From assembly GCA_018221285.1 (NCBI GenBank), contig JAAOYJ010000003.1, positions 1-64,000 of the forward strand: DNA of 64,000 bases, given 5' to 3'. Below, one piece after another: positions 1 through 64,000 of this stretch. The notes under the pieces are model-generated. The model had not been told where the DNA came from. It saw only the letters and a program-made list of their open reading frames with translations, and searched no databases. The position numbers were made by a program, and so were the translations under genes. Source of the DNA: Candidatus Pacearchaeota archaeon. Lineage in GTDB: Archaea > Nanobdellota > Nanobdellia > Pacearchaeales > GW2011-AR1. Each line of letters starts with the position of its first letter. The first letter of the stretch is position 1.

Positions 1-1604
1 ATTTCAGTCTCTCCTTCGCCATAATCTCCAGTTCCCAAATTTCTTTCTTTTTCCGCTCCTTCTACCCTTGTTGTCGTCTTAGTCCCAGTAACAGAACCCA
101 ACTTCTCTAAATCAACATCAACAGGTTCAGCAAAACCAACAACTCTAACTTGTTTACTAAAAATATTTTCCTCTCCTTGAGAAGAAGAAAGCATCTTAAT
201 ATCATCTCCTTTAAACCATTTTTTCCCAATCTTAATTCCTTTACTAGTAATCTTTCCTAAGACTCCTTTCACAAAATTAAAAGAGGGAACTCCAGTAGTT
301 TTATCAACAAATGATAATCTAACTTGTCTTGCCATAGAATCAATTTCATCCTCACTCAGCTTATCTGATTTTTCTGTCTTTGCAAAAAACACCGCATACA
401 AATCTTCTTTCTGCTGCTCTTTCTTAAACTCAACATAACCCAAATAAACAGACTTCCGACTAGAATCAGTGGTTTGATACAGATAATCCCCAACAGCATA
501 AGTCTTTGTCTGGCAATTTGTAGTTTTAGCATTCTTCCCACTTAATTCAGGAGTTACTTCTGCTTCTCCTGTTTCATAACCACAAATACTCAAATTCACC
601 CGAGGACTAATCATCAACTTAAAAGTATTACTTCCGCTAAGGAAACCTGAAGTTTCATCTTCCTTACACTTTATTGTAACTTTCTCATTAACCCCTTGTT
701 TCTCTATCTTTCTTACATTACACCTATTCTCCAAAAAGTCCTCTCCCTCCCCAACCTCAACAATATCTCCATTAATATTCAACTTCGCCCTTGTATCGGG
801 ATTCTCAAAACTATCTAACTTCAACTGCAATCTTGCTAAACAATCATCAAGTGTAGGAAGTGAAATCTTTCTTGAAGTCTCTCCTTTTTTCAAATCAACA
901 CTTGCAACCTTTCGCGTGCCATCATAAACCGAAACAACAGCACCTTCATTATCAATACTCTCTGCTCTCAAATACCCTCTTCTCTCCCAAAAACTATATT
1001 GATTCTTGTTATTCTCAAATTCAGCATCAGTCATCTCTGGAAGATAAAAACTAGACCTGCCTATTCCAAAAGCATTCTTAATATCATACTTAATCTTTGC
1101 AGTCATATTTCCTTTAACAAAATCAGGCATAGAAGATTCATTTTCATTCTTCTTTAAAACTATCACTGCATAGCCAATATTATTCAAAAATGGTGAATTC
1201 AAATTTCCCTTAACTCCCAAGGCTGCTCGCGCAGGATGAAACCCAACCCCAGAAATTTCAGAAGGAGTTTGTCCTGAAAAAGAAATACTCTCAATTGCTT
1301 CAACATCTATCAAAGGATTTATCTTTGTTGCTCCAAGCTGACAAAACACTGGAACATTTTGCTCCTCTAACAAATCACTTCTAACAACAGCAGGAGTACA
1401 TCCAAAAGGCGCAATCTGAATCAAAAAATCCTCTCCAGCCGCGCACATCTCTTTATGATAATCTACCGAAGAGCTTCCAACAAACGAACTAGAGCCAGAG
1501 GAATAATAATTCGATCTCATATAAGCTGCTGAAGTGAAAGACATTACTAACAAAACTCCAAATAAGAAAATTATTCCAAGCCGCATTTGTTTTTTATTTA
1601 TCAT
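1..1604 (-). CDS. Large secreted or surface protein, C-terminus beyond the window
   Basis: An open frame runs from an ATG at 1604 to the left window edge without a stop, giving about 534 codons. It starts with basic residues and a hydrophobic stretch ending in SFTSA, which looks like a signal peptide or membrane anchor. The region after it contains Cys, a long Ser-rich segment and beta-rich sequence. The start overlaps the TGA of the upstream 621-aa gene by four bases (ATGA), so the two are translationally coupled. I do not recognise the family. Large paired surface proteins next to pilin-like proteins are common in DPANN genomes, so an envelope role is inferred only. Confidence 0.8.
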   Translation of the reverse strand, partial: MINKKQMRLGIIFLFGVLLVMSFTSAAYMRSNYYSSGSSSFVGSSSVDYHKEMCAAGEDFLIQIAPFGCTPAVVRSDLLEEQNVPVFCQLGATKINPLIDVEAIESISFSGQTPSEISGVGFHPARAALGVKGNLNSPFLNNIGYAVIVLKKNENESSMPDFVKGNMTAKIKYDIKNAFGIGRSSFYLPEMTDAEFENNKNQYSFWERRGYLRAESIDNEGAVVSVYDGTRKVASVDLKKGETSRKISLPTLDDCLARLQLKLDSFENPDTRAKLNINGDIVEVGEGEDFLENRCNVRKIEKQGVNEKVTIKCKEDETSGFLSGSNTFKLMISPRVNLSICGYETGEAEVTPELSGKNAKTTNCQTKTYAVGDYLYQTTDSSRKSVYLGYVEFKKEQQKEDLYAVFFAKTEKSDKLSEDEIDSMARQVRLSFVDKTTGVPSFNFVKGVLGKITSKGIKIGKKWFKGDDIKMLSSSQGEENIFSKQVRVVGFAEPVDVDLEKLGSVTGTKTTTRVEGAEKERNLGTGDYGEGETE

Positions 1605-3466
1605 CTAAAACTTATCTCCAATCCTTTAGTTTCGAATATAAAATAATTATCCTGTAAGTTTTCAAGCGACACAGGGGTTGGCAAACTTTCTGCATTTATC
1701 TCAATAACACTTGAACCAGCAAGCTCATTCTCTAAAACATAATAATTCTCATTGCCTCCTCCTGCCAAAGCATTTGAAATAACCTGTGCAGGAATATCAA
1801 TATTAAAACACTGTTCTTTTGTCAATCCAAACAATCCTCCCACTCCTGTCTGCGGAACTTCCATACACTGTTCCCTTGTCATAGCATCCAACTTAATCGA
1901 AGAATTTCTATAAACTTGAACTTGAACCTCATACTGCCCTTCACTTAATTCGACACTCTTTTGATCCGGATAAACAACTGTCTTTGAGGAATCATCAGAA
2001 ATAAAATTCACAATCGCATTCTTACTATAATCACTTCCTTCCAACTTCAATTCAATATCCAACTCATAAAGCCGATCTAAGATAATATCAACACTCCCAG
2101 ATTCAGTGGTCGAGTAAACATATTCTGCATTCTCAAACCCTTCTGCTTTCGCAACAATTCTTCCATTGACGCACTGAGGGAATTCTTCAACAAGTGGATT
2201 TGTCGTCGTGCTTCCAATGCTACAAACTTCATTAAAACATTCATAAGAAATATCTGCAGGAACATGGTTCAGCCGAACATCGTAAGTATTCACTTCGACC
2301 CCAATATTTTTATATTCGCATAAACCAGAATCTTCAAATCCAACAGCGCTTGTATCCAAAGCCTCACGAGGAACATTTCCTTGGAGAACAACTGCAAGAG
2401 GAAACTGAAAAATTTCACCCGTGCCCCTTAAAGTATCACTTGAAAAAATCTGAACCAAAACAAGATATTTTACATTGTAAACAAAATGATAAGGAACATA
2501 ACAAAAACCTAGTGCCCCTAAACCTGGTTGGTTTCCAATAGGACTCGCCATTAAGATATTTCCTTCAGAAGGCGCAACCTCAAAACTCGCTGGCCACTCC
2601 TTTGAATTAATAAATCCCACATCTCCTTCTACAGGAACATCGATAACAAAATATTCATTCTCCTTCTTATTCAAAGAATAATCTCCTCCCTTAACTTTCA
2701 GTGCCAGCGTATTTACCTCAATAGCTTCCTGCAACTCATCAAAAACTTTGTCCCCGCTCCAAGTCATAGGCGAACACGTCAACTCAACACCATCAACTGG
2801 CGCATAAAGTCTCAAAGTATCAACAGCATATTCTTCTAAAAACAAATTCTCTTGCTCATACTCATAAATCTCAATAGCAGAATCATAGAGCACCCCCAAA
2901 TCAGACCGAACATCAATCTTATGATTTCTCACGACAACACTATCCTCTCCCTTCTTAATACTCAAATCCATATTCAAATTAACCCTTACATCATTGTCTC
3001 TAATATCAATCTCTGTCGCCGGAGTCTCCAAAACAATCTCAAAACCTTGCTCATAAAATCCCTCAAAAATACAATCTCTCACCTCATTATCTATAAATTC
3101 TCCTAGCTGTCTTTCCATCTCTCTCTTTGACGGAACCTGCTCTCTCTGAAGATTATTTCCAGAAACATAATACCAATAAGGAATAGAATTTCCTAGAAAG
3201 TTAAGCTGCGAAGAAAAAGGCATGTACTCTGAACCAAGTTCGAAATCCGGGAGCGTGATATATCCTGCTTGGCTTTCAAGAATATCAATTCCAACTAAAG
3301 TATCTCCCTCGAGACACGACAAGAAACTTGTATAAACAGGTTCAAGGTTCGCTGGAATTCCTTCAAGACCAAGTGAATCTCTAAACGTAAAATACACAAT
3401 AATGCCTCCAACAAGAACTATTGCAATTATAATAAAAACCGTTACTTGTGCTCTTTTGTCTCTCAT
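1601..3466 (-). CDS. Large pilin-like surface protein with class III leader
   Basis: 621 residues. The N-terminus (KRA, then QVTVF and a long hydrophobic run) fits the archaeal class III (type IV pilin) signal, cleaved after Ala before Gln and leaving one membrane helix. The rest is extracellular-type sequence with scattered Cys. A segment near residues 460-530 has alternating beta strands resembling a carboxypeptidase-regulatory-like or PEGA fold (weak). It overlaps the upstream 42-aa ORF and the downstream gene by four bases each, so the three form one operon. It is much longer than ordinary pilins (about 100-200 aa) and may be a tip or adhesion subunit. Exact function is unknown. Confidence 0.82.
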   Translation of the reverse strand: MRDKRAQVTVFIIIAIVLVGGIIVYFTFRDSLGLEGIPANLEPVYTSFLSCLEGDTLVGIDILESQAGYITLPDFELGSEYMPFSSQLNFLGNSIPYWYYVSGNNLQREQVPSKREMERQLGEFIDNEVRDCIFEGFYEQGFEIVLETPATEIDIRDNDVRVNLNMDLSIKKGEDSVVVRNHKIDVRSDLGVLYDSAIEIYEYEQENLFLEEYAVDTLRLYAPVDGVELTCSPMTWSGDKVFDELQEAIEVNTLALKVKGGDYSLNKKENEYFVIDVPVEGDVGFINSKEWPASFEVAPSEGNILMASPIGNQPGLGALGFCYVPYHFVYNVKYLVLVQIFSSDTLRGTGEIFQFPLAVVLQGNVPREALDTSAVGFEDSGLCEYKNIGVEVNTYDVRLNHVPADISYECFNEVCSIGSTTTNPLVEEFPQCVNGRIVAKAEGFENAEYVYSTTESGSVDIILDRLYELDIELKLEGSDYSKNAIVNFISDDSSKTVVYPDQKSVELSEGQYEVQVQVYRNSSIKLDAMTREQCMEVPQTGVGGLFGLTKEQCFNIDIPAQVISNALAGGGNENYYVLENELAGSSVIEINAESLPTPVSLENLQDNYFIFETKGLEISFR

Positions 3467-3591
3467 TTCTTCCCTCCTGAAACTTTCTTTTTGATTAATT
3501 CGATAATCTCAGTATTAATATCTTTGTCAATGAGCGCTTTAAACTTTTCCCACAATTTCTCATCCTCTATCAGGAGTAAATATTTTTTCAT
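3463..3591 (-). CDS. Small charged helical protein (42 aa), first gene of surface operon
   Basis: The ATG is at 3591 with GAGG eight bases upstream, and the stop overlaps the ATG of the 621-aa gene as ATGA. The product is highly charged (MKKYLLLIEDEKLWEKF...) and predicted helical, with a Lys-rich end. The tight coupling on the downstream side and the good ribosome site support a real gene. The family is unknown; small antitoxin-like or regulatory proteins look like this, but nothing diagnostic is present. Confidence 0.6.
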   Translation of the reverse strand: MKKYLLLIEDEKLWEKFKALIDKDINTEIIELIKKKVSGGKK

Positions 3592-3625
3592 AATAACCTC
3601 TAATTAATCCATCCTAAGAAAATCT

Positions 3626-3670
3626 CATATATAAATGTTTCTTATTAACTAACTTACTGAGTAAGTTAGT
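3626..3670. promoter_or_regulatory. TATA box plus perfect 11-bp palindrome (candidate operator)
   Basis: An 11-base inverted repeat (ACTAACTTACT / AGTAAGTTAGT, one-base spacer) spans 3648-3670. On the minus strand a TATA-like stretch (TTTATATAT, about 3627-3637) follows it directly, upstream of the operon starting at 3591. The palindrome covers the place of the BRE and upstream activator region. A dimeric regulator site is the simplest reading. Confidence 0.5.
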
Positions 3671-3719
3671 AAGTAAAAGATATTAATAATAATTAAAATA
3701 ACAATTAAACAAAATATTT

Positions 3720-3938
3720 CTAATTCCTCTTAGCCCTAAAATAATTTATCGCTCCAAAAAGCATAAAGATCCCTCCTGCAAAGATTATCCATGAATCAAA
3801 CTTGGAAACAACTTCTGGGATTGGATAAAACTGAAAAGGGACATTAATAAAATAAACCCCAAGAATCAAATAAATCACAAAGACAAAAGCATTCACCTTC
3901 TTCTTTTCATCTGGTTCTTCTCTCTTTCTCCCAAACAT
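3720..3938 (-). CDS. Small two-helix membrane protein (72 aa)
   Basis: Charged N-terminus (MFGRKREEPDEKKK), then two hydrophobic helices (about residues 17-37 and 48-66) and a basic tail (FRAKRN). It lies alone between the palindromic promoter region and tRNA-Val. No family is recognised. The topology suggests cytoplasmic ends with a short outside loop containing Pro and Tyr. Confidence 0.65.
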   Translation of the reverse strand: MFGRKREEPDEKKKVNAFVFVIYLILGVYFINVPFQFYPIPEVVSKFDSWIIFAGGIFMLFGAINYFRAKRN

Positions 3939-3992
3939 ATTTAGTTAAATAAACAAACATATTTAAATATTCCTAAAGATAATTAACATCAA

Positions 3993-4064
3993 GGTCCCAT
4001 AGTCCAGTGGCTAAGACGTGTCCTTGACTTGGACGAGATCCAGGTTCGATTCCTGGTGGGACCA
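3993..4064 (+). tRNA. tRNA-Val (GAC)
   Basis: Full cloverleaf: acceptor GGTCCCA/TGGGACC, D-arm GTC/GAC, anticodon stem TGTCC/GGACG with loop TTGACTT, 4-base variable loop and T-arm CCAGG-TTCGATT-CCTGG, discriminator A. The loop puts GAC at 34-36, reading GUC (Val). Position 37 is T, which is unusual because this base is nearly always a purine. No intron and no encoded CCA. Confidence 0.85.
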
Positions 4065-4103
4065 TTCCACTAACTTTAAAAACCAAAAAAATCTGTTTCT
4101 ATC

Positions 4104-4424
4104 ATGAAAATACCTAAGACAACCAACAGATTTTGTCCTTATTGTAATAAGAAAACTCCTCAGAAGATCAAAGCATTAGGAACAGGTTTTGCAAGAGGAA
4201 CAATGACTCGAGGAGGAGGAAGAACAAGGGCCAGACTGAGAGGACTAGCAAGAGGCATTGGAAACTTAGGTAAGTGGGGTTCAAAACCAGCCCAAGCAAA
4301 GCACAAAAGAAAATCCAAAACAACTAAAAAACCAAACATAATGTACACATGTGGAGAATGTAAGAAATCCAAATACAGATCTTCAAAAAGAAATAAACGG
4401 ACTAGCAAATTAATACAAGAATAA
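4104..4424 (+). CDS. rpl44e: Ribosomal protein eL42 (L44e)
   Basis: 106-residue basic protein of the large ribosomal subunit. It has the two zinc-binding pairs of the family: CPYC near residue 11 and CGEC near residue 83. Between them is a Gly/Arg-rich loop (about residues 27-52), longer than in most archaeal eL42 (about 92-95 aa). The stop is one base from the ATG of eS1, so the two are co-transcribed. The extended Arg-rich loop is the only odd point. In the family this protein sits near the E site. Confidence 0.9.
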   Translation: MKIPKTTNRFCPYCNKKTPQKIKALGTGFARGTMTRGGGRTRARLRGLARGIGNLGKWGSKPAQAKHKRKSKTTKKPNIMYTCGECKKSKYRSSKRNKRTSKLIQE

Positions 4425-4425
4425 A

Positions 4426-5022
4426 ATGGCAAAACCAACAAAAAAGAAAAAAAGGTTTTTCGACGTCGAAATGCCAATCCTTGGAAAAGAAACTCAATTA
4501 ATAGGATATGAATTAAAGGATTTAGAAGGAAGATTCATCAAGTATGACTTGACAAGAACCTTAAGAGGTAAAAGTATGATTCTAAAATTAAAGGTAAAAA
4601 TTGAAGATGATAAAGCGACTTCTACTCCAAAGGAAACAAAACTAATGCCTTCATTCTTGAGACGGATGATGAGAAAAGGGACTAACTATGTTGAGGATTC
4701 ATTTTCAACAGAATGTAAGGATGCACAAGTCAGAATCAAACCATTTATGATCACAAGGAGAAAGGTCTCAAGAGCCGTAAGAAAAGCTCTGAGAGAAAAG
4801 GCTCGAGAGGAATTAACAAATTATGTGAAAGATAAAACAGCGGATGAACTATTCGACGATATCCTCAAAAACCAAATTCAAAAACCTCTAAGTCTAAAAC
4901 TGAAAAAAGTTTACCCTCTTTCTCTTTGCGAGATAAGAGTGTTTAAGGTTGAAAAGGAATTGGAAGTGAAGAAAGAGGAAAAACCAAAAAAGGATTCTGA
5001 TAAAATTAAGGAAGAAAAATGA
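4426..5022 (+). CDS. rps3ae: Ribosomal protein eS1 (S3Ae)
   Basis: 198 residues, matching archaeal eS1 in length and pattern: a basic start with KKRFFDVEMP, a central segment with RTLRGKS, then ITRRKVSRAVRKALRE and a charged Lys/Glu tail. It belongs to the small ribosomal subunit. It lies directly after eL42 (one-base gap) and overlaps the next gene by four bases (ATGA). Identification is from pattern, and confidence is high. Confidence 0.9.
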   Translation: MAKPTKKKKRFFDVEMPILGKETQLIGYELKDLEGRFIKYDLTRTLRGKSMILKLKVKIEDDKATSTPKETKLMPSFLRRMMRKGTNYVEDSFSTECKDAQVRIKPFMITRRKVSRAVRKALREKAREELTNYVKDKTADELFDDILKNQIQKPLSLKLKKVYPLSLCEIRVFKVEKELEVKKEEKPKKDSDKIKEEK

Positions 5023-5582
5023 CAACATTCATTCTACATGGAGGATATCCTAACAAACCTTCTCAAAGTAATGATGATTTTTATTCTGAAATTGTAAAAA
5101 GGGTTCCAAATAATGGTAAAATATTATTCATTTACTTTGCTAGAAGCCAAGACCAATGGAAGAACCGTCTAGAAAAAGATATTAAAAACTTTAGAAAAAC
5201 AAAAACTCAAAAGAATTTTGAATTTGAAGTCGCAAGTCCTGAAATAAATAAGTTAACAGACCAAATAACTTCTTCGGACTGTATTTATATTAGGGGAGGG
5301 AGAAACTATACTTTAAAAGACATATTAACAAAAGTAGATAATTTTGGGAAACTAATAGAAGGAAAAATAGTTATCGGTTCCTCTTTTGGAGCATATATCC
5401 TTTCAAAATATTTTTATGGTAAAAGTAAGGATAGGATTGTTGAGGGGCTTGGAATTCTTCCAATAAAAGTTCTCTGCCATTATGATTCTTCCAAGAAGAA
5501 TCAACTTGAATTGCTGAGAGCTCATGGAGAGAATATTCCAATTAAAACGATTCCCGAAACAGAGTTCATTATAATAGAATAA
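5019..5582 (+). CDS. S51-family (dipeptidase E-like) peptidase, short C-terminus
   Basis: 187 residues with the Rossmann-like S51 layout: N-terminal FILHGGYP, a mid segment IYIRGGRNYTL, and GSSFGAY near residue 120, where the family has its nucleophile Ser (usually GxSAG). It overlaps eS1 by ATGA. Compared with the second S51 protein of this window (14541-15209, 222 aa), it ends about 28 residues early, right after IPETEFIIIE. A homing endonuclease gene begins 54 bases later. Substrate is unknown; the family cleaves Asp-X dipeptides or cyanophycin-type peptides. Confidence 0.75.
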   Translation: MTTFILHGGYPNKPSQSNDDFYSEIVKRVPNNGKILFIYFARSQDQWKNRLEKDIKNFRKTKTQKNFEFEVASPEINKLTDQITSSDCIYIRGGRNYTLKDILTKVDNFGKLIEGKIVIGSSFGAYILSKYFYGKSKDRIVEGLGILPIKVLCHYDSSKKNQLELLRAHGENIPIKTIPETEFIIIE

Positions 5583-5635
5583 CAAACCTTTTAAATTAAG
5601 ATTTCTTTATATTTACACTTCAGACGCTCTAAAAA

Positions 5636-6292
5636 ATGAATCTTATTAATGAAATTTCTAGTGAATTGACTAAGAGAAATATTTTTCATAAGATAGAGAA
5701 AAACTTCATAAGGACTAGAAAAAGCAAAATAAAGGTCCCAATAATAACTAATGACATCGCTTATCTCTTAGGAGTAATTAGAGGGGACGGATCATTATGC
5801 CAATCCAAAAGGAAAAAAGGAGGTTATCATTATATATTTAGAATCTATTCTGGAGAAGAGAAGTACCTAAATTATCTTAATAAACTATTCAAAGATTTAT
5901 TTTTGATAGAAGGAAAAATAATAAAAGATAAAAGAAAACAAAATGCTTATCATTTAGTAATCAAAAACGTGATTATCTTCTTTTATTTCGTTAGTTTAGG
6001 AAGTGAAATTGGTAAAAAGAAATTTGGAAAGCTTCCTCAAATAGTTAAAGATAAACAAAGATATTTTAGACATTATCTTGCAGGACTTGTTGATACCGAC
6101 GGAAGCACCTATAATAAAAGGATTCAATTAAAACAGAAAAGCAGACCCTTATTAAAAAACATTAGAGTTCTCGCGAATAGAATGGGTTTAAATTGTTCTG
6201 AACCAAAAGTAAATTATACTAATCAAAAACCTTACTACTATATCAGATTTGACAATAGATTGCCATTAAGATTGAAACAATCAAATTTTTAA
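5636..6292 (+). CDS. Free-standing LAGLIDADG homing endonuclease
   Basis: 218 residues with two LAGLIDADG helices: LLGVIRGDGSL (about residue 43) and LAGLVDTDGST (about residue 147). Both keep the catalytic acidic residues, so the enzyme looks active. It is not inside an intein or intron frame. It stands between a shortened S51 peptidase gene and tRNA-Thr, with its own TATA box (about 5606-5616). The C-terminal part is basic and probably DNA-binding. The target site is unknown; the neighbouring genes are candidates. Confidence 0.85.
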   Translation: MNLINEISSELTKRNIFHKIEKNFIRTRKSKIKVPIITNDIAYLLGVIRGDGSLCQSKRKKGGYHYIFRIYSGEEKYLNYLNKLFKDLFLIEGKIIKDKRKQNAYHLVIKNVIIFFYFVSLGSEIGKKKFGKLPQIVKDKQRYFRHYLAGLVDTDGSTYNKRIQLKQKSRPLLKNIRVLANRMGLNCSEPKVNYTNQKPYYYIRFDNRLPLRLKQSNF

Positions 6293-6316
6293 ACCAATAA
6301 AATTTAATCTTATTAT

Positions 6317-6388
6317 GCCTGCGTAGCTCAGTGATAGAGCATTTGCCTTGTAAGCAAAGGGTCGGGGGTTTGAATCCCTCCGCAGGCT
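6317..6388 (+). tRNA. tRNA-Thr (TGT)
   Basis: Acceptor GCCTGCG/CGCAGGC, D-arm GCTC/GAGC, anticodon stem TTTGC/GCAAA with loop CTTGTAA (anticodon TGT), T-arm GGGGG-TTTGAAT-CCCTC (one G-T pair), discriminator T as is usual for archaeal tRNA-Thr. No intron. Confidence 0.95.
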
Positions 6389-6399
6389 TTTTAAAATAA

Positions 6400-6816
6400 T
6401 TAATTTCTCATATCAAGATGATATACTACAAAACCTGTACCTAAATTAACTCTATTCAAATAATTCAAAGAAACTTCTTCTGTTCCAAGATATTTAATAA
6501 CTAAATTTTTAATATCTTTTGTACCTACTGCTCCCCCCATATCTCGAGAATGATTTTTTATTACTTTAATATCTCTTTTAAAATTTGATTTAAGAGCTTT
6601 CTCAAACATTTCTTCAAAAAAACCTTGAGAACTCCATGTAATTCCTTCGAGGCTATCTGATTTAACAATCAGCCAATCAACCGGATTATCCAAAGAAGTC
6701 AATTTCTCAGAAATACGTAAGTAAAGGGTCTCTAAAAATTTGGTAATATATTCCCCTTCTCCATCAGGACAATGAGAATGATCTATAACTGTATAAATAT
6801 TTTGATCTTTTACCAT
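6400..6816 (-). CDS. Hypothetical soluble protein (138 aa)
   Basis: Not recognised. Mixed alpha/beta composition without signal or membrane segment. It opens with a hydrophobic strand and an acidic/His patch (IDHSHCPDGEGE), then KNHSRDMGGAVG in the middle. A TATA-like stretch about 24 bases upstream of the ATG supports a leaderless start at 6816. It is transcribed toward tRNA-Thr. Confidence 0.6.
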   Translation of the reverse strand: MVKDQNIYTVIDHSHCPDGEGEYITKFLETLYLRISEKLTSLDNPVDWLIVKSDSLEGITWSSQGFFEEMFEKALKSNFKRDIKVIKNHSRDMGGAVGTKDIKNLVIKYLGTEEVSLNYLNRVNLGTGFVVYHLDMRN

Positions 6817-6866
6817 CTTTTCTTAAGAATACTTCTTTTTTAAGAATTTATGTGATTAAAAAATAA

Positions 6867-7205
6867 TCACTTCTTCTTCATCCTTTTCTTCTCTAACTTC
6901 TCTCTACTTTTCAAAAAACTCTTGAAAAACCAAAACTCAGACAAAAGATTTGGTATTGCCCAAAGAACCGAAATAAACCCCATCAAAAAAATATAGATAT
7001 AATAATCAGATATATCATCTGTTAAAAGAGGGTTACCTGTAATTGAAAAATAGATTAAGGAAATCCCTGCATAAATCAACACAACTGCCAGGAACTTCTC
7101 AAGAATTTCAGCAGGCTCGCTAATAAACTTTCTCTCAAGGATTAGTACAAATAAGTAATACAGCAAAAACGTCGATATCACAACAAGATACGCTATTCCT
7201 TCCAT
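6867..7205 (-). CDS. Small membrane protein with three helices (112 aa)
   Basis: Three hydrophobic helices (about residues 4-24, 36-56, 66-88), then a basic tail ending in KKRMKKK, so the C-terminus is cytoplasmic. A TATA-like CTTAAAAAC about 27 bases upstream fits a leaderless start. Family not recognised. Confidence 0.65.
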   Translation of the reverse strand: MEGIAYLVVISTFLLYYLFVLILERKFISEPAEILEKFLAVVLIYAGISLIYFSITGNPLLTDDISDYYIYIFLMGFISVLWAIPNLLSEFWFFKSFLKSREKLEKKRMKKK

Positions 7206-7239
7206 ATTTGGTTAAAGAGAAATGTGTTTTTAAGATTTT

Positions 7240-7301
7240 AGTTACCCAACGTATTAAATTCTTTTCTATTAATTATTCTTCCCAATCCTCGCGTCAGCAA
7301 G
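7240..7301. repeat. Dispersed intergenic repeat R1 with GC hairpin
   Basis: Begins AGTTACCCAAC, continues through TTCTATTAAT and ends in a GC-rich hairpin with loop GTCA (CTCGC-GTCA-GCAAG). The same order of motifs occurs at 17902-17946 (without the hairpin) and 24136-24194. It fills the gap between two minus-strand genes; the start region overlaps the upstream flank of the 112-aa gene. Confidence 0.55.
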
Positions 7302-7318
7302 AACAATATTCCCCAGAA

Positions 7319-8176
7319 CTACTCTTTCTTCTCTTCCTTCTTTTTCTTAGCCCTTAATTCCATCAATTCTTTCTCATCATCAATTAATCTTTGTTTCACT
7401 ACTTTAACTTTCTCATCCTTCTCTTCCTTCAACTTCTCGACCTTATCAGTCATTTTTTCTAATTCCTCTTCAGCTTCCTCCAAAGTCTCTTCCTCAGCAC
7501 TCTCTGCAACATCTTCCTTCAAATCCTTTAAGCCCTTCTCTAATTTATGTTTATGTTTCTTAAAAACAAAAAACAAAATCCCAAAGATTAAAATCACTCC
7601 AATCCCATAATAAATATTTTTCATAGAAAAAGACCCCTCCCTCTCAGAAAATACAAAACCTACCTTCCTCAAAAAACCTTCTGAGCTTTCATTTGAGGCA
7701 TTTTGTTCAGCAATATTCTCAGCCCCATTAACATCATCGTTAGTTAATTCACCTGTCTGATTCTCAGTCGCATTTAAGTCGGTTTGATTTTCCACTAATG
7801 GCTCAATCTCTTCAAGAACAATCTCTTGGTAATCTTTATCAATTTCAACAACTCCAGGAATAAAAGTTAGTACAACCTTTTTACCAGCAGTAATATTCTC
7901 GAATCTTTCACTAAGAACTACATCACTCCCCTTCATCAAAAAAACAGATAAAATAAAAGTCTCTACATCATCTGAAAACACATAAGAAAACTCACCTGTC
8001 TCTCCAGAATTATTAGTCATAGCTAGAAAAGAAATTGGAGGAGGAGTTGGATTCAAAAATTGGAGGTTTAAAGTATGATTGGATAAAGTATTGATTTTTA
8101 TTTCAGTATCAATTGCACTTACGAAACTAACCAATAACAAACAAACAACTAAACTCAACACAATGCCTCTTTTCAT
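7319..8176 (-). CDS. Secreted, membrane-anchored protein with charged coiled-coil tail (285 aa)
   Basis: Signal peptide (basic start, VVCLLLVSFVSA), an outside domain of about 150 residues rich in Asn and Glu with N-glycosylation sequons, one membrane helix (about residues 188-207), then a long Lys/Glu-rich coiled coil (about 210-285) facing the cytoplasm. This single-pass layout could transmit an outside signal inward or tether cytoplasmic factors. Family not recognised. A TATA box lies in the divergent region 8177-8276. Confidence 0.75.
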   Translation of the reverse strand: MKRGIVLSLVVCLLLVSFVSAIDTEIKINTLSNHTLNLQFLNPTPPPISFLAMTNNSGETGEFSYVFSDDVETFILSVFLMKGSDVVLSERFENITAGKKVVLTFIPGVVEIDKDYQEIVLEEIEPLVENQTDLNATENQTGELTNDDVNGAENIAEQNASNESSEGFLRKVGFVFSEREGSFSMKNIYYGIGVILIFGILFFVFKKHKHKLEKGLKDLKEDVAESAEEETLEEAEEELEKMTDKVEKLKEEKDEKVKVVKQRLIDDEKELMELRAKKKKEEKKE

Positions 8177-8276
8177 GGAGTAATTAAAATTTTATAATTT
8201 ATAAATATTACTCTTCTACAAAATATCTTTTATAATCTCTTCAAAACATTTATAAGAAATAATTCTATAGATAATC

Positions 8277-8426
8277 ATGGCAAAATTTAGCAAAGATCAA
8301 TGGATTGGTTTGATTCTGATTATTGCTGCGATTCTTATCTGGGTTCCTTTAGGCCCTCTTAGATTTCTTGGACAACTAGGTCCAATCGCAGTAGTTTTGA
8401 TTGGAATCTATCAACTATTTAGATAA
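8277..8426 (+). CDS. Very small membrane protein (49 aa)
   Basis: Reads MAKFSKDQWIGLILIIAAIL... with two hydrophobic stretches separated by a Pro/Gly turn (VPLGPLRFLG). A TATA box TTTATAAG lies about 25 bases before the ATG, fitting a leaderless transcript. The frame and promoter support a real gene; function unknown. Confidence 0.6.
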   Translation: MAKFSKDQWIGLILIIAAILIWVPLGPLRFLGQLGPIAVVLIGIYQLFR

Positions 8427-8436
8427 ACAAAAAGGG

Positions 8437-8490
8437 TTACTTCAATTTAACAGCAGTACCGTAAGCCAGCATTTCTGAAGCTCCTTGCAT
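8437..8490 (-). pseudogene. Displaced, recoded copy of the ybjQ-like 3' end
   Basis: Reads ATG CAA GGA ... TAA, 17 sense codons giving exactly the same peptide as the last 17 codons of the intact gene at 8592-8915 (MQGASEMLAYGTAVKLK). The two copies differ at 15 of 54 bases, all synonymous. No start or rest of a gene lies upstream of this copy. It is either the remnant of a tandem paralogue or the original gene end displaced by the element at 8491-8591. Confidence 0.75.
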
Positions 8491-8591
8491 TATGCGAAGC
8501 GACTGTGTCGGCGAGCGTCCAACGAAGTTGGGAATATAATAAACTATGCAAATGACTGTGTCGATTTGCGTCCGACAACGTCGGTGCAAGG
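8491..8591. repeat. Palindromic element between duplicated ybjQ gene ends
   Basis: 101 bp, clearly richer in GC than the surroundings. It holds two similar units of about 37 bases (8494-8531 and 8548-8583), each with GACTGTGTCG, five variable bases, CGTCC and a second hairpin. The second hairpin varies in a compensated way (CCAAC-gaa-GTTGG against CCGAC-aac-GTCGG). The second unit's first hairpin (GCAAATGAC-TGT-GTCgATTTGC, 8548-8569) recurs at 47380-47398 and 63091-63110. Confidence 0.7.
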
Positions 8592-8915
8592 TTATTTGAG
8601 TTTCACGGCTGTCCCATACGCCAACATCTCGCTAGCACCTTGCATTACCATTGAAGTCATAAATCTCACATTGATAATAGCATCCGCCTTTAAATCAATC
8701 GCCTCATTAGCCATTCGATTAAACGCCTCATCTCTTGCATTCTTTGTCATCTCTGTATAAGTTTTTATCTCACCACCGACGATGTTTTTGAACCCAGCAC
8801 CAATGTCTCTTCCAATATTTCTCGCCCGAACAGTACTTCCTTTAACAACTCCCAAAATCTCAGCAACCTTTTTTCCTGGAATTTCTTCACTTGTTGTAAT
8901 AATTATTTCACTCAT
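8592..8915 (-). CDS. ybjQ: YbjQ/UPF0145 family protein
   Basis: 107 residues, the usual length. It starts with IITTSEEIPGKKV, has GSTVRARNIGRDIGAG and a conserved middle (NARDEAFNRMANEA, ADAIINVRF), as in the pentameric YbjQ (DUF74) family, whose role is unknown. It overlaps the upstream 69-aa membrane protein gene by eight bases, suggesting a functional pair. The last 17 codons use an unusually GC-rich codon set compared with a second copy of the same end 155 bases downstream. Confidence 0.85.
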   Translation of the reverse strand: MSEIIITTSEEIPGKKVAEILGVVKGSTVRARNIGRDIGAGFKNIVGGEIKTYTEMTKNARDEAFNRMANEAIDLKADAIINVRFMTSMVMQGASEMLAYGTAVKLK

Positions 8916-9117
8916 TTTTACCCCCTTTTGACTTTTTTATTTTTTCAATATCATCCTCTTTCTTATTAAAGAAAACAAATATCCCAAGAATCAAAATCGG
9001 TAACCCATAAATCAAAATAAATAAACCTACAAAAAAAGAAAGTATTGTCAAAAACACTCCTAAAATAATCATCGCCATCCCAGTTATGGTTCTGCTAGTT
9101 ATATTACCATTACTCAT
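8908..9117 (-). CDS. Small two-helix membrane protein (69 aa), ybjQ partner
   Basis: Two hydrophobic helices (about residues 10-30 and 32-50) followed by a charged tail (KKEDDIEKIKKSKGGKNE). It overlaps the start of the ybjQ-like gene by eight bases, so the two are made together. In many bacteria and archaea YbjQ proteins lie beside small membrane proteins; a shared envelope role is an inference. Confidence 0.7.
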   Translation of the reverse strand: MSNGNITSRTITGMAMIILGVFLTILSFFVGLFILIYGLPILILGIFVFFNKKEDDIEKIKKSKGGKNE

Positions 9118-9147
9118 AAAAAATTAAACCCATTTTAATTAATAAAG

Positions 9148-9702
9148 TTATCCCTCAACAACCTCTGCCTTCCCCCCATCAATCAAAATCTTTGCAATCT
9201 CCTTAGGGATATTCGCAATTTGCCCTTTATCAAAACCTCCCATCTTATTCCCATCCAAATCTACAAACTCTTCGACAGGATTATTAAAAACAACCAACTC
9301 ATTCTTTGATTCCTCCTCTTTCTTTCCATTCAAAGTCTCATTAAGACTCTTATCAGAAACATCTATCGACTTCATCAATTCCTCAAACAACGACTTCTCA
9401 AACGCAAACATATTATCAAAATCTTGTTTAGAAATCCCTGTCTCAGCAGCAATCAAAATCAGATTCAAAAGCTTCTTCCTCCTTATCCTCATTAACTCCC
9501 TAAACAAAATCCCTGCATTCTCAAGCTGTTTCTTTGTCTTCACAACAACATCTGAAAAATCATCGTCCTCCTTCGACGCTATCTCCTTCTTCTCCTTAAG
9601 ATACTTCGCAACCTTAACAACAAAATTCTTAGCAATCGGCTGCAACTGCTCAGAATACCTCTCCTTCCTAGCAGCTTCGTATATGTCTTTGTAAGTTATC
9701 AT
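9148..9702 (-). CDS. Archaeal GINS subunit (Gins51-type)
   Basis: 184 residues from the ATG at 9702. The start is chosen because MITYKDIYEAARKE is the typical opening of archaeal GINS. A longer frame from 9759 only reads through an inserted element. The A-domain is helical (FRELMRIRRKKLLNLILIAAETG), followed by an acidic linker and a small C-terminal B-domain (VEEFVDLDGNKMGGFDKGQ...IAKILIDGGKAEVV). GINS bridges the MCM helicase and the RecJ/Cdc45-like protein; a RecJ-like gene is at 21527. The first 33 bases are present twice, flanking the element at 9703-9805. A purine-rich GGGAGGG lies just upstream of the chosen ATG. Confidence 0.85.
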   Translation of the reverse strand: MITYKDIYEAARKERYSEQLQPIAKNFVVKVAKYLKEKKEIASKEDDDFSDVVVKTKKQLENAGILFRELMRIRRKKLLNLILIAAETGISKQDFDNMFAFEKSLFEELMKSIDVSDKSLNETLNGKKEEESKNELVVFNNPVEEFVDLDGNKMGGFDKGQIANIPKEIAKILIDGGKAEVVEG

Positions 9703-9839
9703 CTTATCCCTCCCGAAGCTGCGCCGTGGTATCCATCGGAGGCAATGAAAAGATGCCACCGTTCAGTGTTTAGAGGAAGTTCAAAAGAAACCAACGGGTT
9801 TCTTTTAGCAGCTTCGTATATGTCTTTGTAAGTTATCAT
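9703..9839. repeat. Hairpin element plus duplicated GINS start
   Basis: A 34-bp sequence at 9669-9702 (GINS codons 1-11) is repeated exactly at 9806-9839. The upstream copy starts with an ATG that overlaps the TGA of the exonuclease gene, the usual coupling in this genome. The 103 bp between hold a 10-bp-stem hairpin (AAAAGAAACC/GGTTTCTTTT) and a second stem (GTGGTATC/GATGCCAC on the plus strand). The upstream copy opens a 46-codon ORF whose TGA overlaps the real GINS ATG. The plus strand shares GGAGGCAAT and TTCAGTGTTTAGA with the element before SRP54. Confidence 0.75.
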
Positions 9840-10444
9840 TTTTTCAAATAATTAGGAATTTCAAATTTACTAAATTCTGGAAAAAGATTTTTTCCATGAA
9901 CCAATCTTGAAAAACATTCTGCAGTTAACTTTGCATCCTCAAGAGCATTGTGATGTCCTCTTTCATCTTTTAACCCACAGAATTGAAGCGTATTTCTAAG
10001 CCCCATATCATTATTCCCCCCTTTTAGAAGAAATTTTTTATTTAACCCAAAAAATTTTATTTGTGCAATTGTATGCAAATCAAATGCCCTATGATGATTT
10101 GGTGGGGAAAAAGGGTCTTTCTTAAAATACTTCATAGTCTTAACCTTAATAAATGCCTGATCAAATTGGGGATTATGACAAAGCAAATCTCTATTCTGTA
10201 TTGAATCACACCAATTTAAAAAATTCCCGATTAGTTCTTTTTGGGATTGCTTATTTTTATCTCTCAATTCTTCTTCAGTCTTACCAATAATCAGTAATGC
10301 ACGCTCGTTCACAGTATCTCCCTCATCAATTCTTACCTCTTCTAAAAAATAATTTTCCGGGTTTTCAATATCAATCGCTCCTATCTGCCAAATTCCATTC
10401 TCAACATAATCTCCTCCACTCGTTTCAATATCTAATACTATCAT
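9836..10444 (-). CDS. DnaQ-like DEDDh 3'-5' exonuclease
   Basis: 202 residues from the ATG at 10444, chosen because a TATA-like ATTAAAAATC lies about 25 bases upstream and the protein then opens directly with MIVLDIETSG. The Exo I motif is D-I-E; Exo II is in CHNPQFDQAF; Exo III is HHNALEDAK with the catalytic His and Asp. This matches RNase T / DNA polymerase epsilon-type exonucleases acting on DNA or RNA 3' ends. Its stop overlaps the first copy of the GINS start, pointing to a role linked to replication. Confidence 0.85.
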   Translation of the reverse strand: MIVLDIETSGGDYVENGIWQIGAIDIENPENYFLEEVRIDEGDTVNERALLIIGKTEEELRDKNKQSQKELIGNFLNWCDSIQNRDLLCHNPQFDQAFIKVKTMKYFKKDPFSPPNHHRAFDLHTIAQIKFFGLNKKFLLKGGNNDMGLRNTLQFCGLKDERGHHNALEDAKLTAECFSRLVHGKNLFPEFSKFEIPNYLKK

Positions 10445-10502
10445 ACAAATAACAAACATCATCGATTTTTAATGATTGCTATGCTACAAAATGTATAAAG
10501 AA

Positions 10503-11744
10503 CTACCTCGCAAACCCAACCTTTTTCAATAATTCATTTCCATTCATTCCTCCCAAAGTCCCCTTTCTAGCTTCCTTCTCATTGAATTCCTTCTCCTTAG
10601 GAATTGAATCATTATAAAATAAAACTGGAACAGGGTCTGCCGAATGAAATTTCAAATTACATGGGGTTGAATGATCTGCTGTCACAACTACTTTAATCTT
10701 CTTCGACGGCGCAAACTTCCTCAAGAACTTAAAAAAAGTCTTATCAATATACTCGAGCATCAGCTTCTTCTCAATCGGCTTATTATCATGTCCAGGCAAA
10801 TCTGTCTCCTTAATATGCACATAAGCATAATCAAATTTCTTACGGTTCTTCTTCAGAATCTTCGCATTAAACCTACATGACTTCTTCAATCCCTTCCACA
10901 AATTCTCATAAGCATCAAGTTTCTTCAATTTAGGATAATCAAATGAAAACACTGTCATCCCACTAACTCTAGAAAAACCAATCTCAAGAGGCATATAGCT
11001 TGGCGAAACCCATTTATTGTACCTCTTCAATTTTGGAGGTTCAATCCCAGCACCCCGAATAAGAATATAATTCGCAGGCATCAACCCTCTTCTCTTCCTT
11101 TCTTCATTGACAGGATGTTTATCAAGAACCCGATAGGCTTTCTCAAGAAATTCATTTACAATGTTAACAGTATATTGTGTATTCTCATCATCATCTAAAG
11201 GTTTGCAAAATTTAATTTTAGTGGCCGCCTTTAATTTACCCTGTGAATAAGTAAGATCATTGCCCAAAAGGTCCTCTGAAAACCCTCCTCTGAAAACCAA
11301 CACTCCTCTATGCTGAATCGTCGGCTCAAAATCAAACTTAACTGGAAGTTTTATTTTATTCAAAGCTTTTCCCAAAATCCCCGCCTCATCCTTTGTCAAT
11401 GTCCTTCCTGCCCTTCGATCAATAATATTTCCTTTCTCCAAAGAATCAACAGTTGCAAAATTAGTTCTAAATGCCAAATCCCCTCTTGTCAACTTCAAAT
11501 CAGTTCCTCTTGCCTCCAACTGGCCACGTGTACTAGAAATCAATTTATTTCCAAAGATAGAAATAATCGCCTCGTCTGATTCAGGCACAAAACCAGGTTT
11601 AACAGGATACATATAACCCATTTCTCCTCGGGTAGCAAGAAAATCCAAGTTCGGCATCTCTGCAGCTTCAAGCGGAGTCTTTCCATCAAGAAGCTTATGA
11701 GGGCGGTCTCCCATCCCATCAATTATCACCAATATTCCTTTCAT
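10503..11744 (-). CDS. apgM: Cofactor-independent phosphoglycerate mutase, archaeal type
   Basis: 413 residues. Opens with LVIIDGMGDRP (metal-binding Asp), and has PESDEAIISIFG with the Ser that carries the phosphate, HIKETDLPGHD and VVTADHSTPC as later metal ligands. It converts 3-phosphoglycerate and 2-phosphoglycerate in glycolysis or gluconeogenesis. It ends 58 bases before the exonuclease gene. The ATG is preceded by a strong GGAGG; the TATA box (about 11821-11830) is some 80 bases away, leaving a leader with a short ORF. Confidence 0.93.
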   Translation of the reverse strand: MKGILVIIDGMGDRPHKLLDGKTPLEAAEMPNLDFLATRGEMGYMYPVKPGFVPESDEAIISIFGNKLISSTRGQLEARGTDLKLTRGDLAFRTNFATVDSLEKGNIIDRRAGRTLTKDEAGILGKALNKIKLPVKFDFEPTIQHRGVLVFRGGFSEDLLGNDLTYSQGKLKAATKIKFCKPLDDDENTQYTVNIVNEFLEKAYRVLDKHPVNEERKRRGLMPANYILIRGAGIEPPKLKRYNKWVSPSYMPLEIGFSRVSGMTVFSFDYPKLKKLDAYENLWKGLKKSCRFNAKILKKNRKKFDYAYVHIKETDLPGHDNKPIEKKLMLEYIDKTFFKFLRKFAPSKKIKVVVTADHSTPCNLKFHSADPVPVLFYNDSIPKEKEFNEKEARKGTLGGMNGNELLKKVGFAR

Positions 11745-11832
11745 TCAAAATAACCTCCATGCCTTTTTTGGATGAATGAAAATCTCTGATTTACTTTCAT
11801 GAAAAAACAAAACACCTGTTCTTTAAATAAAT
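11745..11832 (-). promoter_or_regulatory. apgM leader with short upstream ORF
   Basis: A minus-strand TATA (TTTAAAG-like, centre about 11825) predicts transcription from about 11800, where an ATG (ATGAAAGTA...) begins a 19-codon ORF. This ORF stops with a TGA that overlaps the apgM ATG. The first seven bases are the same as the apgM start (ATGAAAG). GGAGG lies 13-9 bases before the apgM ATG. The layout equals that of GINS and arginase but the duplicated part is very short, so it may be chance. Confidence 0.4.
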
Positions 11833-11883
11833 TTGGATGATAGAATAAGAAACTATTATAAATCTCTCCCAATTAACTTAATC

Positions 11884-13023
11884 ATGTTTGGAAGATTAAA
11901 GGATAAACTAAAGAGTTGGACAAAAAAGGTTTCTGAGAAGATTGTAGAGAAAGCTCCGGCAGAGCCAGTTGAAACCGGAATTAAAGAAAAACCTATAATA
12001 GTGGCAAAACCCAAGCGAGATCGTGAGGCTAAATTAACAACCGCACCGAAAGGGCGGGAGGGAGGGGATATCCGAACGACCTCGCGAGAAAAAGACGAGC
12101 CAATCCCAAAAGAAGAATCCCTCGAACCTGGAAAAGAAGGATTCTTCAAGAAAATTACCTCAAAAATACAAAAAGTCAAAATCTCAGATAAAGAATTTGA
12201 AGTTTACTCTGAAGAACTTGAAATGCTTCTCCTCGAGAACAATGTTGCACTTGAAGTTGCTGAAAAGATGATTAAGGAATTAAAAGAGAAAATCGTCGGT
12301 AAAGAATTACTAAAGAAAGAGGTTGAAGATGAAATCAAGGATTCGTTCAAGGACATTATTAGGAATATCTTGATTGACCCTTTTGACATTGTGGAGAAGA
12401 TTCAAGATAAATCATTAGACCAGTCAAAAGAACCTTATGTAATATTATTCTGTGGAATAAATGGAACAGGCAAAACAACAACGGTTGCAAAAATCGCTCA
12501 GCAGCTTAAAGACAAAAACATCTCCTGCGTAATAGCAGCAGCAGATACTTTCAGGGCAGCTTCAATAGAACAGATAAAAAAACACGGTGACAAGTTAGGC
12601 ATCAAGGTAATCGCTAATGAATATGGTTCTGACCCTGCATCCGTGGGATTCGATGCAGTAAAATACGCAAAGAAGAACCTAATCAACTGCGTCCTAATCG
12701 ACACTGCAGGAAGAATGCACACTTCAAAGAATCTTCTAAAAGAAATCGAAAAGATTGCAAGAATCAATAAACCAGATACAAAAATCTTTGTCGGCGAATC
12801 AATCACAGGAAACGACGCAATCGAACAAGTCAAAAACTTCAACTGGGAAATCGGAATCGACGGAATCGTCCTAACAAAAGCAGATATCGATGATAAAGGC
12901 GGCACAGCTTTATCAGTGGGTTATGTCACAAAGAAACCAATACTATATCTTGGGACAGGCCAAGAATACGACGCCATAGAAGTCTTCGACAAGAATAAGT
13001 TTATTGAGAAGTTGGGACTATAA
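11884..13023 (+). CDS. ftsY: Signal recognition particle receptor FtsY
   Basis: 379 residues from the ATG at 11884, chosen because a TATA box (TATTATAAATC) lies about 25 bases upstream and MFGRLKDKLKSW is the usual archaeal opening. After a charged linker (about residues 20-90) come the N domain and the GTPase domain: P-loop GINGTGKTTT near residue 190, DTAGR near 272, TKAD near 329. It docks ribosome-SRP complexes at the membrane with SRP54, the next gene. The linker contains an odd GC-rich in-frame stretch (residues about 38-80) with a G-quadruplex motif. Confidence 0.95.
   Translation: MFGRLKDKLKSWTKKVSEKIVEKAPAEPVETGIKEKPIIVAKPKRDREAKLTTAPKGREGGDIRTTSREKDEPIPKEESLEPGKEGFFKKITSKIQKVKISDKEFEVYSEELEMLLLENNVALEVAEKMIKELKEKIVGKELLKKEVEDEIKDSFKDIIRNILIDPFDIVEKIQDKSLDQSKEPYVILFCGINGTGKTTTVAKIAQQLKDKNISCVIAAADTFRAASIEQIKKHGDKLGIKVIANEYGSDPASVGFDAVKYAKKNLINCVLIDTAGRMHTSKNLLKEIEKIARINKPDTKIFVGESITGNDAIEQVKNFNWEIGIDGIVLTKADIDDKGGTALSVGYVTKKPILYLGTGQEYDAIEVFDKNKFIEKLGL
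12052..12067 (+). other. G-quadruplex motif inside ftsY linker
   Basis: GGG-C-GGG-A-GGG-A-GGGG: four G-tracts with one-base loops, the pattern expected to fold into a very stable parallel quadruplex. It lies in a GC-rich stretch encoding APKGREGGDIR in the non-conserved linker. The same frame and similar residues (VPKALTGGRAR) occur at the motif in the Hef nuclease gene. Confidence 0.7.
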
Positions 13024-13067
13024 GCCCCCACCCAAAACTTAATAATCTCACCTTCTTTCCCTAATTT

Positions 13068-13162
13068 ATGTTAAATAAATTTATGCGATTTCCGCGGAGG
13101 CAATTAGAAATCGCCCTTCAGTGCTTAGAAAAAAGAGCGCGAGAAAACAGGGGTTGTCTCGC
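13068..13162 (+). repeat. Hairpin element and displaced SRP54 start
   Basis: An ATG at 13068 sits about 26 bases after a TATA-like CTTAATAAT and opens MLNKF, close to the SRP54 opening MLEKL (ATG TTA AAT AAA against ATG CTA GAA AAA). The ORF then crosses two hairpins (GCGATTTC/GAAATCGC at about 13083-13113; GCGAGA/TCTCGC at about 13139-13162) and stops at a TAG overlapping the real ATG (ATGCTAG). It shares GGAGGCAAT and TTCAGTGCTTAGA with the GINS element. Confidence 0.65.
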
Positions 13163-14539
13163 ATGCTAGAAAAACTAGGAGAAGTCCTTAGAAAAGCTAC
13201 AGATAAAGTAGCAAATGCTATCTTTCTTGACAAGAACCTTGTTGACAGCATTATAAGGGATCTACAAAGGGCGCTGATTGAAGCAGATGTTAATGTGACT
13301 TTGGTGAAACAGCTTTCTGACAAGATCAAGAAAGCGGCGCTTGATGAAAGAATCAAAGAGATTGACAAAAAAGAGCACATAATCAAATTGCTACATGACG
13401 AACTTGTTAAGATTCTTGGAGAACATAAACAACTAAAGCCCCAAACAAAGCAGAACAGAATTATGCTCTTGGGGTTATATGGTGCGGGTAAAACCACTAC
13501 TATTGCAAAACTAGGAAACTATTATGCAAAGCGAGGAAAGAAGGTTGCTTTGGTTGGATTAGATGTTCACAGGCCTGCAGCAAAAGAGCAACTTAAACAA
13601 CTTGCAGAGAAAAACAAATTAAACTATTTTATCGACGAGGAAGAAAACGACCCAATTAAAACTTGGAAAAAGTTCAAGCCAAAATTAAAAGAATACAATT
13701 TGATTCTGGTTGACACTGCAGGACGGCACAATTTAGATAAAGAATTAGTCGCAGAAATCTCTGCATTAAATAAGCAGATAAAACCGACCGAATCAATTCT
13801 TGTTATGCCTTCAGATATTGGCCAGGCTGCAAAATCACAAGCAGATGATTTCAAAAAGATGCTCCAGATCACAGGAGTTATAATCACAAGAATGGACTCG
13901 TCTGCAAAAGGTGGCGGAGCATTAACAGCCTGCGCAGAAACAAAAGCACCTGTCTACTTCATTACTAACGGTGAAAAGATAAATGATATTGAAGAATTCA
14001 ACCCTGAAGCTTTCTTAGCACGTCTTCTTGGAATGGGTGACTTGAAATCATTGATAGAAAAAATAAAATCAGTTACAGACGAAAAGAAGCAAGCAAAGAT
14101 TCAGAAGAGCCTTGAAGAAGGCAAGCTAACTCTAACAGATGTTGTTGAACAAGTTAAGTCAATGGGCTCTCTCGGAGGTTTTGATAAAATTAAAGGTATG
14201 ATTCCAGGTTTAGGAAAAGCAAAGATTCCAGAAGGCTTGATGGAAACTCAACAAGGAAAGATTGCAAAATGGGAACACATAATCAAATCAATGACTTCTG
14301 AAGAAAGAGACAATCCAGAAATCCTAAAGGACAAAAAAACAGGAACATCAAGAATCAATAGAATCGCGCAAGGAGCAGGAGTCAACAATTCTGAAATCCG
14401 CTCTCTACTTAAGCAATACGACATGCTCAACGACATGATTAAATCTTCAAGCAGCTTCGACCCTTCCAAAGGAATCAACCAAAAACAAATGATGAAACTC
14501 GCAAAGAAGTTTGGTAAAGGAAAGAAGTTGAGGTTTTAA
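13163..14539 (+). CDS. srp54: Signal recognition particle protein SRP54
   Basis: 458 residues from the ATG at 13163; the family opens with MLEKLGE..., and the longer frame from 13121 is read-through of a repeat. Domains: N (about 1-95), G (P-loop GLYGAGKTTT near 105, DTAGR near 183, TRMD near 242) and Met-rich M domain (about 310-458, with MMKLAKKFGKGKK at the end) that binds signal peptides and SRP RNA. It follows FtsY in the same direction, separated by its own promoter. An AGGGG lies about 13 bases before the ATG, within the inserted element. Confidence 0.95.
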   Translation: MLEKLGEVLRKATDKVANAIFLDKNLVDSIIRDLQRALIEADVNVTLVKQLSDKIKKAALDERIKEIDKKEHIIKLLHDELVKILGEHKQLKPQTKQNRIMLLGLYGAGKTTTIAKLGNYYAKRGKKVALVGLDVHRPAAKEQLKQLAEKNKLNYFIDEEENDPIKTWKKFKPKLKEYNLILVDTAGRHNLDKELVAEISALNKQIKPTESILVMPSDIGQAAKSQADDFKKMLQITGVIITRMDSSAKGGGALTACAETKAPVYFITNGEKINDIEEFNPEAFLARLLGMGDLKSLIEKIKSVTDEKKQAKIQKSLEEGKLTLTDVVEQVKSMGSLGGFDKIKGMIPGLGKAKIPEGLMETQQGKIAKWEHIIKSMTSEERDNPEILKDKKTGTSRINRIAQGAGVNNSEIRSLLKQYDMLNDMIKSSSSFDPSKGINQKQMMKLAKKFGKGKKLRF

Positions 14540-14540
14540 G

Positions 14541-15209
14541 ATGGGAAGATTATTTTTATCTGGAGGGGGAAACGAAAAACAAACCCAAGTTCTAGACGAG
14601 ATATTCATAAAAGACATCAATAAGATTCTTTACATCCCAATTGCATGGAATGATACAGTATATGATGACTGTGTTAAATGGTTTAAAAAAATGCTTGCTC
14701 TTCACAAAAAAGAAACCAAAGTTGATGTATTAACAGAGCTAAATAAAAACATAAATTTAAACGATTATGATGCAGTATATATTGGGGGAGGAAACACCTT
14801 CAAATTACTAAATGCAATAAAAATAAATAACTTTGATAAAAAACTGGTAGATTATTATAATTCTCATGGAACAATTTATGGAGGTTCAGCAGGAGCAATT
14901 ATCTTTGGATATGATATTTATCTTGCCTTACTATGCAAAGATAAAGATGTAAACAAAATTGGGTTAAAAAATTTATCTGGGATCAATCTGGTAAACGGCT
15001 ATGATATTCAATGTCATTTTGAAGAAAACCAGGTACAAGAACATCAAAAATATATTAAAAAATCAGGGAGAAACATTGTAGCAATCCCAGAAGAATCAGC
15101 ACTTATGATTGATAATGGTAAACTAACTGTAATTGGAACTAAACCAATAACTGTAATTTCTAAAAACAAATCAAAAAATTATTCTCCAAACCAAAAAGTA
15201 ATAATCTAA
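14541..15209 (+). CDS. S51-family (peptidase E-like) serine peptidase
   Basis: 222 residues, starts one base after the SRP54 stop. MGRLFLSGGGNE opens a Rossmann-like core, followed by VYIGGGNTFKLL, and GGSAGAIIFG near residue 118 carries the nucleophilic Ser in the classic GxSAG context. A later His (CHFEENQ) and IPEESALMIDNG near 185 match the family. It probably hydrolyses Asp-containing dipeptides. It is a fuller relative of the 187-aa protein at 5019-5582, and lies in one run with SRP54 and Bud32. Confidence 0.82.
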   Translation: MGRLFLSGGGNEKQTQVLDEIFIKDINKILYIPIAWNDTVYDDCVKWFKKMLALHKKETKVDVLTELNKNINLNDYDAVYIGGGNTFKLLNAIKINNFDKKLVDYYNSHGTIYGGSAGAIIFGYDIYLALLCKDKDVNKIGLKNLSGINLVNGYDIQCHFEENQVQEHQKYIKKSGRNIVAIPEESALMIDNGKLTVIGTKPITVISKNKSKNYSPNQKVII

Positions 15210-15210
15210 A

Positions 15211-15963
15211 ATGAAAACAATAGCTCAAGGAGCAGAAGCAATCATCTTCAAAGAAGGGAATAAAGTAACCAAAGACAGAATCAAAAAATCCTACAGAATC
15301 CCTGAGATTGATAATAAAATCCGTACTCGAAGAACAAAATCAGAAACCAAACTTCTAATCAAAGCCTCTCAAATTATTAACTGCCCAAAACCAATAATAG
15401 AAACTCAAGCCCACCAAATAAAAATGCCCTTCATCGACGGCAAAAAACTCTCAGAACACCTAGATAAATTCCCCCTCACCAAACAAAAACAAATATGCAA
15501 ACAAATCGGAGAATCAATCGCTAAACTCCACGACAACAATATAATCCACGGAGACCTCACAACAAGCAATATGATTTACGTCCCAACCAAGAGTTCCCTA
15601 TTTAAAAAAGGGGGTGATGAAAACCTATCAATTAAAACTAAAACCCCAAGTACAAAAAAATCCTTTCCTCTTAACAAATCTCAAGCGAAGAAATCTGGCA
15701 AAGCCGATTTCGAAGCAATCAATCCGCGAGACAACGGCGAGCGCATTTTCTTCATAGACTTTGGATTAGGTTTCATAAGCCAAAGATACGAGGATAAAGC
15801 AGTTGATCTACATCTCCTTAAACAAGCTCTTGAAGCAAAACATTTCAAACATTGGGAAGTTCTCTTCAAAGTAATAATCAAGAGATACAAAAATTCAAAA
15901 GATGCTGATAAAATTCTAAAACAGTTGGAGAAGGTTGAGAAGAGAGGGAGATATAAAAAATAA
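15211..15963 (+). CDS. bud32: KEOPS kinase Bud32 with internal insertion
   Basis: 250 residues; archaeal Bud32 is usually about 190-225. It has IAQGAEAIIF (Gly loop), KVTKDRIKKSYR, HGDLTTSN (catalytic loop) and IDFGLGF (metal loop), followed by DKAVDLHLLKQALEAKH, typical of the family. In KEOPS it supports t6A tRNA modification. Between HGDLTTSNMIY and IFFIDFG there is an extra stretch of about 50 residues (about 125-178), rich in Lys, Ser and Pro. It contains GC-rich hairpin-like DNA and looks inserted in frame. The core motifs flank it intact. Confidence 0.88.
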   Translation: MKTIAQGAEAIIFKEGNKVTKDRIKKSYRIPEIDNKIRTRRTKSETKLLIKASQIINCPKPIIETQAHQIKMPFIDGKKLSEHLDKFPLTKQKQICKQIGESIAKLHDNNIIHGDLTTSNMIYVPTKSSLFKKGGDENLSIKTKTPSTKKSFPLNKSQAKKSGKADFEAINPRDNGERIFFIDFGLGFISQRYEDKAVDLHLLKQALEAKHFKHWEVLFKVIIKRYKNSKDADKILKQLEKVEKRGRYKK

Positions 15964-15964
15964 A

Positions 15965-16774
15965 TTATTTTAGATTAATTGTGGCCTTGATTCCATAGGT
16001 TGAAATATCTTCAATTGCAGGACTATCATTTAAAGATTTTTGAGCTTCAATAAAAGGTGCTATACAAATTCCTTTATAATTAATTGGAAATTCGGCTTTA
16101 ACTACTGCATGACTTAATCCACTATTTTCATCCCCTATCCAGTATCCTCTATTATACGCAACTCTTCCAGATAATTCTGCTCCTAATTCTAATTTTCCTA
16201 ATCTAACTGGATCAGAAGAATAACTTCCTGAAAGTTGAAAATAAGTTCCTTCTCCTTTATCAAAATCATGTGCTATTGTTAGTGTGGGATTTAATGGCAG
16301 AGAATTTGCACTAATTCCTCCAAAAAATTCTTGAGATTTCTCAAACCAGTCTGTAGGAGAGTAATAAAGTCCGTAACCTCCAAAAGCAGAAAAAGATTTT
16401 CCAAGAGGCATAGTTCCAACAATAAGACCATCTGTTTCATTTATCTCTTCCTGATCAGTACTATAATTAACAAAATTCTGTAAACTTAAGCTATCAAGAG
16501 GCCTTATCTTATCGCCAAGATAAGTGAGGGTTGTAGTATTTTGGGCTACAGGTTTTTTATCATATGTTAATCCATAAAAAACATAATTATTCAACCAACT
16601 AAAATCTGTGCTTAATGCAAAATCACCTAAAATCTGGCTTTGTTCTTGAACAGAGGATAAAGACTCGTCTTTATGTCCAAATTCTTCTGCTCTAACATTA
16701 CCAGACACAGCATTCGCGAAGATTATTGTTGCTGCAACTAGATTTGCCAACTTTGAAATTTTTTTGAATCTCAT
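15965..16774 (-). CDS. Secreted beta-barrel-like protein resembling bacterial TorF/Gcw_chp porins
   Basis: 269 residues with a clear signal peptide (basic start, hydrophobic core, cleavage near VRA-EE). The mature part has no membrane helices but many short amphipathic strands with aromatic residues, including STDFSWLNNYVFYGLTY, which resembles the first strands of bacterial TorF/Gcw_chp outer-membrane proteins. It ends with a strand-like YGIKATINLK. Archaea of this kind have no outer membrane, so location and role are open. The gene is divergent from a TrmB-type regulator and has a ribosome site AAGGAAAA. Confidence 0.7.
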   Translation of the reverse strand: MRFKKISKLANLVAATIIFANAVSGNVRAEEFGHKDESLSSVQEQSQILGDFALSTDFSWLNNYVFYGLTYDKKPVAQNTTTLTYLGDKIRPLDSLSLQNFVNYSTDQEEINETDGLIVGTMPLGKSFSAFGGYGLYYSPTDWFEKSQEFFGGISANSLPLNPTLTIAHDFDKGEGTYFQLSGSYSSDPVRLGKLELGAELSGRVAYNRGYWIGDENSGLSHAVVKAEFPINYKGICIAPFIEAQKSLNDSPAIEDISTYGIKATINLK

Positions 16775-16815
16775 TTTTATTTTTCCTTATTGTTATCACT
16801 AAAGAAACGTATCAC

Positions 16816-16862
16816 TATTTAAATACTAGTTGTCGGATTTACGACAGCAACCTTTATAAAAT
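16816..16862. promoter_or_regulatory. Divergent promoter with palindrome (candidate TrmB operator)
   Basis: A palindrome TGTCG-GATTTA-CGACA (16831-16846) lies between a minus-strand TATA (TATTTAAATA, 16816-16825) for the beta-barrel gene and a plus-strand TATA (TTTATAAAAT, 16853-16862) for the TrmB gene. Its place lets one bound dimer block both promoters. Autoregulation is inferred. Confidence 0.6.
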
Positions 16863-16880
16863 CTTTTTCGTTGTAAAGAT

Positions 16881-17615
16881 ATGAAAATCTACGAGACACT
16901 AGAAGAAACAGGGCTCAAAAAAGGGGAAATAAAAGTTTATCTTGCTTTATTAAAATTAGGCTCCTCTCCGATTAGTAAATTAAAAGAGAGCACTGGTTTA
17001 CATAGGACCACAATATATGATTTTGTTGAAAAGCTATTAAACAGAGCCTTAGTGAGTTATAACACCCAGAAAGGAGTTCGTTATTACAAAGCTACAGAAC
17101 CAAGAAGACTTTTAGAAGAATTGAAGGAAAAAGAAGAAAAAATAAAGGCAATTCTTCCAGAAATTGAAAAAATAACAAAAGATTCTCCTAAAGACATAAG
17201 TGTAGAAACATATAGGGGAAGAGAGGGAAATATAATTCTAATGAATGATATTCTAGAAACAGGAGGAGAATATCTTGTATTAAGTGCTGAAGAGCAGAGA
17301 TTTGAAGAGATATTTTCAATTCATATTGCCCAACATTTTAAAAAAGAAAAGATGTTAGGGATTACTTCACGTGCCCTAACAAGAGAGGATACTGATTTTT
17401 ATTTTAAAGCGCCAACCACAACATATAGATTCCTTCCTAAGAATTTCTTTGGACCTACAGCAATTGCAATATATGGGGACAAAGTGGGCTTTTTTATCTG
17501 GGAACCCCTTTCAACAATCATTATAAAAAATAAAGAATTAGCAGAAGGCTATAAGAAGCATTTTGAATTATTATGGAAAACAGCAAAGAAAAAACCTCTC
17601 TCTAAGAAAAAATAA
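16881..17615 (+). CDS. TrmB-family transcriptional regulator
   Basis: 244 residues. The N-terminal winged helix-turn-helix (about 1-80: LKKGEIKVYLALLKLG, SKLKESTGLHRTTIYDFVEKL) is typical of TrmB. A coiled segment (about 85-115) and a C-terminal ligand or phospholipase-D-like sensing region follow. The family senses sugars or metabolites and represses or activates neighbouring genes. Start at 16881 fits a TATA box about 25 bases upstream. The divergent beta-barrel gene is the obvious target. Confidence 0.85.
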   Translation: MKIYETLEETGLKKGEIKVYLALLKLGSSPISKLKESTGLHRTTIYDFVEKLLNRALVSYNTQKGVRYYKATEPRRLLEELKEKEEKIKAILPEIEKITKDSPKDISVETYRGREGNIILMNDILETGGEYLVLSAEEQRFEEIFSIHIAQHFKKEKMLGITSRALTREDTDFYFKAPTTTYRFLPKNFFGPTAIAIYGDKVGFFIWEPLSTIIIKNKELAEGYKKHFELLWKTAKKKPLSKKK

Positions 17616-17682
17616 TTCTATTCAAATCCAAATTAAAAAAATATGTTCTTATCCCACGTATGAATAACAAACATATCTCGAA

Positions 17683-17810
17683 TAGCCCCACCAGGATTCG
17701 AACCTGGGTCCCAGGCTTTCTTCTTTCTCTCCTGAAAAAGGAGGAAATGAAAAGTGCAAAGCACTTTACTTTTCAAAGGCCTGTATACTTGACCACTGTA
17801 CTATGGGGCT
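17683..17810 (-). tRNA. tRNA-Gln (TTG) with intron
   Basis: Acceptor AGCCCCA/TGGGGCT, anticodon stem CAGGC/GCCTG, T-arm CCAGG-TTCGAAT-CCTGG, discriminator A. The anticodon loop reads CTTTGA then is interrupted by a 55-base intron (about 17718-17772) and resumes with A38, the canonical 37/38 site. The intron folds on itself (AAAGTGC/GCACTTT and CTCCT/AGGAG). Splicing would need the archaeal endonuclease; the exact junction may shift by one base because of an A run. The mature form is 73 nt. Confidence 0.88.
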
Positions 17811-18006
17811 GATACAAAGAAAACCATAACTTCATTTATAAAATTTGCTCACTCGTAAAACTCGCTCGATTGATATAAGTAATTAACAAAAATAACTAAA
17901 TAGTTACCCAACATATTATGCGAAGCTATCCTATTAACAACTTCTTTCTAACCAAAAACACTCTCTCGTTTGACTGACTGCGTTCGAGGCAAGCGAATGG
18001 AAGTTT
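17811..18006. repeat. Intergenic repeat R2 and displaced minD-like 3' end
   Basis: Two signals without a gene. At 17902-17946 lies repeat R2 (AGTTACCCAACATATTATGCGAAG...), similar to 7240-7301 and 24136-24194. At 17948-17965 (minus) the codons AGT GTT TTT GGT TAG repeat the end of the minD-like gene (AGT GTT TTT GGA TGA), separated from it by about 42 bases of GC-richer sequence with CTCG/CGAG arms. Confidence 0.55.
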
Positions 18007-18801
18007 TCATCCAAAAACACTTTTGTAAAAAATCATTCGATTAATATCCTGCTTCTTAGGGTTAATCCACCTAAAAAATCTCTTCAAACTCGGATATTGA
18101 TATTTCCTTCCAACCAATGTTGCTGCTAATCTTCTATATTCCTTACTTGCTTCTGAATTTGGTTTATGAGTTGTCGAAGGAGTAAACTCAGACAATGCCT
18201 TTAGAATATTAATGTCATGAGGGATAACCGCCATCACAGGAATCCCTGTTGTATTTTCAATATCATCAACAGACAATTCAAAATTCTTATTATGAACTTT
18301 ATTCAAAATCAATCCATCAATAGGAGTCCCTCTTTGCTTTGCTAATTTCATAGCCTTAATTGTTGTGCTAAGTGTCGGATGGTCTGGAGTCGAAACAACA
18401 AAAATACTGTCAGAGGCCAACATTGTAGCAAGAGTCTCCTCATTCAAGGCAGGTGAAGAATCAATAAGCGTGAAATCATATTTCTTCTTAAGGAACTTAA
18501 TCTTATCTCTCAACTTCAAGGGATTAATTTGATTATTATTAAAAATAGATGCTGGAATCACGTCGACGTTTCCAATATTATATACTGCTTCTCGAGCATG
18601 AGATTTGCCCATCAAAACATGGTGGAGTGTTTTCTCAGGATCTATGATATTTAGATGCAACCCTAAATTCGGTGCTGAAAGATTACCGTCGACCAATAGG
18701 ACACTTTTACCTAAATCAGCTATCGCAGCCCCCAAAGCAACAACAGTTGAAGTCTTACCAACACCCCCTTTAAGGGATACAACTCCGATTGTCTTTCCCA
18801 T
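18007..18801 (-). CDS. MinD/ParA-type P-loop ATPase
   Basis: 264 residues. Deviant Walker A KGGVGKTS near residue 11, switch I DGNLSAPNLG, and Walker B LIDSSP place it in the MinD/FlhG/ParA superfamily. Such ATPases position division, chromosome or surface machinery. No clear membrane-targeting amphipathic helix is seen, but the C-terminal region (YPSLKRFFRWINPKK) is basic and aromatic. TATA CTATTTAAAC lies about 26 bases before the ATG (leaderless). The last codons recur downstream beyond a small hairpin element. Confidence 0.85.
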   Translation of the reverse strand: MGKTIGVVSLKGGVGKTSTVVALGAAIADLGKSVLLVDGNLSAPNLGLHLNIIDPEKTLHHVLMGKSHAREAVYNIGNVDVIPASIFNNNQINPLKLRDKIKFLKKKYDFTLIDSSPALNEETLATMLASDSIFVVSTPDHPTLSTTIKAMKLAKQRGTPIDGLILNKVHNKNFELSVDDIENTTGIPVMAVIPHDINILKALSEFTPSTTHKPNSEASKEYRRLAATLVGRKYQYPSLKRFFRWINPKKQDINRMIFYKSVFG

Positions 18802-18874
18802 AATTTAACCAAGAGAAATTAGTTTAAATAGATTTCAGTTAACTAAATAATAGATACTCAGCAGACTTTAAAAA

Positions 18875-19708
18875 TCATTTCTTATTAAAAATCTCAACAA
18901 TATAAGCCAAATAATTATACAAAATTTCAGTTATAGAATAAAGTATTCCTTCCAAAAAAGTTTTCTGCCCATGCTTTGACTCATCCAAAAGTAATTTATT
19001 CAAACCCTTAAAATCATTCTTCTGCAAGAGTTTAACATAATTAATAATATAATATTCAACAGATTTTGCCAACTTAACATCTTTCTTAATCTTTTTGGCA
19101 ATCTCTCCCATCAAATCACTAACAATATCAAAAGAAGAACAAATCAAGAACAAAGCATGCCCTTCAGCATCCTGCTTATACTTATTTAAAAAACGAACAG
19201 CATAAAGATTATTATAATCCATCAAAGATTCCTCTGCTAAAGATGTCTCCAACTTAATTTTTCCCTCTGCTAACTGAACCAATGTCTTTGCCTGCTCTTC
19301 TAAAATAAAAACAGTCTTCATAATAATATTTCTAATATTATCGTCCGCAGAATTAACAATAGATTTCAAAACACAATAATCCTTCTTATAATCTTCAATA
19401 ACCATTCCCATAAGACCTTGGGAAATCTCACGAATCAATGGAAGATTATCATGATTAATTCTAATTTCATCGTAACCCTGAATATACTTAGACTCAATTT
19501 TAAGCATTGCTTCAAGACGAGTATTTCCTGAAACATTCACTTCAATAGATTCTGATTTAGCTTTTAACTTAGACGAAACCACTAACTTATCTCCTTCTTC
19601 CACTATCTGAACTGCATCCTTCGGACTTAAATCATGTTTTCTAATCCAAGAAATCGGCAAAGCCACAGTATAAGCCTGCTTTCCCTGTAAAATCAATTTT
19701 CTTTCCAT
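18875..19708 (-). CDS. AbrB-PhoU protein (phosphate uptake regulator type)
   Basis: 277 residues: a SpoVT/AbrB-like DNA-binding fold at residues 1-50 (LILQGKQAYTVALPISWIRKHDLSPKDAV) followed by two PhoU-type helical repeats. This fusion is common in archaea and is thought to control phosphate-related genes. No Pst transporter lies nearby, so targets are unknown. The upstream AT-rich region to 19815 holds TATA-like runs for this gene and for the divergent 162-aa gene. Confidence 0.82.
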   Translation of the reverse strand: MERKLILQGKQAYTVALPISWIRKHDLSPKDAVQIVEEGDKLVVSSKLKAKSESIEVNVSGNTRLEAMLKIESKYIQGYDEIRINHDNLPLIREISQGLMGMVIEDYKKDYCVLKSIVNSADDNIRNIIMKTVFILEEQAKTLVQLAEGKIKLETSLAEESLMDYNNLYAVRFLNKYKQDAEGHALFLICSSFDIVSDLMGEIAKKIKKDVKLAKSVEYYIINYVKLLQKNDFKGLNKLLLDESKHGQKTFLEGILYSITEILYNYLAYIVEIFNKK

Positions 19709-19815
19709 TTTAATGATTTATATTATTTATATAAATTATATAAAGAGGATATATAAATCTTTCTAATTATATAATATCGCCTTATATTCATAGAAATGTA
19801 AGGAGGAAAAATAAA

Positions 19816-20304
19816 ATGGACACAAAATACAGAAAGGGAAGAAAGCATCGTGATTTAGATGGCATTGGATTAGAAAGCATAAAAACACATATAGAACACA
19901 TATATGATCGTGCCGTAAATCTAGATATAAAATTAACCAGCGTATACCAGAATCTCGACCATATAACTGAAATATTAAGTGAAAGAAATAGTGAAATAAT
20001 TTGGCCAATTCTCAAGTTTATGGCAAAAGGCACAACCATTCTAACTGCTTTAGCAATACTTGGCTATAGTTCCCAAGAAAATATGTCAAGAGAAAAAGAT
20101 ATCTACCATTCAGCCCTAGCAATCCATGCAGACGTCAACAAAGATAACATAGTATCAAAACTCGAAGAAAAAACTTTTAAAACTAATCTCTTAAAAGGTA
20201 AAAATGCCGTATTCGTAAAAGACTTGCCTTTCTACAAAACAGGGGAACAAGTTGATGAAAATACTGTTAAAGAATGGATTCAAAATTATGGGAACTCTAA
20301 ATAA
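19816..20304 (+). CDS. Membrane-associated protein with EF-hand-like loop (162 aa)
   Basis: Unrecognised. Residues 1-55 are helical and charged; one weak membrane helix lies near 66-83 (ILKFMAKGTTILTALAILGY); after it comes DVNKDNIVSKLEE, with acidic residues at positions 1, 3, 5 and 12 as in an EF-hand or dockerin calcium loop. The gene has an unusually strong ribosome site (AAGGAGG, 10 bases upstream), unlike the many leaderless genes around it. Confidence 0.65.
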   Translation: MDTKYRKGRKHRDLDGIGLESIKTHIEHIYDRAVNLDIKLTSVYQNLDHITEILSERNSEIIWPILKFMAKGTTILTALAILGYSSQENMSREKDIYHSALAIHADVNKDNIVSKLEEKTFKTNLLKGKNAVFVKDLPFYKTGEQVDENTVKEWIQNYGNSK

Positions 20305-20368
20305 ACCTATTTTTATTTTACTTTTTTATTTCCCAAACTATTTTAAATCTAATTCCACTATTATCAAA

Positions 20369-21067
20369 ATGATAAAAGAAAGATTAAACATTCTAAACAA
20401 AATCGATGAGCTCTCAAAGGACATCTCAAAAACCGAGCTAATCTTAGATGAAACCTCCAAAATCTTAGCATTAGAAATCAACCCAAATCAAAAAGAAACA
20501 ATTCTAATGACTGCGGGATGCCATGGAAATGAGCCAGCCCCAGTTTATGCTATGGGAAAATTCCTAGAAGAGAAAAACTTTCCAAAAGATAAAAGAATCA
20601 TCTTAATTCCGTGCATAAACCCAATAGGATTTGTTTCAGATTCAGAATTTACTCCTGAAAAAATAAATGTGAATAGAGACTTCAAGGAAAATTCAAACTC
20701 TAAAGAGGCAAACTTCTTAAGAAAGATTGTCAAAAAATACAATCCTGAATTCGTAGTAAACCTACACGAAGATCCAGATGAAACGGATTTTTATATTTGG
20801 GTTGAGGACAATGCTTACAAGAGTAAAGCAGAAAAGCTAATTGCAGAATTAAATGTGTCTTATTTTAAAGATAAAGATATTCATGGGAATCAGGTAAAAG
20901 ATGGTATAATCCTAGACTCAAAAGAGCATGATTCTTTTGAAGATTATTTAATAAAGAACCATATTCCTACTTTTTGCACAGAAACTCCTGGAGAATGGAG
21001 TATAGAAAAAAGAATAAAGGTTAATTTGGATATTCTTAATAAAATTGTTAACGAAGTAAGTAAGTAA
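20369..21067 (+). CDS. M14-like zinc carboxypeptidase / deacylase
   Basis: 232 residues from the ATG at 20369, chosen by a TATA TTTTAAAT about 26 bases upstream; the longer frame adds an unlikely 39-residue leader. GCHGNEPAP carries the zinc ligands His and Glu (HxxE), then NVNRDF and NLHEDPDETDFY with the third ligand His, and TETPGEWS with the catalytic Glu. This fits the M14/succinylglutamate desuccinylase-aspartoacylase group, which removes C-terminal residues or acyl groups. Cytoplasmic, no signal peptide. Confidence 0.83.
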   Translation: MIKERLNILNKIDELSKDISKTELILDETSKILALEINPNQKETILMTAGCHGNEPAPVYAMGKFLEEKNFPKDKRIILIPCINPIGFVSDSEFTPEKINVNRDFKENSNSKEANFLRKIVKKYNPEFVVNLHEDPDETDFYIWVEDNAYKSKAEKLIAELNVSYFKDKDIHGNQVKDGIILDSKEHDSFEDYLIKNHIPTFCTETPGEWSIEKRIKVNLDILNKIVNEVSK

Positions 21068-21138
21068 TCTCTTTAACCCCCAATAACTCCTCCCAAGTAC
21101 ACAGCAAACTTTAAAAATCAATTTCTCAATCATATAAG

Positions 21139-21501
21139 ATGGTAAAGAAAAAAGTAGAGAAAACTGAAGAAAAACCCAAAAAAGTAAAAAAGCTTTCAGA
21201 GGCTGAATTCGAAAAGAAAGTTATAGACTTGGCTAAAAAGGGTCTAACAAGCGAGAAAATTGGAGAAGAACTAAGACAGCAAGGAATTCATCCTAAAAAT
21301 TATGATAAAAAAATATCAAAGATACTAAAAGAAAAAGATGTTTATATTAACCCTGATTTAAAGAACGTCGAAGGAAAATTGGAACGGGTTAAAAAACACT
21401 TTGAAAAAAACAAACAAGATAAAAGAGCGAAGAGAGAGAAGGACAGGATATTTGCGCAAGTAAGAAAATTAAAGAAGTATCACAAAATTCCAGTCAAATA
21501 G
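21139..21501 (+). CDS. rps15: Ribosomal protein uS15
   Basis: 120 residues; the N-terminal extension is rich in Lys/Glu, then DLAKKGLTSEKIGEELRQQGI (archaeal N-terminal part) and VKKHFEKNKQDKRAKREKDRI...RKLKKYHK, the conserved S15 helices that bind 16S rRNA. It is followed by a RecJ-like gene 25 bases on; this pairing is widespread in archaea. Confidence 0.92.
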   Translation: MVKKKVEKTEEKPKKVKKLSEAEFEKKVIDLAKKGLTSEKIGEELRQQGIHPKNYDKKISKILKEKDVYINPDLKNVEGKLERVKKHFEKNKQDKRAKREKDRIFAQVRKLKKYHKIPVK

Positions 21502-21526
21502 TTGCTTTTGTCTTATAGGGGATTAA

Positions 21527-22867
21527 ATGAAAAAAGAGGAAATTTCTTTAGAAGCGAAAATTAAATATGTTGCAGAAAGATTTGTAGAAGAAATCCAAGA
21601 CAAAGAAATACAAGTGATAAGCCACTTTGATACAGACGGCATAACTTCTGCTGCAATAATGATAAAAGCCTTGAAAAAACTTGATAAAAAATTCTCAGTT
21701 AAAATTATGAAAAGTTTAGAAAAAGAATTCATCGAAACTTTGGATAAAGACAAACTAACAATCTTTTTGGACTTGGCATCAAGCAGCCTGGAGATTATTG
21801 AAAAGCATTTTACAAAAGAGGTCTTCGTAATTGACCACCACGAAATTATTCAAGAAGTTCCAGAAAGAATAAACATAATAAACCCCCAACTTCATAGTAA
21901 ACAAAAGATAAGTAGCTCATGTCTTACTTACTTATTCTGCAAACAATTGGATCCTGAAAACAAAGATCTAGCAAAGCTAGCAATCCTAGGGATGATTGGG
22001 GATATGTTTGGTGATGAAATCGATAAATTAGATAACGGAATTCTAGAAGACGGAGATATAAAAAGAAAAAGAGGTTTGCTTATTTATCCGTCGACAAGAC
22101 CTCTAAATCGAACCCTTGAATTTTGTTCCAACCCATATATCCCTGGAGTCACAGGAGACATTAAAGGAGTCTTAGAATTATTACGAGAAGTTAATCTAGC
22201 CCCACCAAAAGGAGGGAAATATAAAAGCCTAATGGAATTGGACGAAGAAGAAATGGAAAGATTAGTCACAGGAATAATGTTGAGAAACCCCAGAACAACA
22301 AATAGAGAAATGCTCGGAGATATATTTCTAATAAAATTATTCAATAAGCTAGAAGATGCAAGAGAATTAAGTGCAATGGTAAACGCTTGTTCAAGATTAG
22401 GGGAGAGCGGAACTGCTATCCAACTTTGTATGGAGATTCCAAAAGCAAAGAAAAAAGCACAGACGATCCACGCACGATACAGACAATTTATTATTTCAGG
22501 CTTAAAATTTGTTGAAGAAACAGAAAAAATTCAAGGCAAGGATTTCATAATAATCAATGCCAAAGATAACATAAAAGATACCATGGCTGGCACAATCGCA
22601 AGCATACTTTCAAAATCATCTCTTTATGAAGAAGGAACAATCATAATTAATATGGCTTATTACGACGACAAAATAAAAGTTTCGGGGAGGATGGTCGGAG
22701 AAAACGGAAGAAGCGTCAGAGAAATCTTAGCAAAAGTAGTAGACGAAATCGGAGGAGAAGTCGGAGGACATCGTTTCGCAGCTGGCGCAATAATCTCTCG
22801 AACAAAAGAACAAGAATTTATTGATTTACTAAAAAAGAATTTGGAGTTGGAGATTGTTAAAATATAA
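21527..22867 (+). CDS. RecJ-like DHH nuclease (GAN/Cdc45-like)
   Basis: 446 residues. DHH-family motifs: SHFDTDGITSA (motif I), LDLASS, VIDHHEI (DHH motif III), GMIGDMFGDE, and the DHHA1 end GGHRFAAGA. In archaea this protein binds GINS and MCM as a Cdc45 counterpart or acts as a 5'-3' single-strand exonuclease. The catalytic Asp and His residues all appear present, so activity is plausible. The matching GINS gene is at 9148. Encoded after uS15. Confidence 0.88.
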   Translation: MKKEEISLEAKIKYVAERFVEEIQDKEIQVISHFDTDGITSAAIMIKALKKLDKKFSVKIMKSLEKEFIETLDKDKLTIFLDLASSSLEIIEKHFTKEVFVIDHHEIIQEVPERINIINPQLHSKQKISSSCLTYLFCKQLDPENKDLAKLAILGMIGDMFGDEIDKLDNGILEDGDIKRKRGLLIYPSTRPLNRTLEFCSNPYIPGVTGDIKGVLELLREVNLAPPKGGKYKSLMELDEEEMERLVTGIMLRNPRTTNREMLGDIFLIKLFNKLEDARELSAMVNACSRLGESGTAIQLCMEIPKAKKKAQTIHARYRQFIISGLKFVEETEKIQGKDFIIINAKDNIKDTMAGTIASILSKSSLYEEGTIIINMAYYDDKIKVSGRMVGENGRSVREILAKVVDEIGGEVGGHRFAAGAIISRTKEQEFIDLLKKNLELEIVKI

Positions 22868-22905
22868 CCCAAAACTCTTAAAAACCACTTACTTATTCTA
22901 ATTAT

Positions 22906-23610
22906 ATGGAACTTGAAGTAGGAGACATATTATTATGTACTGTTGAAAGGATAGCAGGGACAATGGTCTTTGTAAGAATAGATGATACAGGACAGCAAGG
23001 GAGTATTATTTTAAGTGAGATTGCTCCAGGAAGAATAAGGAATTTAAGAGACTATGTTGTACCAAAGAAAAAGATCATTTGTAAGATTCTAAGAATATCG
23101 CCGAATGGAAATATAGATTTATCTTTGAGAAGGGTTACAAAAAAAGAGCAACAAGAGATAAGAGATTCAAACAAACAAGAAAAAAGTTCTAAAAGTATTT
23201 TAAAAAGTGTCTTAGGAGATAAATCAAAAGATGTTGTTAATGAAATATTGGAACAAGACAAAGTAAGTAATTTTCTTCAAGAAGCAAAAGAAAATTCTAA
23301 AAATTTAGAAAAGATCGTAGGCAAGGATGATGCAAAAAAAATTTTAGATATCCTAAACACTCAAAAACAAAAGAAGGCGGTTGTTAAAAAAACAATTTCT
23401 TTGACAACAAGCAAACCCAATGGACTTGAATTAATTAAGAAAATTTTAGGAAAGATAAAGGAAGCAGAAATCAGATACATCTCTGCAGGAAAATACTCTG
23501 TTAAAACAGAAGCTTCAGACATAAAAACTGCAGATAACATGTTAAAAGAAGTTTTATCCAAGATTGAAAAAACTGCGAAAAAAGAACACGTCGAATTTGG
23601 AATCAAGTGA
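22906..23610 (+). CDS. eif2a: Translation initiation factor aIF2-alpha
   Basis: 234 residues, a bit short (usual about 260-275). An S1 OB-fold at residues 1-75 (VGDILLCTVERIAGTMVFVRID, NGNIDLSLRRV) is followed by a helical domain and the C-terminal alpha-beta domain (ISAGKYSVKTEASDIKTAD). It is part of the initiator-tRNA carrier aIF2. Nop10 lies about 0.9 kb downstream, a remnant of a conserved archaeal order that is here interrupted by two genes. Confidence 0.88.
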   Translation: MELEVGDILLCTVERIAGTMVFVRIDDTGQQGSIILSEIAPGRIRNLRDYVVPKKKIICKILRISPNGNIDLSLRRVTKKEQQEIRDSNKQEKSSKSILKSVLGDKSKDVVNEILEQDKVSNFLQEAKENSKNLEKIVGKDDAKKILDILNTQKQKKAVVKKTISLTTSKPNGLELIKKILGKIKEAEIRYISAGKYSVKTEASDIKTADNMLKEVLSKIEKTAKKEHVEFGIK

Positions 23611-23668
23611 TTCTTTAGTTATAACACGTCAACAAAAAGCTTAAATACTTACAAAAAGGCAAAGAATT

Positions 23669-24067
23669 ATGGACAAAGAAAACTTTAATGTTATCATTCT
23701 AGGAATAATCTTCAATCCCAAAGAAAAGAAAATCTTGATCGGAAAAAGGGAAAATGGTTCTGAAGGAAGTTGGGAATTCCCAGGCGGAAAAGCAATCCAC
23801 AGAGAGGATGTTGACAAAACTCTAAAAAGACATTCTAAAGCCAAAACAGGTTATGTTGTAAAAAACCTTGGAACTTTCTTTTCAGAAAACTCTTCTGAAA
23901 AAGACGATTTAATATTAATTTATTTTCTGACAGAAGTATTTGAAGGTGAAGAAAAACCAGGTGATGATTTTGTCGAACTAAAATGGATTCATCCAAAAGA
24001 GTTAGGAGATTATTTGACAACTTCAGCCCACAAAAAACTAAAAGAATATTTAACAGATTTAGTTTAA
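23669..24067 (+). CDS. Nudix-fold protein with degenerate Nudix box
   Basis: 132 residues. WEFPGGKAIHRED begins like a Nudix box, and the first Glu is present (G-x5-E), but the rest reads KRHSKAKTGY where active enzymes have RExxEExG. The Arg-Glu Glu and both metal-binding Glu are missing. The fold should be kept, yet hydrolysis of NTP-type substrates is doubtful. It may be a binding or regulatory protein. Leaderless start is likely. Confidence 0.75.
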   Translation: MDKENFNVIILGIIFNPKEKKILIGKRENGSEGSWEFPGGKAIHREDVDKTLKRHSKAKTGYVVKNLGTFFSENSSEKDDLILIYFLTEVFEGEEKPGDDFVELKWIHPKELGDYLTTSAHKKLKEYLTDLV

Positions 24068-24135
24068 TTCTGAATTGCTCATTCTCTTCGAGAATTCGGG
24101 ATAAAAAGTAGCTAACTAAAAAATAACAATTTAAG

Positions 24136-24210
24136 AGTTACTCAATTGTGTTATGCGAAGTTAATCTATTAACTACTCCGCGCGTCAGCGCGTACGGGAG
24201 GGTGGGAGGG
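24136..24210 (+). repeat. Repeat R3 with GC hairpin and G-quadruplex motif
   Basis: R3 begins AGTTACTCAATTGTG and contains TTATGCGAAG and CTATTAACTACT, like R2; it ends with the hairpin CGCGC-GTCA-GCGCG (24179-24192). Just after it lies GGG-A-GGG-T-GGG-A-GGG (24196-24210), a perfect four-tract quadruplex motif. The gap between the Nudix gene and the 78-aa gene holds no other feature except the TATA near 24230. Confidence 0.7.
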
Positions 24211-24258
24211 ACAAAGTTGAGCAGGTAAATTTTTATATTGTTCTTTTCTTTGAATTTC

Positions 24259-24495
24259 ATGAAACTAAAAAAATGGAAATTGCCTATTCAGATAATACTC
24301 CTTCTCACAATATTGATGTTATGGGCAAGTGCAAGTTGGGATATAATATACCTTACCCTAAATGGAAAAGTAAATAAAATAATTATGGGCATTATCCATA
24401 TTGTCTTAATCTTTATTATTATAGAAATTTTACTTAGAAAAACAGAACCTGGAATGTACATTGATAATAAAATTTTCAAAAGAAACGGAAACTAA
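24259..24495 (+). CDS. Small membrane protein, two helices (78 aa)
   Basis: Start at 24259 chosen from TATA TTTTTATATTG about 27 bases upstream. Two hydrophobic helices (about 8-30 and 38-60) with a basic first loop (MKLKKWK). No family recognised. Its stop lies two bases before the nop10 ATG, so they share a transcript. Confidence 0.6.
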   Translation: MKLKKWKLPIQIILLLTILMLWASASWDIIYLTLNGKVNKIIMGIIHIVLIFIIIEILLRKTEPGMYIDNKIFKRNGN

Positions 24496-24497
24496 AG

Positions 24498-24632
24498 ATG
24501 CCAAAAAAACTCAAAAAGTGTAAGGACTGCAAAACATATACTCTAAAAGACATTTGTAAAAAATGCGAATCTCAGACAACGAATGCCCATTATAAATTTG
24601 TTAGAATTCGGGATGTTCAGAAATCAAAATGA
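24498..24632 (+). CDS. nop10: H/ACA ribonucleoprotein Nop10
   Basis: 44 residues (MPKKLKKCKDCKTYTL...). Two Cys pairs (CKDC at 8-11, CKKC at 20-23) form the zinc ribbon of archaeal Nop10, and TYTLKDICKKCES matches the family. Nop10 supports Cbf5 in RNA-guided pseudouridylation. The following segment (TTNAHYKFVRIRD) is divergent from the usual NPHPPRFSP. Shorter than typical (about 55-60 aa) at the C-terminus. Confidence 0.8.
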   Translation: MPKKLKKCKDCKTYTLKDICKKCESQTTNAHYKFVRIRDVQKSK

Positions 24633-24680
24633 CTTTTCTGGAACAATAATTAATTTAAAGTATTAATGTTAGATAATAAA

Positions 24681-24983
24681 ATGGTCACAGAATACACAGG
24701 AACAATTCACTGGATTTATGGGGAGAAGAAATGGCATGAAAAAAAAGGAAACTATAAAATTCATGGACACAAAGATGAAGAAATAAAATTTTTTGCAGAA
24801 TCAGATAAAGAAGCATTAAAAACAGTACTAGGAAGGGCAAGAGAAAAAATTAATAATTCTAAACTACCAGGGAGACCAATATTCGGAACAATCGAACTTT
24901 TTTTGAAAAAATTAGAATCTGCAAAGAGAGAGGTTTCATTAGAAAACATTAAAACTGACATGTCAAAACCTGTCTTCAATTAA
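24681..24983 (+). CDS. Hypothetical protein (100 aa)
   Basis: ATG at 24681 is about 26 bases after a TATA-like TTAATTTAAAG; an ATG five codons upstream is less well placed. The product is soluble, with WIYGEKKWHEKKGNYKIHGHKDEE and a Lys-rich C-terminal half. No family recognised. Its end overlaps the convergent EndoQ gene by four bases. Confidence 0.55.
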   Translation: MVTEYTGTIHWIYGEKKWHEKKGNYKIHGHKDEEIKFFAESDKEALKTVLGRAREKINNSKLPGRPIFGTIELFLKKLESAKREVSLENIKTDMSKPVFN

Positions 24984-26197
24984 AATAAAGTCTCCTGCCC
25001 ATCTCCAACCTGTGCAACACCATATTCTCCATCAAATCCTGGCTTAACAGTTACGTTCCCTTTTCTATTCTTCAGAATCAAAGCAATCAATTTACAGTCG
25101 ACATCTGCCTTAACAAAATCATCTCTTGAAACATCCAACAAAATATTAAACTCATTGCCAAACTCCCTAATCAAATTATTATAGACATCCCAAACTTTCT
25201 TACTCTGCATACCAAAACCTAAATTCAATGTAATTAATTCATGCAACGGAAGAAGTGTATAAAAAGGTTTTTTGATCTGATGATTGCTCTCTTCGTTTGT
25301 AAGTTCTTCAACCCGATATTCGACACCAATAACTAATGGCTTTCCACACTTCGGACAATTTCCATCTAACTCTCTTGTCTTCTTAGGATCACAAGAAAAA
25401 TCGCAATTCCTATGCCCATCCCAATGATACTTGCCATAAGCAGGGTCAGTCTCAATCGTTGCTATAAAATCATTTTCACGAATCTGCCTAATTACTTCTT
25501 TATACGAATCACATTTTTGAAAAATAGTTGCCTCTCTTCCCATTCTAAAAGGCCAAAAACTATGCGCATCTGAAAAACTAACAATAGACTTATTCTCCAA
25601 ATCCTTTATCTTCCAATTCATTTCAGGGTCAGACGACATCCCAGTTTCAATCGCATGCACATTATCAAACTGATCTCCAAAAGCCTCTTTCATAGAATCA
25701 AAACCAGATTTACTCCCAAACAAACTAAACCATGGGGTCCAAATATGCGCAGGAATAACTTCAATCTCTTTCGAAATCTTCATCATATCCTCAACAAATT
25801 CTCCAGCAGGAATTTTAAAAATCGGCCGACCATCATAATCCCGACGACCTTTTGTATCCAAATATCCATTAATCTTTTCAGCAACCTCAATCGACGGAAC
25901 CAAAATAACTAAATGCATTCTTCTTCCTCTTCCTTGTGTATAAATCAAACTTATCTCTCCAGAAATTATAAATGGGAAATCATCAAGATAGTAAAATCCT
26001 TTTCCCCTATCCTCCAACTTCTCTTTAATCTCCTCGATCCAAACTGGATGTGTAAAATCTCCAGTCCCCAAAAGATGCAATCCTTTGATCTTCGCCCATT
26101 TCACTAAATTCTCAAAAGTAATATTCCGACTACACGCCTGAGAAAACCGTGAGTGAATATGCAAATCGCTAATCATCCAATTTTCTTTTTGAATCAT
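24980..26197 (-). CDS. Endonuclease Q family PHP-domain protein
   Basis: 405 residues from the ATG at 26197 (TATA TTTATAAAA near 26226). PHP metal motif DLHIHSRFS is at the N-terminus, later GTGDFTHP, IPAHIWTPW, HAIETG and SFSDAHSFWP supply more metal ligands. A C-terminal zinc ribbon (CDFSCDP...CPKCGKP) follows. This matches archaeal EndoQ, which nicks DNA 5' of uracil, hypoxanthine or AP sites. It fits the repair genes around it (RadA, RPA, Hef). Confidence 0.87.
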   Translation of the reverse strand: MIQKENWMISDLHIHSRFSQACSRNITFENLVKWAKIKGLHLLGTGDFTHPVWIEEIKEKLEDRGKGFYYLDDFPFIISGEISLIYTQGRGRRMHLVILVPSIEVAEKINGYLDTKGRRDYDGRPIFKIPAGEFVEDMMKISKEIEVIPAHIWTPWFSLFGSKSGFDSMKEAFGDQFDNVHAIETGMSSDPEMNWKIKDLENKSIVSFSDAHSFWPFRMGREATIFQKCDSYKEVIRQIRENDFIATIETDPAYGKYHWDGHRNCDFSCDPKKTRELDGNCPKCGKPLVIGVEYRVEELTNEESNHQIKKPFYTLLPLHELITLNLGFGMQSKKVWDVYNNLIREFGNEFNILLDVSRDDFVKADVDCKLIALILKNRKGNVTVKPGFDGEYGVAQVGDGQETLF

Positions 26198-26247
26198 TCT
26201 ATTAATTAAAAAACACATTTTATAAATCTTAACAATTAGTTATCTTT

Positions 26248-27156
26248 ATGCTTAAAAAATTCAAACACTATTTTCTCAACCTAATTTTAATTTGGCTTGC
26301 AATATTATTCTACAAAACAAATGACTACTATCTTAACTTCCTAAGAAGTGAAACTCAAACGATAATATTATTCCTTGCTTTAATATATACTATTTTTGGA
26401 TTTCTATATTATCTCTTAACACCATCGAGAAAAACAAAAAAATCAGTGGCAACTTCAATTTTATTTATGTTAGTAAAAATCTTCTTCCTTCCTTTAATGC
26501 TAAACTTCACACTCAATAACCTCGGAGCATTCAAACATCAATTCGCATCTCTCACAATTAATTCCTTTCTAACAATCAACAGTTTCAACACAATCTTATT
26601 CCCCTTTCTTCTAACAACAATTTTCTTAATCGACACTTTATGGTTCTCGTTTGGCTACGCATTTGAAGCAGGTTTCCTAAAAAACACAATCCGCTCAGTA
26701 GAACCAACAATCCTCGGATGGGCAGTCGCACTAATCTGCTACCCTCCTTTCAATTCCTTTGCTGTAAAATACATTGATTGGTACGCGAATGACACAGTCT
26801 TCTTTTTCAACAACCCCATAACTTTCGCCATAAGAATAATAATTATCTTATCACTAATAGTTTATGTCAGTGCAACACTTGCTCTTGGAACAAAATGCTC
26901 TAACCTAACAAACCGAGGAATTGTCTCCAGAGGACCTTACGCAATCATACGTCATCCAGCATACATCTCAAAAAACCTCGCATGGTGGCTTACAATCATC
27001 CCAATAGCATCTCCATTCGCAATCCTAAGCATGGGAGCATGGTCTTTCATATACCATCTAAGAACAATCACTGAAGAACGCCACCTCTCAAAAGACCCTG
27101 ATTACATAGAATACAAAAAGAAAGTAAAATATAGATATATCCCAGGAATTTATTGA
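26248..27156 (+). CDS. Membrane methyltransferase of the isoprenylcysteine/phospholipid type
   Basis: 302 residues with about seven or eight membrane helices. The C-terminal part has GIVSRGPYAIIRHPAYIS and EERHLSKDPDYIEYKKKVKYRYIPG, the hallmark of the ICMT/PEMT (methyltransf) fold that uses S-adenosylmethionine inside the membrane. The N-terminal half is an additional membrane region. Substrate is unknown: lipid or modified Cys. Confidence 0.8.
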   Translation: MLKKFKHYFLNLILIWLAILFYKTNDYYLNFLRSETQTIILFLALIYTIFGFLYYLLTPSRKTKKSVATSILFMLVKIFFLPLMLNFTLNNLGAFKHQFASLTINSFLTINSFNTILFPFLLTTIFLIDTLWFSFGYAFEAGFLKNTIRSVEPTILGWAVALICYPPFNSFAVKYIDWYANDTVFFFNNPITFAIRIIIILSLIVYVSATLALGTKCSNLTNRGIVSRGPYAIIRHPAYISKNLAWWLTIIPIASPFAILSMGAWSFIYHLRTITEERHLSKDPDYIEYKKKVKYRYIPGIY

Positions 27157-27168
27157 GAGATAATAATT

Positions 27169-29085
27169 TTATTTTGTATAAGTTTTGCTTCTTTTCTTCA
27201 CAATAACCACACCAACAATCACTGCCAAAATAATCGCTAGCAAAATTATTCCTATTAGAACATACACTTTAGTTAAATTTTTTTCTGGTTCTGGCTCTGG
27301 TTCTGGCGCTGGTTCAGGTTCTGGAGGAGTTACATCTTCAGCAGTACTTTCAACAACTACCTCTTCTGGAATAAGTTCATTCAAATATTTGATTGTAAGA
27401 TTTGCTTTTCCACTAACTATCTCATTCAACTTAACATAAATATCATAATAACCATCTTCATCAAAATCCATTTTGACATCTTCTCCTCCTTCTAAATTAA
27501 CTTGAACAGGATCGCTTGCAATTTCTATTTTTGCAGAAGTCTCTGTTAATTCTCTTACTCCAATAAAATGTTCCTCATCATTAAATTTAATTTTAACTCT
27601 TTCTTTTACTCTCAAACCTCCTCCACTAAAACTAGATGTCTCAATTTTCTCAATCTCTTTAAACTCTTGTCCTGTTTGAGGAATTGTTTTTGAATAAGTG
27701 AATGTTGAAGTTGTTGCTCCCCCTCCTGAAGAACTACTAGAACTACTATCACTATCTTGACCTTGGAGAGTATAATAGACAGTTGTACCCGCAAAATTTC
27801 CAGCATAATCTGTAACACTACATGAATATGAAAATGTTCCTGAAAGAGCCGTCGACGGCGTTGAAGTTGCAGAGGTGAGAGCACCATTAATCCCAGAAAC
27901 TGAATCAGAACCTCCACAAGTACATGTAACAACATCTCCTGTCACAGCCGTGGAAGGAGTGCATGAAGCAGAAGGTGTTGGCGCAGTTGTATCAACCCTC
28001 AAAGTTCTGTTTACAATTGACCAATTACCATTGCTAGCGGTATCATTACAATAAACTCCCCAAATATAAATTCCGTCTACAATTCCTGAAACAGTTATAT
28101 TCCAAAAAGAATCATTTAAAATAGATGCATTGGTTTGATTTGCCTGCCATCCTGAAGACCAGTTTCCATAAAGAACTCCTTTACTAAGACTATAAACATC
28201 TACACATTTTAAATCAAAAACAACATCAGCACTTGAACTATTAGAATCATTCACAGGATTTGTGCCCATAGAAGCTGTTGGTGATGTAATGTCATATTTA
28301 ATTGTGATATATTCAGATTTATTAACATTTCCTGCACTATCGTTTGCAGAAACAGTAATATTATATATTCCCCCTTCAGCTAATACTAAATCATTTAGAG
28401 TTGCATTCCAATAATCTCCTGCGAAGTTTGTTGCTTGCAGCCAAGAGACTTGCGTTCCATTTGAAACATTAAAGAAAACCGTACTTACACCAACAGTATC
28501 ACTAATTGTAACATTTATCACTTGGGCTAAAGAGATATTAGCATTATTAGGAGGTGTATTAAATGCGGTTACGGCTGGCTCAGTTGTATCATTGACTTCA
28601 AAAGAAAGGTTAGATTCATAACTAGCAGTTACATTTGTTGTTCTAACCGTAATGTTATATGTTCCTGGAGCTGTACAAGTTGTGTTAAACCAGAAAAATT
28701 TCGACTCACTTGCATTAATAACATAACCAGTTGCATTTGTCCAACTTAGAATATTACTATTATTAAGAAAATCGTCTACAGCAGAAGAATTAACAGAACC
28801 AGCACTTGAACCATCAGTAGCTAAAACAAACGTACATGATGCCGCAGATGGTAAAGTAATATTAACTGAAGTTATATTAGCTGTTTGCAGTGTATCTGTA
28901 TTATTAACAGTTATATTAAATAAATTGCTAACATCTTCATCAACTGAAAAAGAAGTTCCTCCAGATGATGTTGTAATGGTATGCGCTGCAAAAACAAAAT
29001 ACATTGACAAAATCACAATTGAAAATATAAATGTCCCAATAACTAAGATATCTCTTTTATCAACCATCTTTTTATTACTCTTCAT
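27169..29085 (-). CDS. Cell-surface protein with Ig-like repeats and C-terminal anchor
   Basis: About 638 residues. N-terminal signal segment (ILVIGTFIFSIVILSMYFVFAA), then repeated Ig-like or CARDB-like domains (for example VFFNVSNGTQVSWLQATNF...ITVSANDSAGNVN, twice) with very many N-glycosylation sequons. A Ser-rich linker, a later beta domain and a Pro-Glu stalk (PEPEPAPEPEPEPE) precede a C-terminal membrane helix and basic tail. It is probably an envelope or S-layer-associated protein. The start could also be 29067 or 29121. Confidence 0.78.
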   Translation of the reverse strand: MKSNKKMVDKRDILVIGTFIFSIVILSMYFVFAAHTITTSSGGTSFSVDEDVSNLFNITVNNTDTLQTANITSVNITLPSAASCTFVLATDGSSAGSVNSSAVDDFLNNSNILSWTNATGYVINASESKFFWFNTTCTAPGTYNITVRTTNVTASYESNLSFEVNDTTEPAVTAFNTPPNNANISLAQVINVTISDTVGVSTVFFNVSNGTQVSWLQATNFAGDYWNATLNDLVLAEGGIYNITVSANDSAGNVNKSEYITIKYDITSPTASMGTNPVNDSNSSSADVVFDLKCVDVYSLSKGVLYGNWSSGWQANQTNASILNDSFWNITVSGIVDGIYIWGVYCNDTASNGNWSIVNRTLRVDTTAPTPSASCTPSTAVTGDVVTCTCGGSDSVSGINGALTSATSTPSTALSGTFSYSCSVTDYAGNFAGTTVYYTLQGQDSDSSSSSSSGGGATTSTFTYSKTIPQTGQEFKEIEKIETSSFSGGGLRVKERVKIKFNDEEHFIGVRELTETSAKIEIASDPVQVNLEGGEDVKMDFDEDGYYDIYVKLNEIVSGKANLTIKYLNELIPEEVVVESTAEDVTPPEPEPAPEPEPEPEKNLTKVYVLIGIILLAIILAVIVGVVIVKKRSKTYTK

Positions 29086-29151
29086 CAGAGAAATCTCGTT
29101 TATAAAACTTTTCAACAACAAATTTTATAAACTCCTCAACAAAATAATACT

Positions 29152-29664
29152 ATGGAAAAACAAAGGACATTGGTTTTGATCAAACCTGATGGAGTAGTTA
29201 GAAGTCTTATTGGAAAAATTATCATGCGTTTTGAAGATGCTGGTTTGAAAATTGTAGGGATGAAAATGGTCTGGATAAATGAAAAATTCGCAAGAAAACA
29301 TTATCGAGCAGACTTGGATGAAAGATACAAAGAGGTTGAAGAAAAATATGGCAGAAATGTAAGAAATGAATTAGTAAGATATATTAAAGAAGGCCCAGTA
29401 ATAGCATTTGTATTAGAAGGTATTGATGTAATAAAAGTCGTGAGAAAAATCACAGGATCAACTTACCCTAATGAATCTCCTTCAGGAACAATACGAGGAG
29501 ATTTTGCACATATATCAAAAGATTTTGCAAACGCAAATAATGTAATGGTCAAAAACCTAATCCACGCATCAGAAGATCCTGAAGGCGCAAAGATAGAAAT
29601 TGAATTATGGTTCTCTCCTGAAGAACTCCATTCTTACAAAACAGTTCATGATATTTTAATGTAA
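29152..29664 (+). CDS. ndk: Nucleoside diphosphate kinase
   Basis: 170 residues (usual about 140-155). ERTLVLIKPDGV-like opening, TYPNESPSGTIRGDF and NLIHASEDPEGA with the catalytic His match the family. An extra segment near residues 55-80 (ADLDERYKEVEEKYGRNVRNELV) explains the length. It transfers gamma-phosphate between nucleotides. TATA near 29128 fits a leaderless start. Confidence 0.93.
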   Translation: MEKQRTLVLIKPDGVVRSLIGKIIMRFEDAGLKIVGMKMVWINEKFARKHYRADLDERYKEVEEKYGRNVRNELVRYIKEGPVIAFVLEGIDVIKVVRKITGSTYPNESPSGTIRGDFAHISKDFANANNVMVKNLIHASEDPEGAKIEIELWFSPEELHSYKTVHDILM

Positions 29665-29853
29665 TTACTTCAAACCTACTTGTTTCGCTAAATTATCTAA
29701 TTGGGAACTAACATCAACTACTTCATCAGAATATTGTGAATTATCACTATAAAATAAATGGTCTGGAACTCTTTCATTATCTCCTGGGAAACGCTGCCCA
29801 TAATCAGCCCTAAATTTTTCTGTTTTTAAAATATCTCTTAAAATTAACACCAT
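29665..29853 (-). CDS. Small hypothetical protein (62 aa)
   Basis: ATG at 29853 preceded by GAGGG and a TATA TTTATATAAA; a longer frame to 29919 is less likely because it overlaps that promoter. Acidic, soluble, with YGQRFPGDNERVPDHLFYSD. Not recognised. It may be co-regulated with the next gene upstream, which ends 45 bases away. Confidence 0.5.
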   Translation of the reverse strand: MVLILRDILKTEKFRADYGQRFPGDNERVPDHLFYSDNSQYSDEVVDVSSQLDNLAKQVGLK

Positions 29854-29897
29854 CTTATTATTACTAACCCTCTTATTTATATAAACTTTTATGTGAT

Positions 29898-30410
29898 TTA
29901 ATAAGAACGAACATTCCACAACATATCAAAAAAAGCTTTTTCTGCTTTATCTCTTAAACCTTCAACAACACATTGCTTTCCAGCAATCCTCTCAAAATGT
30001 TTTCTAACTACTTTGGCAGGCACTCTATCAGGAGTTATATCTATATGTTCCATATCAACATTTTCTAATAAACGTTTTTTCTTTTCATCCCAAGCTTCCA
30101 CAACAACAGGACCATTATATAAATAAGCTTGATAAGTAGTCATTAATTGTTTTTCTTCAGCAAAAGAGTAACATATAAATTTCTTAAATGGGGGAGAGCC
30201 ATCAGTTGTACCTCTTCCATCAACAGCCCAAATTAAAGCAATCTCTGGAATTGCTGGAACGATATCTAATGAAACTTTATCATCAGGATAACCCCATTCA
30301 GAATTAATAGCTCTTAATAGCCTTTTATCAGAATCTTTATCATACTTTGTAAGAGCAAATCCCTGCACTTCTGTATCTCCATTAATTTTCCAATATGTCA
30401 TCTTATTCAT
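29898..30410 (-). CDS. Hypothetical protein downstream of RadA (170 aa)
   Basis: Starts inside the end of radA (ATG at 30410, overlap of eight bases); an ATG at 30401 is an alternative. It has a beta-rich first half (MTYWKINGDTEVQGFALTKYD), IPEIALIWAVDGRG in the centre and a helical end. No family recognised. Coupling to radA suggests co-expression but not necessarily a recombination role. Confidence 0.6.
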   Translation of the reverse strand: MNKMTYWKINGDTEVQGFALTKYDKDSDKRLLRAINSEWGYPDDKVSLDIVPAIPEIALIWAVDGRGTTDGSPPFKKFICYSFAEEKQLMTTYQAYLYNGPVVVEAWDEKKKRLLENVDMEHIDITPDRVPAKVVRKHFERIAGKQCVVEGLRDKAEKAFFDMLWNVRSY

Positions 30411-31410
30411 CAACAACCCCTGCATTGGTTATAAAAAATATTGTTTCATTATCTGGCAAATTTGGACTATCTATTAATTTAGCTACCCTTGAACCTTTCT
30501 TTCCTCGTCTAAGATAAATCCTATATGTTGAAGCATGTCCTACTATATGCCCTCCAATTGCTGTTGTCGGATCCCCAAACATCTGAGCAGGATTTGCCAT
30601 CACCTGATTAGTAACATAAACAGCTATATTATGCGTCTCTGCCAACTTCATCATATCATGCATATATCTATTCAATTTCTGCTGCCTATCTGCTAACATT
30701 CCTCTTCCCGCATATTCTGCCCTGAAGTGCGCTGTCAGCGAATCAATAATTAACAACTTAATCGGCTCTCCTTCCTTGATCATCTCTCCAACTCTTTCCA
30801 AAAGCAAAACCTGATGGTCTGAATTAAACGCACGCGCAACAAAAATGTTCTTCAAAACTTTTTCAGGATTTGCCCCAATACCTTCGGCAATCTGCTTAAT
30901 CCTTCCTGGTCTAAAGGTTCCCTCTGTATCTATGAAAACACACTTTCCATTTGCCCCGCCTTTATCCACAGGCAATTGTACATTAACAGCCAATGTCGAA
31001 CCAACCTGTGTCTTTCCAGAACCATAGGCACCAAACGCCTCTGTAATCGACCGGCTCTCAACCCCTTTTCCCCCAAGAAGCTCATCGAAGTTTTTACTTC
31101 CAGTTGTAATATAAGAAACATTTGCTCTTTTTTTAGCATACTCAACACCATCTGTAAATCCCAAATCCAACATATTCCTCGCAGCCTGAATTGCTTTCCG
31201 CGCAACAGCAGCTCCAACACCTGCAGCATCACCAAGAACAGCAGGACTCATCACAGCCAAACTCATCATATCATAAATACCTGCAGCCTCTAACTTCGCT
31301 GCAACAGCAGGCCCAATACCAGGCAAATCAGTCAACTGCGGCTCTTTCTCTACTTCATCGTCCTTAGAAATTGCCTTCTTAATCTTCTCAACTTCTTTTT
31401 TCGAGGCCAT
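30403..31410 (-). CDS. radA: DNA repair and recombination protein RadA
   Basis: 335 residues, near the archaeal average. N-terminal helix-hairpin-helix (LPGIGPAVAAKLEAAG, about 29-44), linker FxxA-type region, Walker A GAYGSGKT (127-134), Walker B LLIIDSLTAHFR, and L1/L2 DNA loops (RQQKLNRYMHDM, FGDPTTAIGG). It forms filaments for strand exchange. Ribosome site GAGGT precedes the ATG. Confidence 0.96.
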   Translation of the reverse strand: MASKKEVEKIKKAISKDDEVEKEPQLTDLPGIGPAVAAKLEAAGIYDMMSLAVMSPAVLGDAAGVGAAVARKAIQAARNMLDLGFTDGVEYAKKRANVSYITTGSKNFDELLGGKGVESRSITEAFGAYGSGKTQVGSTLAVNVQLPVDKGGANGKCVFIDTEGTFRPGRIKQIAEGIGANPEKVLKNIFVARAFNSDHQVLLLERVGEMIKEGEPIKLLIIDSLTAHFRAEYAGRGMLADRQQKLNRYMHDMMKLAETHNIAVYVTNQVMANPAQMFGDPTTAIGGHIVGHASTYRIYLRRGKKGSRVAKLIDSPNLPDNETIFFITNAGVVDE

Positions 31411-31470
31411 CTTCTATTTACCTCTCCATAAAAGATGGTCACTTAAAATTTTTAATTTTGTTGTCATTTT

Positions 31471-31734
31471 TTAATCTTTAGTTTTAATTACTAAATTTAA
31501 TAATTCTTCGCCAATTTTTCTATCTATTCCAAAAAAATGTTTTCCAGCTTCATGATACTTTGCCCTAGCCTTATTAAGAGATTGAATATCATCTCTAAGA
31601 TTTTTTATTTCAAAAATATCAAGATGTTCATTTAAAAAATCCTTTACCTCAGAATAAGGAACCTTCCCATTTCGATAACTAATTACAATCTCTCTAGACT
31701 TTCTTATAATTTCCTTTTGTGCATCAAAATACAT
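31471..31734 (-). CDS. Small helical protein (87 aa)
   Basis: Predicted all-helical, charged, no membrane segment (EIIRKSREIVISYRNGKV, IKNLRDDIQSLNKARAKYHEAGKHFFGIDR). Translin-like or DUF-type short helical proteins look like this, but nothing diagnostic is visible. It has its own AT-rich upstream region. Confidence 0.55.
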   Translation of the reverse strand: MYFDAQKEIIRKSREIVISYRNGKVPYSEVKDFLNEHLDIFEIKNLRDDIQSLNKARAKYHEAGKHFFGIDRKIGEELLNLVIKTKD

Positions 31735-31833
31735 AACCTACCAAACCCCTTCCTATTTATAAGGATTTATAGAATCAAATATATATTAAAAAAGGGCACA
31801 ATAGATTTTTAAACACGATAGAGATTGAAGTTT

Positions 31834-32385
31834 ATGCAAAAAACATCAAATCTCTTGGATATTGGTCCCAGACCTCAACCAGCCTATTGGATTTCAAAAG
31901 ATGTAAAGAAAAGGCTTCAAAATGGTTGGAATTATTTTGGGATGGATATTGGAATAGAAGATTTAGAAAGAGCGGCAAATGAAAACCCTGGTTATGCTCT
32001 TCAAGGAAATTTAATAAAACTCCCTATTAAAAATAATTGTGTTGATGAGATATGGTTAATGAATGTATTCGGAGGTTTTGTTAATCCTCCTAAAAAAAGA
32101 AATGGAAGCACAACCTATACAATAGGGTTTAATTTTGGGGAAATCCTTAAAGATTTAGGAAAAATTCTAAAAACAGGTGGAAAGATACTCATGGGAGAGT
32201 ATTATCGCGGCCCTGACTTATCAAAATATGATTTCAGTGATACAGGCTTTGAAGCAGAAATATTTAATAATGGGGATGCTGAAAAATTTTTGGAAAGATA
32301 TAGATTTAGTATGGCTCACAGTGAAACTATTAAAAAGTGGTCAGAAAACCCTGTATTCGTGGAATTAAGAAAAAAAGATAATTAA
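31834..32385 (+). CDS. Class I SAM methyltransferase-like protein
   Basis: 183 residues from ATG 31834 (TATA TTTTTAAACA about 25 bases upstream). Motif I is NLLDIGPRPQP, atypical for the GxGxG loop; then FGMDIGIEDLERA (motif II region), LIKLPIKNNCVDEIWLMNVF (motif III/IV region) and LGKILKTGGKILMGEYY (motif V). Substrate unknown. The Gly-poor loop could weaken SAM binding. It overlaps the convergent next gene by four bases. Confidence 0.65.
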   Translation: MQKTSNLLDIGPRPQPAYWISKDVKKRLQNGWNYFGMDIGIEDLERAANENPGYALQGNLIKLPIKNNCVDEIWLMNVFGGFVNPPKKRNGSTTYTIGFNFGEILKDLGKILKTGGKILMGEYYRGPDLSKYDFSDTGFEAEIFNNGDAEKFLERYRFSMAHSETIKKWSENPVFVELRKKDN

Positions 32386-32834
32386 TTCTTTTCAATTTCT
32401 TCTTCCTTTTTTCCTGTCACATCCTCAGGAATCCGATACTCTTCCCATCTTACTCTTTTCCCCTCAATCGCTTCCTTCAACTTCTTCTCACTAGAACTCA
32501 ACTTCGACTTCCCACTCTTAACCTCAACAAAAACAACTTCATTAATATCTTTCTCATCCATTCCCTTAAAACAAATCAAATCAATCGGCTTTCCAAGAAA
32601 CCTACACTCTGTTGGCAAATAAGGAAAGTCAGGAAGATAAGGAGCCAACTGCTCTGAGAACTGCCCTCCTAAAACCGCCCTCGATCTCATAATCGCATCC
32701 TTTCTCTGGCTTGGTATTTCAGCTTCCCATTCTTTATGTTTTCTGAAACTTCCAACACTAATCCCAACCCAAAAAGCAATAGCTAAACCAATCAAAAAAA
32801 CTAACATTAAAATAACTGTTGCTGTTAAATCCAT
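32382..32834 (-). CDS. Membrane-tethered Holliday junction resolvase-related endonuclease
   Basis: 150 residues. One N-terminal membrane helix (about 5-28) followed by a restriction-fold domain: GKPIDLICFKG...VVFVEVKSGKS gives the D...ExK active site, then LSSSEKKLKEAI as in the COG4741 group, described as predicted secreted endonucleases related to archaeal resolvases. Whether it faces the cytoplasm or outside is not settled; a role in DNA uptake is possible. Confidence 0.75.
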   Translation of the reverse strand: MDLTATVILMLVFLIGLAIAFWVGISVGSFRKHKEWEAEIPSQRKDAIMRSRAVLGGQFSEQLAPYLPDFPYLPTECRFLGKPIDLICFKGMDEKDINEVVFVEVKSGKSKLSSSEKKLKEAIEGKRVRWEEYRIPEDVTGKKEEEIEKN

Positions 32835-32875
32835 TTTAAGATAAAAAGAAATCAGTTAATAAAATTACTCTTCAT

Positions 32876-33037
32876 CTAAAAAATTGCTAAAATCAGTAAT
32901 CCTATACACATTAAAATAACAAATAAAACCATTACCCAGTACCACCATCTTTCTTCCAAAGGTTTTCTTTGTTCTCGAATTGGTTGTTTGAGAGGTTGAA
33001 TTCCATTCATTTGTGAGGGTTGTTGAGTTTCATTCAT
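32876..33037 (-). CDS. Small single-helix membrane protein (53 aa), RWWYW type
   Basis: Pro/Gln-rich N-terminus (MNETQQPSQMNGIQPLKQ), then EERWWYWVMVLFVILMCIG and an end in the membrane. The ATG lies just past the stop of the 588-aa surface protein, so it is its last operon member. The 67-aa protein at 62803-63006 has the same design (Pro-rich start, KRWWFW, one helix). Confidence 0.6.
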   Translation of the reverse strand: MNETQQPSQMNGIQPLKQPIREQRKPLEERWWYWVMVLFVILMCIGLLILAIF

Positions 33038-33038
33038 C

Positions 33039-34805
33039 TTAAATCCCTACCGCGAAAAACCTCCACCAAGGCAATTCAGTTGACATTAATCTCCCATCTT
33101 CAACACTAATCTTTTGTACTATTTCGGCCTTTTTTGGAATAATAAAAAATAATCTTGTCTTTTTTGTTCCATAAACAGAGTAAACTGCAATTGTCTTATA
33201 CTCTTCTATTTCAACTTTTTCAAGTTCATCTATTTTACTCGCTTTCATAATCGCATCTTTTGCAGTAATCTCTATCTTTTGCCTACCCATGCTTGTCATT
33301 AGATAAGCCCCCAATTCATCTTTAATTAAATCCAACGAGCTCTCAATATCAATAATGTCTCCATCTCCAAAATCAACTGAAAGCTTTCCATCTTCACTTC
33401 TTTTTACAGTTACCTCCTTTCCATTTAAGGTAAATGTTCCTTGGTCTGGAATCTCTTCTAACAAACCCCCTTCTTCCTGATTTTCAGTACAATCTTTAGA
33501 TATTGAAGGTTTATTGATTATAGTCTCACAACTATTTTTATCCGTGCAGGTTCTTATTTGTGTCTCCCCCATACAAGGCCCCCAATTGATGCAATCCCAA
33601 TCTTCTGAGCATTCTCCCACAACACAACTCTGAGAAGTGGAAGGTTTATCTTCAGTAGTTCCACAATCATTTTTATCTGTGCATGTTTTTGTTTTCAAAT
33701 CATTTACGCAATCACTCCAAGAAGTGCAATCCCAATCTTCTTCACATTCTTCATCAGAATCTAAAGTGCACAAACCATCATCGCAGGTATAACCTCCAGG
33801 ACATTCTGAATCTTGAACGCAAATGCAATGACACTTACTTGCTCCAGAAGAGGAATCATACCGAGCATTATTTGGACAAGTATAATCTTCATAACCTGCA
33901 AGATATCCATTTTCACAATACCAGTCTCTAACTGTATAATAAGCAGTCCCATCCCCATCTGTACAATAATCTACGGCAAATGTCGTGGGGCTCCCTGCAT
34001 AAGTTATCCATCCACCAGTGGTATTACCCGGAACATAAAAATTTACGCCGCCATCAGAATCTTCACATTCGTAAATATTAGTCGTCTCATCATTCCCCGA
34101 AGGCTTTCTACATGCTCCTGTAGAACATCCATAAGCACAAGGAATTAAAACAGACTCACTTTGTCCTTCTTCTGAACAATATTTCTCCAAAAGATTATCT
34201 GCAATTGTCTCCCCTCCTTCACAAACATCGTTTGAAGCTAAAGCATACTCCCCTTGAACAACTCCCCCTTGAACAAATTCCTCAATTCCTCCATCAGAAT
34301 CATTACATGCTACAGATGCTTCACAACCTTCAAAAACCATTTTATCATCCCCAGAAGTTTGGAGAAAATCAACAACCACATAATCGCACCCTTCACAAGG
34401 TTTATCAGAATATTCAACAGAATAAACTTGTCCAAAAACAATCAAATCCCCTTTCCCCTCTTCAATAACATACACTTGATACAAATCATCTTTATTCAAA
34501 GCGTCTCTAAAAACAATATCATCATCATGGGTATCAGTATCATTACTAAACTCATAAAATTCTAATATAATCCCTTCTTCAGGATCAGGCGTAGGTAAAA
34601 CGACATAATCTCCATTGTATACATTATCCCCTTCTTTCAATCTCACCGGATTCTTCCATTCATACTCCTGTGCTATTTCTTGCAATTCATCTATCTTCTC
34701 AATTACTTCATTACTCAAATAACTACAACCATCTATTTCTACAGCATTTACAAAACTAACCAACAAAACAAACATCAACCCAAAAATCAAAAAACTCTTT
34801 CCCAT
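33039..34805 (-). CDS. Cys-rich secreted surface protein (588 aa)
   Basis: Signal peptide SFLIFGLMFVLLVSFVNA. Contains a module with DDDIVFRD...EGCDYVVVDF shared with the 1475-aa protein at 53366, then Asn-rich and Cys-rich domains. Two repeats of about 42 residues follow (DWDCTSWSDC...TCTDKNDCG and DWDCINWGPC...TCTDKNSC), resembling thrombospondin-1-like disulfide domains. A C-terminal beta region carries no anchor helix. Ribosome site GGAGATAAT precedes the ATG. Probably an exported adhesin-like protein. Confidence 0.78.
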   Translation of the reverse strand: MGKSFLIFGLMFVLLVSFVNAVEIDGCSYLSNEVIEKIDELQEIAQEYEWKNPVRLKEGDNVYNGDYVVLPTPDPEEGIILEFYEFSNDTDTHDDDIVFRDALNKDDLYQVYVIEEGKGDLIVFGQVYSVEYSDKPCEGCDYVVVDFLQTSGDDKMVFEGCEASVACNDSDGGIEEFVQGGVVQGEYALASNDVCEGGETIADNLLEKYCSEEGQSESVLIPCAYGCSTGACRKPSGNDETTNIYECEDSDGGVNFYVPGNTTGGWITYAGSPTTFAVDYCTDGDGTAYYTVRDWYCENGYLAGYEDYTCPNNARYDSSSGASKCHCICVQDSECPGGYTCDDGLCTLDSDEECEEDWDCTSWSDCVNDLKTKTCTDKNDCGTTEDKPSTSQSCVVGECSEDWDCINWGPCMGETQIRTCTDKNSCETIINKPSISKDCTENQEEGGLLEEIPDQGTFTLNGKEVTVKRSEDGKLSVDFGDGDIIDIESSLDLIKDELGAYLMTSMGRQKIEITAKDAIMKASKIDELEKVEIEEYKTIAVYSVYGTKKTRLFFIIPKKAEIVQKISVEDGRLMSTELPWWRFFAVGI

Positions 34806-34839
34806 ATTATCTCCAACAAATCTTCATTTATTAATTTTC

Positions 34840-35787
34840 CTACTTAGCTTCCAATCCTGCAATCAATTCATCCAAATTAACTTCATTCGCATCATTAACT
34901 ATAAACTCTGGATTGTTAAAGAATTTATTATTCCGAACATCGCCTGAAAAAACCATCTCTTTACCCAGAAGATCCTCTCTCTGACTAATCAGCATCTCTG
35001 CATTTTCCAATTCTGTTATCCCTAGTGACGGAAGTGCCTCGTGAAACAAAACAGAACGAATTGATTCTGTTCCATCGTCAATTACAATATTTATCAGTGC
35101 TCTTTTTTCAGCAGCTACTTTACCATGTTCAGCACATGAAAATCCCTCCCCTTCCTGAACAGCCTTCTTACTACATTCAGGACAAACATAAAAAAACCTC
35201 GGCTCAAAAGTCTGAACAATAAACGCCCGCACACTTGAACCATCTCCAATTCTAAAATCAACTATGCTCTTTTCCTTGACAATCTTCTCTGTCCTAACAT
35301 TTTCCAAAACCTCGCTACTCAATTTCAACTCTGAAAAACTCCCCAAATGAATCTCATTGTCTCTCATACTTCCATTAGAAATCTCAACAACACTATCTGC
35401 CTTTATCTGTCCATCCTCAATTAATCCTATATGATTAGTATCCCACAGAACAACCTTCGTATTCGACGTATCATCTGCAATAAAAAAATTCGCAACCTTT
35501 CCTTCATCCCCCTTCTTTGTTGTAAAAGTTCTAACAGGAAACAAATTAATAACCTTCCCGACCACATTCACCTTCCTCATCCCAGAAAGCAACTCATTTA
35601 TTTTCAACTTTTCATTATCAAAGGAAATCCCCAACTCAGCAGCAATCACCTGCGCAGCACCCTCCTTACTTATCAGCCCAGACAACTTCGCTCTCTTAGC
35701 CTCAACTCGCCTTTCCAACTCATCCTCTTCCAAACCTGCAGACTTAGCAATCTTCCCAAGTATCCTCTTATAATTTTGATCAGACAT
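34840..35787 (-). CDS. Replication protein A (single-stranded DNA-binding)
   Basis: 315 residues. A helical N-terminus (about 1-50), an OB-fold near 65-160 (NVVGKVINLFPVRTFTTKKGDEGKVANFFIADDTSNTKVVLWD, broken here into recognised strands), a second OB region, and a zinc finger (CPECSKK...FSCAEHGK) before the last OB fold. This is the archaeal RPA large-subunit layout. TATA CTTTTAAAC lies 26 bases before the ATG. Needed for replication and repair with RadA and GINS. Confidence 0.88.
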   Translation of the reverse strand: MSDQNYKRILGKIAKSAGLEEDELERRVEAKRAKLSGLISKEGAAQVIAAELGISFDNEKLKINELLSGMRKVNVVGKVINLFPVRTFTTKKGDEGKVANFFIADDTSNTKVVLWDTNHIGLIEDGQIKADSVVEISNGSMRDNEIHLGSFSELKLSSEVLENVRTEKIVKEKSIVDFRIGDGSSVRAFIVQTFEPRFFYVCPECSKKAVQEGEGFSCAEHGKVAAEKRALINIVIDDGTESIRSVLFHEALPSLGITELENAEMLISQREDLLGKEMVFSGDVRNNKFFNNPEFIVNDANEVNLDELIAGLEAK

Positions 35788-35862
35788 CTATTGAAAAAAT
35801 CTTGATAGTTTAAAAGTATTGTTGTTCAAAAAACTTAAAAACCATCATCCTTACAATAATAT

Positions 35863-36135
35863 ATGGGAATCGCATTAATCAAAATAAAACTCATGCCAAC
35901 AGCAGTAGATACAAATCTCGATGAGATAAAAGAAAAGGCAAAAGTCGCAATTGAAAGCAATAAAGGAAAACACCCCATGTTCGAAGAAGAACCAATTGCC
36001 TTCGGCCTAAAAGCAGTAATTGCAGGTTTTGAACTCGACGAAGAAGACGAACTAGATCCAATCGAAGAAGCCCTAAGAAAAATCGAAACAGTCAACTCTG
36101 CAGAAGTCGTGGATATGCGTAGGGCTTTTGGATGA
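35863..36135 (+). CDS. ef1b: Elongation factor 1-beta (aEF1B)
   Basis: 90 residues, the family size. IALIKIKLMPTAVDTNLDEI and IAFGLKAVIAGFELDEEDE, DPIEEALRKIETVNSAEVVDMRRAFG match the nucleotide exchange domain for aEF1A. The TATA is about 25 bases upstream. Confidence 0.93.
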   Translation: MGIALIKIKLMPTAVDTNLDEIKEKAKVAIESNKGKHPMFEEEPIAFGLKAVIAGFELDEEDELDPIEEALRKIETVNSAEVVDMRRAFG

Positions 36136-36136
36136 T

Positions 36137-36376
36137 TTATCTAAAATCAAATTCTTCTAAACTTTTATTAGATTTTCCTTCAGCAAGCTCCCTCATTACC
36201 TGATAACCTACCTCATGAGATTTAAGAAGCTCTTCCGAACTAAGAATTTTAGGGGGTTTTACAAATTGGCGCTTAATATCAACTCCTTCACCTTGTAACG
36301 CCATCATCTTCACGTCATCTGTCCCATCAACCAACCCATTATCAATATAAAATTCTTTTACATAATCCCTACCCAT
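36137..36376 (-). CDS. Hypothetical protein (79 aa)
   Basis: Convergent with aEF1-beta, ending one base from it. Acidic soluble protein, MGRDYVKEFYIDNGLVDGTDDVK, then KPPKILSSEELLKSHEVGYQVMRELAEGK. No family recognised. A TATA-like stretch upstream supports expression. Confidence 0.55.
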   Translation of the reverse strand: MGRDYVKEFYIDNGLVDGTDDVKMMALQGEGVDIKRQFVKPPKILSSEELLKSHEVGYQVMRELAEGKSNKSLEEFDFR

Positions 36377-36450
36377 ATCTAAAACACCAAAAATTACTTT
36401 ATAAAAATTTAGATAGTTAAATATATTAATCCAATTTATCTAATTCTATT

Positions 36451-37101
36451 ATGCTACCAGAAGAACAAGTTCCCCAAATTAAAAAACAACTTCTTGAACA
36501 ATTAGATGCCACAAATCTTCCGAATAAAGAGGAAGTTAAAAAATCTGTTGAAGGAATGAATGCTGTTCAGTTAGAAGAGTTCTTAGTACAAAACAAACTA
36601 ATAAAATCTCCAGAAGGAGAACCTCAATCCGCTCCACAAGGTTCTGCCCAACCTCAACAATGCATCTTCTGTTCAATTGTCTTCGGAGATGTTCCTTCAC
36701 ACAAAATCGACGAGAACAAAGACTCAATTGCCGTACTTGAATTAAATCCAATCTCAAAAGGCCATGTTATAATAATCCCAAAAGAACATCTTCCAGATAG
36801 CGGAAAACTTCCTTCAACAGCCTTCACACTTGCAAAGAAAATAGCCAAAAAACTAAAATCAAAACTAAAATCAAAGGACGTCGAGATTCATACTTCAAAT
36901 ATCTTCGGCCATGAGATAATAAATGTCATTCCAATGTATGAAGGGGAAACCCCAAATTCAGAAAGGCAACAAGCAAAACCAGAAGAACTTTCAAAACTTC
37001 AAAAACTTCTAGAAGTGAAAAAGAAAGCCCCAATATTAAAGAAACCTAAAAGGAAAAAGCTCAAAGATAAAAAGTTGTGGCTTCCTAAAAGAATCCCATA
37101 A
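36451..37101 (+). CDS. HIT-fold protein with lost histidine triad
   Basis: 216 residues: an N-terminal helical region (about 1-55, Gln/Pro linker to 70), a HIT domain opening with CIFCSIVFGDVPSHKIDEN (zinc Cys pair) and HVIIIPKEHLPD, and a basic C-terminal tail (KKPKRKKLKDKK). The active-site triad HxHxH is replaced by GHEIINVIP, so only one His remains. It therefore should not hydrolyse nucleotides in the normal way. The basic tail suggests nucleic-acid or ribosome binding. Confidence 0.72.
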   Translation: MLPEEQVPQIKKQLLEQLDATNLPNKEEVKKSVEGMNAVQLEEFLVQNKLIKSPEGEPQSAPQGSAQPQQCIFCSIVFGDVPSHKIDENKDSIAVLELNPISKGHVIIIPKEHLPDSGKLPSTAFTLAKKIAKKLKSKLKSKDVEIHTSNIFGHEIINVIPMYEGETPNSERQQAKPEELSKLQKLLEVKKKAPILKKPKRKKLKDKKLWLPKRIP

Positions 37102-37161
37102 AATTAGAAGTTCTCGCCTGCTTACAGGTTCTCGTGACCATTGGTTACACTCTTTTAGGTG

Positions 37162-38001
37162 CTACCAAAGAGGATACTTTAAATCCAAAAACCAAACTCC
37201 TAACAAAAGAACATAACTAATCAAGAAAACAGGCACAAACGGAATTCCCTGTCGTATAACAACTTGTTTTTTACTCTTCTGAATCAACCTAATATCGCCT
37301 TTGCTCAATCCTCCCCAACTTTTCTTAATCAATTTCTTTCCAACTTTAACATCCTCATAAAGCCAATCTCCTTCTGTTAACTTACTTGCATTAATCTTCT
37401 TTACCATACAAACCTCGTCAACTGATTTCGCAAAAAGATAAAAATAAGGTAATACAAAAAACAAAACTCCAAAATAAAAAGCAAAAGCCTCAACAAATCC
37501 AAGAGCCATCAAAACCAACCCAAAAGCCATTGGAAAATAAATTCGATTCTTATTCTTATTAAATTGTTTACCAAACTCTTTCTTAAATTTCTCAAAATTC
37601 CTCGCTGCCAACCAAATACTCCAAATCAACCCATAAAGCGCTCCTACAAAAAAGAATAACAGCAAGAACCAAAGAAAAATATTTAGATTCTCCAAAAAAC
37701 TATAAGAGAATGGAAGCACTGCCCCCATTGCAATCATCAACTTAGCATCTCCTCCAGCAAACATCCGTCCATAATACAACAAATTCCCAATAACAAAAAA
37801 TATTCCAAGCCCAATTAAACCTTGGTAAAAAAACACAAAGTCACCTCGAGAAAACAAACTATAAAAAAACCTAAACCCCAATGCAAAAATTATTAAAGAA
37901 AAATTAAGCCAGTTCGCAACTTCCCTACTTTTCAAATCTTGCATACTTGCAAACACAATCCAAACCAATGCAAGCACAATTAAAAATATCACCTCATACA
38001 T
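37162..38001 (-). CDS. pibD: Prepilin peptidase (A24, PibD/FlaK type)
   Basis: 279 residues with about six membrane helices. The two catalytic Asp are seen in MQDLKSREVANW (about residue 21) and FAGGDAKLM (GxGD-type, about residue 83). It removes class III leaders from pilins and archaellins, of which eight precursors are encoded just upstream (38283-42118). The C-terminal half carries an extra region (about 190-279) with a last membrane helix. Confidence 0.88.
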   Translation of the reverse strand: MYEVIFLIVLALVWIVFASMQDLKSREVANWLNFSLIIFALGFRFFYSLFSRGDFVFFYQGLIGLGIFFVIGNLLYYGRMFAGGDAKLMIAMGAVLPFSYSFLENLNIFLWFLLLFFFVGALYGLIWSIWLAARNFEKFKKEFGKQFNKNKNRIYFPMAFGLVLMALGFVEAFAFYFGVLFFVLPYFYLFAKSVDEVCMVKKINASKLTEGDWLYEDVKVGKKLIKKSWGGLSKGDIRLIQKSKKQVVIRQGIPFVPVFLISYVLLLGVWFLDLKYPLW

Positions 38002-38027
38002 AGTTTGGAAAAAAGACTATCATTTAA

Positions 38028-38162
38028 TTACTTTTTCTTCTTCGGAGGAACCTTAGAAACATTCATGCTTCTTCCCCTCCCCCCTTTCTTATAAGGATAT
38101 TTCTTTTTATCCCTTTTCTTATCTTTCCGTTTATTCCGCCTTTCAGTGTTTCCTTGTGCCAT
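38028..38162 (-). CDS. Small very basic protein (44 aa)
   Basis: MAQGNTERRNKRKDKKRD... with about half of all residues Lys or Arg. Strong ribosome site GGAGGAG nine bases upstream. Could bind RNA or DNA; no family recognised. Its start is one of those with an apparent upstream displaced start (38244). Confidence 0.6.
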   Translation of the reverse strand: MAQGNTERRNKRKDKKRDKKKYPYKKGGRGRSMNVSKVPPKKKK

Positions 38163-38282
38163 CTTATAAATCTCCTCCGAGCAACGTACGCGAGCATTAA
38201 TAGCAAAGCCAAACTTGACGCGAGCGTGCTTGGGAGTTAGCCATAATTAAATTAAAGAATTATGTTTTAAATAATTTTGGAG
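38163..38282 (-). repeat. GC-rich element before the 44-aa basic protein
   Basis: On the minus strand a TATA (GTTTTAAATAAT as seen on plus, 38264-38275) is 26 bases from an ATG at 38244 that opens MANSQARSR, similar at the first two codons to the real start MAQGNTERR. Two direct copies of GCTCGCGT (near 38189 and 38220) and GC-rich sequence follow, then GGAGGAGATTTATAAG and the real ATG at 38162. Confidence 0.45.
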
Positions 38283-38870
38283 TTATTGAGGGATTATACA
38301 GAAGTTTGTAACTCTACTAAGAACTGTGATATCTGTAACATCATAAAAAGCTCCTTCTTCTAAACCAGAACCCATATATTTTCTAAGGCATTTGCTATCG
38401 TATTCTTGCCAGATACATCCATCTCCTTTATCATTTTTTGCATCACAAGCAGATTTATCTCCATCAAAATCAGAACAATCTTTTTCTACAATACTTGGTG
38501 TGGGGCTTCCTCCAACCCCATTAATTTTTACTTCAGTACAATCTAATCTACATCCTAAGGAACAACTATCAACTCCATATTTATTAAACTCTTGAACAGA
38601 TGATAACACAGCACAACTTGTTTTGATTTCGTTTCCTTTATCATCTTTTAAATCTCTCTCCATGGAACAAAAATCATAAATGCTATTTGTTGTGCAAGCA
38701 GTTGAACATGCTTTTGCAATTGTATCGACATTGTTTGATTTAAGAAATGGAAAAATCGTTCCCCAGCCCATTGAGAATCCTGCAATAAGAAGAACCAAAA
38801 CAGCCACACCTAATACAATCATGATAATAGCATTAACACTCAACCCTTGACCTTTTTTATCACCTAACAT
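38283..38870 (-). CDS. Pilin-like protein with class III leader (195 aa)
   Basis: Leader MLGDKKG cut before QGLSVNAIIMIVLG, followed by a hydrophobic helix. The outer part is Cys-rich (about 12 Cys), so disulfide-stabilised. A TATA TTTTATAAAC lies about 26 bases before the ATG. It follows the other pilins in the same direction and probably forms a minor subunit or tip of the pilus made by PibD, FlaI and FlaJ. Confidence 0.78.
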   Translation of the reverse strand: MLGDKKGQGLSVNAIIMIVLGVAVLVLLIAGFSMGWGTIFPFLKSNNVDTIAKACSTACTTNSIYDFCSMERDLKDDKGNEIKTSCAVLSSVQEFNKYGVDSCSLGCRLDCTEVKINGVGGSPTPSIVEKDCSDFDGDKSACDAKNDKGDGCIWQEYDSKCLRKYMGSGLEEGAFYDVTDITVLSRVTNFCIIPQ

Positions 38871-38904
38871 AACAACTCTAAGATTATTTTGTTTATAAAA
38901 GTTT

Positions 38905-39216
38905 TTATTTCAAGGGAACTACATACTTAATAGAAACCAACTTCCCTTTCTTCTCAATAATCACATCATTATTCATTTTATCGAATGTTAAATCAAATAT
39001 CTTATCTGCTGCCACACTATTGCCATCAAACTGTTGATAAAACTGAAACTTCTCTAAATCAGCATGTGCATCTTCAAACACCCCAACTTCAAAATCACTA
39101 TCTGATTCAAATGGTTTCACAAAACTTAAAATCGCAAGTCCGCAAATCACCACAACCCCTATTACCAAAATAACTATTGGAATATCTCCTCGTTTATTCA
39201 TTCGCTTCCCAAACAT
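38905..39216 (-). CDS. Pilin-like protein (103 aa)
   Basis: Start at 39216 has GGAGG eight bases upstream. NKRG then DIPIVILVIGVVVICG is a class III leader and helix. The outer part is short, acidic and Lys-rich. It overlaps the upstream pilin gene by 19 bases, so it is within the operon. Confidence 0.72.
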   Translation of the reverse strand: MFGKRMNKRGDIPIVILVIGVVVICGLAILSFVKPFESDSDFEVGVFEDAHADLEKFQFYQQFDGNSVAADKIFDLTFDKMNNDVIIEKKGKLVSIKYVVPLK

Positions 39217-39617
39217 AATAAAACCTCCTTTCCATCATCTAAATCAATTTTAACATCAACATCACATCCAACCCCAAGCACCTCATTTTCTCCAGAAGGA
39301 CCAAACTTCTCTTCAACCTCAATTTGAGAACTTCCTACATAATCTTTTTCATAATACTCAACTATTTTTTCACCAGATTCATTTAACTTTCCGCTTTCTT
39401 TCAATTTCTCATATACCTCACTTTCCATCAAATAATTAACCAAAGACTTTGTCGCAAGCAAATCAGCATCCCGATTCCACTTAAACTTCTTTGAATTTTT
39501 AATGCCAGTAATATCCAATGTTACAGCAAAAATAGAAATTGACAAAATCACAACGATAACTAACGTGGCAACTACCCATGTCATAGTCTCTCCGATTTGC
39601 CCTCGACGATTTTTCAT
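39198..39617 (-). CDS. Pilin-like protein (139 aa)
   Basis: MKNRRG leader with QIGETMTWVVATLVIVVI following. One N-terminal helix, then an alpha/beta outer domain with two Cys near the end. The ATG overlaps the previous gene's stop by four bases. Confidence 0.75.
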   Translation of the reverse strand: MKNRRGQIGETMTWVVATLVIVVILSISIFAVTLDITGIKNSKKFKWNRDADLLATKSLVNYLMESEVYEKLKESGKLNESGEKIVEYYEKDYVGSSQIEVEEKFGPSGENEVLGVGCDVDVKIDLDDGKEVLLCLGSE

Positions 39618-40027
39618 TTTACCTTATTCACAACAACTTTAATTTCTACAACCTCTCCTCCTAAAATATACAACTTCCTATCAACACACTTTGGAAGCTT
39701 ATCCCCTTTCTTATCACAAAACTCTTTCAGATTAACATTCCCTTTTTCAACATCAGGGTTACTAACTTTCACATAATATTCATCATTCTCTTCTCCAAAA
39801 TTCAAATGGCATGCATCCATGAATGTCTCCTGTGATACATTCTTCAATGAATTCCCCTCTGTTATACAATCTGCAATTTGATTTATCATCGCACTTGCCT
39901 CTGCTCCCCGAATATCATAGGGCGTCCCATAAAAAACCGCTGCCATGTAAACTACTGCTGCAGCCACTATAAACAAAATCGCAAACCAATACACAGAAAT
40001 TATCTTATCTGTTCCACGTTTATTCAT
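39614..40027 (-). CDS. Pilin-like protein (137 aa)
   Basis: MNKRG leader, then TDKIISVYWFAILFIVAAAV. The outer domain has four Cys (IADCI, DACHL, EFCDK, LPKCV), probably two disulfides. Coupled by four-base overlaps to genes on both sides. Confidence 0.75.
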   Translation of the reverse strand: MNKRGTDKIISVYWFAILFIVAAAVVYMAAVFYGTPYDIRGAEASAMINQIADCITEGNSLKNVSQETFMDACHLNFGEENDEYYVKVSNPDVEKGNVNLKEFCDKKGDKLPKCVDRKLYILGGEVVEIKVVVNKVK

Positions 40028-40422
40028 TTGTAACCTACCACTTTAAATTTAAATTCATCTTTATCAGGATAAAAATAAAGCACATCCAAATCAACATCAT
40101 TAAAAAATGCATAGGAATTCCCTCCTTCTTCATGAAGTTTGACTGTCACCACATTATCCCTAATATCAACAATCTTCTTACCAACCCAACCTTTCTTCTT
40201 AGCCTGCTCAATAGCCCCAGACATCTCAAGAGAAATTTCCATCTCTGGCTTAGCAGAATCAATCATCAATGCAATCTGTTTGGCATATTTCTCCTCTATA
40301 AACGAAACATCACTCATCCTAGAAAACAAAAACAAAATAAGAATCACAAGAAAAACCAAATTAAGAACAATGAAGATAATATTCTCTGTCAAGATGTTTG
40401 CCTTCTTACCTCTTTTAATCAT
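40024..40422 (-). CDS. Pilin-like protein (132 aa)
   Basis: MIKRGKKA leader with NILTENIIFIVLNLVFLV helix. No Cys in the outer domain, which is Lys/Glu/Asp-rich. Upstream gap to 40457 is short, and the end overlaps the next gene by four bases. Confidence 0.72.
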   Translation of the reverse strand: MIKRGKKANILTENIIFIVLNLVFLVILILFLFSRMSDVSFIEEKYAKQIALMIDSAKPEMEISLEMSGAIEQAKKKGWVGKKIVDIRDNVVTVKLHEEGGNSYAFFNDVDLDVLYFYPDKDEFKFKVVGYK

Positions 40423-40456
40423 AAATGTTAAAAAGAAAACGTGTTAATAAAATTAT

Positions 40457-41197
40457 CTAAGCCTTAGTAATATCAAATACCTTACACTCTGTTTGGTTAG
40501 TTATCTCATTTGATTTAACAAAATAAGGATTAATATAATAGCCTTGCTTCATTCCAGTTACAATTGCATATTTCTCCTTTGTTGAAATAACTCCCCCAAC
40601 AAGATCTAACTCTGTACGAGCTATTTTGGCTTCAACATAAGTCATATTAGGAGCATCATAAAGATAATCTAAATAAGTTTGCGTTTTATCTTTTTTAGTC
40701 TCAAGAAGATATTCATAAAATTCCTTATAAGTTATTTTATCTATTTCCATATCGTCGCCAAACTTAACTATTGAACAAACAGCACAATGATAATTATTCC
40801 ACAGAGTACGTTCCTTATATTTATCTAAAACTCCTCCATAATTAACTTTCCCCTCCCCAAACATCCACCAACATTCTACCATCTCATCTGCGATCGCCTT
40901 CATTGTCCTATTCTTTATTTCTTCTTTTGTTCCTCCCAAATCAATTTCTACTTCTGCTGTGGGATTAATCCCTTGACAATCTCCTCCTCCAGAAATACAC
41001 ACATAATTTGTTCTGCAATCTATCTCTCCCCCAACAGAACTCCTACTCTTCAAAATAACAGAGTTGTGACAAATTTCTTTATTAGTTGTCTCTCCCAAAT
41101 CCAATCTAAAAATTAAAAGAAGTATGACAGAAAAACTTACAATTAAAACAATCAATCCTACAATTTGCTGCGTTGTTAATTCTCCTTTATTATCCAT
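40457..41197 (-). CDS. Pilin-like protein, large outer domain (246 aa)
   Basis: Start at 41197 (not further upstream) because MDNKG then ELTTQQIVGLIVLIVS gives a proper class III leader and GGGAG lies before it. The outer domain has about eight Cys and many Tyr. The ATG overlaps the TGA of the 33-aa ORF (TGATG). Confidence 0.75.
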   Translation of the reverse strand: MDNKGELTTQQIVGLIVLIVSFSVILLLIFRLDLGETTNKEICHNSVILKSRSSVGGEIDCRTNYVCISGGGDCQGINPTAEVEIDLGGTKEEIKNRTMKAIADEMVECWWMFGEGKVNYGGVLDKYKERTLWNNYHCAVCSIVKFGDDMEIDKITYKEFYEYLLETKKDKTQTYLDYLYDAPNMTYVEAKIARTELDLVGGVISTKEKYAIVTGMKQGYYINPYFVKSNEITNQTECKVFDITKA

Positions 41198-41298
41198 CAC
41201 ATTACTCCCAGTTTTTTGAGTAAAACATAAATTCCTGCCAAGGCCACTCCAAAAAAGATAATCCATACTAAATACTTTATCAAAACATCAAGCCTCAT
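41197..41298 (-). CDS. Tiny membrane protein (33 aa) in the pilin operon
   Basis: MRLDVLIKYLVWIIFFGVAL... one membrane helix with a Lys/Leu end. It starts inside the end of the 149-aa pilin gene (11-base overlap) and its stop overlaps the next ATG. The double coupling is good support for translation. Function unknown; may help assembly. Confidence 0.6.
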   Translation of the reverse strand: MRLDVLIKYLVWIIFFGVALAGIYVLLKKLGVM

Positions 41299-41737
41299 TT
41301 TTTGATAGCACCTTCCCTTCAATTTTTAATTTTAATGGGTTTCCTTTTATTTCAATCCCATCTGTAATAACCTCTAAATTACTCTTTAAACAATAACCAT
41401 GTTTGTCGCATTCTTCAATTTCGCCTTTTCTCCATTTTTCAGGACAAATACATAGACAATTCTCCCACCCAAGATTAGTGCAGGAATTTGGAAGATTTCC
41501 AAAAGACCATGAAGATATCTTCCACCCATAAGGATTATAAATGTCAACTTCTGTTACGCCTTCTTCATGTTTGGCAATCATATGAACCAAAGACGCTTTT
41601 GCGAATTCTAAATTTTTATTTGTACTATAGGAAAGATAAAGTGAAATTAAAAAATAAATAAGAACCCCTATTGCAATAAGCGCGATAACTAATTTCAAAG
41701 CTTCTTCAGCCAGCAAAAACCCTTTTCTCGATTTCAT
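41288..41737 (-). CDS. Pilin-like protein (149 aa)
   Basis: MKSRKG leader then FLLAEEALKLVIALIAIG; the Glu at position five of the mature form is typical of type IV pilins. Outer domain contains a Cys cluster (NSCTNLGWENCLCICPEK). The start overlaps the stop of the 51-aa gene as ATGA. Confidence 0.75.
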   Translation of the reverse strand: MKSRKGFLLAEEALKLVIALIAIGVLIYFLISLYLSYSTNKNLEFAKASLVHMIAKHEEGVTEVDIYNPYGWKISSWSFGNLPNSCTNLGWENCLCICPEKWRKGEIEECDKHGYCLKSNLEVITDGIEIKGNPLKLKIEGKVLSKNEA

Positions 41738-41889
41738 ATTAACCCCAAAACCAATTTACCTGTTCCAATATTCTTAAAAAAATCTATAACATAATCTTTA
41801 AAGAAAAACCCAAGCCCTCCAACCACAACCACAACTACAAGAACTCCGAGGATAATTTTTATTAATTGAGATATTTGTAGTTCTGGCAT
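41734..41889 (-). CDS. Small membrane protein (51 aa) in the pilin operon
   Basis: MPELQISQLIKIILGVLVV... one long helix of Val/Ile then FFFKDYVIDFFKNIGTG. AAAGGAG lies upstream. It has no class III leader but ends in a four-base overlap with the next pilin gene. Confidence 0.62.
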   Translation of the reverse strand: MPELQISQLIKIILGVLVVVVVVGGLGFFFKDYVIDFFKNIGTGKLVLGLI

Positions 41890-41959
41890 GTTCAAACTCC
41901 TTTCCAAACTTCATATCGCAAGAGTTTGGATGCTTTAAATTTATTTATGAATTTCATTG

Positions 41960-42118
41960 CTATGATTTAAACAAACCTTTAATTTGATCAACTAGTGAAA
42001 ATCCTTTATCCTTCAGCACAAAAATCGCAATCATTAAAATCACAAGAACTGCAACTGCAATCAAAATCCACGGAAGATATTCTGAAATAATACCTCTTTT
42101 ATCCAACCTCTTTTTCAT
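41960..42118 (-). CDS. Tiny pilin-like protein (52 aa)
   Basis: Reads MKKRLDKRG then IISEYLPWILIAVAVL; KRG before a hydrophobic helix with Glu at position four is a class III leader. The outer part is only about 15 residues. A TATA ATTTATTAAT lies about 25 bases upstream (leaderless). It is first of the pilin run and may be the main, very thin subunit or a decoy. Confidence 0.68.
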   Translation of the reverse strand: MKKRLDKRGIISEYLPWILIAVAVLVILMIAIFVLKDKGFSLVDQIKGLFKS

Positions 42119-42155
42119 AATGTAAAATAAGAATCGGAATTAATAAATGTTGAGG

Positions 42156-42398
42156 TTATGCTCCCATCAAAGCCATAAACTCATCCGCTAACACTTCAAT
42201 TTTATCCCATTCGTTTCCTGTAAAAGAATATAAACCATATCCTGGTTTAAATCGGGTATTTGGATAAATCCTTTTCACCCTTTGTTGCCTAATGTATTCA
42301 ACAGTTACCTCTTCAGGCTTAACACCATCAATCTTAGCAATTTCATTTATAAAAAAAGTTTCTAAATCTTTTATGTTCGATCCTTTAGAACGTTTCAT
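42156..42398 (-). CDS. Hypothetical protein near pilus genes (80 aa)
   Basis: Start at 42398 is suggested by a TATA TTAATAAATAC about 28 bases upstream; a longer frame from 42443 is possible. Soluble, with KDLETFFINEIAKIDGVKPEEVTVEYIRQQRVKR and a C-terminal helix. No family recognised. It lies between the pilins and the flaJ-like gene, all in the same direction. Confidence 0.55.
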   Translation of the reverse strand: MKRSKGSNIKDLETFFINEIAKIDGVKPEEVTVEYIRQQRVKRIYPNTRFKPGYGLYSFTGNEWDKIEVLADEFMALMGA

Positions 42399-42479
42399 AC
42401 AACTTTTAAAGAAACAGTATTTATTAACTTTATTCTTCTTCATTAACTACTACTTCCTCTCGAGCGAAGCGAGCCAATC

Positions 42480-44642
42480 CTAACCCCCCAATCCACCCAA
42501 CACAATCGTACTCAAGATAAACAAAGATATTGTAGACAATAAGGCGGTTCCAATGTATAATAAAATCCCTCTCTTCAGATTCTTTCCTGTCTTGTTTGTC
42601 TTCTCAAGTTTGTCTTCTCCTGAATCTATTGCAACCAATGTTCCTGTCAATATAAAAATTATCTGAACCAAATAAATTCCAATTATTATTTGCAAGTAAT
42701 ATGGAGGAATCATTTTTACTAAATCAAATATCTTCATAATATCTCCCATTCCTCCCATCCCTGCAGCCCCTGCCTCTCCTAAACCAGAAATATTCAACTT
42801 CTTTAAAATAGCTGTAATCATTGCTGCCAAACCAACAACAATTCCTGAAAGTAGAGGAGCCAAGAAAGTCATATTGCTCTTCATATCAGACACAATCTCT
42901 GCAAGCATATCTCTCAACCTATTAGTTATCTTCTGTATATTCTTAACATACTCTGAAATACTCATCAAACTAATCGCTGCAATCTTCAACCCCTTCTTCG
43001 AAGACTCAATAAGAACCCTCATACTTGTAGCAATTAAATCAGAAGGATAATAAATAATCGCCCCACGATTCGGATCAAAAATCGCCTTCTCAACACCCAT
43101 GCCCATCTGTCGAATATTATAATTAACTCTCTTAAAAAAATCCTGCGTCATCAAACCCTTCGACGATTCAGCAACCTTTGCAAAAATCAACTCAGGCGGA
43201 ACACCGTTTCCCATACGATTCCCTAATTGAAACAATGAATTATTAAACTCATTCTCGAGCTTCCGCGTCTTCTCCCTTTCAAGAATCAATTCTTTAGTTT
43301 TATTCTTATATGCCATCGAGAAAAACAAAGCAATCCCAAAAGGAATACACATCCCAAAAATCAGTGCACCAATTCCAAAAGGTCCTGCCAAACCATTTCC
43401 TGCTTCCACAAACCCAAAAAACTGTTCATCCCCAAACATTCCCAAACCAAGTTCTGTAAAAGTATAATCTTGCTGCAAGCCAATCATTCCAGGAATAGGA
43501 GTATATTGAAACACCAAAGGCAGCAAACCAATTATAAAAAATGGGAGGCAAATCAAAAACGCACGAAAATAAGGTTTATTACTTACATACTTAGGGTAAA
43601 GAGGATTCCTTTCCAACAGAGTCGACTCCCCATAACCTCCTGGCCTCAAAATCATAATCTTATCTGTAAGATAAAAAACAAAAAACGGAACAACCAGGTT
43701 AAACAAAATCATAACATGAATCCATCTAATATAATCTCCAATCATCGCAGAAGCTAAAGGCAATAAAGCCAGCCCAAGAGTGGGAAGCACAACTCCAAGC
43801 ATATAAACATTTGTCAGCGGGCTTCGAACATTATGCGTAAACTTCAACATCTTATCATAAACACCATCAAGAACAACCTGCAAACTCTTTTCTAAAATCA
43901 AAATTCTACGACTATTGTCCGGCTCAAACAAGCTACTCTCAATCAAATGAAAAGACTCTATAAACTCTGTAGAATAATCTCTCCAAACTTCAAGATAATT
44001 ATCAAGGCTTTCCTTTATCGTCGAGAACTTACCAACTGAAACATCATAAAAAACTTTTCTAAAATCAAGCGAGAGAGGATATTGAAGATGCTCTGAAGCA
44101 AAAGCGATCGCTTTCTCAAGATTAGGAGTATGCCTCATATAGACTACAATATACAAAATAGCAGGAACCATCTGACTCGACGCTTTGAGTCTCCATTTAT
44201 TCGCCAGCCGAGCAGGATATCCATTAACAAAATAAAATAAAAACAAAGCAAGAACAACCACTAAAAAGAAAAACAAAATTGGAAAAGCCCCAAAACTTCC
44301 TTTAATCAACGCAACTGCAACAGAAATCAACAATCCAATAACAAATACTCCAAGAAAAGTCATAACACTCAAGGTCAACGCCTGCCATGGTTCAATATCA
44401 AGATGCGCAACTTCAAGATGCCTCTGAATCTTATCCGCATCTTTTTTAGAAACCTTCAGCTTCACCAAACTTCCCAAACTCTTACACCATCTCTCAAACC
44501 TCGACAACTCTGGCGCCATCTCATCTCGAAACGTCCGATATTCCCTACTATAATTAACACTCTCAACAGGACTCGTCTTAATCTGGCTCTCAATCCGAGC
44601 CCCATGCTTATCAAGAATCTCTCTTACATTCTTTGGTGGCAT
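42480..44642 (-). CDS. FlaJ/TadC-type pilus assembly membrane protein
   Basis: 720 residues with two type II secretion F domains (cytoplasmic helical bundles near 150-290 and 470-600) between groups of membrane helices, the archaeal FlaJ layout (usual 550-600; longer here). It forms the membrane platform for FlaI. A short hairpin CTCGAGCGAAGCGAG (plus strand about 42454-42468) follows its stop. The FlaI gene lies 2.8 kb upstream, separated by three plus-strand genes. Confidence 0.87.
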   Translation of the reverse strand: MPPKNVREILDKHGARIESQIKTSPVESVNYSREYRTFRDEMAPELSRFERWCKSLGSLVKLKVSKKDADKIQRHLEVAHLDIEPWQALTLSVMTFLGVFVIGLLISVAVALIKGSFGAFPILFFFLVVVLALFLFYFVNGYPARLANKWRLKASSQMVPAILYIVVYMRHTPNLEKAIAFASEHLQYPLSLDFRKVFYDVSVGKFSTIKESLDNYLEVWRDYSTEFIESFHLIESSLFEPDNSRRILILEKSLQVVLDGVYDKMLKFTHNVRSPLTNVYMLGVVLPTLGLALLPLASAMIGDYIRWIHVMILFNLVVPFFVFYLTDKIMILRPGGYGESTLLERNPLYPKYVSNKPYFRAFLICLPFFIIGLLPLVFQYTPIPGMIGLQQDYTFTELGLGMFGDEQFFGFVEAGNGLAGPFGIGALIFGMCIPFGIALFFSMAYKNKTKELILEREKTRKLENEFNNSLFQLGNRMGNGVPPELIFAKVAESSKGLMTQDFFKRVNYNIRQMGMGVEKAIFDPNRGAIIYYPSDLIATSMRVLIESSKKGLKIAAISLMSISEYVKNIQKITNRLRDMLAEIVSDMKSNMTFLAPLLSGIVVGLAAMITAILKKLNISGLGEAGAAGMGGMGDIMKIFDLVKMIPPYYLQIIIGIYLVQIIFILTGTLVAIDSGEDKLEKTNKTGKNLKRGILLYIGTALLSTISLFILSTIVLGGLGG

Positions 44643-44757
44643 TTTATCAACTCTTTTAGTTATTAATTAGAAGTAATGAAATATTGTTAATAAATGTTTG
44701 CGGGGAGAAAGCTAATTTGATGGCGAAGTTTTTTATATTCCTTAATATTAGTATTGT

Positions 44758-45087
44758 ATGTTTAATGGAACAAAAATTGAAAAGAAAGTGGATATTGCAA
44801 ACTTTTTGGAATTTCTCAAAGATTATAAAAAAGAACAAATTGAATGTACTCACCATACATTCTTCAGGTTAAGTGAAAAACAGAGGAAAATATTTACTTG
44901 TAAACAATTAAGAGAAATTATTACTACAAAAAGACCATTTTTAGTAGGTATTCAATATAATCAAAATTATGCAATATTTTACAAACATCAGAATAAAAAC
45001 TTAAAGATAATAGTAAATTTTAATAATCGAAAGGTTAAAATAGTTACGTTCTATTTTATAGAAGAATGGCAAATACCAAAAATATAA
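44758..45087 (+). CDS. DUF4258-like putative toxin
   Basis: 109 residues. Begins with a charged helix, then CTHHTFFRLSEKQRKIFTCKQLREIIT, similar to the T/HxH-R opening of DUF4258 small RelE-like proteins, and beta strands (GIQYNQNYAIFYKH, LKIIVNF, VKIVTFYFIEEW). The next gene overlaps it by 22 bases. DUF4258 and DUF2283 often form pairs. TATA TTTTATATT is about 26 bases upstream. Confidence 0.6.
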   Translation: MFNGTKIEKKVDIANFLEFLKDYKKEQIECTHHTFFRLSEKQRKIFTCKQLREIITTKRPFLVGIQYNQNYAIFYKHQNKNLKIIVNFNNRKVKIVTFYFIEEWQIPKI

Positions 45088-45455
45088 AACCAAGAAATTT
45101 AGAAGCCAAAGGAGAAATGGGCTATGATTATGTAAATGATATTCTATTTTTTAAGGTGAAAAACAGAGAGTATGATTATTCTATAGAATTTCAAAACATG
45201 GTGATAGATATTGACGCTGAGAAATTTGTAGTTGGAATACAGATCTTTGAAGCATCCAAATTTCTGAGAATGTCCAAGATAAATTTAAGGGAAATTCCTA
45301 AATGGCAATTTAAGGCAAAAATTGAAGGAAATGTTATAGAACTTCGCCTTAATTATGAATTACAAATAAGAAATAAGATTTATGAAAAAAGCCCAATAAT
45401 AATTCAGGAAAACAAATCAGGTCTTCCAAGCTCTCAAATGGTCACAACGATTTAG
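45066..45455 (+). CDS. DUF2283 protein, putative antitoxin partner
   Basis: 129 residues. YDYVNDILFFKVKNREYDYSIEF...VIDIDAEKFVVGIQIFEASKFL matches DUF2283 (usual pattern: YDxxxDxLYI...D...GIEIxxAS). It lies downstream of and overlapping the DUF4258-like gene. The C-terminal half is an additional soluble part. Pairing suggests a toxin-antitoxin type module; no activity is shown. Confidence 0.65.
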   Translation: MANTKNIKPRNLEAKGEMGYDYVNDILFFKVKNREYDYSIEFQNMVIDIDAEKFVVGIQIFEASKFLRMSKINLREIPKWQFKAKIEGNVIELRLNYELQIRNKIYEKSPIIIQENKSGLPSSQMVTTI

Positions 45456-45596
45456 AATTTTTTGGAAGAATCATTTAAATCTCTTAAATTCTTATCCTAA
45501 TACTCTATAGAACAAAAGTATTCTAAAGAAGTAACAAGTGGTTTGGGATTAAAGATTGTCAGTTAAAATTTTAAAGATGCAAATATTTGAAAATAG

Positions 45597-47324
45597 ATGA
45601 AAATCTTATTAAAAAAATATTTTGGATATGATAATTTCAGACCAATGCAAGAAGAGATTATAAATAAGGTTCTCCAAAAGAAAGATACATTTGTTCTTAT
45701 GCCAACGGGGGGAGGAAAATCTCTTTGTTATCAACTTCCTGCACTAAAATTTGAGGGAATTACCATTGTAATCTCTCCCCTTATTTCTCTTATGAAAGAC
45801 CAAGTAGATAATCTAAAAGCAAATGGAATTAGCGCCGAATATATTAATTCATCACTCTCATTTGAAGAGATTATTGAAATTCAGAGAAAAATCAGAGAAA
45901 AAGAAACACAAATCCTCTACATCGCTCCTGAAAGATTAGCATCAGAAGAATTTAAATCATTTTTAACAGCATTACAAATAAGTTTAATTGCTATTGATGA
46001 AGCCCATTGCATTTCTGAATGGGGGCATGATTTCCGACAAGAATACAGAAATTTAAAATTCCTAAAAATAGCTTTTCCAAGAGTCCCAATAATTGCTCTG
46101 ACAGCAACAGCTACAGAAAAAGTAAAAGAAGATATCTTAAAACAATTATCTCTAAAAGAGCCACAAGTATTTGTCTCAAGTTTTGACAGAAAAAACCTTA
46201 ACTTAATTGTTATTGAAAAAAAGAGGGCTCTTAATAAAATTCTAGCAATATTAAAAAAATATAAAAAAGAGTCAGTAATTATTTACTGCTTTTCCCGTAA
46301 AGATTCTGAAAACATTGCCCAAAGATTAAGAGAAAATGGATTTAATGCTCTTCCTTATCATGCAGGACTTAACAATGAAATAAGAAAACATAATCAAGAA
46401 TTATTTATTAAAGATGAAGTAAACATAATCGTGGCGACAATTGCATTCGGCATGGGGATTGACAAACCAGATGTTAGGTTAATAATACACCACACATTTC
46501 CAAAAACACTTGAAGGTTATTATCAAGAAATTGGGAGGGCCGGACGTGATGGGATTCCAAGCGATTGTATTCTATTCTATTCCTGGGGGGACAAAAGAAA
46601 ACACGAATTTTTTATTAATCAACTTACAGATGAATTTACTCAAGAGAAAGAAAGAGTTAAATTAAGAAAAGTAATGAATTATTGTGAATGTGTTTCTTGT
46701 AGAAGAAAGCATGTACTAAGATACTTTGGTGAAAATTTTCCAAGAGATAATTGTAATGGTTGCGATATTTGTTTGGAATTTCCTGAAATAAAAGAAAGTG
46801 TTCTAAAAGATAAAGTAAGACTCAAAAAAGAAAGGAAAATATTAGATTACAACAAAAATCTATTTGAAAAATTACGAACCTTAAGGAAGCAAATTGCTAA
46901 TGAAAGGAATGTTCCTCCTTTTGTTATATTTGGTGATTTTTCTTTACAGGAAATGGCATATTATCTCCCCAACAATAAAGAAGGATTATTAGAGATTAAC
47001 GGTGTTGGAGAACATAAATTAAAAGATTTTGGATATTTATTCTTAGAGGCCATCAATGAATACCTCAAAGAAAACAATCTTGATTCTGTGACAATTCCTC
47101 AAAAGGATGAAACAAAGGTTGATTCAAAAACAGATTATCATAAACGATTAGAAGAAATCAAAGAAAAGTTCCCAAATGCGTATGAGCCATGGGAAGAAGA
47201 GGAAGATAATAAACTAAAAGATTTATATTCTAAAAATATTCTTATTGATGAAATTGCACAAATTCTAAAAAGACAACCAAGTGCGATTCGATCTCGGTTG
47301 AAGAAAGTTGGGCTTTTGGAGTAG
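45597..47324 (+). CDS. recQ: RecQ-family ATP-dependent DNA helicase
   Basis: 575 residues. Walker A MPTGGGKSLCYQLPA (about 33), DEAHCISEWGHDFR (about 134), LTATAT, GMGIDKPDVRL and QEIGRAGRDG are RecQ signatures. A zinc cluster (YCECVSCRRKH...CNGCDICLE) and an HRDC-like domain (LFEKLRTLRKQIANERN...EINGVGEHKLKDFG) follow. The end has a Myb-like helix-turn-helix. It unwinds forked or recombining DNA. RecQ of bacterial type is rare in archaea, so gain by transfer is possible. Confidence 0.92.
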   Translation: MKILLKKYFGYDNFRPMQEEIINKVLQKKDTFVLMPTGGGKSLCYQLPALKFEGITIVISPLISLMKDQVDNLKANGISAEYINSSLSFEEIIEIQRKIREKETQILYIAPERLASEEFKSFLTALQISLIAIDEAHCISEWGHDFRQEYRNLKFLKIAFPRVPIIALTATATEKVKEDILKQLSLKEPQVFVSSFDRKNLNLIVIEKKRALNKILAILKKYKKESVIIYCFSRKDSENIAQRLRENGFNALPYHAGLNNEIRKHNQELFIKDEVNIIVATIAFGMGIDKPDVRLIIHHTFPKTLEGYYQEIGRAGRDGIPSDCILFYSWGDKRKHEFFINQLTDEFTQEKERVKLRKVMNYCECVSCRRKHVLRYFGENFPRDNCNGCDICLEFPEIKESVLKDKVRLKKERKILDYNKNLFEKLRTLRKQIANERNVPPFVIFGDFSLQEMAYYLPNNKEGLLEINGVGEHKLKDFGYLFLEAINEYLKENNLDSVTIPQKDETKVDSKTDYHKRLEEIKEKFPNAYEPWEEEEDNKLKDLYSKNILIDEIAQILKRQPSAIRSRLKKVGLLE

Positions 47325-47365
47325 ATTGGTTTGGCCCATTATTCTTCATTTCAAACCCCCTCTCC

Positions 47366-47406
47366 ATTCAACCATACGACAAATGACTATGTCATTTGAA
47401 GATGGA
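47366..47406 (-). repeat. Hairpin element and displaced flaI-like 3' end
   Basis: After the FlaI-like stop (47407) the minus strand has the hairpin CAAATGAC-ATA-GTCATTTG (47380-47398), then ATGGTTGAAT (47366-47375), ten bases identical to part of the gene's last codons (TGG TTG AAT CAG GAG..., 47434-47443). In the same frame it continues as GGA GAG GGG GTT TGA. Confidence 0.55.
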
Positions 47407-49692
47407 TTAAATTCTTAATTTCTTAATCTCCTGATTCAACCATTTCTGCCATTCTGGGAAAACTCTTTCCCCTAAAGGAAGTCCAATCTCTTGATGAATC
47501 TCGTCAGAAATCTTATGGAACATATGATTCGATAGAGTGTTGAACTTTGATTCAAGAATATCTGCGTTTCCTGTTTTCTCCGCAACTTCTACAATCTCTT
47601 TCTTCATCTTTGCCCTCAATAAAATATTATCATAAACAGCATCCCAGTTTCCAGCCCAGCCCTTTACATTCGACGCAATACTCTTAATTATCTCACTATC
47701 ACCATTAATCAAATCCTCTGTAGGCTCAAGCTCATCCTTCTCAACATTATACTTCATCAAATCAACAAACCCCTTCTCCTCCATAGGATCTTTAGTCCAA
47801 TGCTTCCTAACCTCTGTAATCTGTAGAACTCTTCTCCATGAATGCATTCCATCAGGGGACTTTATCGGATTACAAACAGTAATTATATCTGTTGCCTTGA
47901 AACTCGTAGCAGGAACTCCCAAGTCATTCACAACCCTATCAAAAACCCCGTAAGGAGACGCGCCATGGATAGTACCCGCAACAACATTCGCCAGCGCACC
48001 AACCCTCATCGCCTCATAAAGCGCCTTCGCCTCAACACTTCTAACCTCTCCCATAATCAGACAACTATCTCCCAACCTCAAACTTGTCCTAATCCCATCA
48101 TCTGCAGAAACTTCTGTCGTTGTCTTCAATAAAGCAGACCGAACCTTCATCCTCAAAATATCATACTTCAACTTTCTCAAAGATTCAACAGGCAACTCCA
48201 AAGAATCCTCTATCACAATCACCCTATGTTTAGGAATAATTTCTAACATCAAACTCCCAAGCAGAGAAGTCTTACCAGAACTCCTTGTCCCAGCAACCAA
48301 AAGCGTCCTTGAACCATCAATCATAAAACTGAGCAAACCAGCACCAAAAGGATTAAGCATTTTATTTTTTATAAACAACGGCAATGTCCATGGAGCTTCT
48401 CTATGTCTTCTGATAGCATAAGCCAACCCGTCAGGAGACAACGGCTTTTGAATGATCGCGATCCTCGCCCGAATCTTTCCAATCTCCAACTGAGTATCCA
48501 AAATCGGATTCGCCTCATCCAAGGGCCTCCCAGAAATCATTCTAAACTTCGCAGCCCATGAATCAACATCCTCCTGACTCGGCAAAATATTCGTCGAACA
48601 TTCATCATACTCCTGATGCCTCAAAAAAATATTCGTCTGCGGAATCGGCGCATTCAAAACAATGTCCTGCAAATTCCTATCTTGAAGTAAAACTTCAATA
48701 AGCCCAAAACCAATCGTGTGCCTAACAAGAATCGTCGACAATTTATTCAAATCAGTATAACTCAACTTAATCCCTTTATTCTGCGCAAGGTCCTGCAACA
48801 AATCCTTTGCAATATTAAAGAAAACCTGTCGCGTCCTCTCTGTATCTGTAAACTCTTCTGCCTTGGGCTGGTGCTCAATCAAAACCCCTCGCGCCAGATT
48901 CAAAAGCAAATTCTGCTCTTCACTTAAAGTATTCTCAGGAGGGATCAGATGGTATATCAACTTCGCCTCATCCTTTTTCCTAAGAATATTCACAAGTGAA
49001 ACATCAAAGTCCTCCCCAATTTCATACTGATCAACAATCTCTGCATCACTCGGCAAATCCGAAACAAGCCGAGTAAAAGTAAAATTAGGAATCACGTCTG
49101 GTTTGAAGATCTTATGATAAATCTCTCTATCCCCTCTTTTATAATTATCAAGCGAGGGAATCGCAGACCGTATCATCCGCGTCTTCTCCAACAACAAAAA
49201 AATCCTCTCCAACAAATTAAGATAATTCTGCTGGTCTGTCTTATATTGAATTGGCGCCTTCTCCAAAAAAATCCTCGCATTAATAATCAACTTCTTCAAC
49301 TCTGCATAAGCTGCAATAGGATCCTGCTTTAACCAGAAAAGAAAAGAAAAAACCTCATTATATCTTGGTGTAAAAAACTGCGCCTGATTCGTAATAAGAT
49401 TCTTCTGAGACAAAATACTCTCATGCTTAACAAGATAAACATAAAGCTGCGCAATCTCCAAAAGAGCAGATGTCTCCTCAAAATCATAATTATAATTTTT
49501 CTGTTGAACAAGAATCACTCTCGAAACATTCTGGTTCTCCACTAAAAAATCAACCACCTTTTCCATAACTTTCGGATAATCAGAAATACTCGGAACATAA
49601 GGCGCCCCAATATAATTAATATAAAGTATGTCCTCTCCTCCTTCTCTCTGAACTTCAGACGAATATAACTTAGCCCCTTTTTGAAATTGCAT
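47407..49692 (-). CDS. FlaI/TadA-type secretion ATPase
   Basis: 761 residues. An N-terminal region (about 1-300) precedes the ATPase core: RISGRPLDEANP, Walker A GTRSSGKTSLL (about 470), Asp box VIVIEDSLELP, Walker B GEVRSVEAKALYEAMR and His box AGTIHGASPYGV. This is a type II/IV secretion ATPase that powers pilus assembly with the FlaJ-type protein at 42480. TATA near 49718 gives a leaderless start. Confidence 0.9.
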   Translation of the reverse strand: MQFQKGAKLYSSEVQREGGEDILYINYIGAPYVPSISDYPKVMEKVVDFLVENQNVSRVILVQQKNYNYDFEETSALLEIAQLYVYLVKHESILSQKNLITNQAQFFTPRYNEVFSFLFWLKQDPIAAYAELKKLIINARIFLEKAPIQYKTDQQNYLNLLERIFLLLEKTRMIRSAIPSLDNYKRGDREIYHKIFKPDVIPNFTFTRLVSDLPSDAEIVDQYEIGEDFDVSLVNILRKKDEAKLIYHLIPPENTLSEEQNLLLNLARGVLIEHQPKAEEFTDTERTRQVFFNIAKDLLQDLAQNKGIKLSYTDLNKLSTILVRHTIGFGLIEVLLQDRNLQDIVLNAPIPQTNIFLRHQEYDECSTNILPSQEDVDSWAAKFRMISGRPLDEANPILDTQLEIGKIRARIAIIQKPLSPDGLAYAIRRHREAPWTLPLFIKNKMLNPFGAGLLSFMIDGSRTLLVAGTRSSGKTSLLGSLMLEIIPKHRVIVIEDSLELPVESLRKLKYDILRMKVRSALLKTTTEVSADDGIRTSLRLGDSCLIMGEVRSVEAKALYEAMRVGALANVVAGTIHGASPYGVFDRVVNDLGVPATSFKATDIITVCNPIKSPDGMHSWRRVLQITEVRKHWTKDPMEEKGFVDLMKYNVEKDELEPTEDLINGDSEIIKSIASNVKGWAGNWDAVYDNILLRAKMKKEIVEVAEKTGNADILESKFNTLSNHMFHKISDEIHQEIGLPLGERVFPEWQKWLNQEIKKLRI

Positions 49693-49770
49693 GGATAAGG
49701 AAAGAAGTTTAAGTTTTTAATTTTTTGTATAAACAAAAACAAATTTAAACCCTCTTAACTTAAATCTTGT

Positions 49771-50088
49771 ATGGAGAGTGAAGAGGCTGAATATGGTGGA
49801 CCCATGATGGGTGATGCCAGTATGAAAATAAGAGATCTTGAAGAAAAGCAGAGGATTCTCAAAGACCGACTTCTTTTAATAGGCCAAAATCTTATAGAAA
49901 CTAAAGAAAAAACAAATAGTGATATTTTAGAAATTAAAAAAAATATAGAAATAATCAATCAAAATATGGAGAGGTTAATCGCATTTTTGGAAACTGCTTC
50001 AAGCGAATTTCCAAAGTTTGCAAAAAAAGAAGATTTGGAAATCCTGTCAAAACAGGCAAAAATGTTTCAACCTCTAAAATTAAAATAA
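49771..50088 (+). CDS. Coiled-coil protein, possibly pilus associated (105 aa)
   Basis: Acidic start, then a long coiled coil (about 18-80: IRDLEEKQRILKDRLLLIGQNLIETK). It resembles the coiled-coil accessory proteins next to archaellum ATPases (FlaC/D/E or similar) in layout only. Divergent from FlaI by about 80 bases, and one base before the next gene. Confidence 0.65.
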   Translation: MESEEAEYGGPMMGDASMKIRDLEEKQRILKDRLLLIGQNLIETKEKTNSDILEIKKNIEIINQNMERLIAFLETASSEFPKFAKKEDLEILSKQAKMFQPLKLK

Positions 50089-50089
50089 A

Positions 50090-50800
50090 ATGGGAACATT
50101 GGAACAAGTAACACAATTGAAAGCACAAGGAAGTTCTGACGAGGACATAATCAATAAATTGCAACAACAAGGAGTTTCTCCAAAAGAGATAAATGATGCT
50201 CTTGGCCAATCTCAAATTAAAAGTGCAGTTTCTGATTCAGCAACCCCAGAAGGAATGGAACCTTCTGTAATGCAACAAGGAAGCGGAGCCCCACAAATAC
50301 AAGAAATGTCAGGCCAAGACCTATATACTCCCCAACCCATGCAAGCAGCGCCTCCACAACAAGGGTATGCCGCCCCTCAACAAGAATATTATCAGGAAGG
50401 CGGAGGCTATGGTGCAGAATATGCTCCAGAAGGAATTGACACAGGAACCATGATTGAAATTGCTGAACAAGTTTTTTCAGAAAAAATCAAGAAACTCCAT
50501 AAACAAGTCGGAGAGATTAACGAATTCAAAACTTTGGCCCAAACAAAATTAGATAATTTATCTGAAAGAGTAAAAAAGATAGAGACAACAATGGACAAGC
50601 TTCAAATTGCAATTCTTGATAAAGTTGGATCTTATGGGAAAAACTTAGAAGGAATAAAAAAAGAAATGTCAATGATGCAAGATTCTTTTGGGAAGATGGT
50701 TAAACATTCAACACGACATGTTGCCCATCCTGTAAAACACATAACTACATCTACTCCAGAAAAAACTATTTCTAAAAAGAAAGTTGCTAAGAAAAAATAA
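50090..50800 (+). CDS. Gln/Pro-rich protein with coiled coil (236 aa)
   Basis: Residues 1-45 carry a helix-turn-helix-like or UBA-like repeat (QLKAQGSSDEDIINKLQQQGVSPKEINDAL), a Gln/Pro/Tyr-rich linker (about 60-115), a coiled coil (about 118-200) and a basic His/Lys tail. Cytoplasmic. Paired with the 105-aa coiled-coil protein; maybe a scaffold for the FlaI platform. Confidence 0.68.
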   Translation: MGTLEQVTQLKAQGSSDEDIINKLQQQGVSPKEINDALGQSQIKSAVSDSATPEGMEPSVMQQGSGAPQIQEMSGQDLYTPQPMQAAPPQQGYAAPQQEYYQEGGGYGAEYAPEGIDTGTMIEIAEQVFSEKIKKLHKQVGEINEFKTLAQTKLDNLSERVKKIETTMDKLQIAILDKVGSYGKNLEGIKKEMSMMQDSFGKMVKHSTRHVAHPVKHITTSTPEKTISKKKVAKKK

Positions 50801-50808
50801 TTAAATGT

Positions 50809-51378
50809 TTAAGATTCTCCCCTAAGTGCTCTTGCTAAAGGAGATTTATCTGGTGAAGTTGATATGCTTCCAGAACCAACAATAATCGCAAGTGCAAGAA
50901 GAATTACAACAACACCTGCAATCATTGGCCAATTATTACTCCACCACCCTGCAGAAGACCACCCAACTACTCCCGCAGTTTGAACCAATATTACTACTAC
51001 CACTATTGCCGAGATTCCCATCAAAGTATAAGTTATACCTTTAGAATCAGGGTCTGCGAATAAACCTACCACAATCAAAATAATTAAAATAATCGCCAAA
51101 CCAACTCCCAACCTAGGAAAAACTTCTGAAAAAAATTGCGGAACAATATCAAATTGTAATGCCATCAGACCAACCACAAAAGCAATTATTCCACTTATAG
51201 ATTTATTATCATCAAAGATTTTTGTTCTTTGTAAAATCCCAAAAATTATTGAAAAAATTAACAAGAACGGGAGAAGGTAACTAAAGAACCCATATTGTTC
51301 CCAATAATTTAGCATAGTTCCAATTGCTCCATCTCCAGCATAAGAACCATAAGAAGCTAACATTAACTTGCCAATCAT
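50809..51378 (-). CDS. Membrane protein with about five helices (189 aa), paralogue A
   Basis: Helices near 27-48, 60-80, 88-108, 115-137 and 148-168. LLPFLLIFSIIFGILQRTKIF...IIAFVVGL resembles the 165-aa protein at 51421 (LPFILIWTIVFAILRKTKIL...LVAFVIGF), so the two are old paralogues. No family recognised; lies near pilus genes. Confidence 0.68.
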   Translation of the reverse strand: MIGKLMLASYGSYAGDGAIGTMLNYWEQYGFFSYLLPFLLIFSIIFGILQRTKIFDDNKSISGIIAFVVGLMALQFDIVPQFFSEVFPRLGVGLAIILIILIVVGLFADPDSKGITYTLMGISAIVVVVILVQTAGVVGWSSAGWWSNNWPMIAGVVVILLALAIIVGSGSISTSPDKSPLARALRGES

Positions 51379-51420
51379 ATAAGAATTTATGAAATAAGAT
51401 TTAAATATGTTTCTAAAAAA

Positions 51421-51918
51421 CTAATCTCCCCCACCACGAAGAACCAAGGCCAATGCTGCAGCAACCACTACAATAAATGCCGCATTCGTCCAAAAAGTTC
51501 CACTCCAACTTTGTTGAAATAATAATGATATTAAGGCGTTATCTATTCCCGCAGAATAAACTAATGCGATGATAACTGCCACAACAATAACAATCCCTGC
51601 AACCCATTTGGCCCAATTCGCACTTAAAATGTCACTCCCCATACTTTTCCCTGAAACAAATCCCCAAAGCAATAATCCTACGAACATTACAATAAGAGCA
51701 ACTGTCAGAAACAAAACCATATTACTAACAATTTCTTTAGGTTGTAAAACACTAATGAAAATAAAACCAATAACAAACGCAACAAGGGAATCAACCTGTT
51801 GGTTCTCTCCAAGAATTTTTGTTTTTCGAAGGATAGCAAAAACAATCGTCCAAATTAATATAAATGGTAAAACAAATTGTGTTACAATCCAATGTTGAAA
51901 TATTGTTTCTCCTGCCAT
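51421..51918 (-). CDS. Membrane protein with about five helices (165 aa), paralogue B
   Basis: See the shared LPFxLIxxIxFxIL-KTKI motif with the 189-aa protein next to it. Ends GGGD. The two genes are separated by 42 bases and run the same way, suggesting a heteromeric membrane complex. Confidence 0.68.
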   Translation of the reverse strand: MAGETIFQHWIVTQFVLPFILIWTIVFAILRKTKILGENQQVDSLVAFVIGFIFISVLQPKEIVSNMVLFLTVALIVMFVGLLLWGFVSGKSMGSDILSANWAKWVAGIVIVVAVIIALVYSAGIDNALISLLFQQSWSGTFWTNAAFIVVVAAALALVLRGGGD

Positions 51919-51952
51919 GTATATATTACCTCTTTTTAATTTTTAAATCTTA

Positions 51953-52231
51953 CTAAATCAAATCTTCAGGAAGATCTTCCATCTCAGATTCCTGACTTGG
52001 TAAAGCAGATTTGTTTATTATAAAAACATCACTAATAGCCTTAACAAACTGGTGTGGGATTATGACTCCTCTTGCTCCTCCAATCAAAGAAATAACACTT
52101 CCTCCAACTTTAATCCTCCAACCTTCAATTTTATTTTCTTGGAGGTTCGCCTCTTCGACTTCTCCGAAAAAATCTCCTGAATCAGTATAAACCTTGGTTC
52201 CAATAACCTCTGATACCTTTTTTATTCTCAT
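51953..52231 (-). CDS. PRC-barrel domain protein
   Basis: 92 residues from MRIKKVSEVIGTKV (start 52231; an ATG four codons upstream is an alternative). VYTDSGDFFGEVEEANLQENKIEGWRI and GVIIPHQFVKAISDVFII fit a PRC-barrel, a small fold used in RNA processing (RimM) and in archaeal CdpB-type division proteins. Acidic tail. Confidence 0.75.
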   Translation of the reverse strand: MRIKKVSEVIGTKVYTDSGDFFGEVEEANLQENKIEGWRIKVGGSVISLIGGARGVIIPHQFVKAISDVFIINKSALPSQESEMEDLPEDLI

Positions 52232-52375
52232 GATAAAATTCAATCAATCTTCTTTAAATAGTTTTCCTTTGTCGAATGGATATTTTGGAGTATATAGCTA
52301 ATCTGATTAAAGGATTAGTGTATAAATGAAATCAATAACAAATAACTTTATAAAAAATCATTCACTTCCCAATAC

Positions 52376-53059
52376 ATGCTAAATAAAACAGAAATCATTG
52401 CCATACTCCTTTCTACACTTGTCCTCGGATTTGTTATAAGTCTCATATCATCCCTAAACGCATTTTTTACAATCTCTCTAACAGTTTTTATTATTATCAT
52501 GATAAATATAATCTCAAAAAAAGTTATGAGTTATTATTTTGATTCTGAAACAGAAGTAAGCTTATGGAGCATCAAAAGATCTGGGCTTTCCTATTTCTTC
52601 GGCGCAATTATCCCTTTTGCAAGCCCACATCCTTCAAAAAAATTCAAGAAGCCATTTCCTTCAGGATTATTTTTCCCAATAATTACAACTGCGTTTTCAT
52701 TTGGATACATAAACTGGATGTCTACACTTGTATTCGATGTGAAAGCAAAAACCTACAAAGCAGCAAAAAGACACGGACTATACACATTCTCAGAAATGGC
52801 TGAAAATCAAATCGGATTAATCGCAGCAGCAGGGATCGTTGCTAATTTAGCATTTGCAATAGTAGGTTACTTAATAGGGTACAACGACTTCTCACGCCTA
52901 AGCATCTACTACGCCCTCTATAACATGATTCCAATCTCTGATCTCGACGGAAACAAGATATACTTCGGTAGCTCGACTTTTGTTGGATTTCCTTTAATGT
53001 GGGGTACGCTCGCACTAATCACCCTCATCGGAGTTGGCTATGCATTATTTTTAATATAA
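52376..53059 (+). CDS. Degenerate site-2-protease-like (M50) membrane protein
   Basis: 227 residues with six or so membrane helices. The C-terminal IYYALYNMIPISDLDGNKIYFGS keeps the NxxPxxxLDG motif of site-2 proteases. The N-terminal catalytic HExxH should lie in the helix that here reads ISKKVMSYYFDSETEVSLW: His and Glu are gone. So it is probably an inactive relative, able to bind but not cut. Confidence 0.7.
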   Translation: MLNKTEIIAILLSTLVLGFVISLISSLNAFFTISLTVFIIIMINIISKKVMSYYFDSETEVSLWSIKRSGLSYFFGAIIPFASPHPSKKFKKPFPSGLFFPIITTAFSFGYINWMSTLVFDVKAKTYKAAKRHGLYTFSEMAENQIGLIAAAGIVANLAFAIVGYLIGYNDFSRLSIYYALYNMIPISDLDGNKIYFGSSTFVGFPLMWGTLALITLIGVGYALFLI

Positions 53060-53104
53060 CTACATTATAATAAAACATTTAAACATACTTCTCCAATAAC
53101 TATC

Positions 53105-53314
53105 ATGAATAAATTAGATTGGTTTGAAACAAAAAAAGCAACAACATCATTTGCTTTAGTTGCATTGGCTGGAGGATTTATATTCTTAAATCGCGGAATC
53201 ACTGGAAACGTAATCCTCGACAGCAAATACTCATTTAATATGCTCTCAATAATAGGCCTTCTACTAATTGTATGTGCAGTTGTATTAGGAGCCCATACTA
53301 TTTGGAAGAAATAA
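53105..53314 (+). CDS. Small membrane protein (69 aa), two helices
   Basis: MNKLDWFETKKATTSFALVALAG... then RGITGNVILDSKYSFN, a segment seen before anchor helices of surface proteins in this group, then a second helix and WKK. Function unknown. Confidence 0.6.
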   Translation: MNKLDWFETKKATTSFALVALAGGFIFLNRGITGNVILDSKYSFNMLSIIGLLLIVCAVVLGAHTIWKK

Positions 53315-53365
53315 ATTAGAATCGTTCTCAAAAAAAAAACCACCTTAATTATATTTAAAAATTAA

Positions 53366-56300
53366 TTAAAGTGCGAGGCAGCCAATCTCTGTGGTAATTT
53401 CACTTCTAAAATTTTCCTCAAGACCATAAACCAAAGATAATCTTTCGCATCTTTTTTCTGTTACGAATTGCGCCCCGTCCCCTAAGACACAACAACCTTT
53501 TTTACAATAAGAAACACTGCAGCCAACATCTTCTGTCCAAACCCCATTATCATCTTCACAAATATTCTTTGGAGCACTTTTAATACAATCCCCTTCATTA
53601 TTATCATAACAACAACCAAGTTCTAGATAAGAACCAATATTAGTTCTCGTCGATAAATATACTTCAGCATAAACCTGCTCACCAGGATAACTAATTTCAG
53701 CACCATATTGGTCTGAATCACTTTTATCTGTTGTTACAATTGTGCCCCAGTAATCAACATCTTTGTAAAGATCATCATTACTTTCAACCTGAATATTATC
53801 GAATACATTATCCTCTCTCCATGTTGTTTCAACATCCTTAACTCCAACCCCGTCAATAGAATTCCCTTCTCCTTCCATTTTAACAATTAATGCCTCATAA
53901 TTTCCCCTATCATCCTGCTCTTCAAATATAACCATTGCTGGAAGTTCAATCGCCAAGCCAGAAACATCAAGAAGATATATTCTTGTCGGATTGTTCTCTC
54001 CACCATTCATGATACTATATCTTAAGGGCCCAACATTTGCAGTTACAGAAACACCACTTGCAGGCGAAGGAATCGGTACATCCATATACCCACCCCCATC
54101 AGGGAATTTCAATGTGGCCAAATCATTTCCATTGTCATCCCAATTAACTAAATCTATTGTTAGGGGTTCATAAAAAGCTACTCTTGCTCCTTTAGATGTC
54201 TGTATTGAGGGATAGATTATTGCTTCCCCCACACCACTATCCGGATAATCTAAAGTAACATAATCACACCCTTCACAAGATTCATCATGGTATCTAACAT
54301 TATACACTTTTCCTCCAACAACCATCTCACCAAAACCTTCTTTATTAACCCCTCCAGTAATAACTTCGTATGTATCTTCTTTATTGAAAACATCTCTAAA
54401 CACTATGTCATCGTCGGTACTATCAGAATCATTACTAAACTGATAAAATTCAAGTAAGAAACCTTCGTCCTCATTACCTACTACAACATATTGAGATACG
54501 TTAATCTTTTCTCCTTCAATTACATGAATTATGTCGTCTATTCTTCCATCCGCAAGTCTTGCAGGCGTTGCATCAGCATTATACCATGTTATGCTTTCTA
54601 AATCGCCAGTATGAGTAGTCATTTCAAGCGTGGCCGTATTATCTCCTGAAGAATCAATCTTAATCAATTCCCGATTATTATTATAATAAACTGATGAAAA
54701 ATCTATTCCAAAAGTCCCAAAAACAGGGTCCACAAATGCTTCTCCGACAAGAATAACATCAACATCAGAATCTTCTGCAACAACATCAATATAAAACCCT
54801 GTTAAACTATCTACTCCTCCATTAAACCGAACTAATGTCCCATCAATACTATCTTCATCAGAACCAATTTTTACCTTATTTCCATTTTGAAGAAGTATTT
54901 TGTTTGCCCCAACAGTAATCTCTGCAGTTAATCTGTTTGTAGCAGTATCTTCATCTGCCCAATTAACAGCAATTTCAATTCCTTGGACATTTTCATAAGA
55001 ACCTTCACTAATCTCTTTGCTTTGGGATGCTCCAATACTATTAGTAACCTTAATAATTGCAGAGGTATCTGAAGATCCTAGGATTTCAATAGTATATGAA
55101 ATACTATTAATAATGACCGTTTTTGAAGCAGGGTCTGTACCTCCAACAGATAACTTTACTGTTTCAAAAGATTCATACAAGTAAAGTTTTGAACTTGTAG
55201 TTCCGGCCCCAACAGCATATTCTTTACCGAAGAGGGTTATTGGATTCCCAATCAAATCAAAACTTGTAAAATCTGTTGCCCTATCAAATGTAATCTGGGA
55301 CGTATAAACAGGTTCACTTACAAAGGTACTCATTGCGATTGTAAATGCAGGATCATCATCCGAAGTAGGTGCTTGAGCATAAACAAACTCTGCCCCAGAA
55401 CCAATATTTATTGTCTGAATATAATCAACATACTGGCCATCCAATTCAATATTCTCTCCATCTTTCAACAAACTAGGCAAGTCATTATCTGTTAAAGTTT
55501 GTCTAACATTATTAATAGAATCTCCTAAATAAATCTTAGATGAAGAAGTAAACAATCCAAAAGACTCTCCTTCGGAAGAAACAAGAACTTCTATTGCCAA
55601 ACTTAATTCCTCTTGAGCTCCACTCCCATAAATCATCGTACAAATAGCATCATCTCTTGCACAATAAAGAGCTACTTGAAAATCATAGATTCCTGCTTCT
55701 TCTGGATAATTTCCTTCTATACGCCATCTCCCCTCTCCAATATATTCAGCATTACCTCCAAATACTGTAGGCTCACCAGGAATTCTTGAAGAAATATAAA
55801 CTTGAACATTAAATCCTTCAGAAGGTTCAGGATAAGTTCCATCTGATTCAGAAGTCTCTATCTCAACCATAAATTCTTCGCCAGCATTTATAATTCCACC
55901 AAAATTATCTAAATCAACAATTTCAAAAGATCTCTCATCATCATCTCCTAAAAATTTGAACAAACATTCATTATAACCCTCATCACTAAAGGGATTAAAA
56001 ACTTTACACAAAAACTGGAAAAGATTCCTCCTAAACGCACTTGTCTCATCTAAAACATTCTTAATCTCAATACATTCCCCACTTGAACAAACATTGCTCT
56101 CACACTCATAATTGTTCTGGCATGTTGCCGAATTCCCTCGAGAGTCTGCTTTTTTTTGCTCTTCTAACTCTCCATTAATCTCACAATACATATCCAACAA
56201 AGCATTACCTCCAGTTTCATCTTCTCTAAGCTGCACTCTAAATCCATAGGGAATGCACGCCCCATCAAACTCGCACCCACTACACTCTCCAGGATTACAG

Positions 56301-57793
56301 CTCACTTCTTCATCATAATCCCCAGAATTACAATCAACATCTTGGCATTCTTTTATTTGTATCCCGCTACTCGGACAAATATCAGGTTCTACCTGACACA
56401 AATATCTTGGAGTGCAAATACTATTATCTACACATCTTCCATATTCACAAACCTTTCCTTCTAAGGAACAATCATAATTCTCTACTTGAGTAATATCTCC
56501 TTCACAATAATATTCTCCAACAACATTTACCTTAGCACCGTCTCCACAAAAATCTTTTTTTATCCCTCCTCCGCCCGAACTACTACTCCCTGAACTTGAA
56601 GAATAAGTAGAACTAGAATAAAAAGAACAAGAACCAGCCTCATAATAATTCAATCCATCAGGAAAAGCACTAGTTACATCACTATCATTACAAGATCTTA
56701 TTGTTGTTTGGTTACAATCAATAGTGCATCTATCTGCCTCATGTGCTTCACAAATCCCATTTCCACATGAATTTTCTGTACAACATTGAGCACTAGTAGG
56801 ATCTACACTACAACTTAAATCAACTTCATTTCCAGGAGCACAAACGTCAGGATGAACACAAACATTTCCTGAACTTTGACAAAGATTAGTTGCATTTGAA
56901 ATTACACACTTCCCCCCATCACAAACCTTTCCTTCAGTTGAACAATCATAAGGATAACTTCCTGAAACCCTCGCATCATCTTCACATTTGAACTCAAATA
57001 ATTGATTAGTATTTACACAAATATCTGTAGTACTAGTCCCCTCAAAATTAATAACGTCTCCTTTAACGTCATAATTCAATCCACCATCACTATCATTACA
57101 CCATTCTTCTGCAGAAGGACCATACAACTCCTGAACTTCTTGTGCACTTAATGCCTTATTATAAACTCTTAAATCATCTATTCTTCCATTAAAAAAGTAT
57201 TTTGACTGAAAAGGCTCTCTTCCAATAGCAGAGGATCCAGTAGTAGGAGCCAAGGATTTACTTGTACCCATGGCCCTATCTAATTCTCCATTAACATAAG
57301 TTTTGATAGAATTTGATGACTTATCATAAACTCCAACAACATGGTACCAGTTATTAGTCTGCAAGGATGTTCCTCCAGACACCCACCTAATTAAACCAAT
57401 ATTATTGTTTTCGTCTCTTATCTCAAACTCTAATTTATTATTTGTGAACATACCCAACTTAAATCCTCCGGCTCTTCCATCCTGTGTTCCAAATATTTTT
57501 TGATCTTTTCCACCAGAAGTTAAGTAAATCCATGCTGCAACAGTAACTCCATCAACCAATTCATTTAACGAAGGATCCACTGCAATCCCAACAAATCCAT
57601 TACCATTAAAATTCATTCCATTACCAAATTTACCATCGACAAATGTTGCACCATAAATATCTCCATCATTACTCCCGGCAGAATCTTTCACATTCCCTTC
57701 AAATTCATAATGGGCAACCAAATTATCCTCTGCAACAACCCCACTAACCAATAAAATAAACATCAACCCGAATATCAAAAAACTTCTTCTCAT
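53366..57793 (-). CDS. Giant secreted protein with LamG domain (about 1475 aa)
   Basis: Start at 57793 (signal peptide RRSFLIFGLMFILLVSG). Residues about 20-230 form a LamG/concanavalin-like jellyroll (LVAHYEFEGNVKDSAG, WYHVVGVYDKSSNSIKTYVNGE, IDDLRVYNKALSAQEV). Cys-rich modules (about 235-620), beta-rich middle, and the module DDDIVFRD...CEGCDYVTLDY shared with the 588-aa protein follow. The end is a Cys-rich knot (CKKGCCVLGDG...CERLS) with no anchor helix. It likely binds sugars or host surface; host contact is inferred. Confidence 0.82.
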   Translation of the reverse strand: MRRSFLIFGLMFILLVSGVVAEDNLVAHYEFEGNVKDSAGSNDGDIYGATFVDGKFGNGMNFNGNGFVGIAVDPSLNELVDGVTVAAWIYLTSGGKDQKIFGTQDGRAGGFKLGMFTNNKLEFEIRDENNNIGLIRWVSGGTSLQTNNWYHVVGVYDKSSNSIKTYVNGELDRAMGTSKSLAPTTGSSAIGREPFQSKYFFNGRIDDLRVYNKALSAQEVQELYGPSAEEWCNDSDGGLNYDVKGDVINFEGTSTTDICVNTNQLFEFKCEDDARVSGSYPYDCSTEGKVCDGGKCVISNATNLCQSSGNVCVHPDVCAPGNEVDLSCSVDPTSAQCCTENSCGNGICEAHEADRCTIDCNQTTIRSCNDSDVTSAFPDGLNYYEAGSCSFYSSSTYSSSSGSSSSGGGGIKKDFCGDGAKVNVVGEYYCEGDITQVENYDCSLEGKVCEYGRCVDNSICTPRYLCQVEPDICPSSGIQIKECQDVDCNSGDYDEEVSCNPGECSGCEFDGACIPYGFRVQLREDETGGNALLDMYCEINGELEEQKKADSRGNSATCQNNYECESNVCSSGECIEIKNVLDETSAFRRNLFQFLCKVFNPFSDEGYNECLFKFLGDDDERSFEIVDLDNFGGIINAGEEFMVEIETSESDGTYPEPSEGFNVQVYISSRIPGEPTVFGGNAEYIGEGRWRIEGNYPEEAGIYDFQVALYCARDDAICTMIYGSGAQEELSLAIEVLVSSEGESFGLFTSSSKIYLGDSINNVRQTLTDNDLPSLLKDGENIELDGQYVDYIQTINIGSGAEFVYAQAPTSDDDPAFTIAMSTFVSEPVYTSQITFDRATDFTSFDLIGNPITLFGKEYAVGAGTTSSKLYLYESFETVKLSVGGTDPASKTVIINSISYTIEILGSSDTSAIIKVTNSIGASQSKEISEGSYENVQGIEIAVNWADEDTATNRLTAEITVGANKILLQNGNKVKIGSDEDSIDGTLVRFNGGVDSLTGFYIDVVAEDSDVDVILVGEAFVDPVFGTFGIDFSSVYYNNNRELIKIDSSGDNTATLEMTTHTGDLESITWYNADATPARLADGRIDDIIHVIEGEKINVSQYVVVGNEDEGFLLEFYQFSNDSDSTDDDIVFRDVFNKEDTYEVITGGVNKEGFGEMVVGGKVYNVRYHDESCEGCDYVTLDYPDSGVGEAIIYPSIQTSKGARVAFYEPLTIDLVNWDDNGNDLATLKFPDGGGYMDVPIPSPASGVSVTANVGPLRYSIMNGGENNPTRIYLLDVSGLAIELPAMVIFEEQDDRGNYEALIVKMEGEGNSIDGVGVKDVETTWREDNVFDNIQVESNDDLYKDVDYWGTIVTTDKSDSDQYGAEISYPGEQVYAEVYLSTRTNIGSYLELGCCYDNNEGDCIKSAPKNICEDDNGVWTEDVGCSVSYCKKGCCVLGDGAQFVTEKRCERLSLVYGLEENFRSEITTEIGCLAL

Positions 57794-57867
57794 ATTATTA
57801 GGAACAAAAGTCCATTTAAATAAATTTCTACACAAACCTATTTATAGCCATTCTCTTTTTCCAAATC

Positions 57868-59421
57868 ATGCCTGATAAATTTCTACAAAATATAAAACCA
57901 AGAGAATATCAACAAAAGATTTTCGAAAGTTGTATTAAAAATAACTGCTTGGTTGTGCTTCCAACAGGATTAGGTAAAACATTAATCGCATTAATGCTAA
58001 CCATCGAAAGAATGAAACAACATCTTGGAGAAAAAGTCGTTATGTTAGCTCCTACAAAACCCTTGGCAGAACAACACCTAAACTATTTTAAAAAATATCT
58101 TCCTGAACTCTTCGCTGACATGCAGTTATTCACTGGTATGGTCAAGGCAGAAAAGCGGCAAGAGATCTGGAAAACCGCTGACATAATTTTCTCAACTCCG
58201 CAGTGCGTTGCAAATGACCTCAAAAAGAATCTCTACTCTCTAGAAAATGTCTGCCTATTAATAGAAGATGAAGCGCACAGATGCGTTAAAAATTATGATT
58301 ATAATTTCATAGCAAAAAAATACCAATCACAGGCCGCCAATCCAAGAATATTAGGGCTTACAGCCTCTCCAGGAAGTGATGAAAAAAGAATCAAACAAAT
58401 TTGTAGAAACCTTTTCATAAAAGATGTTGAATTGAGGACAAGGGAAAGCGACGACGTGAAAGACTATCTCCAAGAGTTAGAATTCGAAAAAATCGTTGTA
58501 GACTTTCCTCCAGAATTTGAAGAGATACGACAAGTACTCAAAAAATTATTCGATGGCTATGTTGAAGAATTAAAACGTAGAAGAGTTCTCTACACTTACC
58601 CTTCTAAAACCGGATTAATACTTCTTCAAAAAAAGATGGGCGCAACTCTTGCAAGAGGTGGAAAGAATTTCAATTATATGTTAGGTTTAAGTGCCTGCGC
58701 ACAAGCTATTAAACTTCAACACGCGCTTGAACTTTTGGAAACCCAAACCCTAACAAGTTTTAACAAGTATCTAAAAAACTTATTTAACCAAGCAGCAAAA
58801 AAGCAAAGCAAAGGAGTTGTCAAACTTGTTGCAAAACCAGAATTCAATTTTATCTACACCTCTACAAACGAACTCCTTGCTAAAGAAGTTGAACATCCAA
58901 AACTTGAGAGGTTGATTGAAATAATAAAAGATGAAAAAAGGAAAAATGATAATGTTAAAATGATTGTTTTTACACAATTCAGAGATACAGCGACGACAAT
59001 TCATAAAAAACTTAAAGAACTAAAAAATATAAAATCAAAGGTTTTTGTGGGGCAAGCAAAAAAAGCAGACACCGGGCTAAGCCAAAAAGAACAAAAGAAA
59101 ATTCTACAGGAATTCTCAGACGGAGAAATCGACATAATCCTTTCAACTTCAATAGGAGAAGAAGGACTAGATATCCCAGAAGTAAATTCTGTAATCTTCT
59201 ACGAGCCAATTCCATCAGCAATAAGATCTATTCAAAGAGCTGGAAGAACTGCAAGATTAATGAAAGGTAAACTCATAATTCTTATAACTAAAAAAACACG
59301 TGACGAAACATTTTTCTATGTCTCAAAAGCAAGAGAAAAAAGCATGCACAAAGCAATAGGTTCAATCAAGGATGAACTCACAAGAAATAATCTGTTGGAA
59401 TTCCAGGATGAATTAAAATGA
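57868..59421 (+). CDS. hef: Hef-type superfamily 2 helicase
   Basis: 517 residues. REYQQKIFE (Q motif), PTGLGKTLIA (Walker A), DEAHRC, LTASPGS, FTQFRDTA, STSIGEEGLDIPEVN and QRAGRTAR mark the archaeal Hef/FANCM helicase. In Pyrococcus the helicase is fused with an XPF nuclease; here the nuclease is a separate gene at 59830. A membrane protein gene lies between, and all overlap or abut, so the three form one operon. Acts on forked DNA. Confidence 0.9.
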   Translation: MPDKFLQNIKPREYQQKIFESCIKNNCLVVLPTGLGKTLIALMLTIERMKQHLGEKVVMLAPTKPLAEQHLNYFKKYLPELFADMQLFTGMVKAEKRQEIWKTADIIFSTPQCVANDLKKNLYSLENVCLLIEDEAHRCVKNYDYNFIAKKYQSQAANPRILGLTASPGSDEKRIKQICRNLFIKDVELRTRESDDVKDYLQELEFEKIVVDFPPEFEEIRQVLKKLFDGYVEELKRRRVLYTYPSKTGLILLQKKMGATLARGGKNFNYMLGLSACAQAIKLQHALELLETQTLTSFNKYLKNLFNQAAKKQSKGVVKLVAKPEFNFIYTSTNELLAKEVEHPKLERLIEIIKDEKRKNDNVKMIVFTQFRDTATTIHKKLKELKNIKSKVFVGQAKKADTGLSQKEQKKILQEFSDGEIDIILSTSIGEEGLDIPEVNSVIFYEPIPSAIRSIQRAGRTARLMKGKLIILITKKTRDETFFYVSKAREKSMHKAIGSIKDELTRNNLLEFQDELK

Positions 59422-59828
59422 ATGTATGGGGGATGAAAGACGTAGCATTATTTGATCCTTGGACATTCATCCACATTCTCGGAGGAATCGTATTGGGAAC
59501 TATTTTATTTTCAATATTAAAAAATCATGAAAAAACAGATAGAATAAAGATAAGTATATTAGTTATTTTAATTATGGCATATTCCTGGGAAGCCACTGAA
59601 ATGCTTATAGAAATTGGTTTTCTTGGAGAAACATTAAAACATTGGTTTTGGGGAGTTGAATATCTTCCTAATAGAATCATAATTGATCCTTTAGCAACTA
59701 TGGGAGGATTTTTCTTATTCTTAAAAAAACCAAATTTAGGAAAGATTTCTTTATTTCTTTATCTAATATGGTGGATAGTACATATTTTTATATTCCCAAA
59801 TGCAGTTTATCTACAACAAATAATTTAA
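59418..59828 (+). CDS. Membrane protein between Hef helicase and nuclease (136 aa)
   Basis: Overlaps the helicase stop by ATGA. Four hydrophobic helices (about 14-34, 45-65, 92-103, 112-130). FIHILGGIVLGTILF and EATEMLIE resemble small VanZ- or DUF2585-type membrane proteins (weak). No link to DNA repair is visible in its sequence. Confidence 0.6.
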   Translation: MNVWGMKDVALFDPWTFIHILGGIVLGTILFSILKNHEKTDRIKISILVILIMAYSWEATEMLIEIGFLGETLKHWFWGVEYLPNRIIIDPLATMGGFFLFLKKPNLGKISLFLYLIWWIVHIFIFPNAVYLQQII

Positions 59829-59829
59829 A

Positions 59830-60594
59830 ATGACTCTCCTACATGACATCTTCCAAAAGAAACAATCAAAACCCAAAAAAGATATTCCAAAACAAAAAAT
59901 CATCGTCGACTATCGAGAGAAAAGCTGTTTAGTTCCATCAGAACTAGTCAGCCTCGGATTTGAAGTTGAATTTAAAGAACTAAAAGTTGGAGATTATATT
60001 GTCAAAGAAACTGCAATTGAAAGAAAAACTGTCTCCGATTTTATCTCATCCATGATAAACAAACGTCTTCTAAACCAACTTGAAGAACTTCAACAATATG
60101 AAAATCGATTATTAATCATCGAGGGAATTGCTGAACAAGATTTATACAATGATAACCAAAAAATGATTTCGCGAGACTATCTAATGTCTGTGCCGAAGGC
60201 GCTGACGGGTGGGAGGGCACGGGCCCCGAGCGAAAATGGCAATGGTGTAAACGCAAATGCAATAAGAGGTTTTCTATTATCAATACTTCTCAAACACAAA
60301 GTCCCAATCATATTCACAAAAGATTACAAAGATACTGCAAAGTTTATCTCAATACTTTCAAAAAAACAAGATAAAGAAGTTTCACTAAATGCGAAAAAGA
60401 AATCTCTAAATAAAAAAGAGCAACTCCAATTCATCATCGAAGGTTTTCCAGGAATCGGCCCAACAACTGCAAAAAAACTTTTAGAAGAATTCAAATCAAT
60501 CAAAAACATAACCAACGCCTCCGAAGAAGATTTAACAAAAGTTCTTGGAAAAAAAGCAGAGATAATCAAAAGGTTAGTTGAAGAGAAATACTAA
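59830..60594 (+). CDS. XPF/ERCC4-type nuclease (Hef nuclease part) with insertion
   Basis: 254 residues. IIVDYREK, VGDYIV and ERKTVSDF (about 63-70) form the GDx(n)ERKx3D active site. The C-terminal HhH domain (FPGIGPTTAKKLLEEF, KVLGKKAEIIKRL) binds DNA. Between DYLMS and NANAIRGFLLS, about 20 extra residues (VPKALTGGRARAPSENGNGV, 120-140) come from GC-rich DNA with a quadruplex motif, absent from the family. The fold on either side is intact. Confidence 0.88.
   Translation: MTLLHDIFQKKQSKPKKDIPKQKIIVDYREKSCLVPSELVSLGFEVEFKELKVGDYIVKETAIERKTVSDFISSMINKRLLNQLEELQQYENRLLIIEGIAEQDLYNDNQKMISRDYLMSVPKALTGGRARAPSENGNGVNANAIRGFLLSILLKHKVPIIFTKDYKDTAKFISILSKKQDKEVSLNAKKKSLNKKEQLQFIIEGFPGIGPTTAKKLLEEFKSIKNITNASEEDLTKVLGKKAEIIKRLVEEKY
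60207..60223 (+). other. G-quadruplex motif in the Hef nuclease insertion
   Basis: GGG-T-GGG-A-GGG-CAC-GGG in the coding strand, followed by CCCC. It lies inside an in-frame GC-rich stretch of the nuclease gene. It shares CGGGTGGGAGGG and similar lead-in bases with 24196-24210. Confidence 0.65.
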
Positions 60595-60630
60595 CCTATA
60601 TACTACAATATATACTTTACAACATATATA

Positions 60631-61431
60631 TTAAATCAACTCAGACAAAATCTTAGCGCCCAAATTCACAGTTTTCCCACCTTCATCTTTATCAGGATTT
60701 ATTTCAACAATATCTACCGCCTTCAAAGTTTTAATTTTATTTATCCTTTGAATCAAATAAATTAATTGCCTGCTAGATAATCCTCCTGAAACAGGATACC
60801 CTGTGGCCGGAGCAAAGGCCGGATCAACCACATCTATATCTATGGAAACATAGAGCTCTTTACCCAACGCAAACTCCATAATTGTATCACAAGTGTCCTG
60901 ATAATTATTTTCAAACCTATTCAACGAAATCGTTCTAATTCCTTTTTCTTTTATAAAATTCAACTCTTCTTTCCATGAATTTCTTAAACCGACAATCAAA
61001 ACATTTTTGGGAGGAAAACCATCTTCTATTAACTTGCTTAACCATTCCTCATGCGTCGGCTCTTTCATCGGTTTCATACAATCTGGATGAGCATCAAATA
61101 CAATCAAACAAGGTTCTTTCCCTTTATTCTGAACACTATCAAAAAAAGCACGTGTCAAAGAATAACTAATAGAATGGTCTCCCCCCAAGAAAACCACGCG
61201 AGGCTTCTCCTCAAAAGCCTCAAACGCATTTTTATAAATTAATTTATTTGCTTCTTCAAGATTACTATTATCAACATGAATCTCTTCTAAATCCAATTTA
61301 TCAACATCAATAATTTTTCCCCCCTCATTTGTATGGATTGTTCTAAGAACTTTCAAGAGCTCATTTCCTGCATTCTCACACCCAAGTGTTTTGCCTAAGC
61401 CATTGATGCATGGCACTTTTACTATAAACAT
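60631..61431 (-). CDS. Arginase/agmatinase family hydrolase
   Basis: 266 residues from the ATG at 61431, where MFIVKVPCINGLG opens the fold; the frame to 61476 only reads a hairpin. Manganese ligands are in GGDHSISY, FDAHPDC, and SIDIDVVDPAFAP; VEINPDKD follows. It cleaves a guanidino group (arginine, agmatine or similar). A GGGAAAG precedes the ATG. A displaced start lies 98 bases upstream. Confidence 0.87.
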   Translation of the reverse strand: MFIVKVPCINGLGKTLGCENAGNELLKVLRTIHTNEGGKIIDVDKLDLEEIHVDNSNLEEANKLIYKNAFEAFEEKPRVVFLGGDHSISYSLTRAFFDSVQNKGKEPCLIVFDAHPDCMKPMKEPTHEEWLSKLIEDGFPPKNVLIVGLRNSWKEELNFIKEKGIRTISLNRFENNYQDTCDTIMEFALGKELYVSIDIDVVDPAFAPATGYPVSGGLSSRQLIYLIQRINKIKTLKAVDIVEINPDKDEGGKTVNLGAKILSELI

Positions 61432-61529
61432 TTTATCTTTCCCAGACCATTGTGTTGTTTTTCGTAAGAAAAACAATGCAGTGGAAATCTTTGATTTGCT
61501 CTAATCCCTGGAACCTTTATTACTTGCAT
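61432..61529 (-). repeat. Hairpin element and displaced arginase start
   Basis: An ATG at 61529 is 25 bases after a minus-strand TATA (CTTAAAAAC). Its ORF opens MQVIKVPGI, close to the gene start MFIVKVPCI, with synonymous changes at K, V and I. It crosses a hairpin (TTGTTTTTC/GAAAAACAA, about 61454-61476) and stops with a TAG overlapping the real start (ATGTTTATAG). Confidence 0.65.
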
Positions 61530-61559
61530 AGAAAAAAGATAGGACATGGGTTTTTAAGA

Positions 61560-62768
61560 TTAATCCTCTGGAACAAGAGCAAAAAAACTATACTTCTCTC
61601 CAACCTTCTTCGCCAACTCCTTAACATCTTCTAATTTAACAGCCTTAATATTTTTTTCAAACTCATAATACTCTTTAGCATCCCCATCAATTTCATGAAA
61701 GAGAAGCCTGACCATTTGATTCTGAGAATCTTCCATTCCGATCTTATATTGTCCAACCATCTGTTTCTTAATTTGATCCAATTCTTCTTCATCCAATCCA
61801 TCTGCTACCTTTTCAAATTCCTTAAGGATTAGTTCTTTAACCTTTTCAACATTCTCCTTCATTGTCCCCACATAAACAAAATTATATCCAAAATCCTTAG
61901 TTATATCCGAACCTCCACTGACAGCATAGGCTAAATTCCTTTTTTCTCTTATTTCGGCGAACAACCTCGAAGACAATCCTTCTGCCATTAAAGGGCTAAG
62001 AATGCTCGCAGGATAAGATTTTTTATCTCCTGCCAAAGGAACATGATATGCAAAAACTAAATTCGCTTGGTCCAATCCTTTTCTCTTTTCTATTTTAGTT
62101 TCATTCTTTAAATCAAATTTTTGTGTAGGAACCAATCCTTTTTTATCTCCAAAATTCTTCTCCACAAATTTAACAACTTCTTCAAAATCCACATCACCAA
62201 TAACACATAAAATCATATTATTCGGATGATAAATTTCTTCAAACTTTGCAACCATTTTTTTCCTATCAATAGCTTTCATTGTCTCATGAGTTCCTATTAA
62301 ATCTACGCTTAAGGCTCCATCATAAAGTGCTTTTTGGATTTCATCAAAAACATGTATATTCGGCCTATCCCTCCTCATCTTAATCTCTTCAAAAATAACT
62401 TTTCTCTCTTTCTCTAATTCTTTCTCATCAAACAAGGGGTTTTTAATCATATCTCCCAAAACATCTAAAGCAACTCCTAATTGTTCTGAAGGCATTTTAC
62501 ACCAATAAGCAGTAATTAAATCACTTGTGAATCCATTTAAAACTCCTCCATTTTTCTCAATCTCTCCTGTAAGTTGTTTTGAATTTCTCGTCGGAGTTCC
62601 TTTGTAAAGCATATGCTCTATAAAATGAGAAATACCCTTCTCTTCCATGCTCTCATTAATCCCTCCTGCACGCACAGCAAACGCCACACTCACCACAGGA
62701 ACATCTCTTTTCTCAAAAATAATTGTCATTCCATTACTAAGAACTTTTCTCTTAAAATCAAATTTCAT
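61560..62768 (-). CDS. M16-family zinc peptidase
   Basis: 402 residues. HFIEHMLYKGT has the inverted zinc motif HxxEH, and a third ligand Glu lies in ERKVIFEEIKMRRD. The second half (about 200-400) is the inactive partner domain with FAYHVPLAG and LFAEIREKRNLAYAVSG. M16 proteins degrade peptides or process leaders. TATA TTTTATATAC is 26 bases before the ATG. Confidence 0.9.
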   Translation of the reverse strand: MKFDFKRKVLSNGMTIIFEKRDVPVVSVAFAVRAGGINESMEEKGISHFIEHMLYKGTPTRNSKQLTGEIEKNGGVLNGFTSDLITAYWCKMPSEQLGVALDVLGDMIKNPLFDEKELEKERKVIFEEIKMRRDRPNIHVFDEIQKALYDGALSVDLIGTHETMKAIDRKKMVAKFEEIYHPNNMILCVIGDVDFEEVVKFVEKNFGDKKGLVPTQKFDLKNETKIEKRKGLDQANLVFAYHVPLAGDKKSYPASILSPLMAEGLSSRLFAEIREKRNLAYAVSGGSDITKDFGYNFVYVGTMKENVEKVKELILKEFEKVADGLDEEELDQIKKQMVGQYKIGMEDSQNQMVRLLFHEIDGDAKEYYEFEKNIKAVKLEDVKELAKKVGEKYSFFALVPED

Positions 62769-62802
62769 AAACTAAAAGAATTATCTGAGTATATAAAATT
62801 AA

Positions 62803-63006
62803 TTATCCAGAAAACAAAGAATACATTCCATATCCCACTGCAATAATTACCACTGCTACAATTAACCAAAACCACCATCTCTTATAGAATGGTTTCCCTT
62901 CAAGCGGAGATGTTGGCGGGCTTGCCGCAGGAGTAGCTACAGGTTGCACTGGTGTAGCAGCCGCAGGCGCTACAAGTGGTGCTGTGGGTTGAACTTGTTG
63001 TGCCAT
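62803..63006 (-). CDS. Small membrane protein, KRWWFW type (67 aa)
   Basis: Ala/Pro/Val-rich N-terminus (about 1-40), then FYKRWWFWLIVAVVIIAVGYG and a short end. The ribosome site AGGAGG is very strong (ATG at 63006). The design equals that of the 53-aa protein at 32876. Function unknown; maybe a tail-anchored adaptor. Confidence 0.68.
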   Translation of the reverse strand: MAQQVQPTAPLVAPAAATPVQPVATPAASPPTSPLEGKPFYKRWWFWLIVAVVIIAVGYGMYSLFSG

Positions 63007-63069
63007 ATCATTAACCTCCTTTAGTTACCTAACAAACAAACTCTCTTTTATAAATATTTATCTTTTACA

Positions 63070-63112
63070 GAAACAGATATATCGTTAGGTAAAATGACTG
63101 TGTCGATTTTGA
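63070..63112 (-). repeat. Hairpin element and displaced rRNA methyltransferase 3' end
   Basis: Directly after the TAG at 63113 the minus strand has AAAATCGACACAGTCATTTT (63091-63110), the same hairpin as at 8548-8569. Beyond it, CGA TAT ATC TGT TTC (63070-63084) codes RYICF and is followed by TGT AAA AGA TAA; the gene's own end has AGA TAC TTA TCT TTC (RYLSF). Confidence 0.55.
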
Positions 63113-63952
63113 CTAGGTGGATGCTTGTCTGAAAGATAAGTATCTCTCACTACCCAATTCAAAATCATCCAACATATCAAAATTCTCCTCGATGAAATTA
63201 ACAATCCAATTTCTCTTTACCTTGAACTTAGTTCTCTTAACCAAACTCCTCGTCGCAAAACTCACAACAACCAGATCAACAAGTGGAACAAGTTCTCTAA
63301 GCAACTCTTTAGAATAATTTCTCCTTAACATTTCCAATGAATCCAACGTCTTAAACAAAAATATGACTTTAGCTCCTTTTACTTGTTTAACATATTTCTT
63401 AATTTTAACAATTTCAAATAAACTCTCATGAATAGCTTTACCATTAATCTTTTCTTGTTTGAAATGATAATTCATCAGATCAACTAACTGCTTCATAGCT
63501 TCAATACCAATATAAGAAAAATTCTTTACAACATTTCCAAGATACTTATAACTAAATCCATTAACACCCGCACCTAAATCAAAAATAGTAACACTTTTCT
63601 TAAAATCCTTAAGCAACTTACTATAAAGTTCTTCATAATAAGGAAGTCTCTCCTTCGTCGACAAATGCTTCTTCAAAATCCATTCGTTCGAATTAAATTT
63701 TGGATTTAACTTCGGACGACGTAAAATCCTTTTAGATTTTGCATCTTCATCCCTATCTTTGATATTCAAAATCTTCTGACTTGTAAAAACACTAAAAACC
63801 TTTCTCAACAAATCACGAGTTAACTTAACTTTCTCTTCATCGCCATATTGATCTTTATCAAACTTTTCAAAAGCCAATTCAACATCTTTCTTAGGCAACT
63901 GAGAGAATTCTTTCTTTTGAGTTATCTTTTGGAAGAGTTCGGCATGATTCAT
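63113..63952 (-). CDS. FmrO/Arm-like 16S rRNA methyltransferase homologue
   Basis: 279 residues. LKKHLSTKERLPYYEELYSKLL matches the HxSTxERLP stretch of the aminoglycoside-resistance m7G1405 family, TIFDLGAGVNGFSYKYLG is the SAM loop, and VSFATRSL...FEENFDML...SERYLSF the C-terminal part. An N-terminal helical domain (about 1-100) is also usual. In archaea it probably modifies the small subunit rRNA. TATA near 63977 (about 25 bases upstream). Confidence 0.75.
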   Translation of the reverse strand: MNHAELFQKITQKKEFSQLPKKDVELAFEKFDKDQYGDEEKVKLTRDLLRKVFSVFTSQKILNIKDRDEDAKSKRILRRPKLNPKFNSNEWILKKHLSTKERLPYYEELYSKLLKDFKKSVTIFDLGAGVNGFSYKYLGNVVKNFSYIGIEAMKQLVDLMNYHFKQEKINGKAIHESLFEIVKIKKYVKQVKGAKVIFLFKTLDSLEMLRRNYSKELLRELVPLVDLVVVSFATRSLVKRTKFKVKRNWIVNFIEENFDMLDDFELGSERYLSFRQAST

Positions 63953-64000
63953 GATTTAGAAAAATGGAAAGGGCTTTTAAGATATTCTATTAAACAAAAG

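Follow-up and report, generated by a model that had tools for sequence, protein, structure and literature searches.

The ybjQ gene of a Pacearchaeota archaeon is accompanied by two 3' ends that encode the same residues and differ only silently, placed on either side of a short hairpin-rich insert; judged by its codons, the end attached to the gene is the newcomer, and the displaced end looks native. Other protein genes, and roughly one third of the tRNA genes examined, show the same order of parts: the gene with its new end, a short inverted copy of the site of insertion, a hairpin element, and the former end. We appear to be dealing with mobile DNA of a kind that has been little studied and that mends the genes in which it lands. 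We consider it on balance probable that a palindromic mobile element was inserted here together with a replacement gene terminus, swapping the end of ybjQ.

The window, the whole stretch of 64,000 nucleotides that was analysed, belongs to a metagenome-assembled genome of 863 kb in 43 contigs (81.8% complete, 5.8% contamination; G000 below). Its ybjQ gene (YbjQ_1, PF01906; 107 aa, 128 bits, single copy in the genome) lies on the minus strand at 8592..8915 and runs into a putative replacement 3' terminus, T', at 8592..8645, which consists of the last 17 codons and TAA (ATGCAAGGTGCTAGCGAGATGTTGGCGTATGGGACAGCCGTGAAACTCAAATAA) and is rich in unusual codons. A second, native-looking terminus, likewise of 17 codons and TAA (ATGCAAGGAGCTTCAGAAATGCTGGCTTACGGTACTGCTGTTAAATTGAAGTAA), stands on the same strand at 8437..8490 as an orphan with no gene body upstream. 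Both translate as MQGASEMLAYGTAVKLK followed by a stop, are separated by 101 bp, and differ at 15 of 54 bases and at no residue (12 silent to 0 replacement codons by hand count), which bears out the positions and counts of an earlier, sequence-only reading. That reading had also noticed rarer codons in the gene copy, and codon usage measured against the genome itself agrees: the gene-side end has z = -2.37 (GC3 0.53), compared with -0.33 (GC3 0.27) for the orphan and 0.09 (GC3 0.26) for the gene body. Serine is encoded by AGC in the gene-side end, whereas the orphan and G001, a genome of the same genus, have TCA; it is because of the unusual codons and this different serine codon class that we regard the gene-side end as the newcomer.

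Comparison with relatives points the same way. Among the tails of about 37 relatives, many differ from the orphan by 6-12 nt, and none comes closer than 10 nt to the gene-side end; a tree of the ends, built as the earlier reading had proposed, sets the two apart, and at 51 nt is so short that it is weak. No donor of the gene-side end was found among the roughly 37 tails or in viral contigs, none of which carried that end or the hairpin element described below. The argument that the two sequences diverged long ago and were juxtaposed recently is sound in its logic, and import of a terminus from a diverged relative is the better of the two options that had been offered, the gene-side end being an outlier in both codons and distance. 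We infer its foreign origin and its route and, since some of the end pairs at other genes are identical or evolve in concert, its recency as well. The other option, a deletion within tandem ybjQ paralogues, would also produce an intact gene with a diverged tail behind it, and had been tied to the discovery of a relative with two full tandem genes. No Pacearchaeota ybjQ locus among those compared has two genes, which leaves such a deletion unsupported; the spacer, moreover, is a mobile repeat, and the layout is also found at single-copy core genes and tRNAs, making this explanation scarcely credible. Tandem ybjQ paralogues were seen only in distant archaea, mostly Poseidoniales/marine group II (L072-L087), where the second copy is 31-39% identical to the query.

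Within the 101 bp that separate the two ends are two units of family A, a hairpin repeat found dispersed in the genome, for which reason a single unique 101-bp element was rejected. Each unit is a short variable-stem hairpin followed by GACGCTCGCCGACACAGTCGCTTCGCATA. Unit 2 (8554..8584, minus strand) has the hairpin CCGAC-GTT-GTCGG and a core with a CGACACAGTC loop on a GCAAAT..ATTTGC stem; unit 1 (8490..8531, minus strand), whose last base overlaps the orphan, has the hairpin CCAAC-TTC-GTTGG and the core ACGCTCGCCGACACAGTCGCTTCGCATAA. About eight copies occur in 600 kb of G000—the sequence covered was roughly 70% of G000 plus portions of four other genomes, and the compared genomes are almost all metagenome-assembled—and these sites are intergenic, directly before a start codon, or in frame within genes. 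The core is present in G001 and G028 and absent from 53 other relatives searched. In-frame copies lie at C43:10970 (L005), in a lysine-rich protein, and at C35:250 (L010), in the N-terminal part of an ABC ATPase-like protein, and such repeats add peptides such as RGRSPTRSLRI. The ybjQ insert contains no recombinase, integrase or endonuclease gene, and the Rfam families in the window are tRNAs only. A hairpin with an ACACAGT loop was rejected as a general marker, few of its 34 motif occurrences being at gene ends.

The arrangement is not peculiar to ybjQ. The last 10 residues plus stop codon recur within 300 nt downstream at 3 of 636 ORFs, compared with an expectation of 0.0 when tails are paired with the flanks of other genes. 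Scanning G000 for gene ends with a repeat close by brought up the tails of aRF1 (C9:57629), of FEN1 (C9:90629), where the PIP box is what has been duplicated, and of an unnamed gene (C36:23600), together with the 5' end of GINS51. The ybjQ end of G028 is again duplicated and silently recoded around a family A repeat, and this genome has two further tail cases, one of them a 625-aa gene; ybjQ of G008 is followed by an array of tail-plus-hairpin units whose hairpins are other than family A. Across these genes the duplications measure 16 to 57 nt, and inserts of this class are about 26-160 nt long, hairpin-rich, free of gene remnants, and spread over many unrelated sites.

At GINS51 (PF22090; 9148..9702, minus strand), 1 kb from the ybjQ insertion, it is the 5' end that is affected. 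The first ~34 nt of the gene (9669-9702) form a putative replacement 5' terminus, and the displaced 5' terminus (ATGATAACTTACAAAGACATATACGAAGCTGCTA) lies at 9806..9839; the duplicated end encodes MITYKDIYEAA. Between the two, on the same strand, are a palindromic element of a second family, B (9726..9806), and the inverted copy of the insertion site (GCAGCTTC, 9715..9722), which leads into a new ribosome-binding site at 9708-9714 (GGGAGGG) and then the new ATG. The displaced terminus begins a 46-codon frame (9699-9839) that is open in the genomes compared and whose TGA overlaps the new ATG. A homologous insert is present at GINS51 in five genomes (G000, G001, G008, G024, and G075), and in G000 and G001 the two ends evolve in concert within species. 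Family B, whose core of ~81 nt is without locus-specific parts, occurs in 20 of 180 family genomes, from 18 genera, and its hairpin stems vary compensatorily among copies. Because it is 86% identical between G000 and G024, compared with ~64% for the GINS51 body, the element moves between lineages. Of 28 further family B copies, no more than a few show duplication beyond the null expectation, and it is absent from most intergenic copies. Two other family B sites were seen in passing. A pilin-like gene of G030, MKNKRGWIRIVE (L352:1460-1640), carries two identical 39-nt 5' ends, one on each side of the element, and an inverted copy, GCTTCAAC, spans the insertion point, which makes this look like a very recent event; a new ribosome-binding site and a new start codon come after the inverted copy. 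In G008:C13 (L185:16711-17255), five family B elements form a tandem array with a period of ~121 bp, alternating with another hairpin (GCACGACAA...TTGTCGTGC).

The paired ends differ in how far they have diverged. Those of GINS51 in G000 and G001, of the pilin-like gene in G030 (39/39), and of the C36 gene in G001 (38/38) are identical, which means that these copies, at a minimum, arose or were homogenised where they now lie. The aRF1 ends of G000 differ at 20 of 51 bases and have a species-specific alanine in common, and 27 bases behind the stop are identical in G000 and G001; the aRF1 insertion is thus probably at least as old as the split of these two genomes, with the displaced end later lost in G001. 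Codon usage of the gene-side aRF1 and C36 ends is not atypical. Given the identical and concerted pairs and the shared alanine, copying in place or gene conversion must act at some sites. Eight diverged pairs, on the other hand, together show about 50 silent versus 16 replacement codons (hand count), where by our own estimate a drifting displaced copy should show more replacements. This leaves two explanations: a recent joining of ends whose sources had diverged, or use of both ends.

In the latter case, the segment from substitute end to element would be removed, as DNA or as RNA, in some cells, and both termini would be under protein-level selection. The silent-dominated divergence, seen in nearly all of the diverged pairs, fits this well, as do the species-specific residues common to both ends in the aRF1 and GINS51 pairs and the open mini-ORF of the displaced GINS51 end. 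It would be favoured, too, by an old ybjQ insertion, which is what the degenerate family A unit directly behind ybjQ in G001 allows for. That same genome, however, has lost its displaced ybjQ and aRF1 ends with no visible harm; tail-type displaced ends also lack a consistent frame, and no known splicing motif was identified. We think it unlikely that both ends are used and prefer a recent joining of diverged ends, because precedents exist for the latter in e14/icd and in fungal mitochondrial hybrids.

Transfer RNA genes show the layout as well. About 8 of 21 tRNAs in G000 carry a second copy of their 3' or 5' end, separated from the first by hairpin DNA, compared with 0 of 909 in the null; the loci noted are C42:111416, C28:8149, C9:4626, C9:101225, C9:101478, C4:1008, and C26:9665 (loci L096, L114, L115, L120, L126, L111); an additional "tRNA-Gln" match, on C35, is probably spurious. 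Cases at the 3' end number 18 across all the DNA that was read; in these the duplicated part begins in the T-loop, and identity stops near the tRNA end (within 6 nt in 17 of the 18 and within 3 nt in 15, with one outlier at 18 nt). An ordinary long target-site duplication was rejected on these grounds, identity mostly ending at or near the gene end and most intergenic copies lacking a duplication. In many tRNAs of G000, the reverse complement of the T-arm is found close behind the tRNA. Homing endonuclease genes of the LAGLIDADG family were also seen near tRNAs: one is free-standing in the window (5636-6292, plus strand), between a peptidase S51 gene and tRNA-Thr, and another (C28:8417-8971) lies behind a tRNA-Ser with a duplicated 3' end. 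The idea that the former belongs to a gene hybrid with the peptidase gene or with tRNA-Thr was rejected, as no duplicated ends were found around it.

A small inverted copy belongs to the layout. At ybjQ, TAATGCAAGG is common to both copies at the junctions, and divergence begins beyond it. X (TGCAAGG), the first bases of the duplicated segment, is at the insertion point, 8638..8644; a second copy at 8483..8489 starts the displaced terminus and abuts the element; and the reverse complement of X, X^rc (CCTTGCA), is at 8585..8591, directly behind the new stop codon, all on the minus strand. In each of eight protein tails, the sequence that immediately follows the new stop codon is the reverse complement of the bases with which the duplicated segment begins (combined p ~5e-8 against 1695 ORFs, a value that treats the cases as independent when related loci are not entirely so). 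Other genes served as the null because synonymous variants of the same tail are uninformative for this purpose. The stem of X and X^rc reaches 12 bp, stop codon included, at the C36 gene of G000; at GINS51 and the G030 pilin-like gene, the inverted copy is followed by the new ribosome-binding site and start codon; and among the 18 tRNA cases X^rc of at least 6 nt is found in 13, compared with 5.6% of controls.

Simple import gives no account of X^rc. Another possibility is that the terminus was duplicated in place at insertion and the gene-side copy then changed silently to build a stem-loop with X^rc. This idea is partly supported, both by X^rc itself and by the existence of identical pairs, and the gene-side end with X^rc folds better than synonymous variants at the C36 gene of G000 (p=0.003), at aRF1 of G001 (p=0.005), and at ybjQ (p=0.05). 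At ybjQ, however, the gain is small (-21.0 kcal/mol for the gene-side end versus -20.2 for the orphan), going from TCA to AGC takes three changes via non-serine codons, and the absence of replacements in the displaced copy is left unexplained; we judge structural recoding improbable. A metagenomic assembly chimera of two strains, conceivable for a genome with the completeness and contamination given above, sits badly with the consistency of X^rc and with boundaries at gene ends; the layout is seen in several independent metagenome-assembled genomes, the GINS51 insertion is orthologous in G000 and G001, and a chimera is very improbable.

If import with the element is what occurred, a two-unit family A element would have become established inside the 3' end of ybjQ along with a substitute terminus, most likely from the same gene of a diverged relative and brought in by recombination through the gene body and X. 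The gene body would then run on into the substitute 17 codons and stop, leaving the protein unchanged, and behind the new stop would come X^rc, the hairpin element and the native terminus, displaced and outside the gene. Two functional, long-diverged ends joined recently in this way would show silent differences only. In its outcome this would resemble the attL/attR pair that e14 forms in icd, or the foreign C-termini of fungal mitochondrial hybrids. A related but different history is an attL/attR scar, left by a larger virus or plasmid with a tyrosine integrase, which would have attached at the ybjQ 3' end, carried its own copy of that end, and since been reduced by deletion to hairpin DNA of about 100 bp. 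Integrases do leave an incoming copy that restores the end and a displaced native copy in tRNA and protein genes, the T-loop in which the tRNA duplications begin is a common integrase crossover site, and G000 has two integrase-family genes; these, like its LAGLIDADG genes, are not within the inserts. G028 also has larger cassettes between gene-tail copies, two with HEPN/MNT-like gene pairs. Against this, the inserts have the small size, hairpin content, lack of gene remnants, and range of unrelated sites described above; family B copies are also intergenic without duplications; 5' ends are affected too; and X^rc is not an integrase feature. We judge such a scar rather unlikely, if the likeliest of the competing histories. 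The two G028 cassettes (G028:C1:20767-22485, L131-L132; G028:C2:13746-17095, L146) hold two genes each, by eye putative HEPN/nucleotidyltransferase toxin-antitoxin pairs, and on either side of each stands a copy of ~45-70 bp from the 3' end of the neighbouring gene, the two copies being nearly identical; these cassettes may reflect a related process.

Beyond the preferred account of ybjQ, we tentatively propose, as a possibility short of probable, that Pacearchaeota harbor a distinct class of miniature mobile DNA that inserts near gene ends (in tRNAs apparently in the T- and D-loops), makes or brings a functional replacement terminus, and marks its target with an inverted copy, through a mechanism that no transposon is known to use. 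If true, tiny non-coding elements could enter essential single-copy genes of highly reduced genomes—release factor, FEN1, GINS, tRNAs—and leave them unbroken; gene ends would be swapped between species, and phylogenies of short regions as well as tRNA and gene-end annotation would be misled. A genome in which many loci pair an old terminus with a new one is also a readable natural experiment from which the mechanism could be worked out.

Short palindromic repeats dispersed through genomes, sometimes in frame within genes, are familiar as Rickettsia palindromic elements, REP sequences, and MITEs. The elements described here resemble them in being dispersed, hairpin-forming, and multicopy; they differ in that a fixed-length target-site duplication is not present at every copy and that no cognate Y1 (REP-associated) transposase (PF01797) was matched in G000, a genome ~82% complete. 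To our knowledge, neither a recoded gene end nor an X^rc is known for any of these repeats. Archaeal integrative elements place a partial tRNA 3' end beside a complete tRNA (PMC9897764), as is also seen here, but their inserts are ~9-23 kb, whereas ours are 44-160 nt of hairpin DNA at about one third of the tRNAs read. Integration of e14 into icd of E. coli K-12 (PMC6379469) provides a closer precedent: the element brings a recoded gene end (165 bp, with 12 nucleotide changes and only two conservative residue changes; PMC11148124), the native end is displaced to the far side, and a short identical core marks both junctions, as at ybjQ. Unlike e14, a prophage with an integrase gene, the ybjQ-type inserts are 36-140 bp of hairpin repeats with no integrase, are found at many sites per genome and at 5' ends too, and have an inverted site copy behind the new end. 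The hybrids of fungal mitochondrial DNA carry a homing-endonuclease ORF in their insert, where ours has none, and arose in an organelle rather than an archaeal chromosome; at ybjQ a foreign origin of the terminus is supported by codon usage and distances, with no donor found. Yet their layout is alike: in Allomyces atp6 and in Glomus atp6, atp9, cox2, and nad3, a foreign C-terminus is joined in phase to the resident gene, with the native one downstream, the protein is largely kept while the DNA is widely different, C-termini of 63.5% DNA identity stand side by side, and a native C-terminus differs only silently from that of a relative (PMC3630166).
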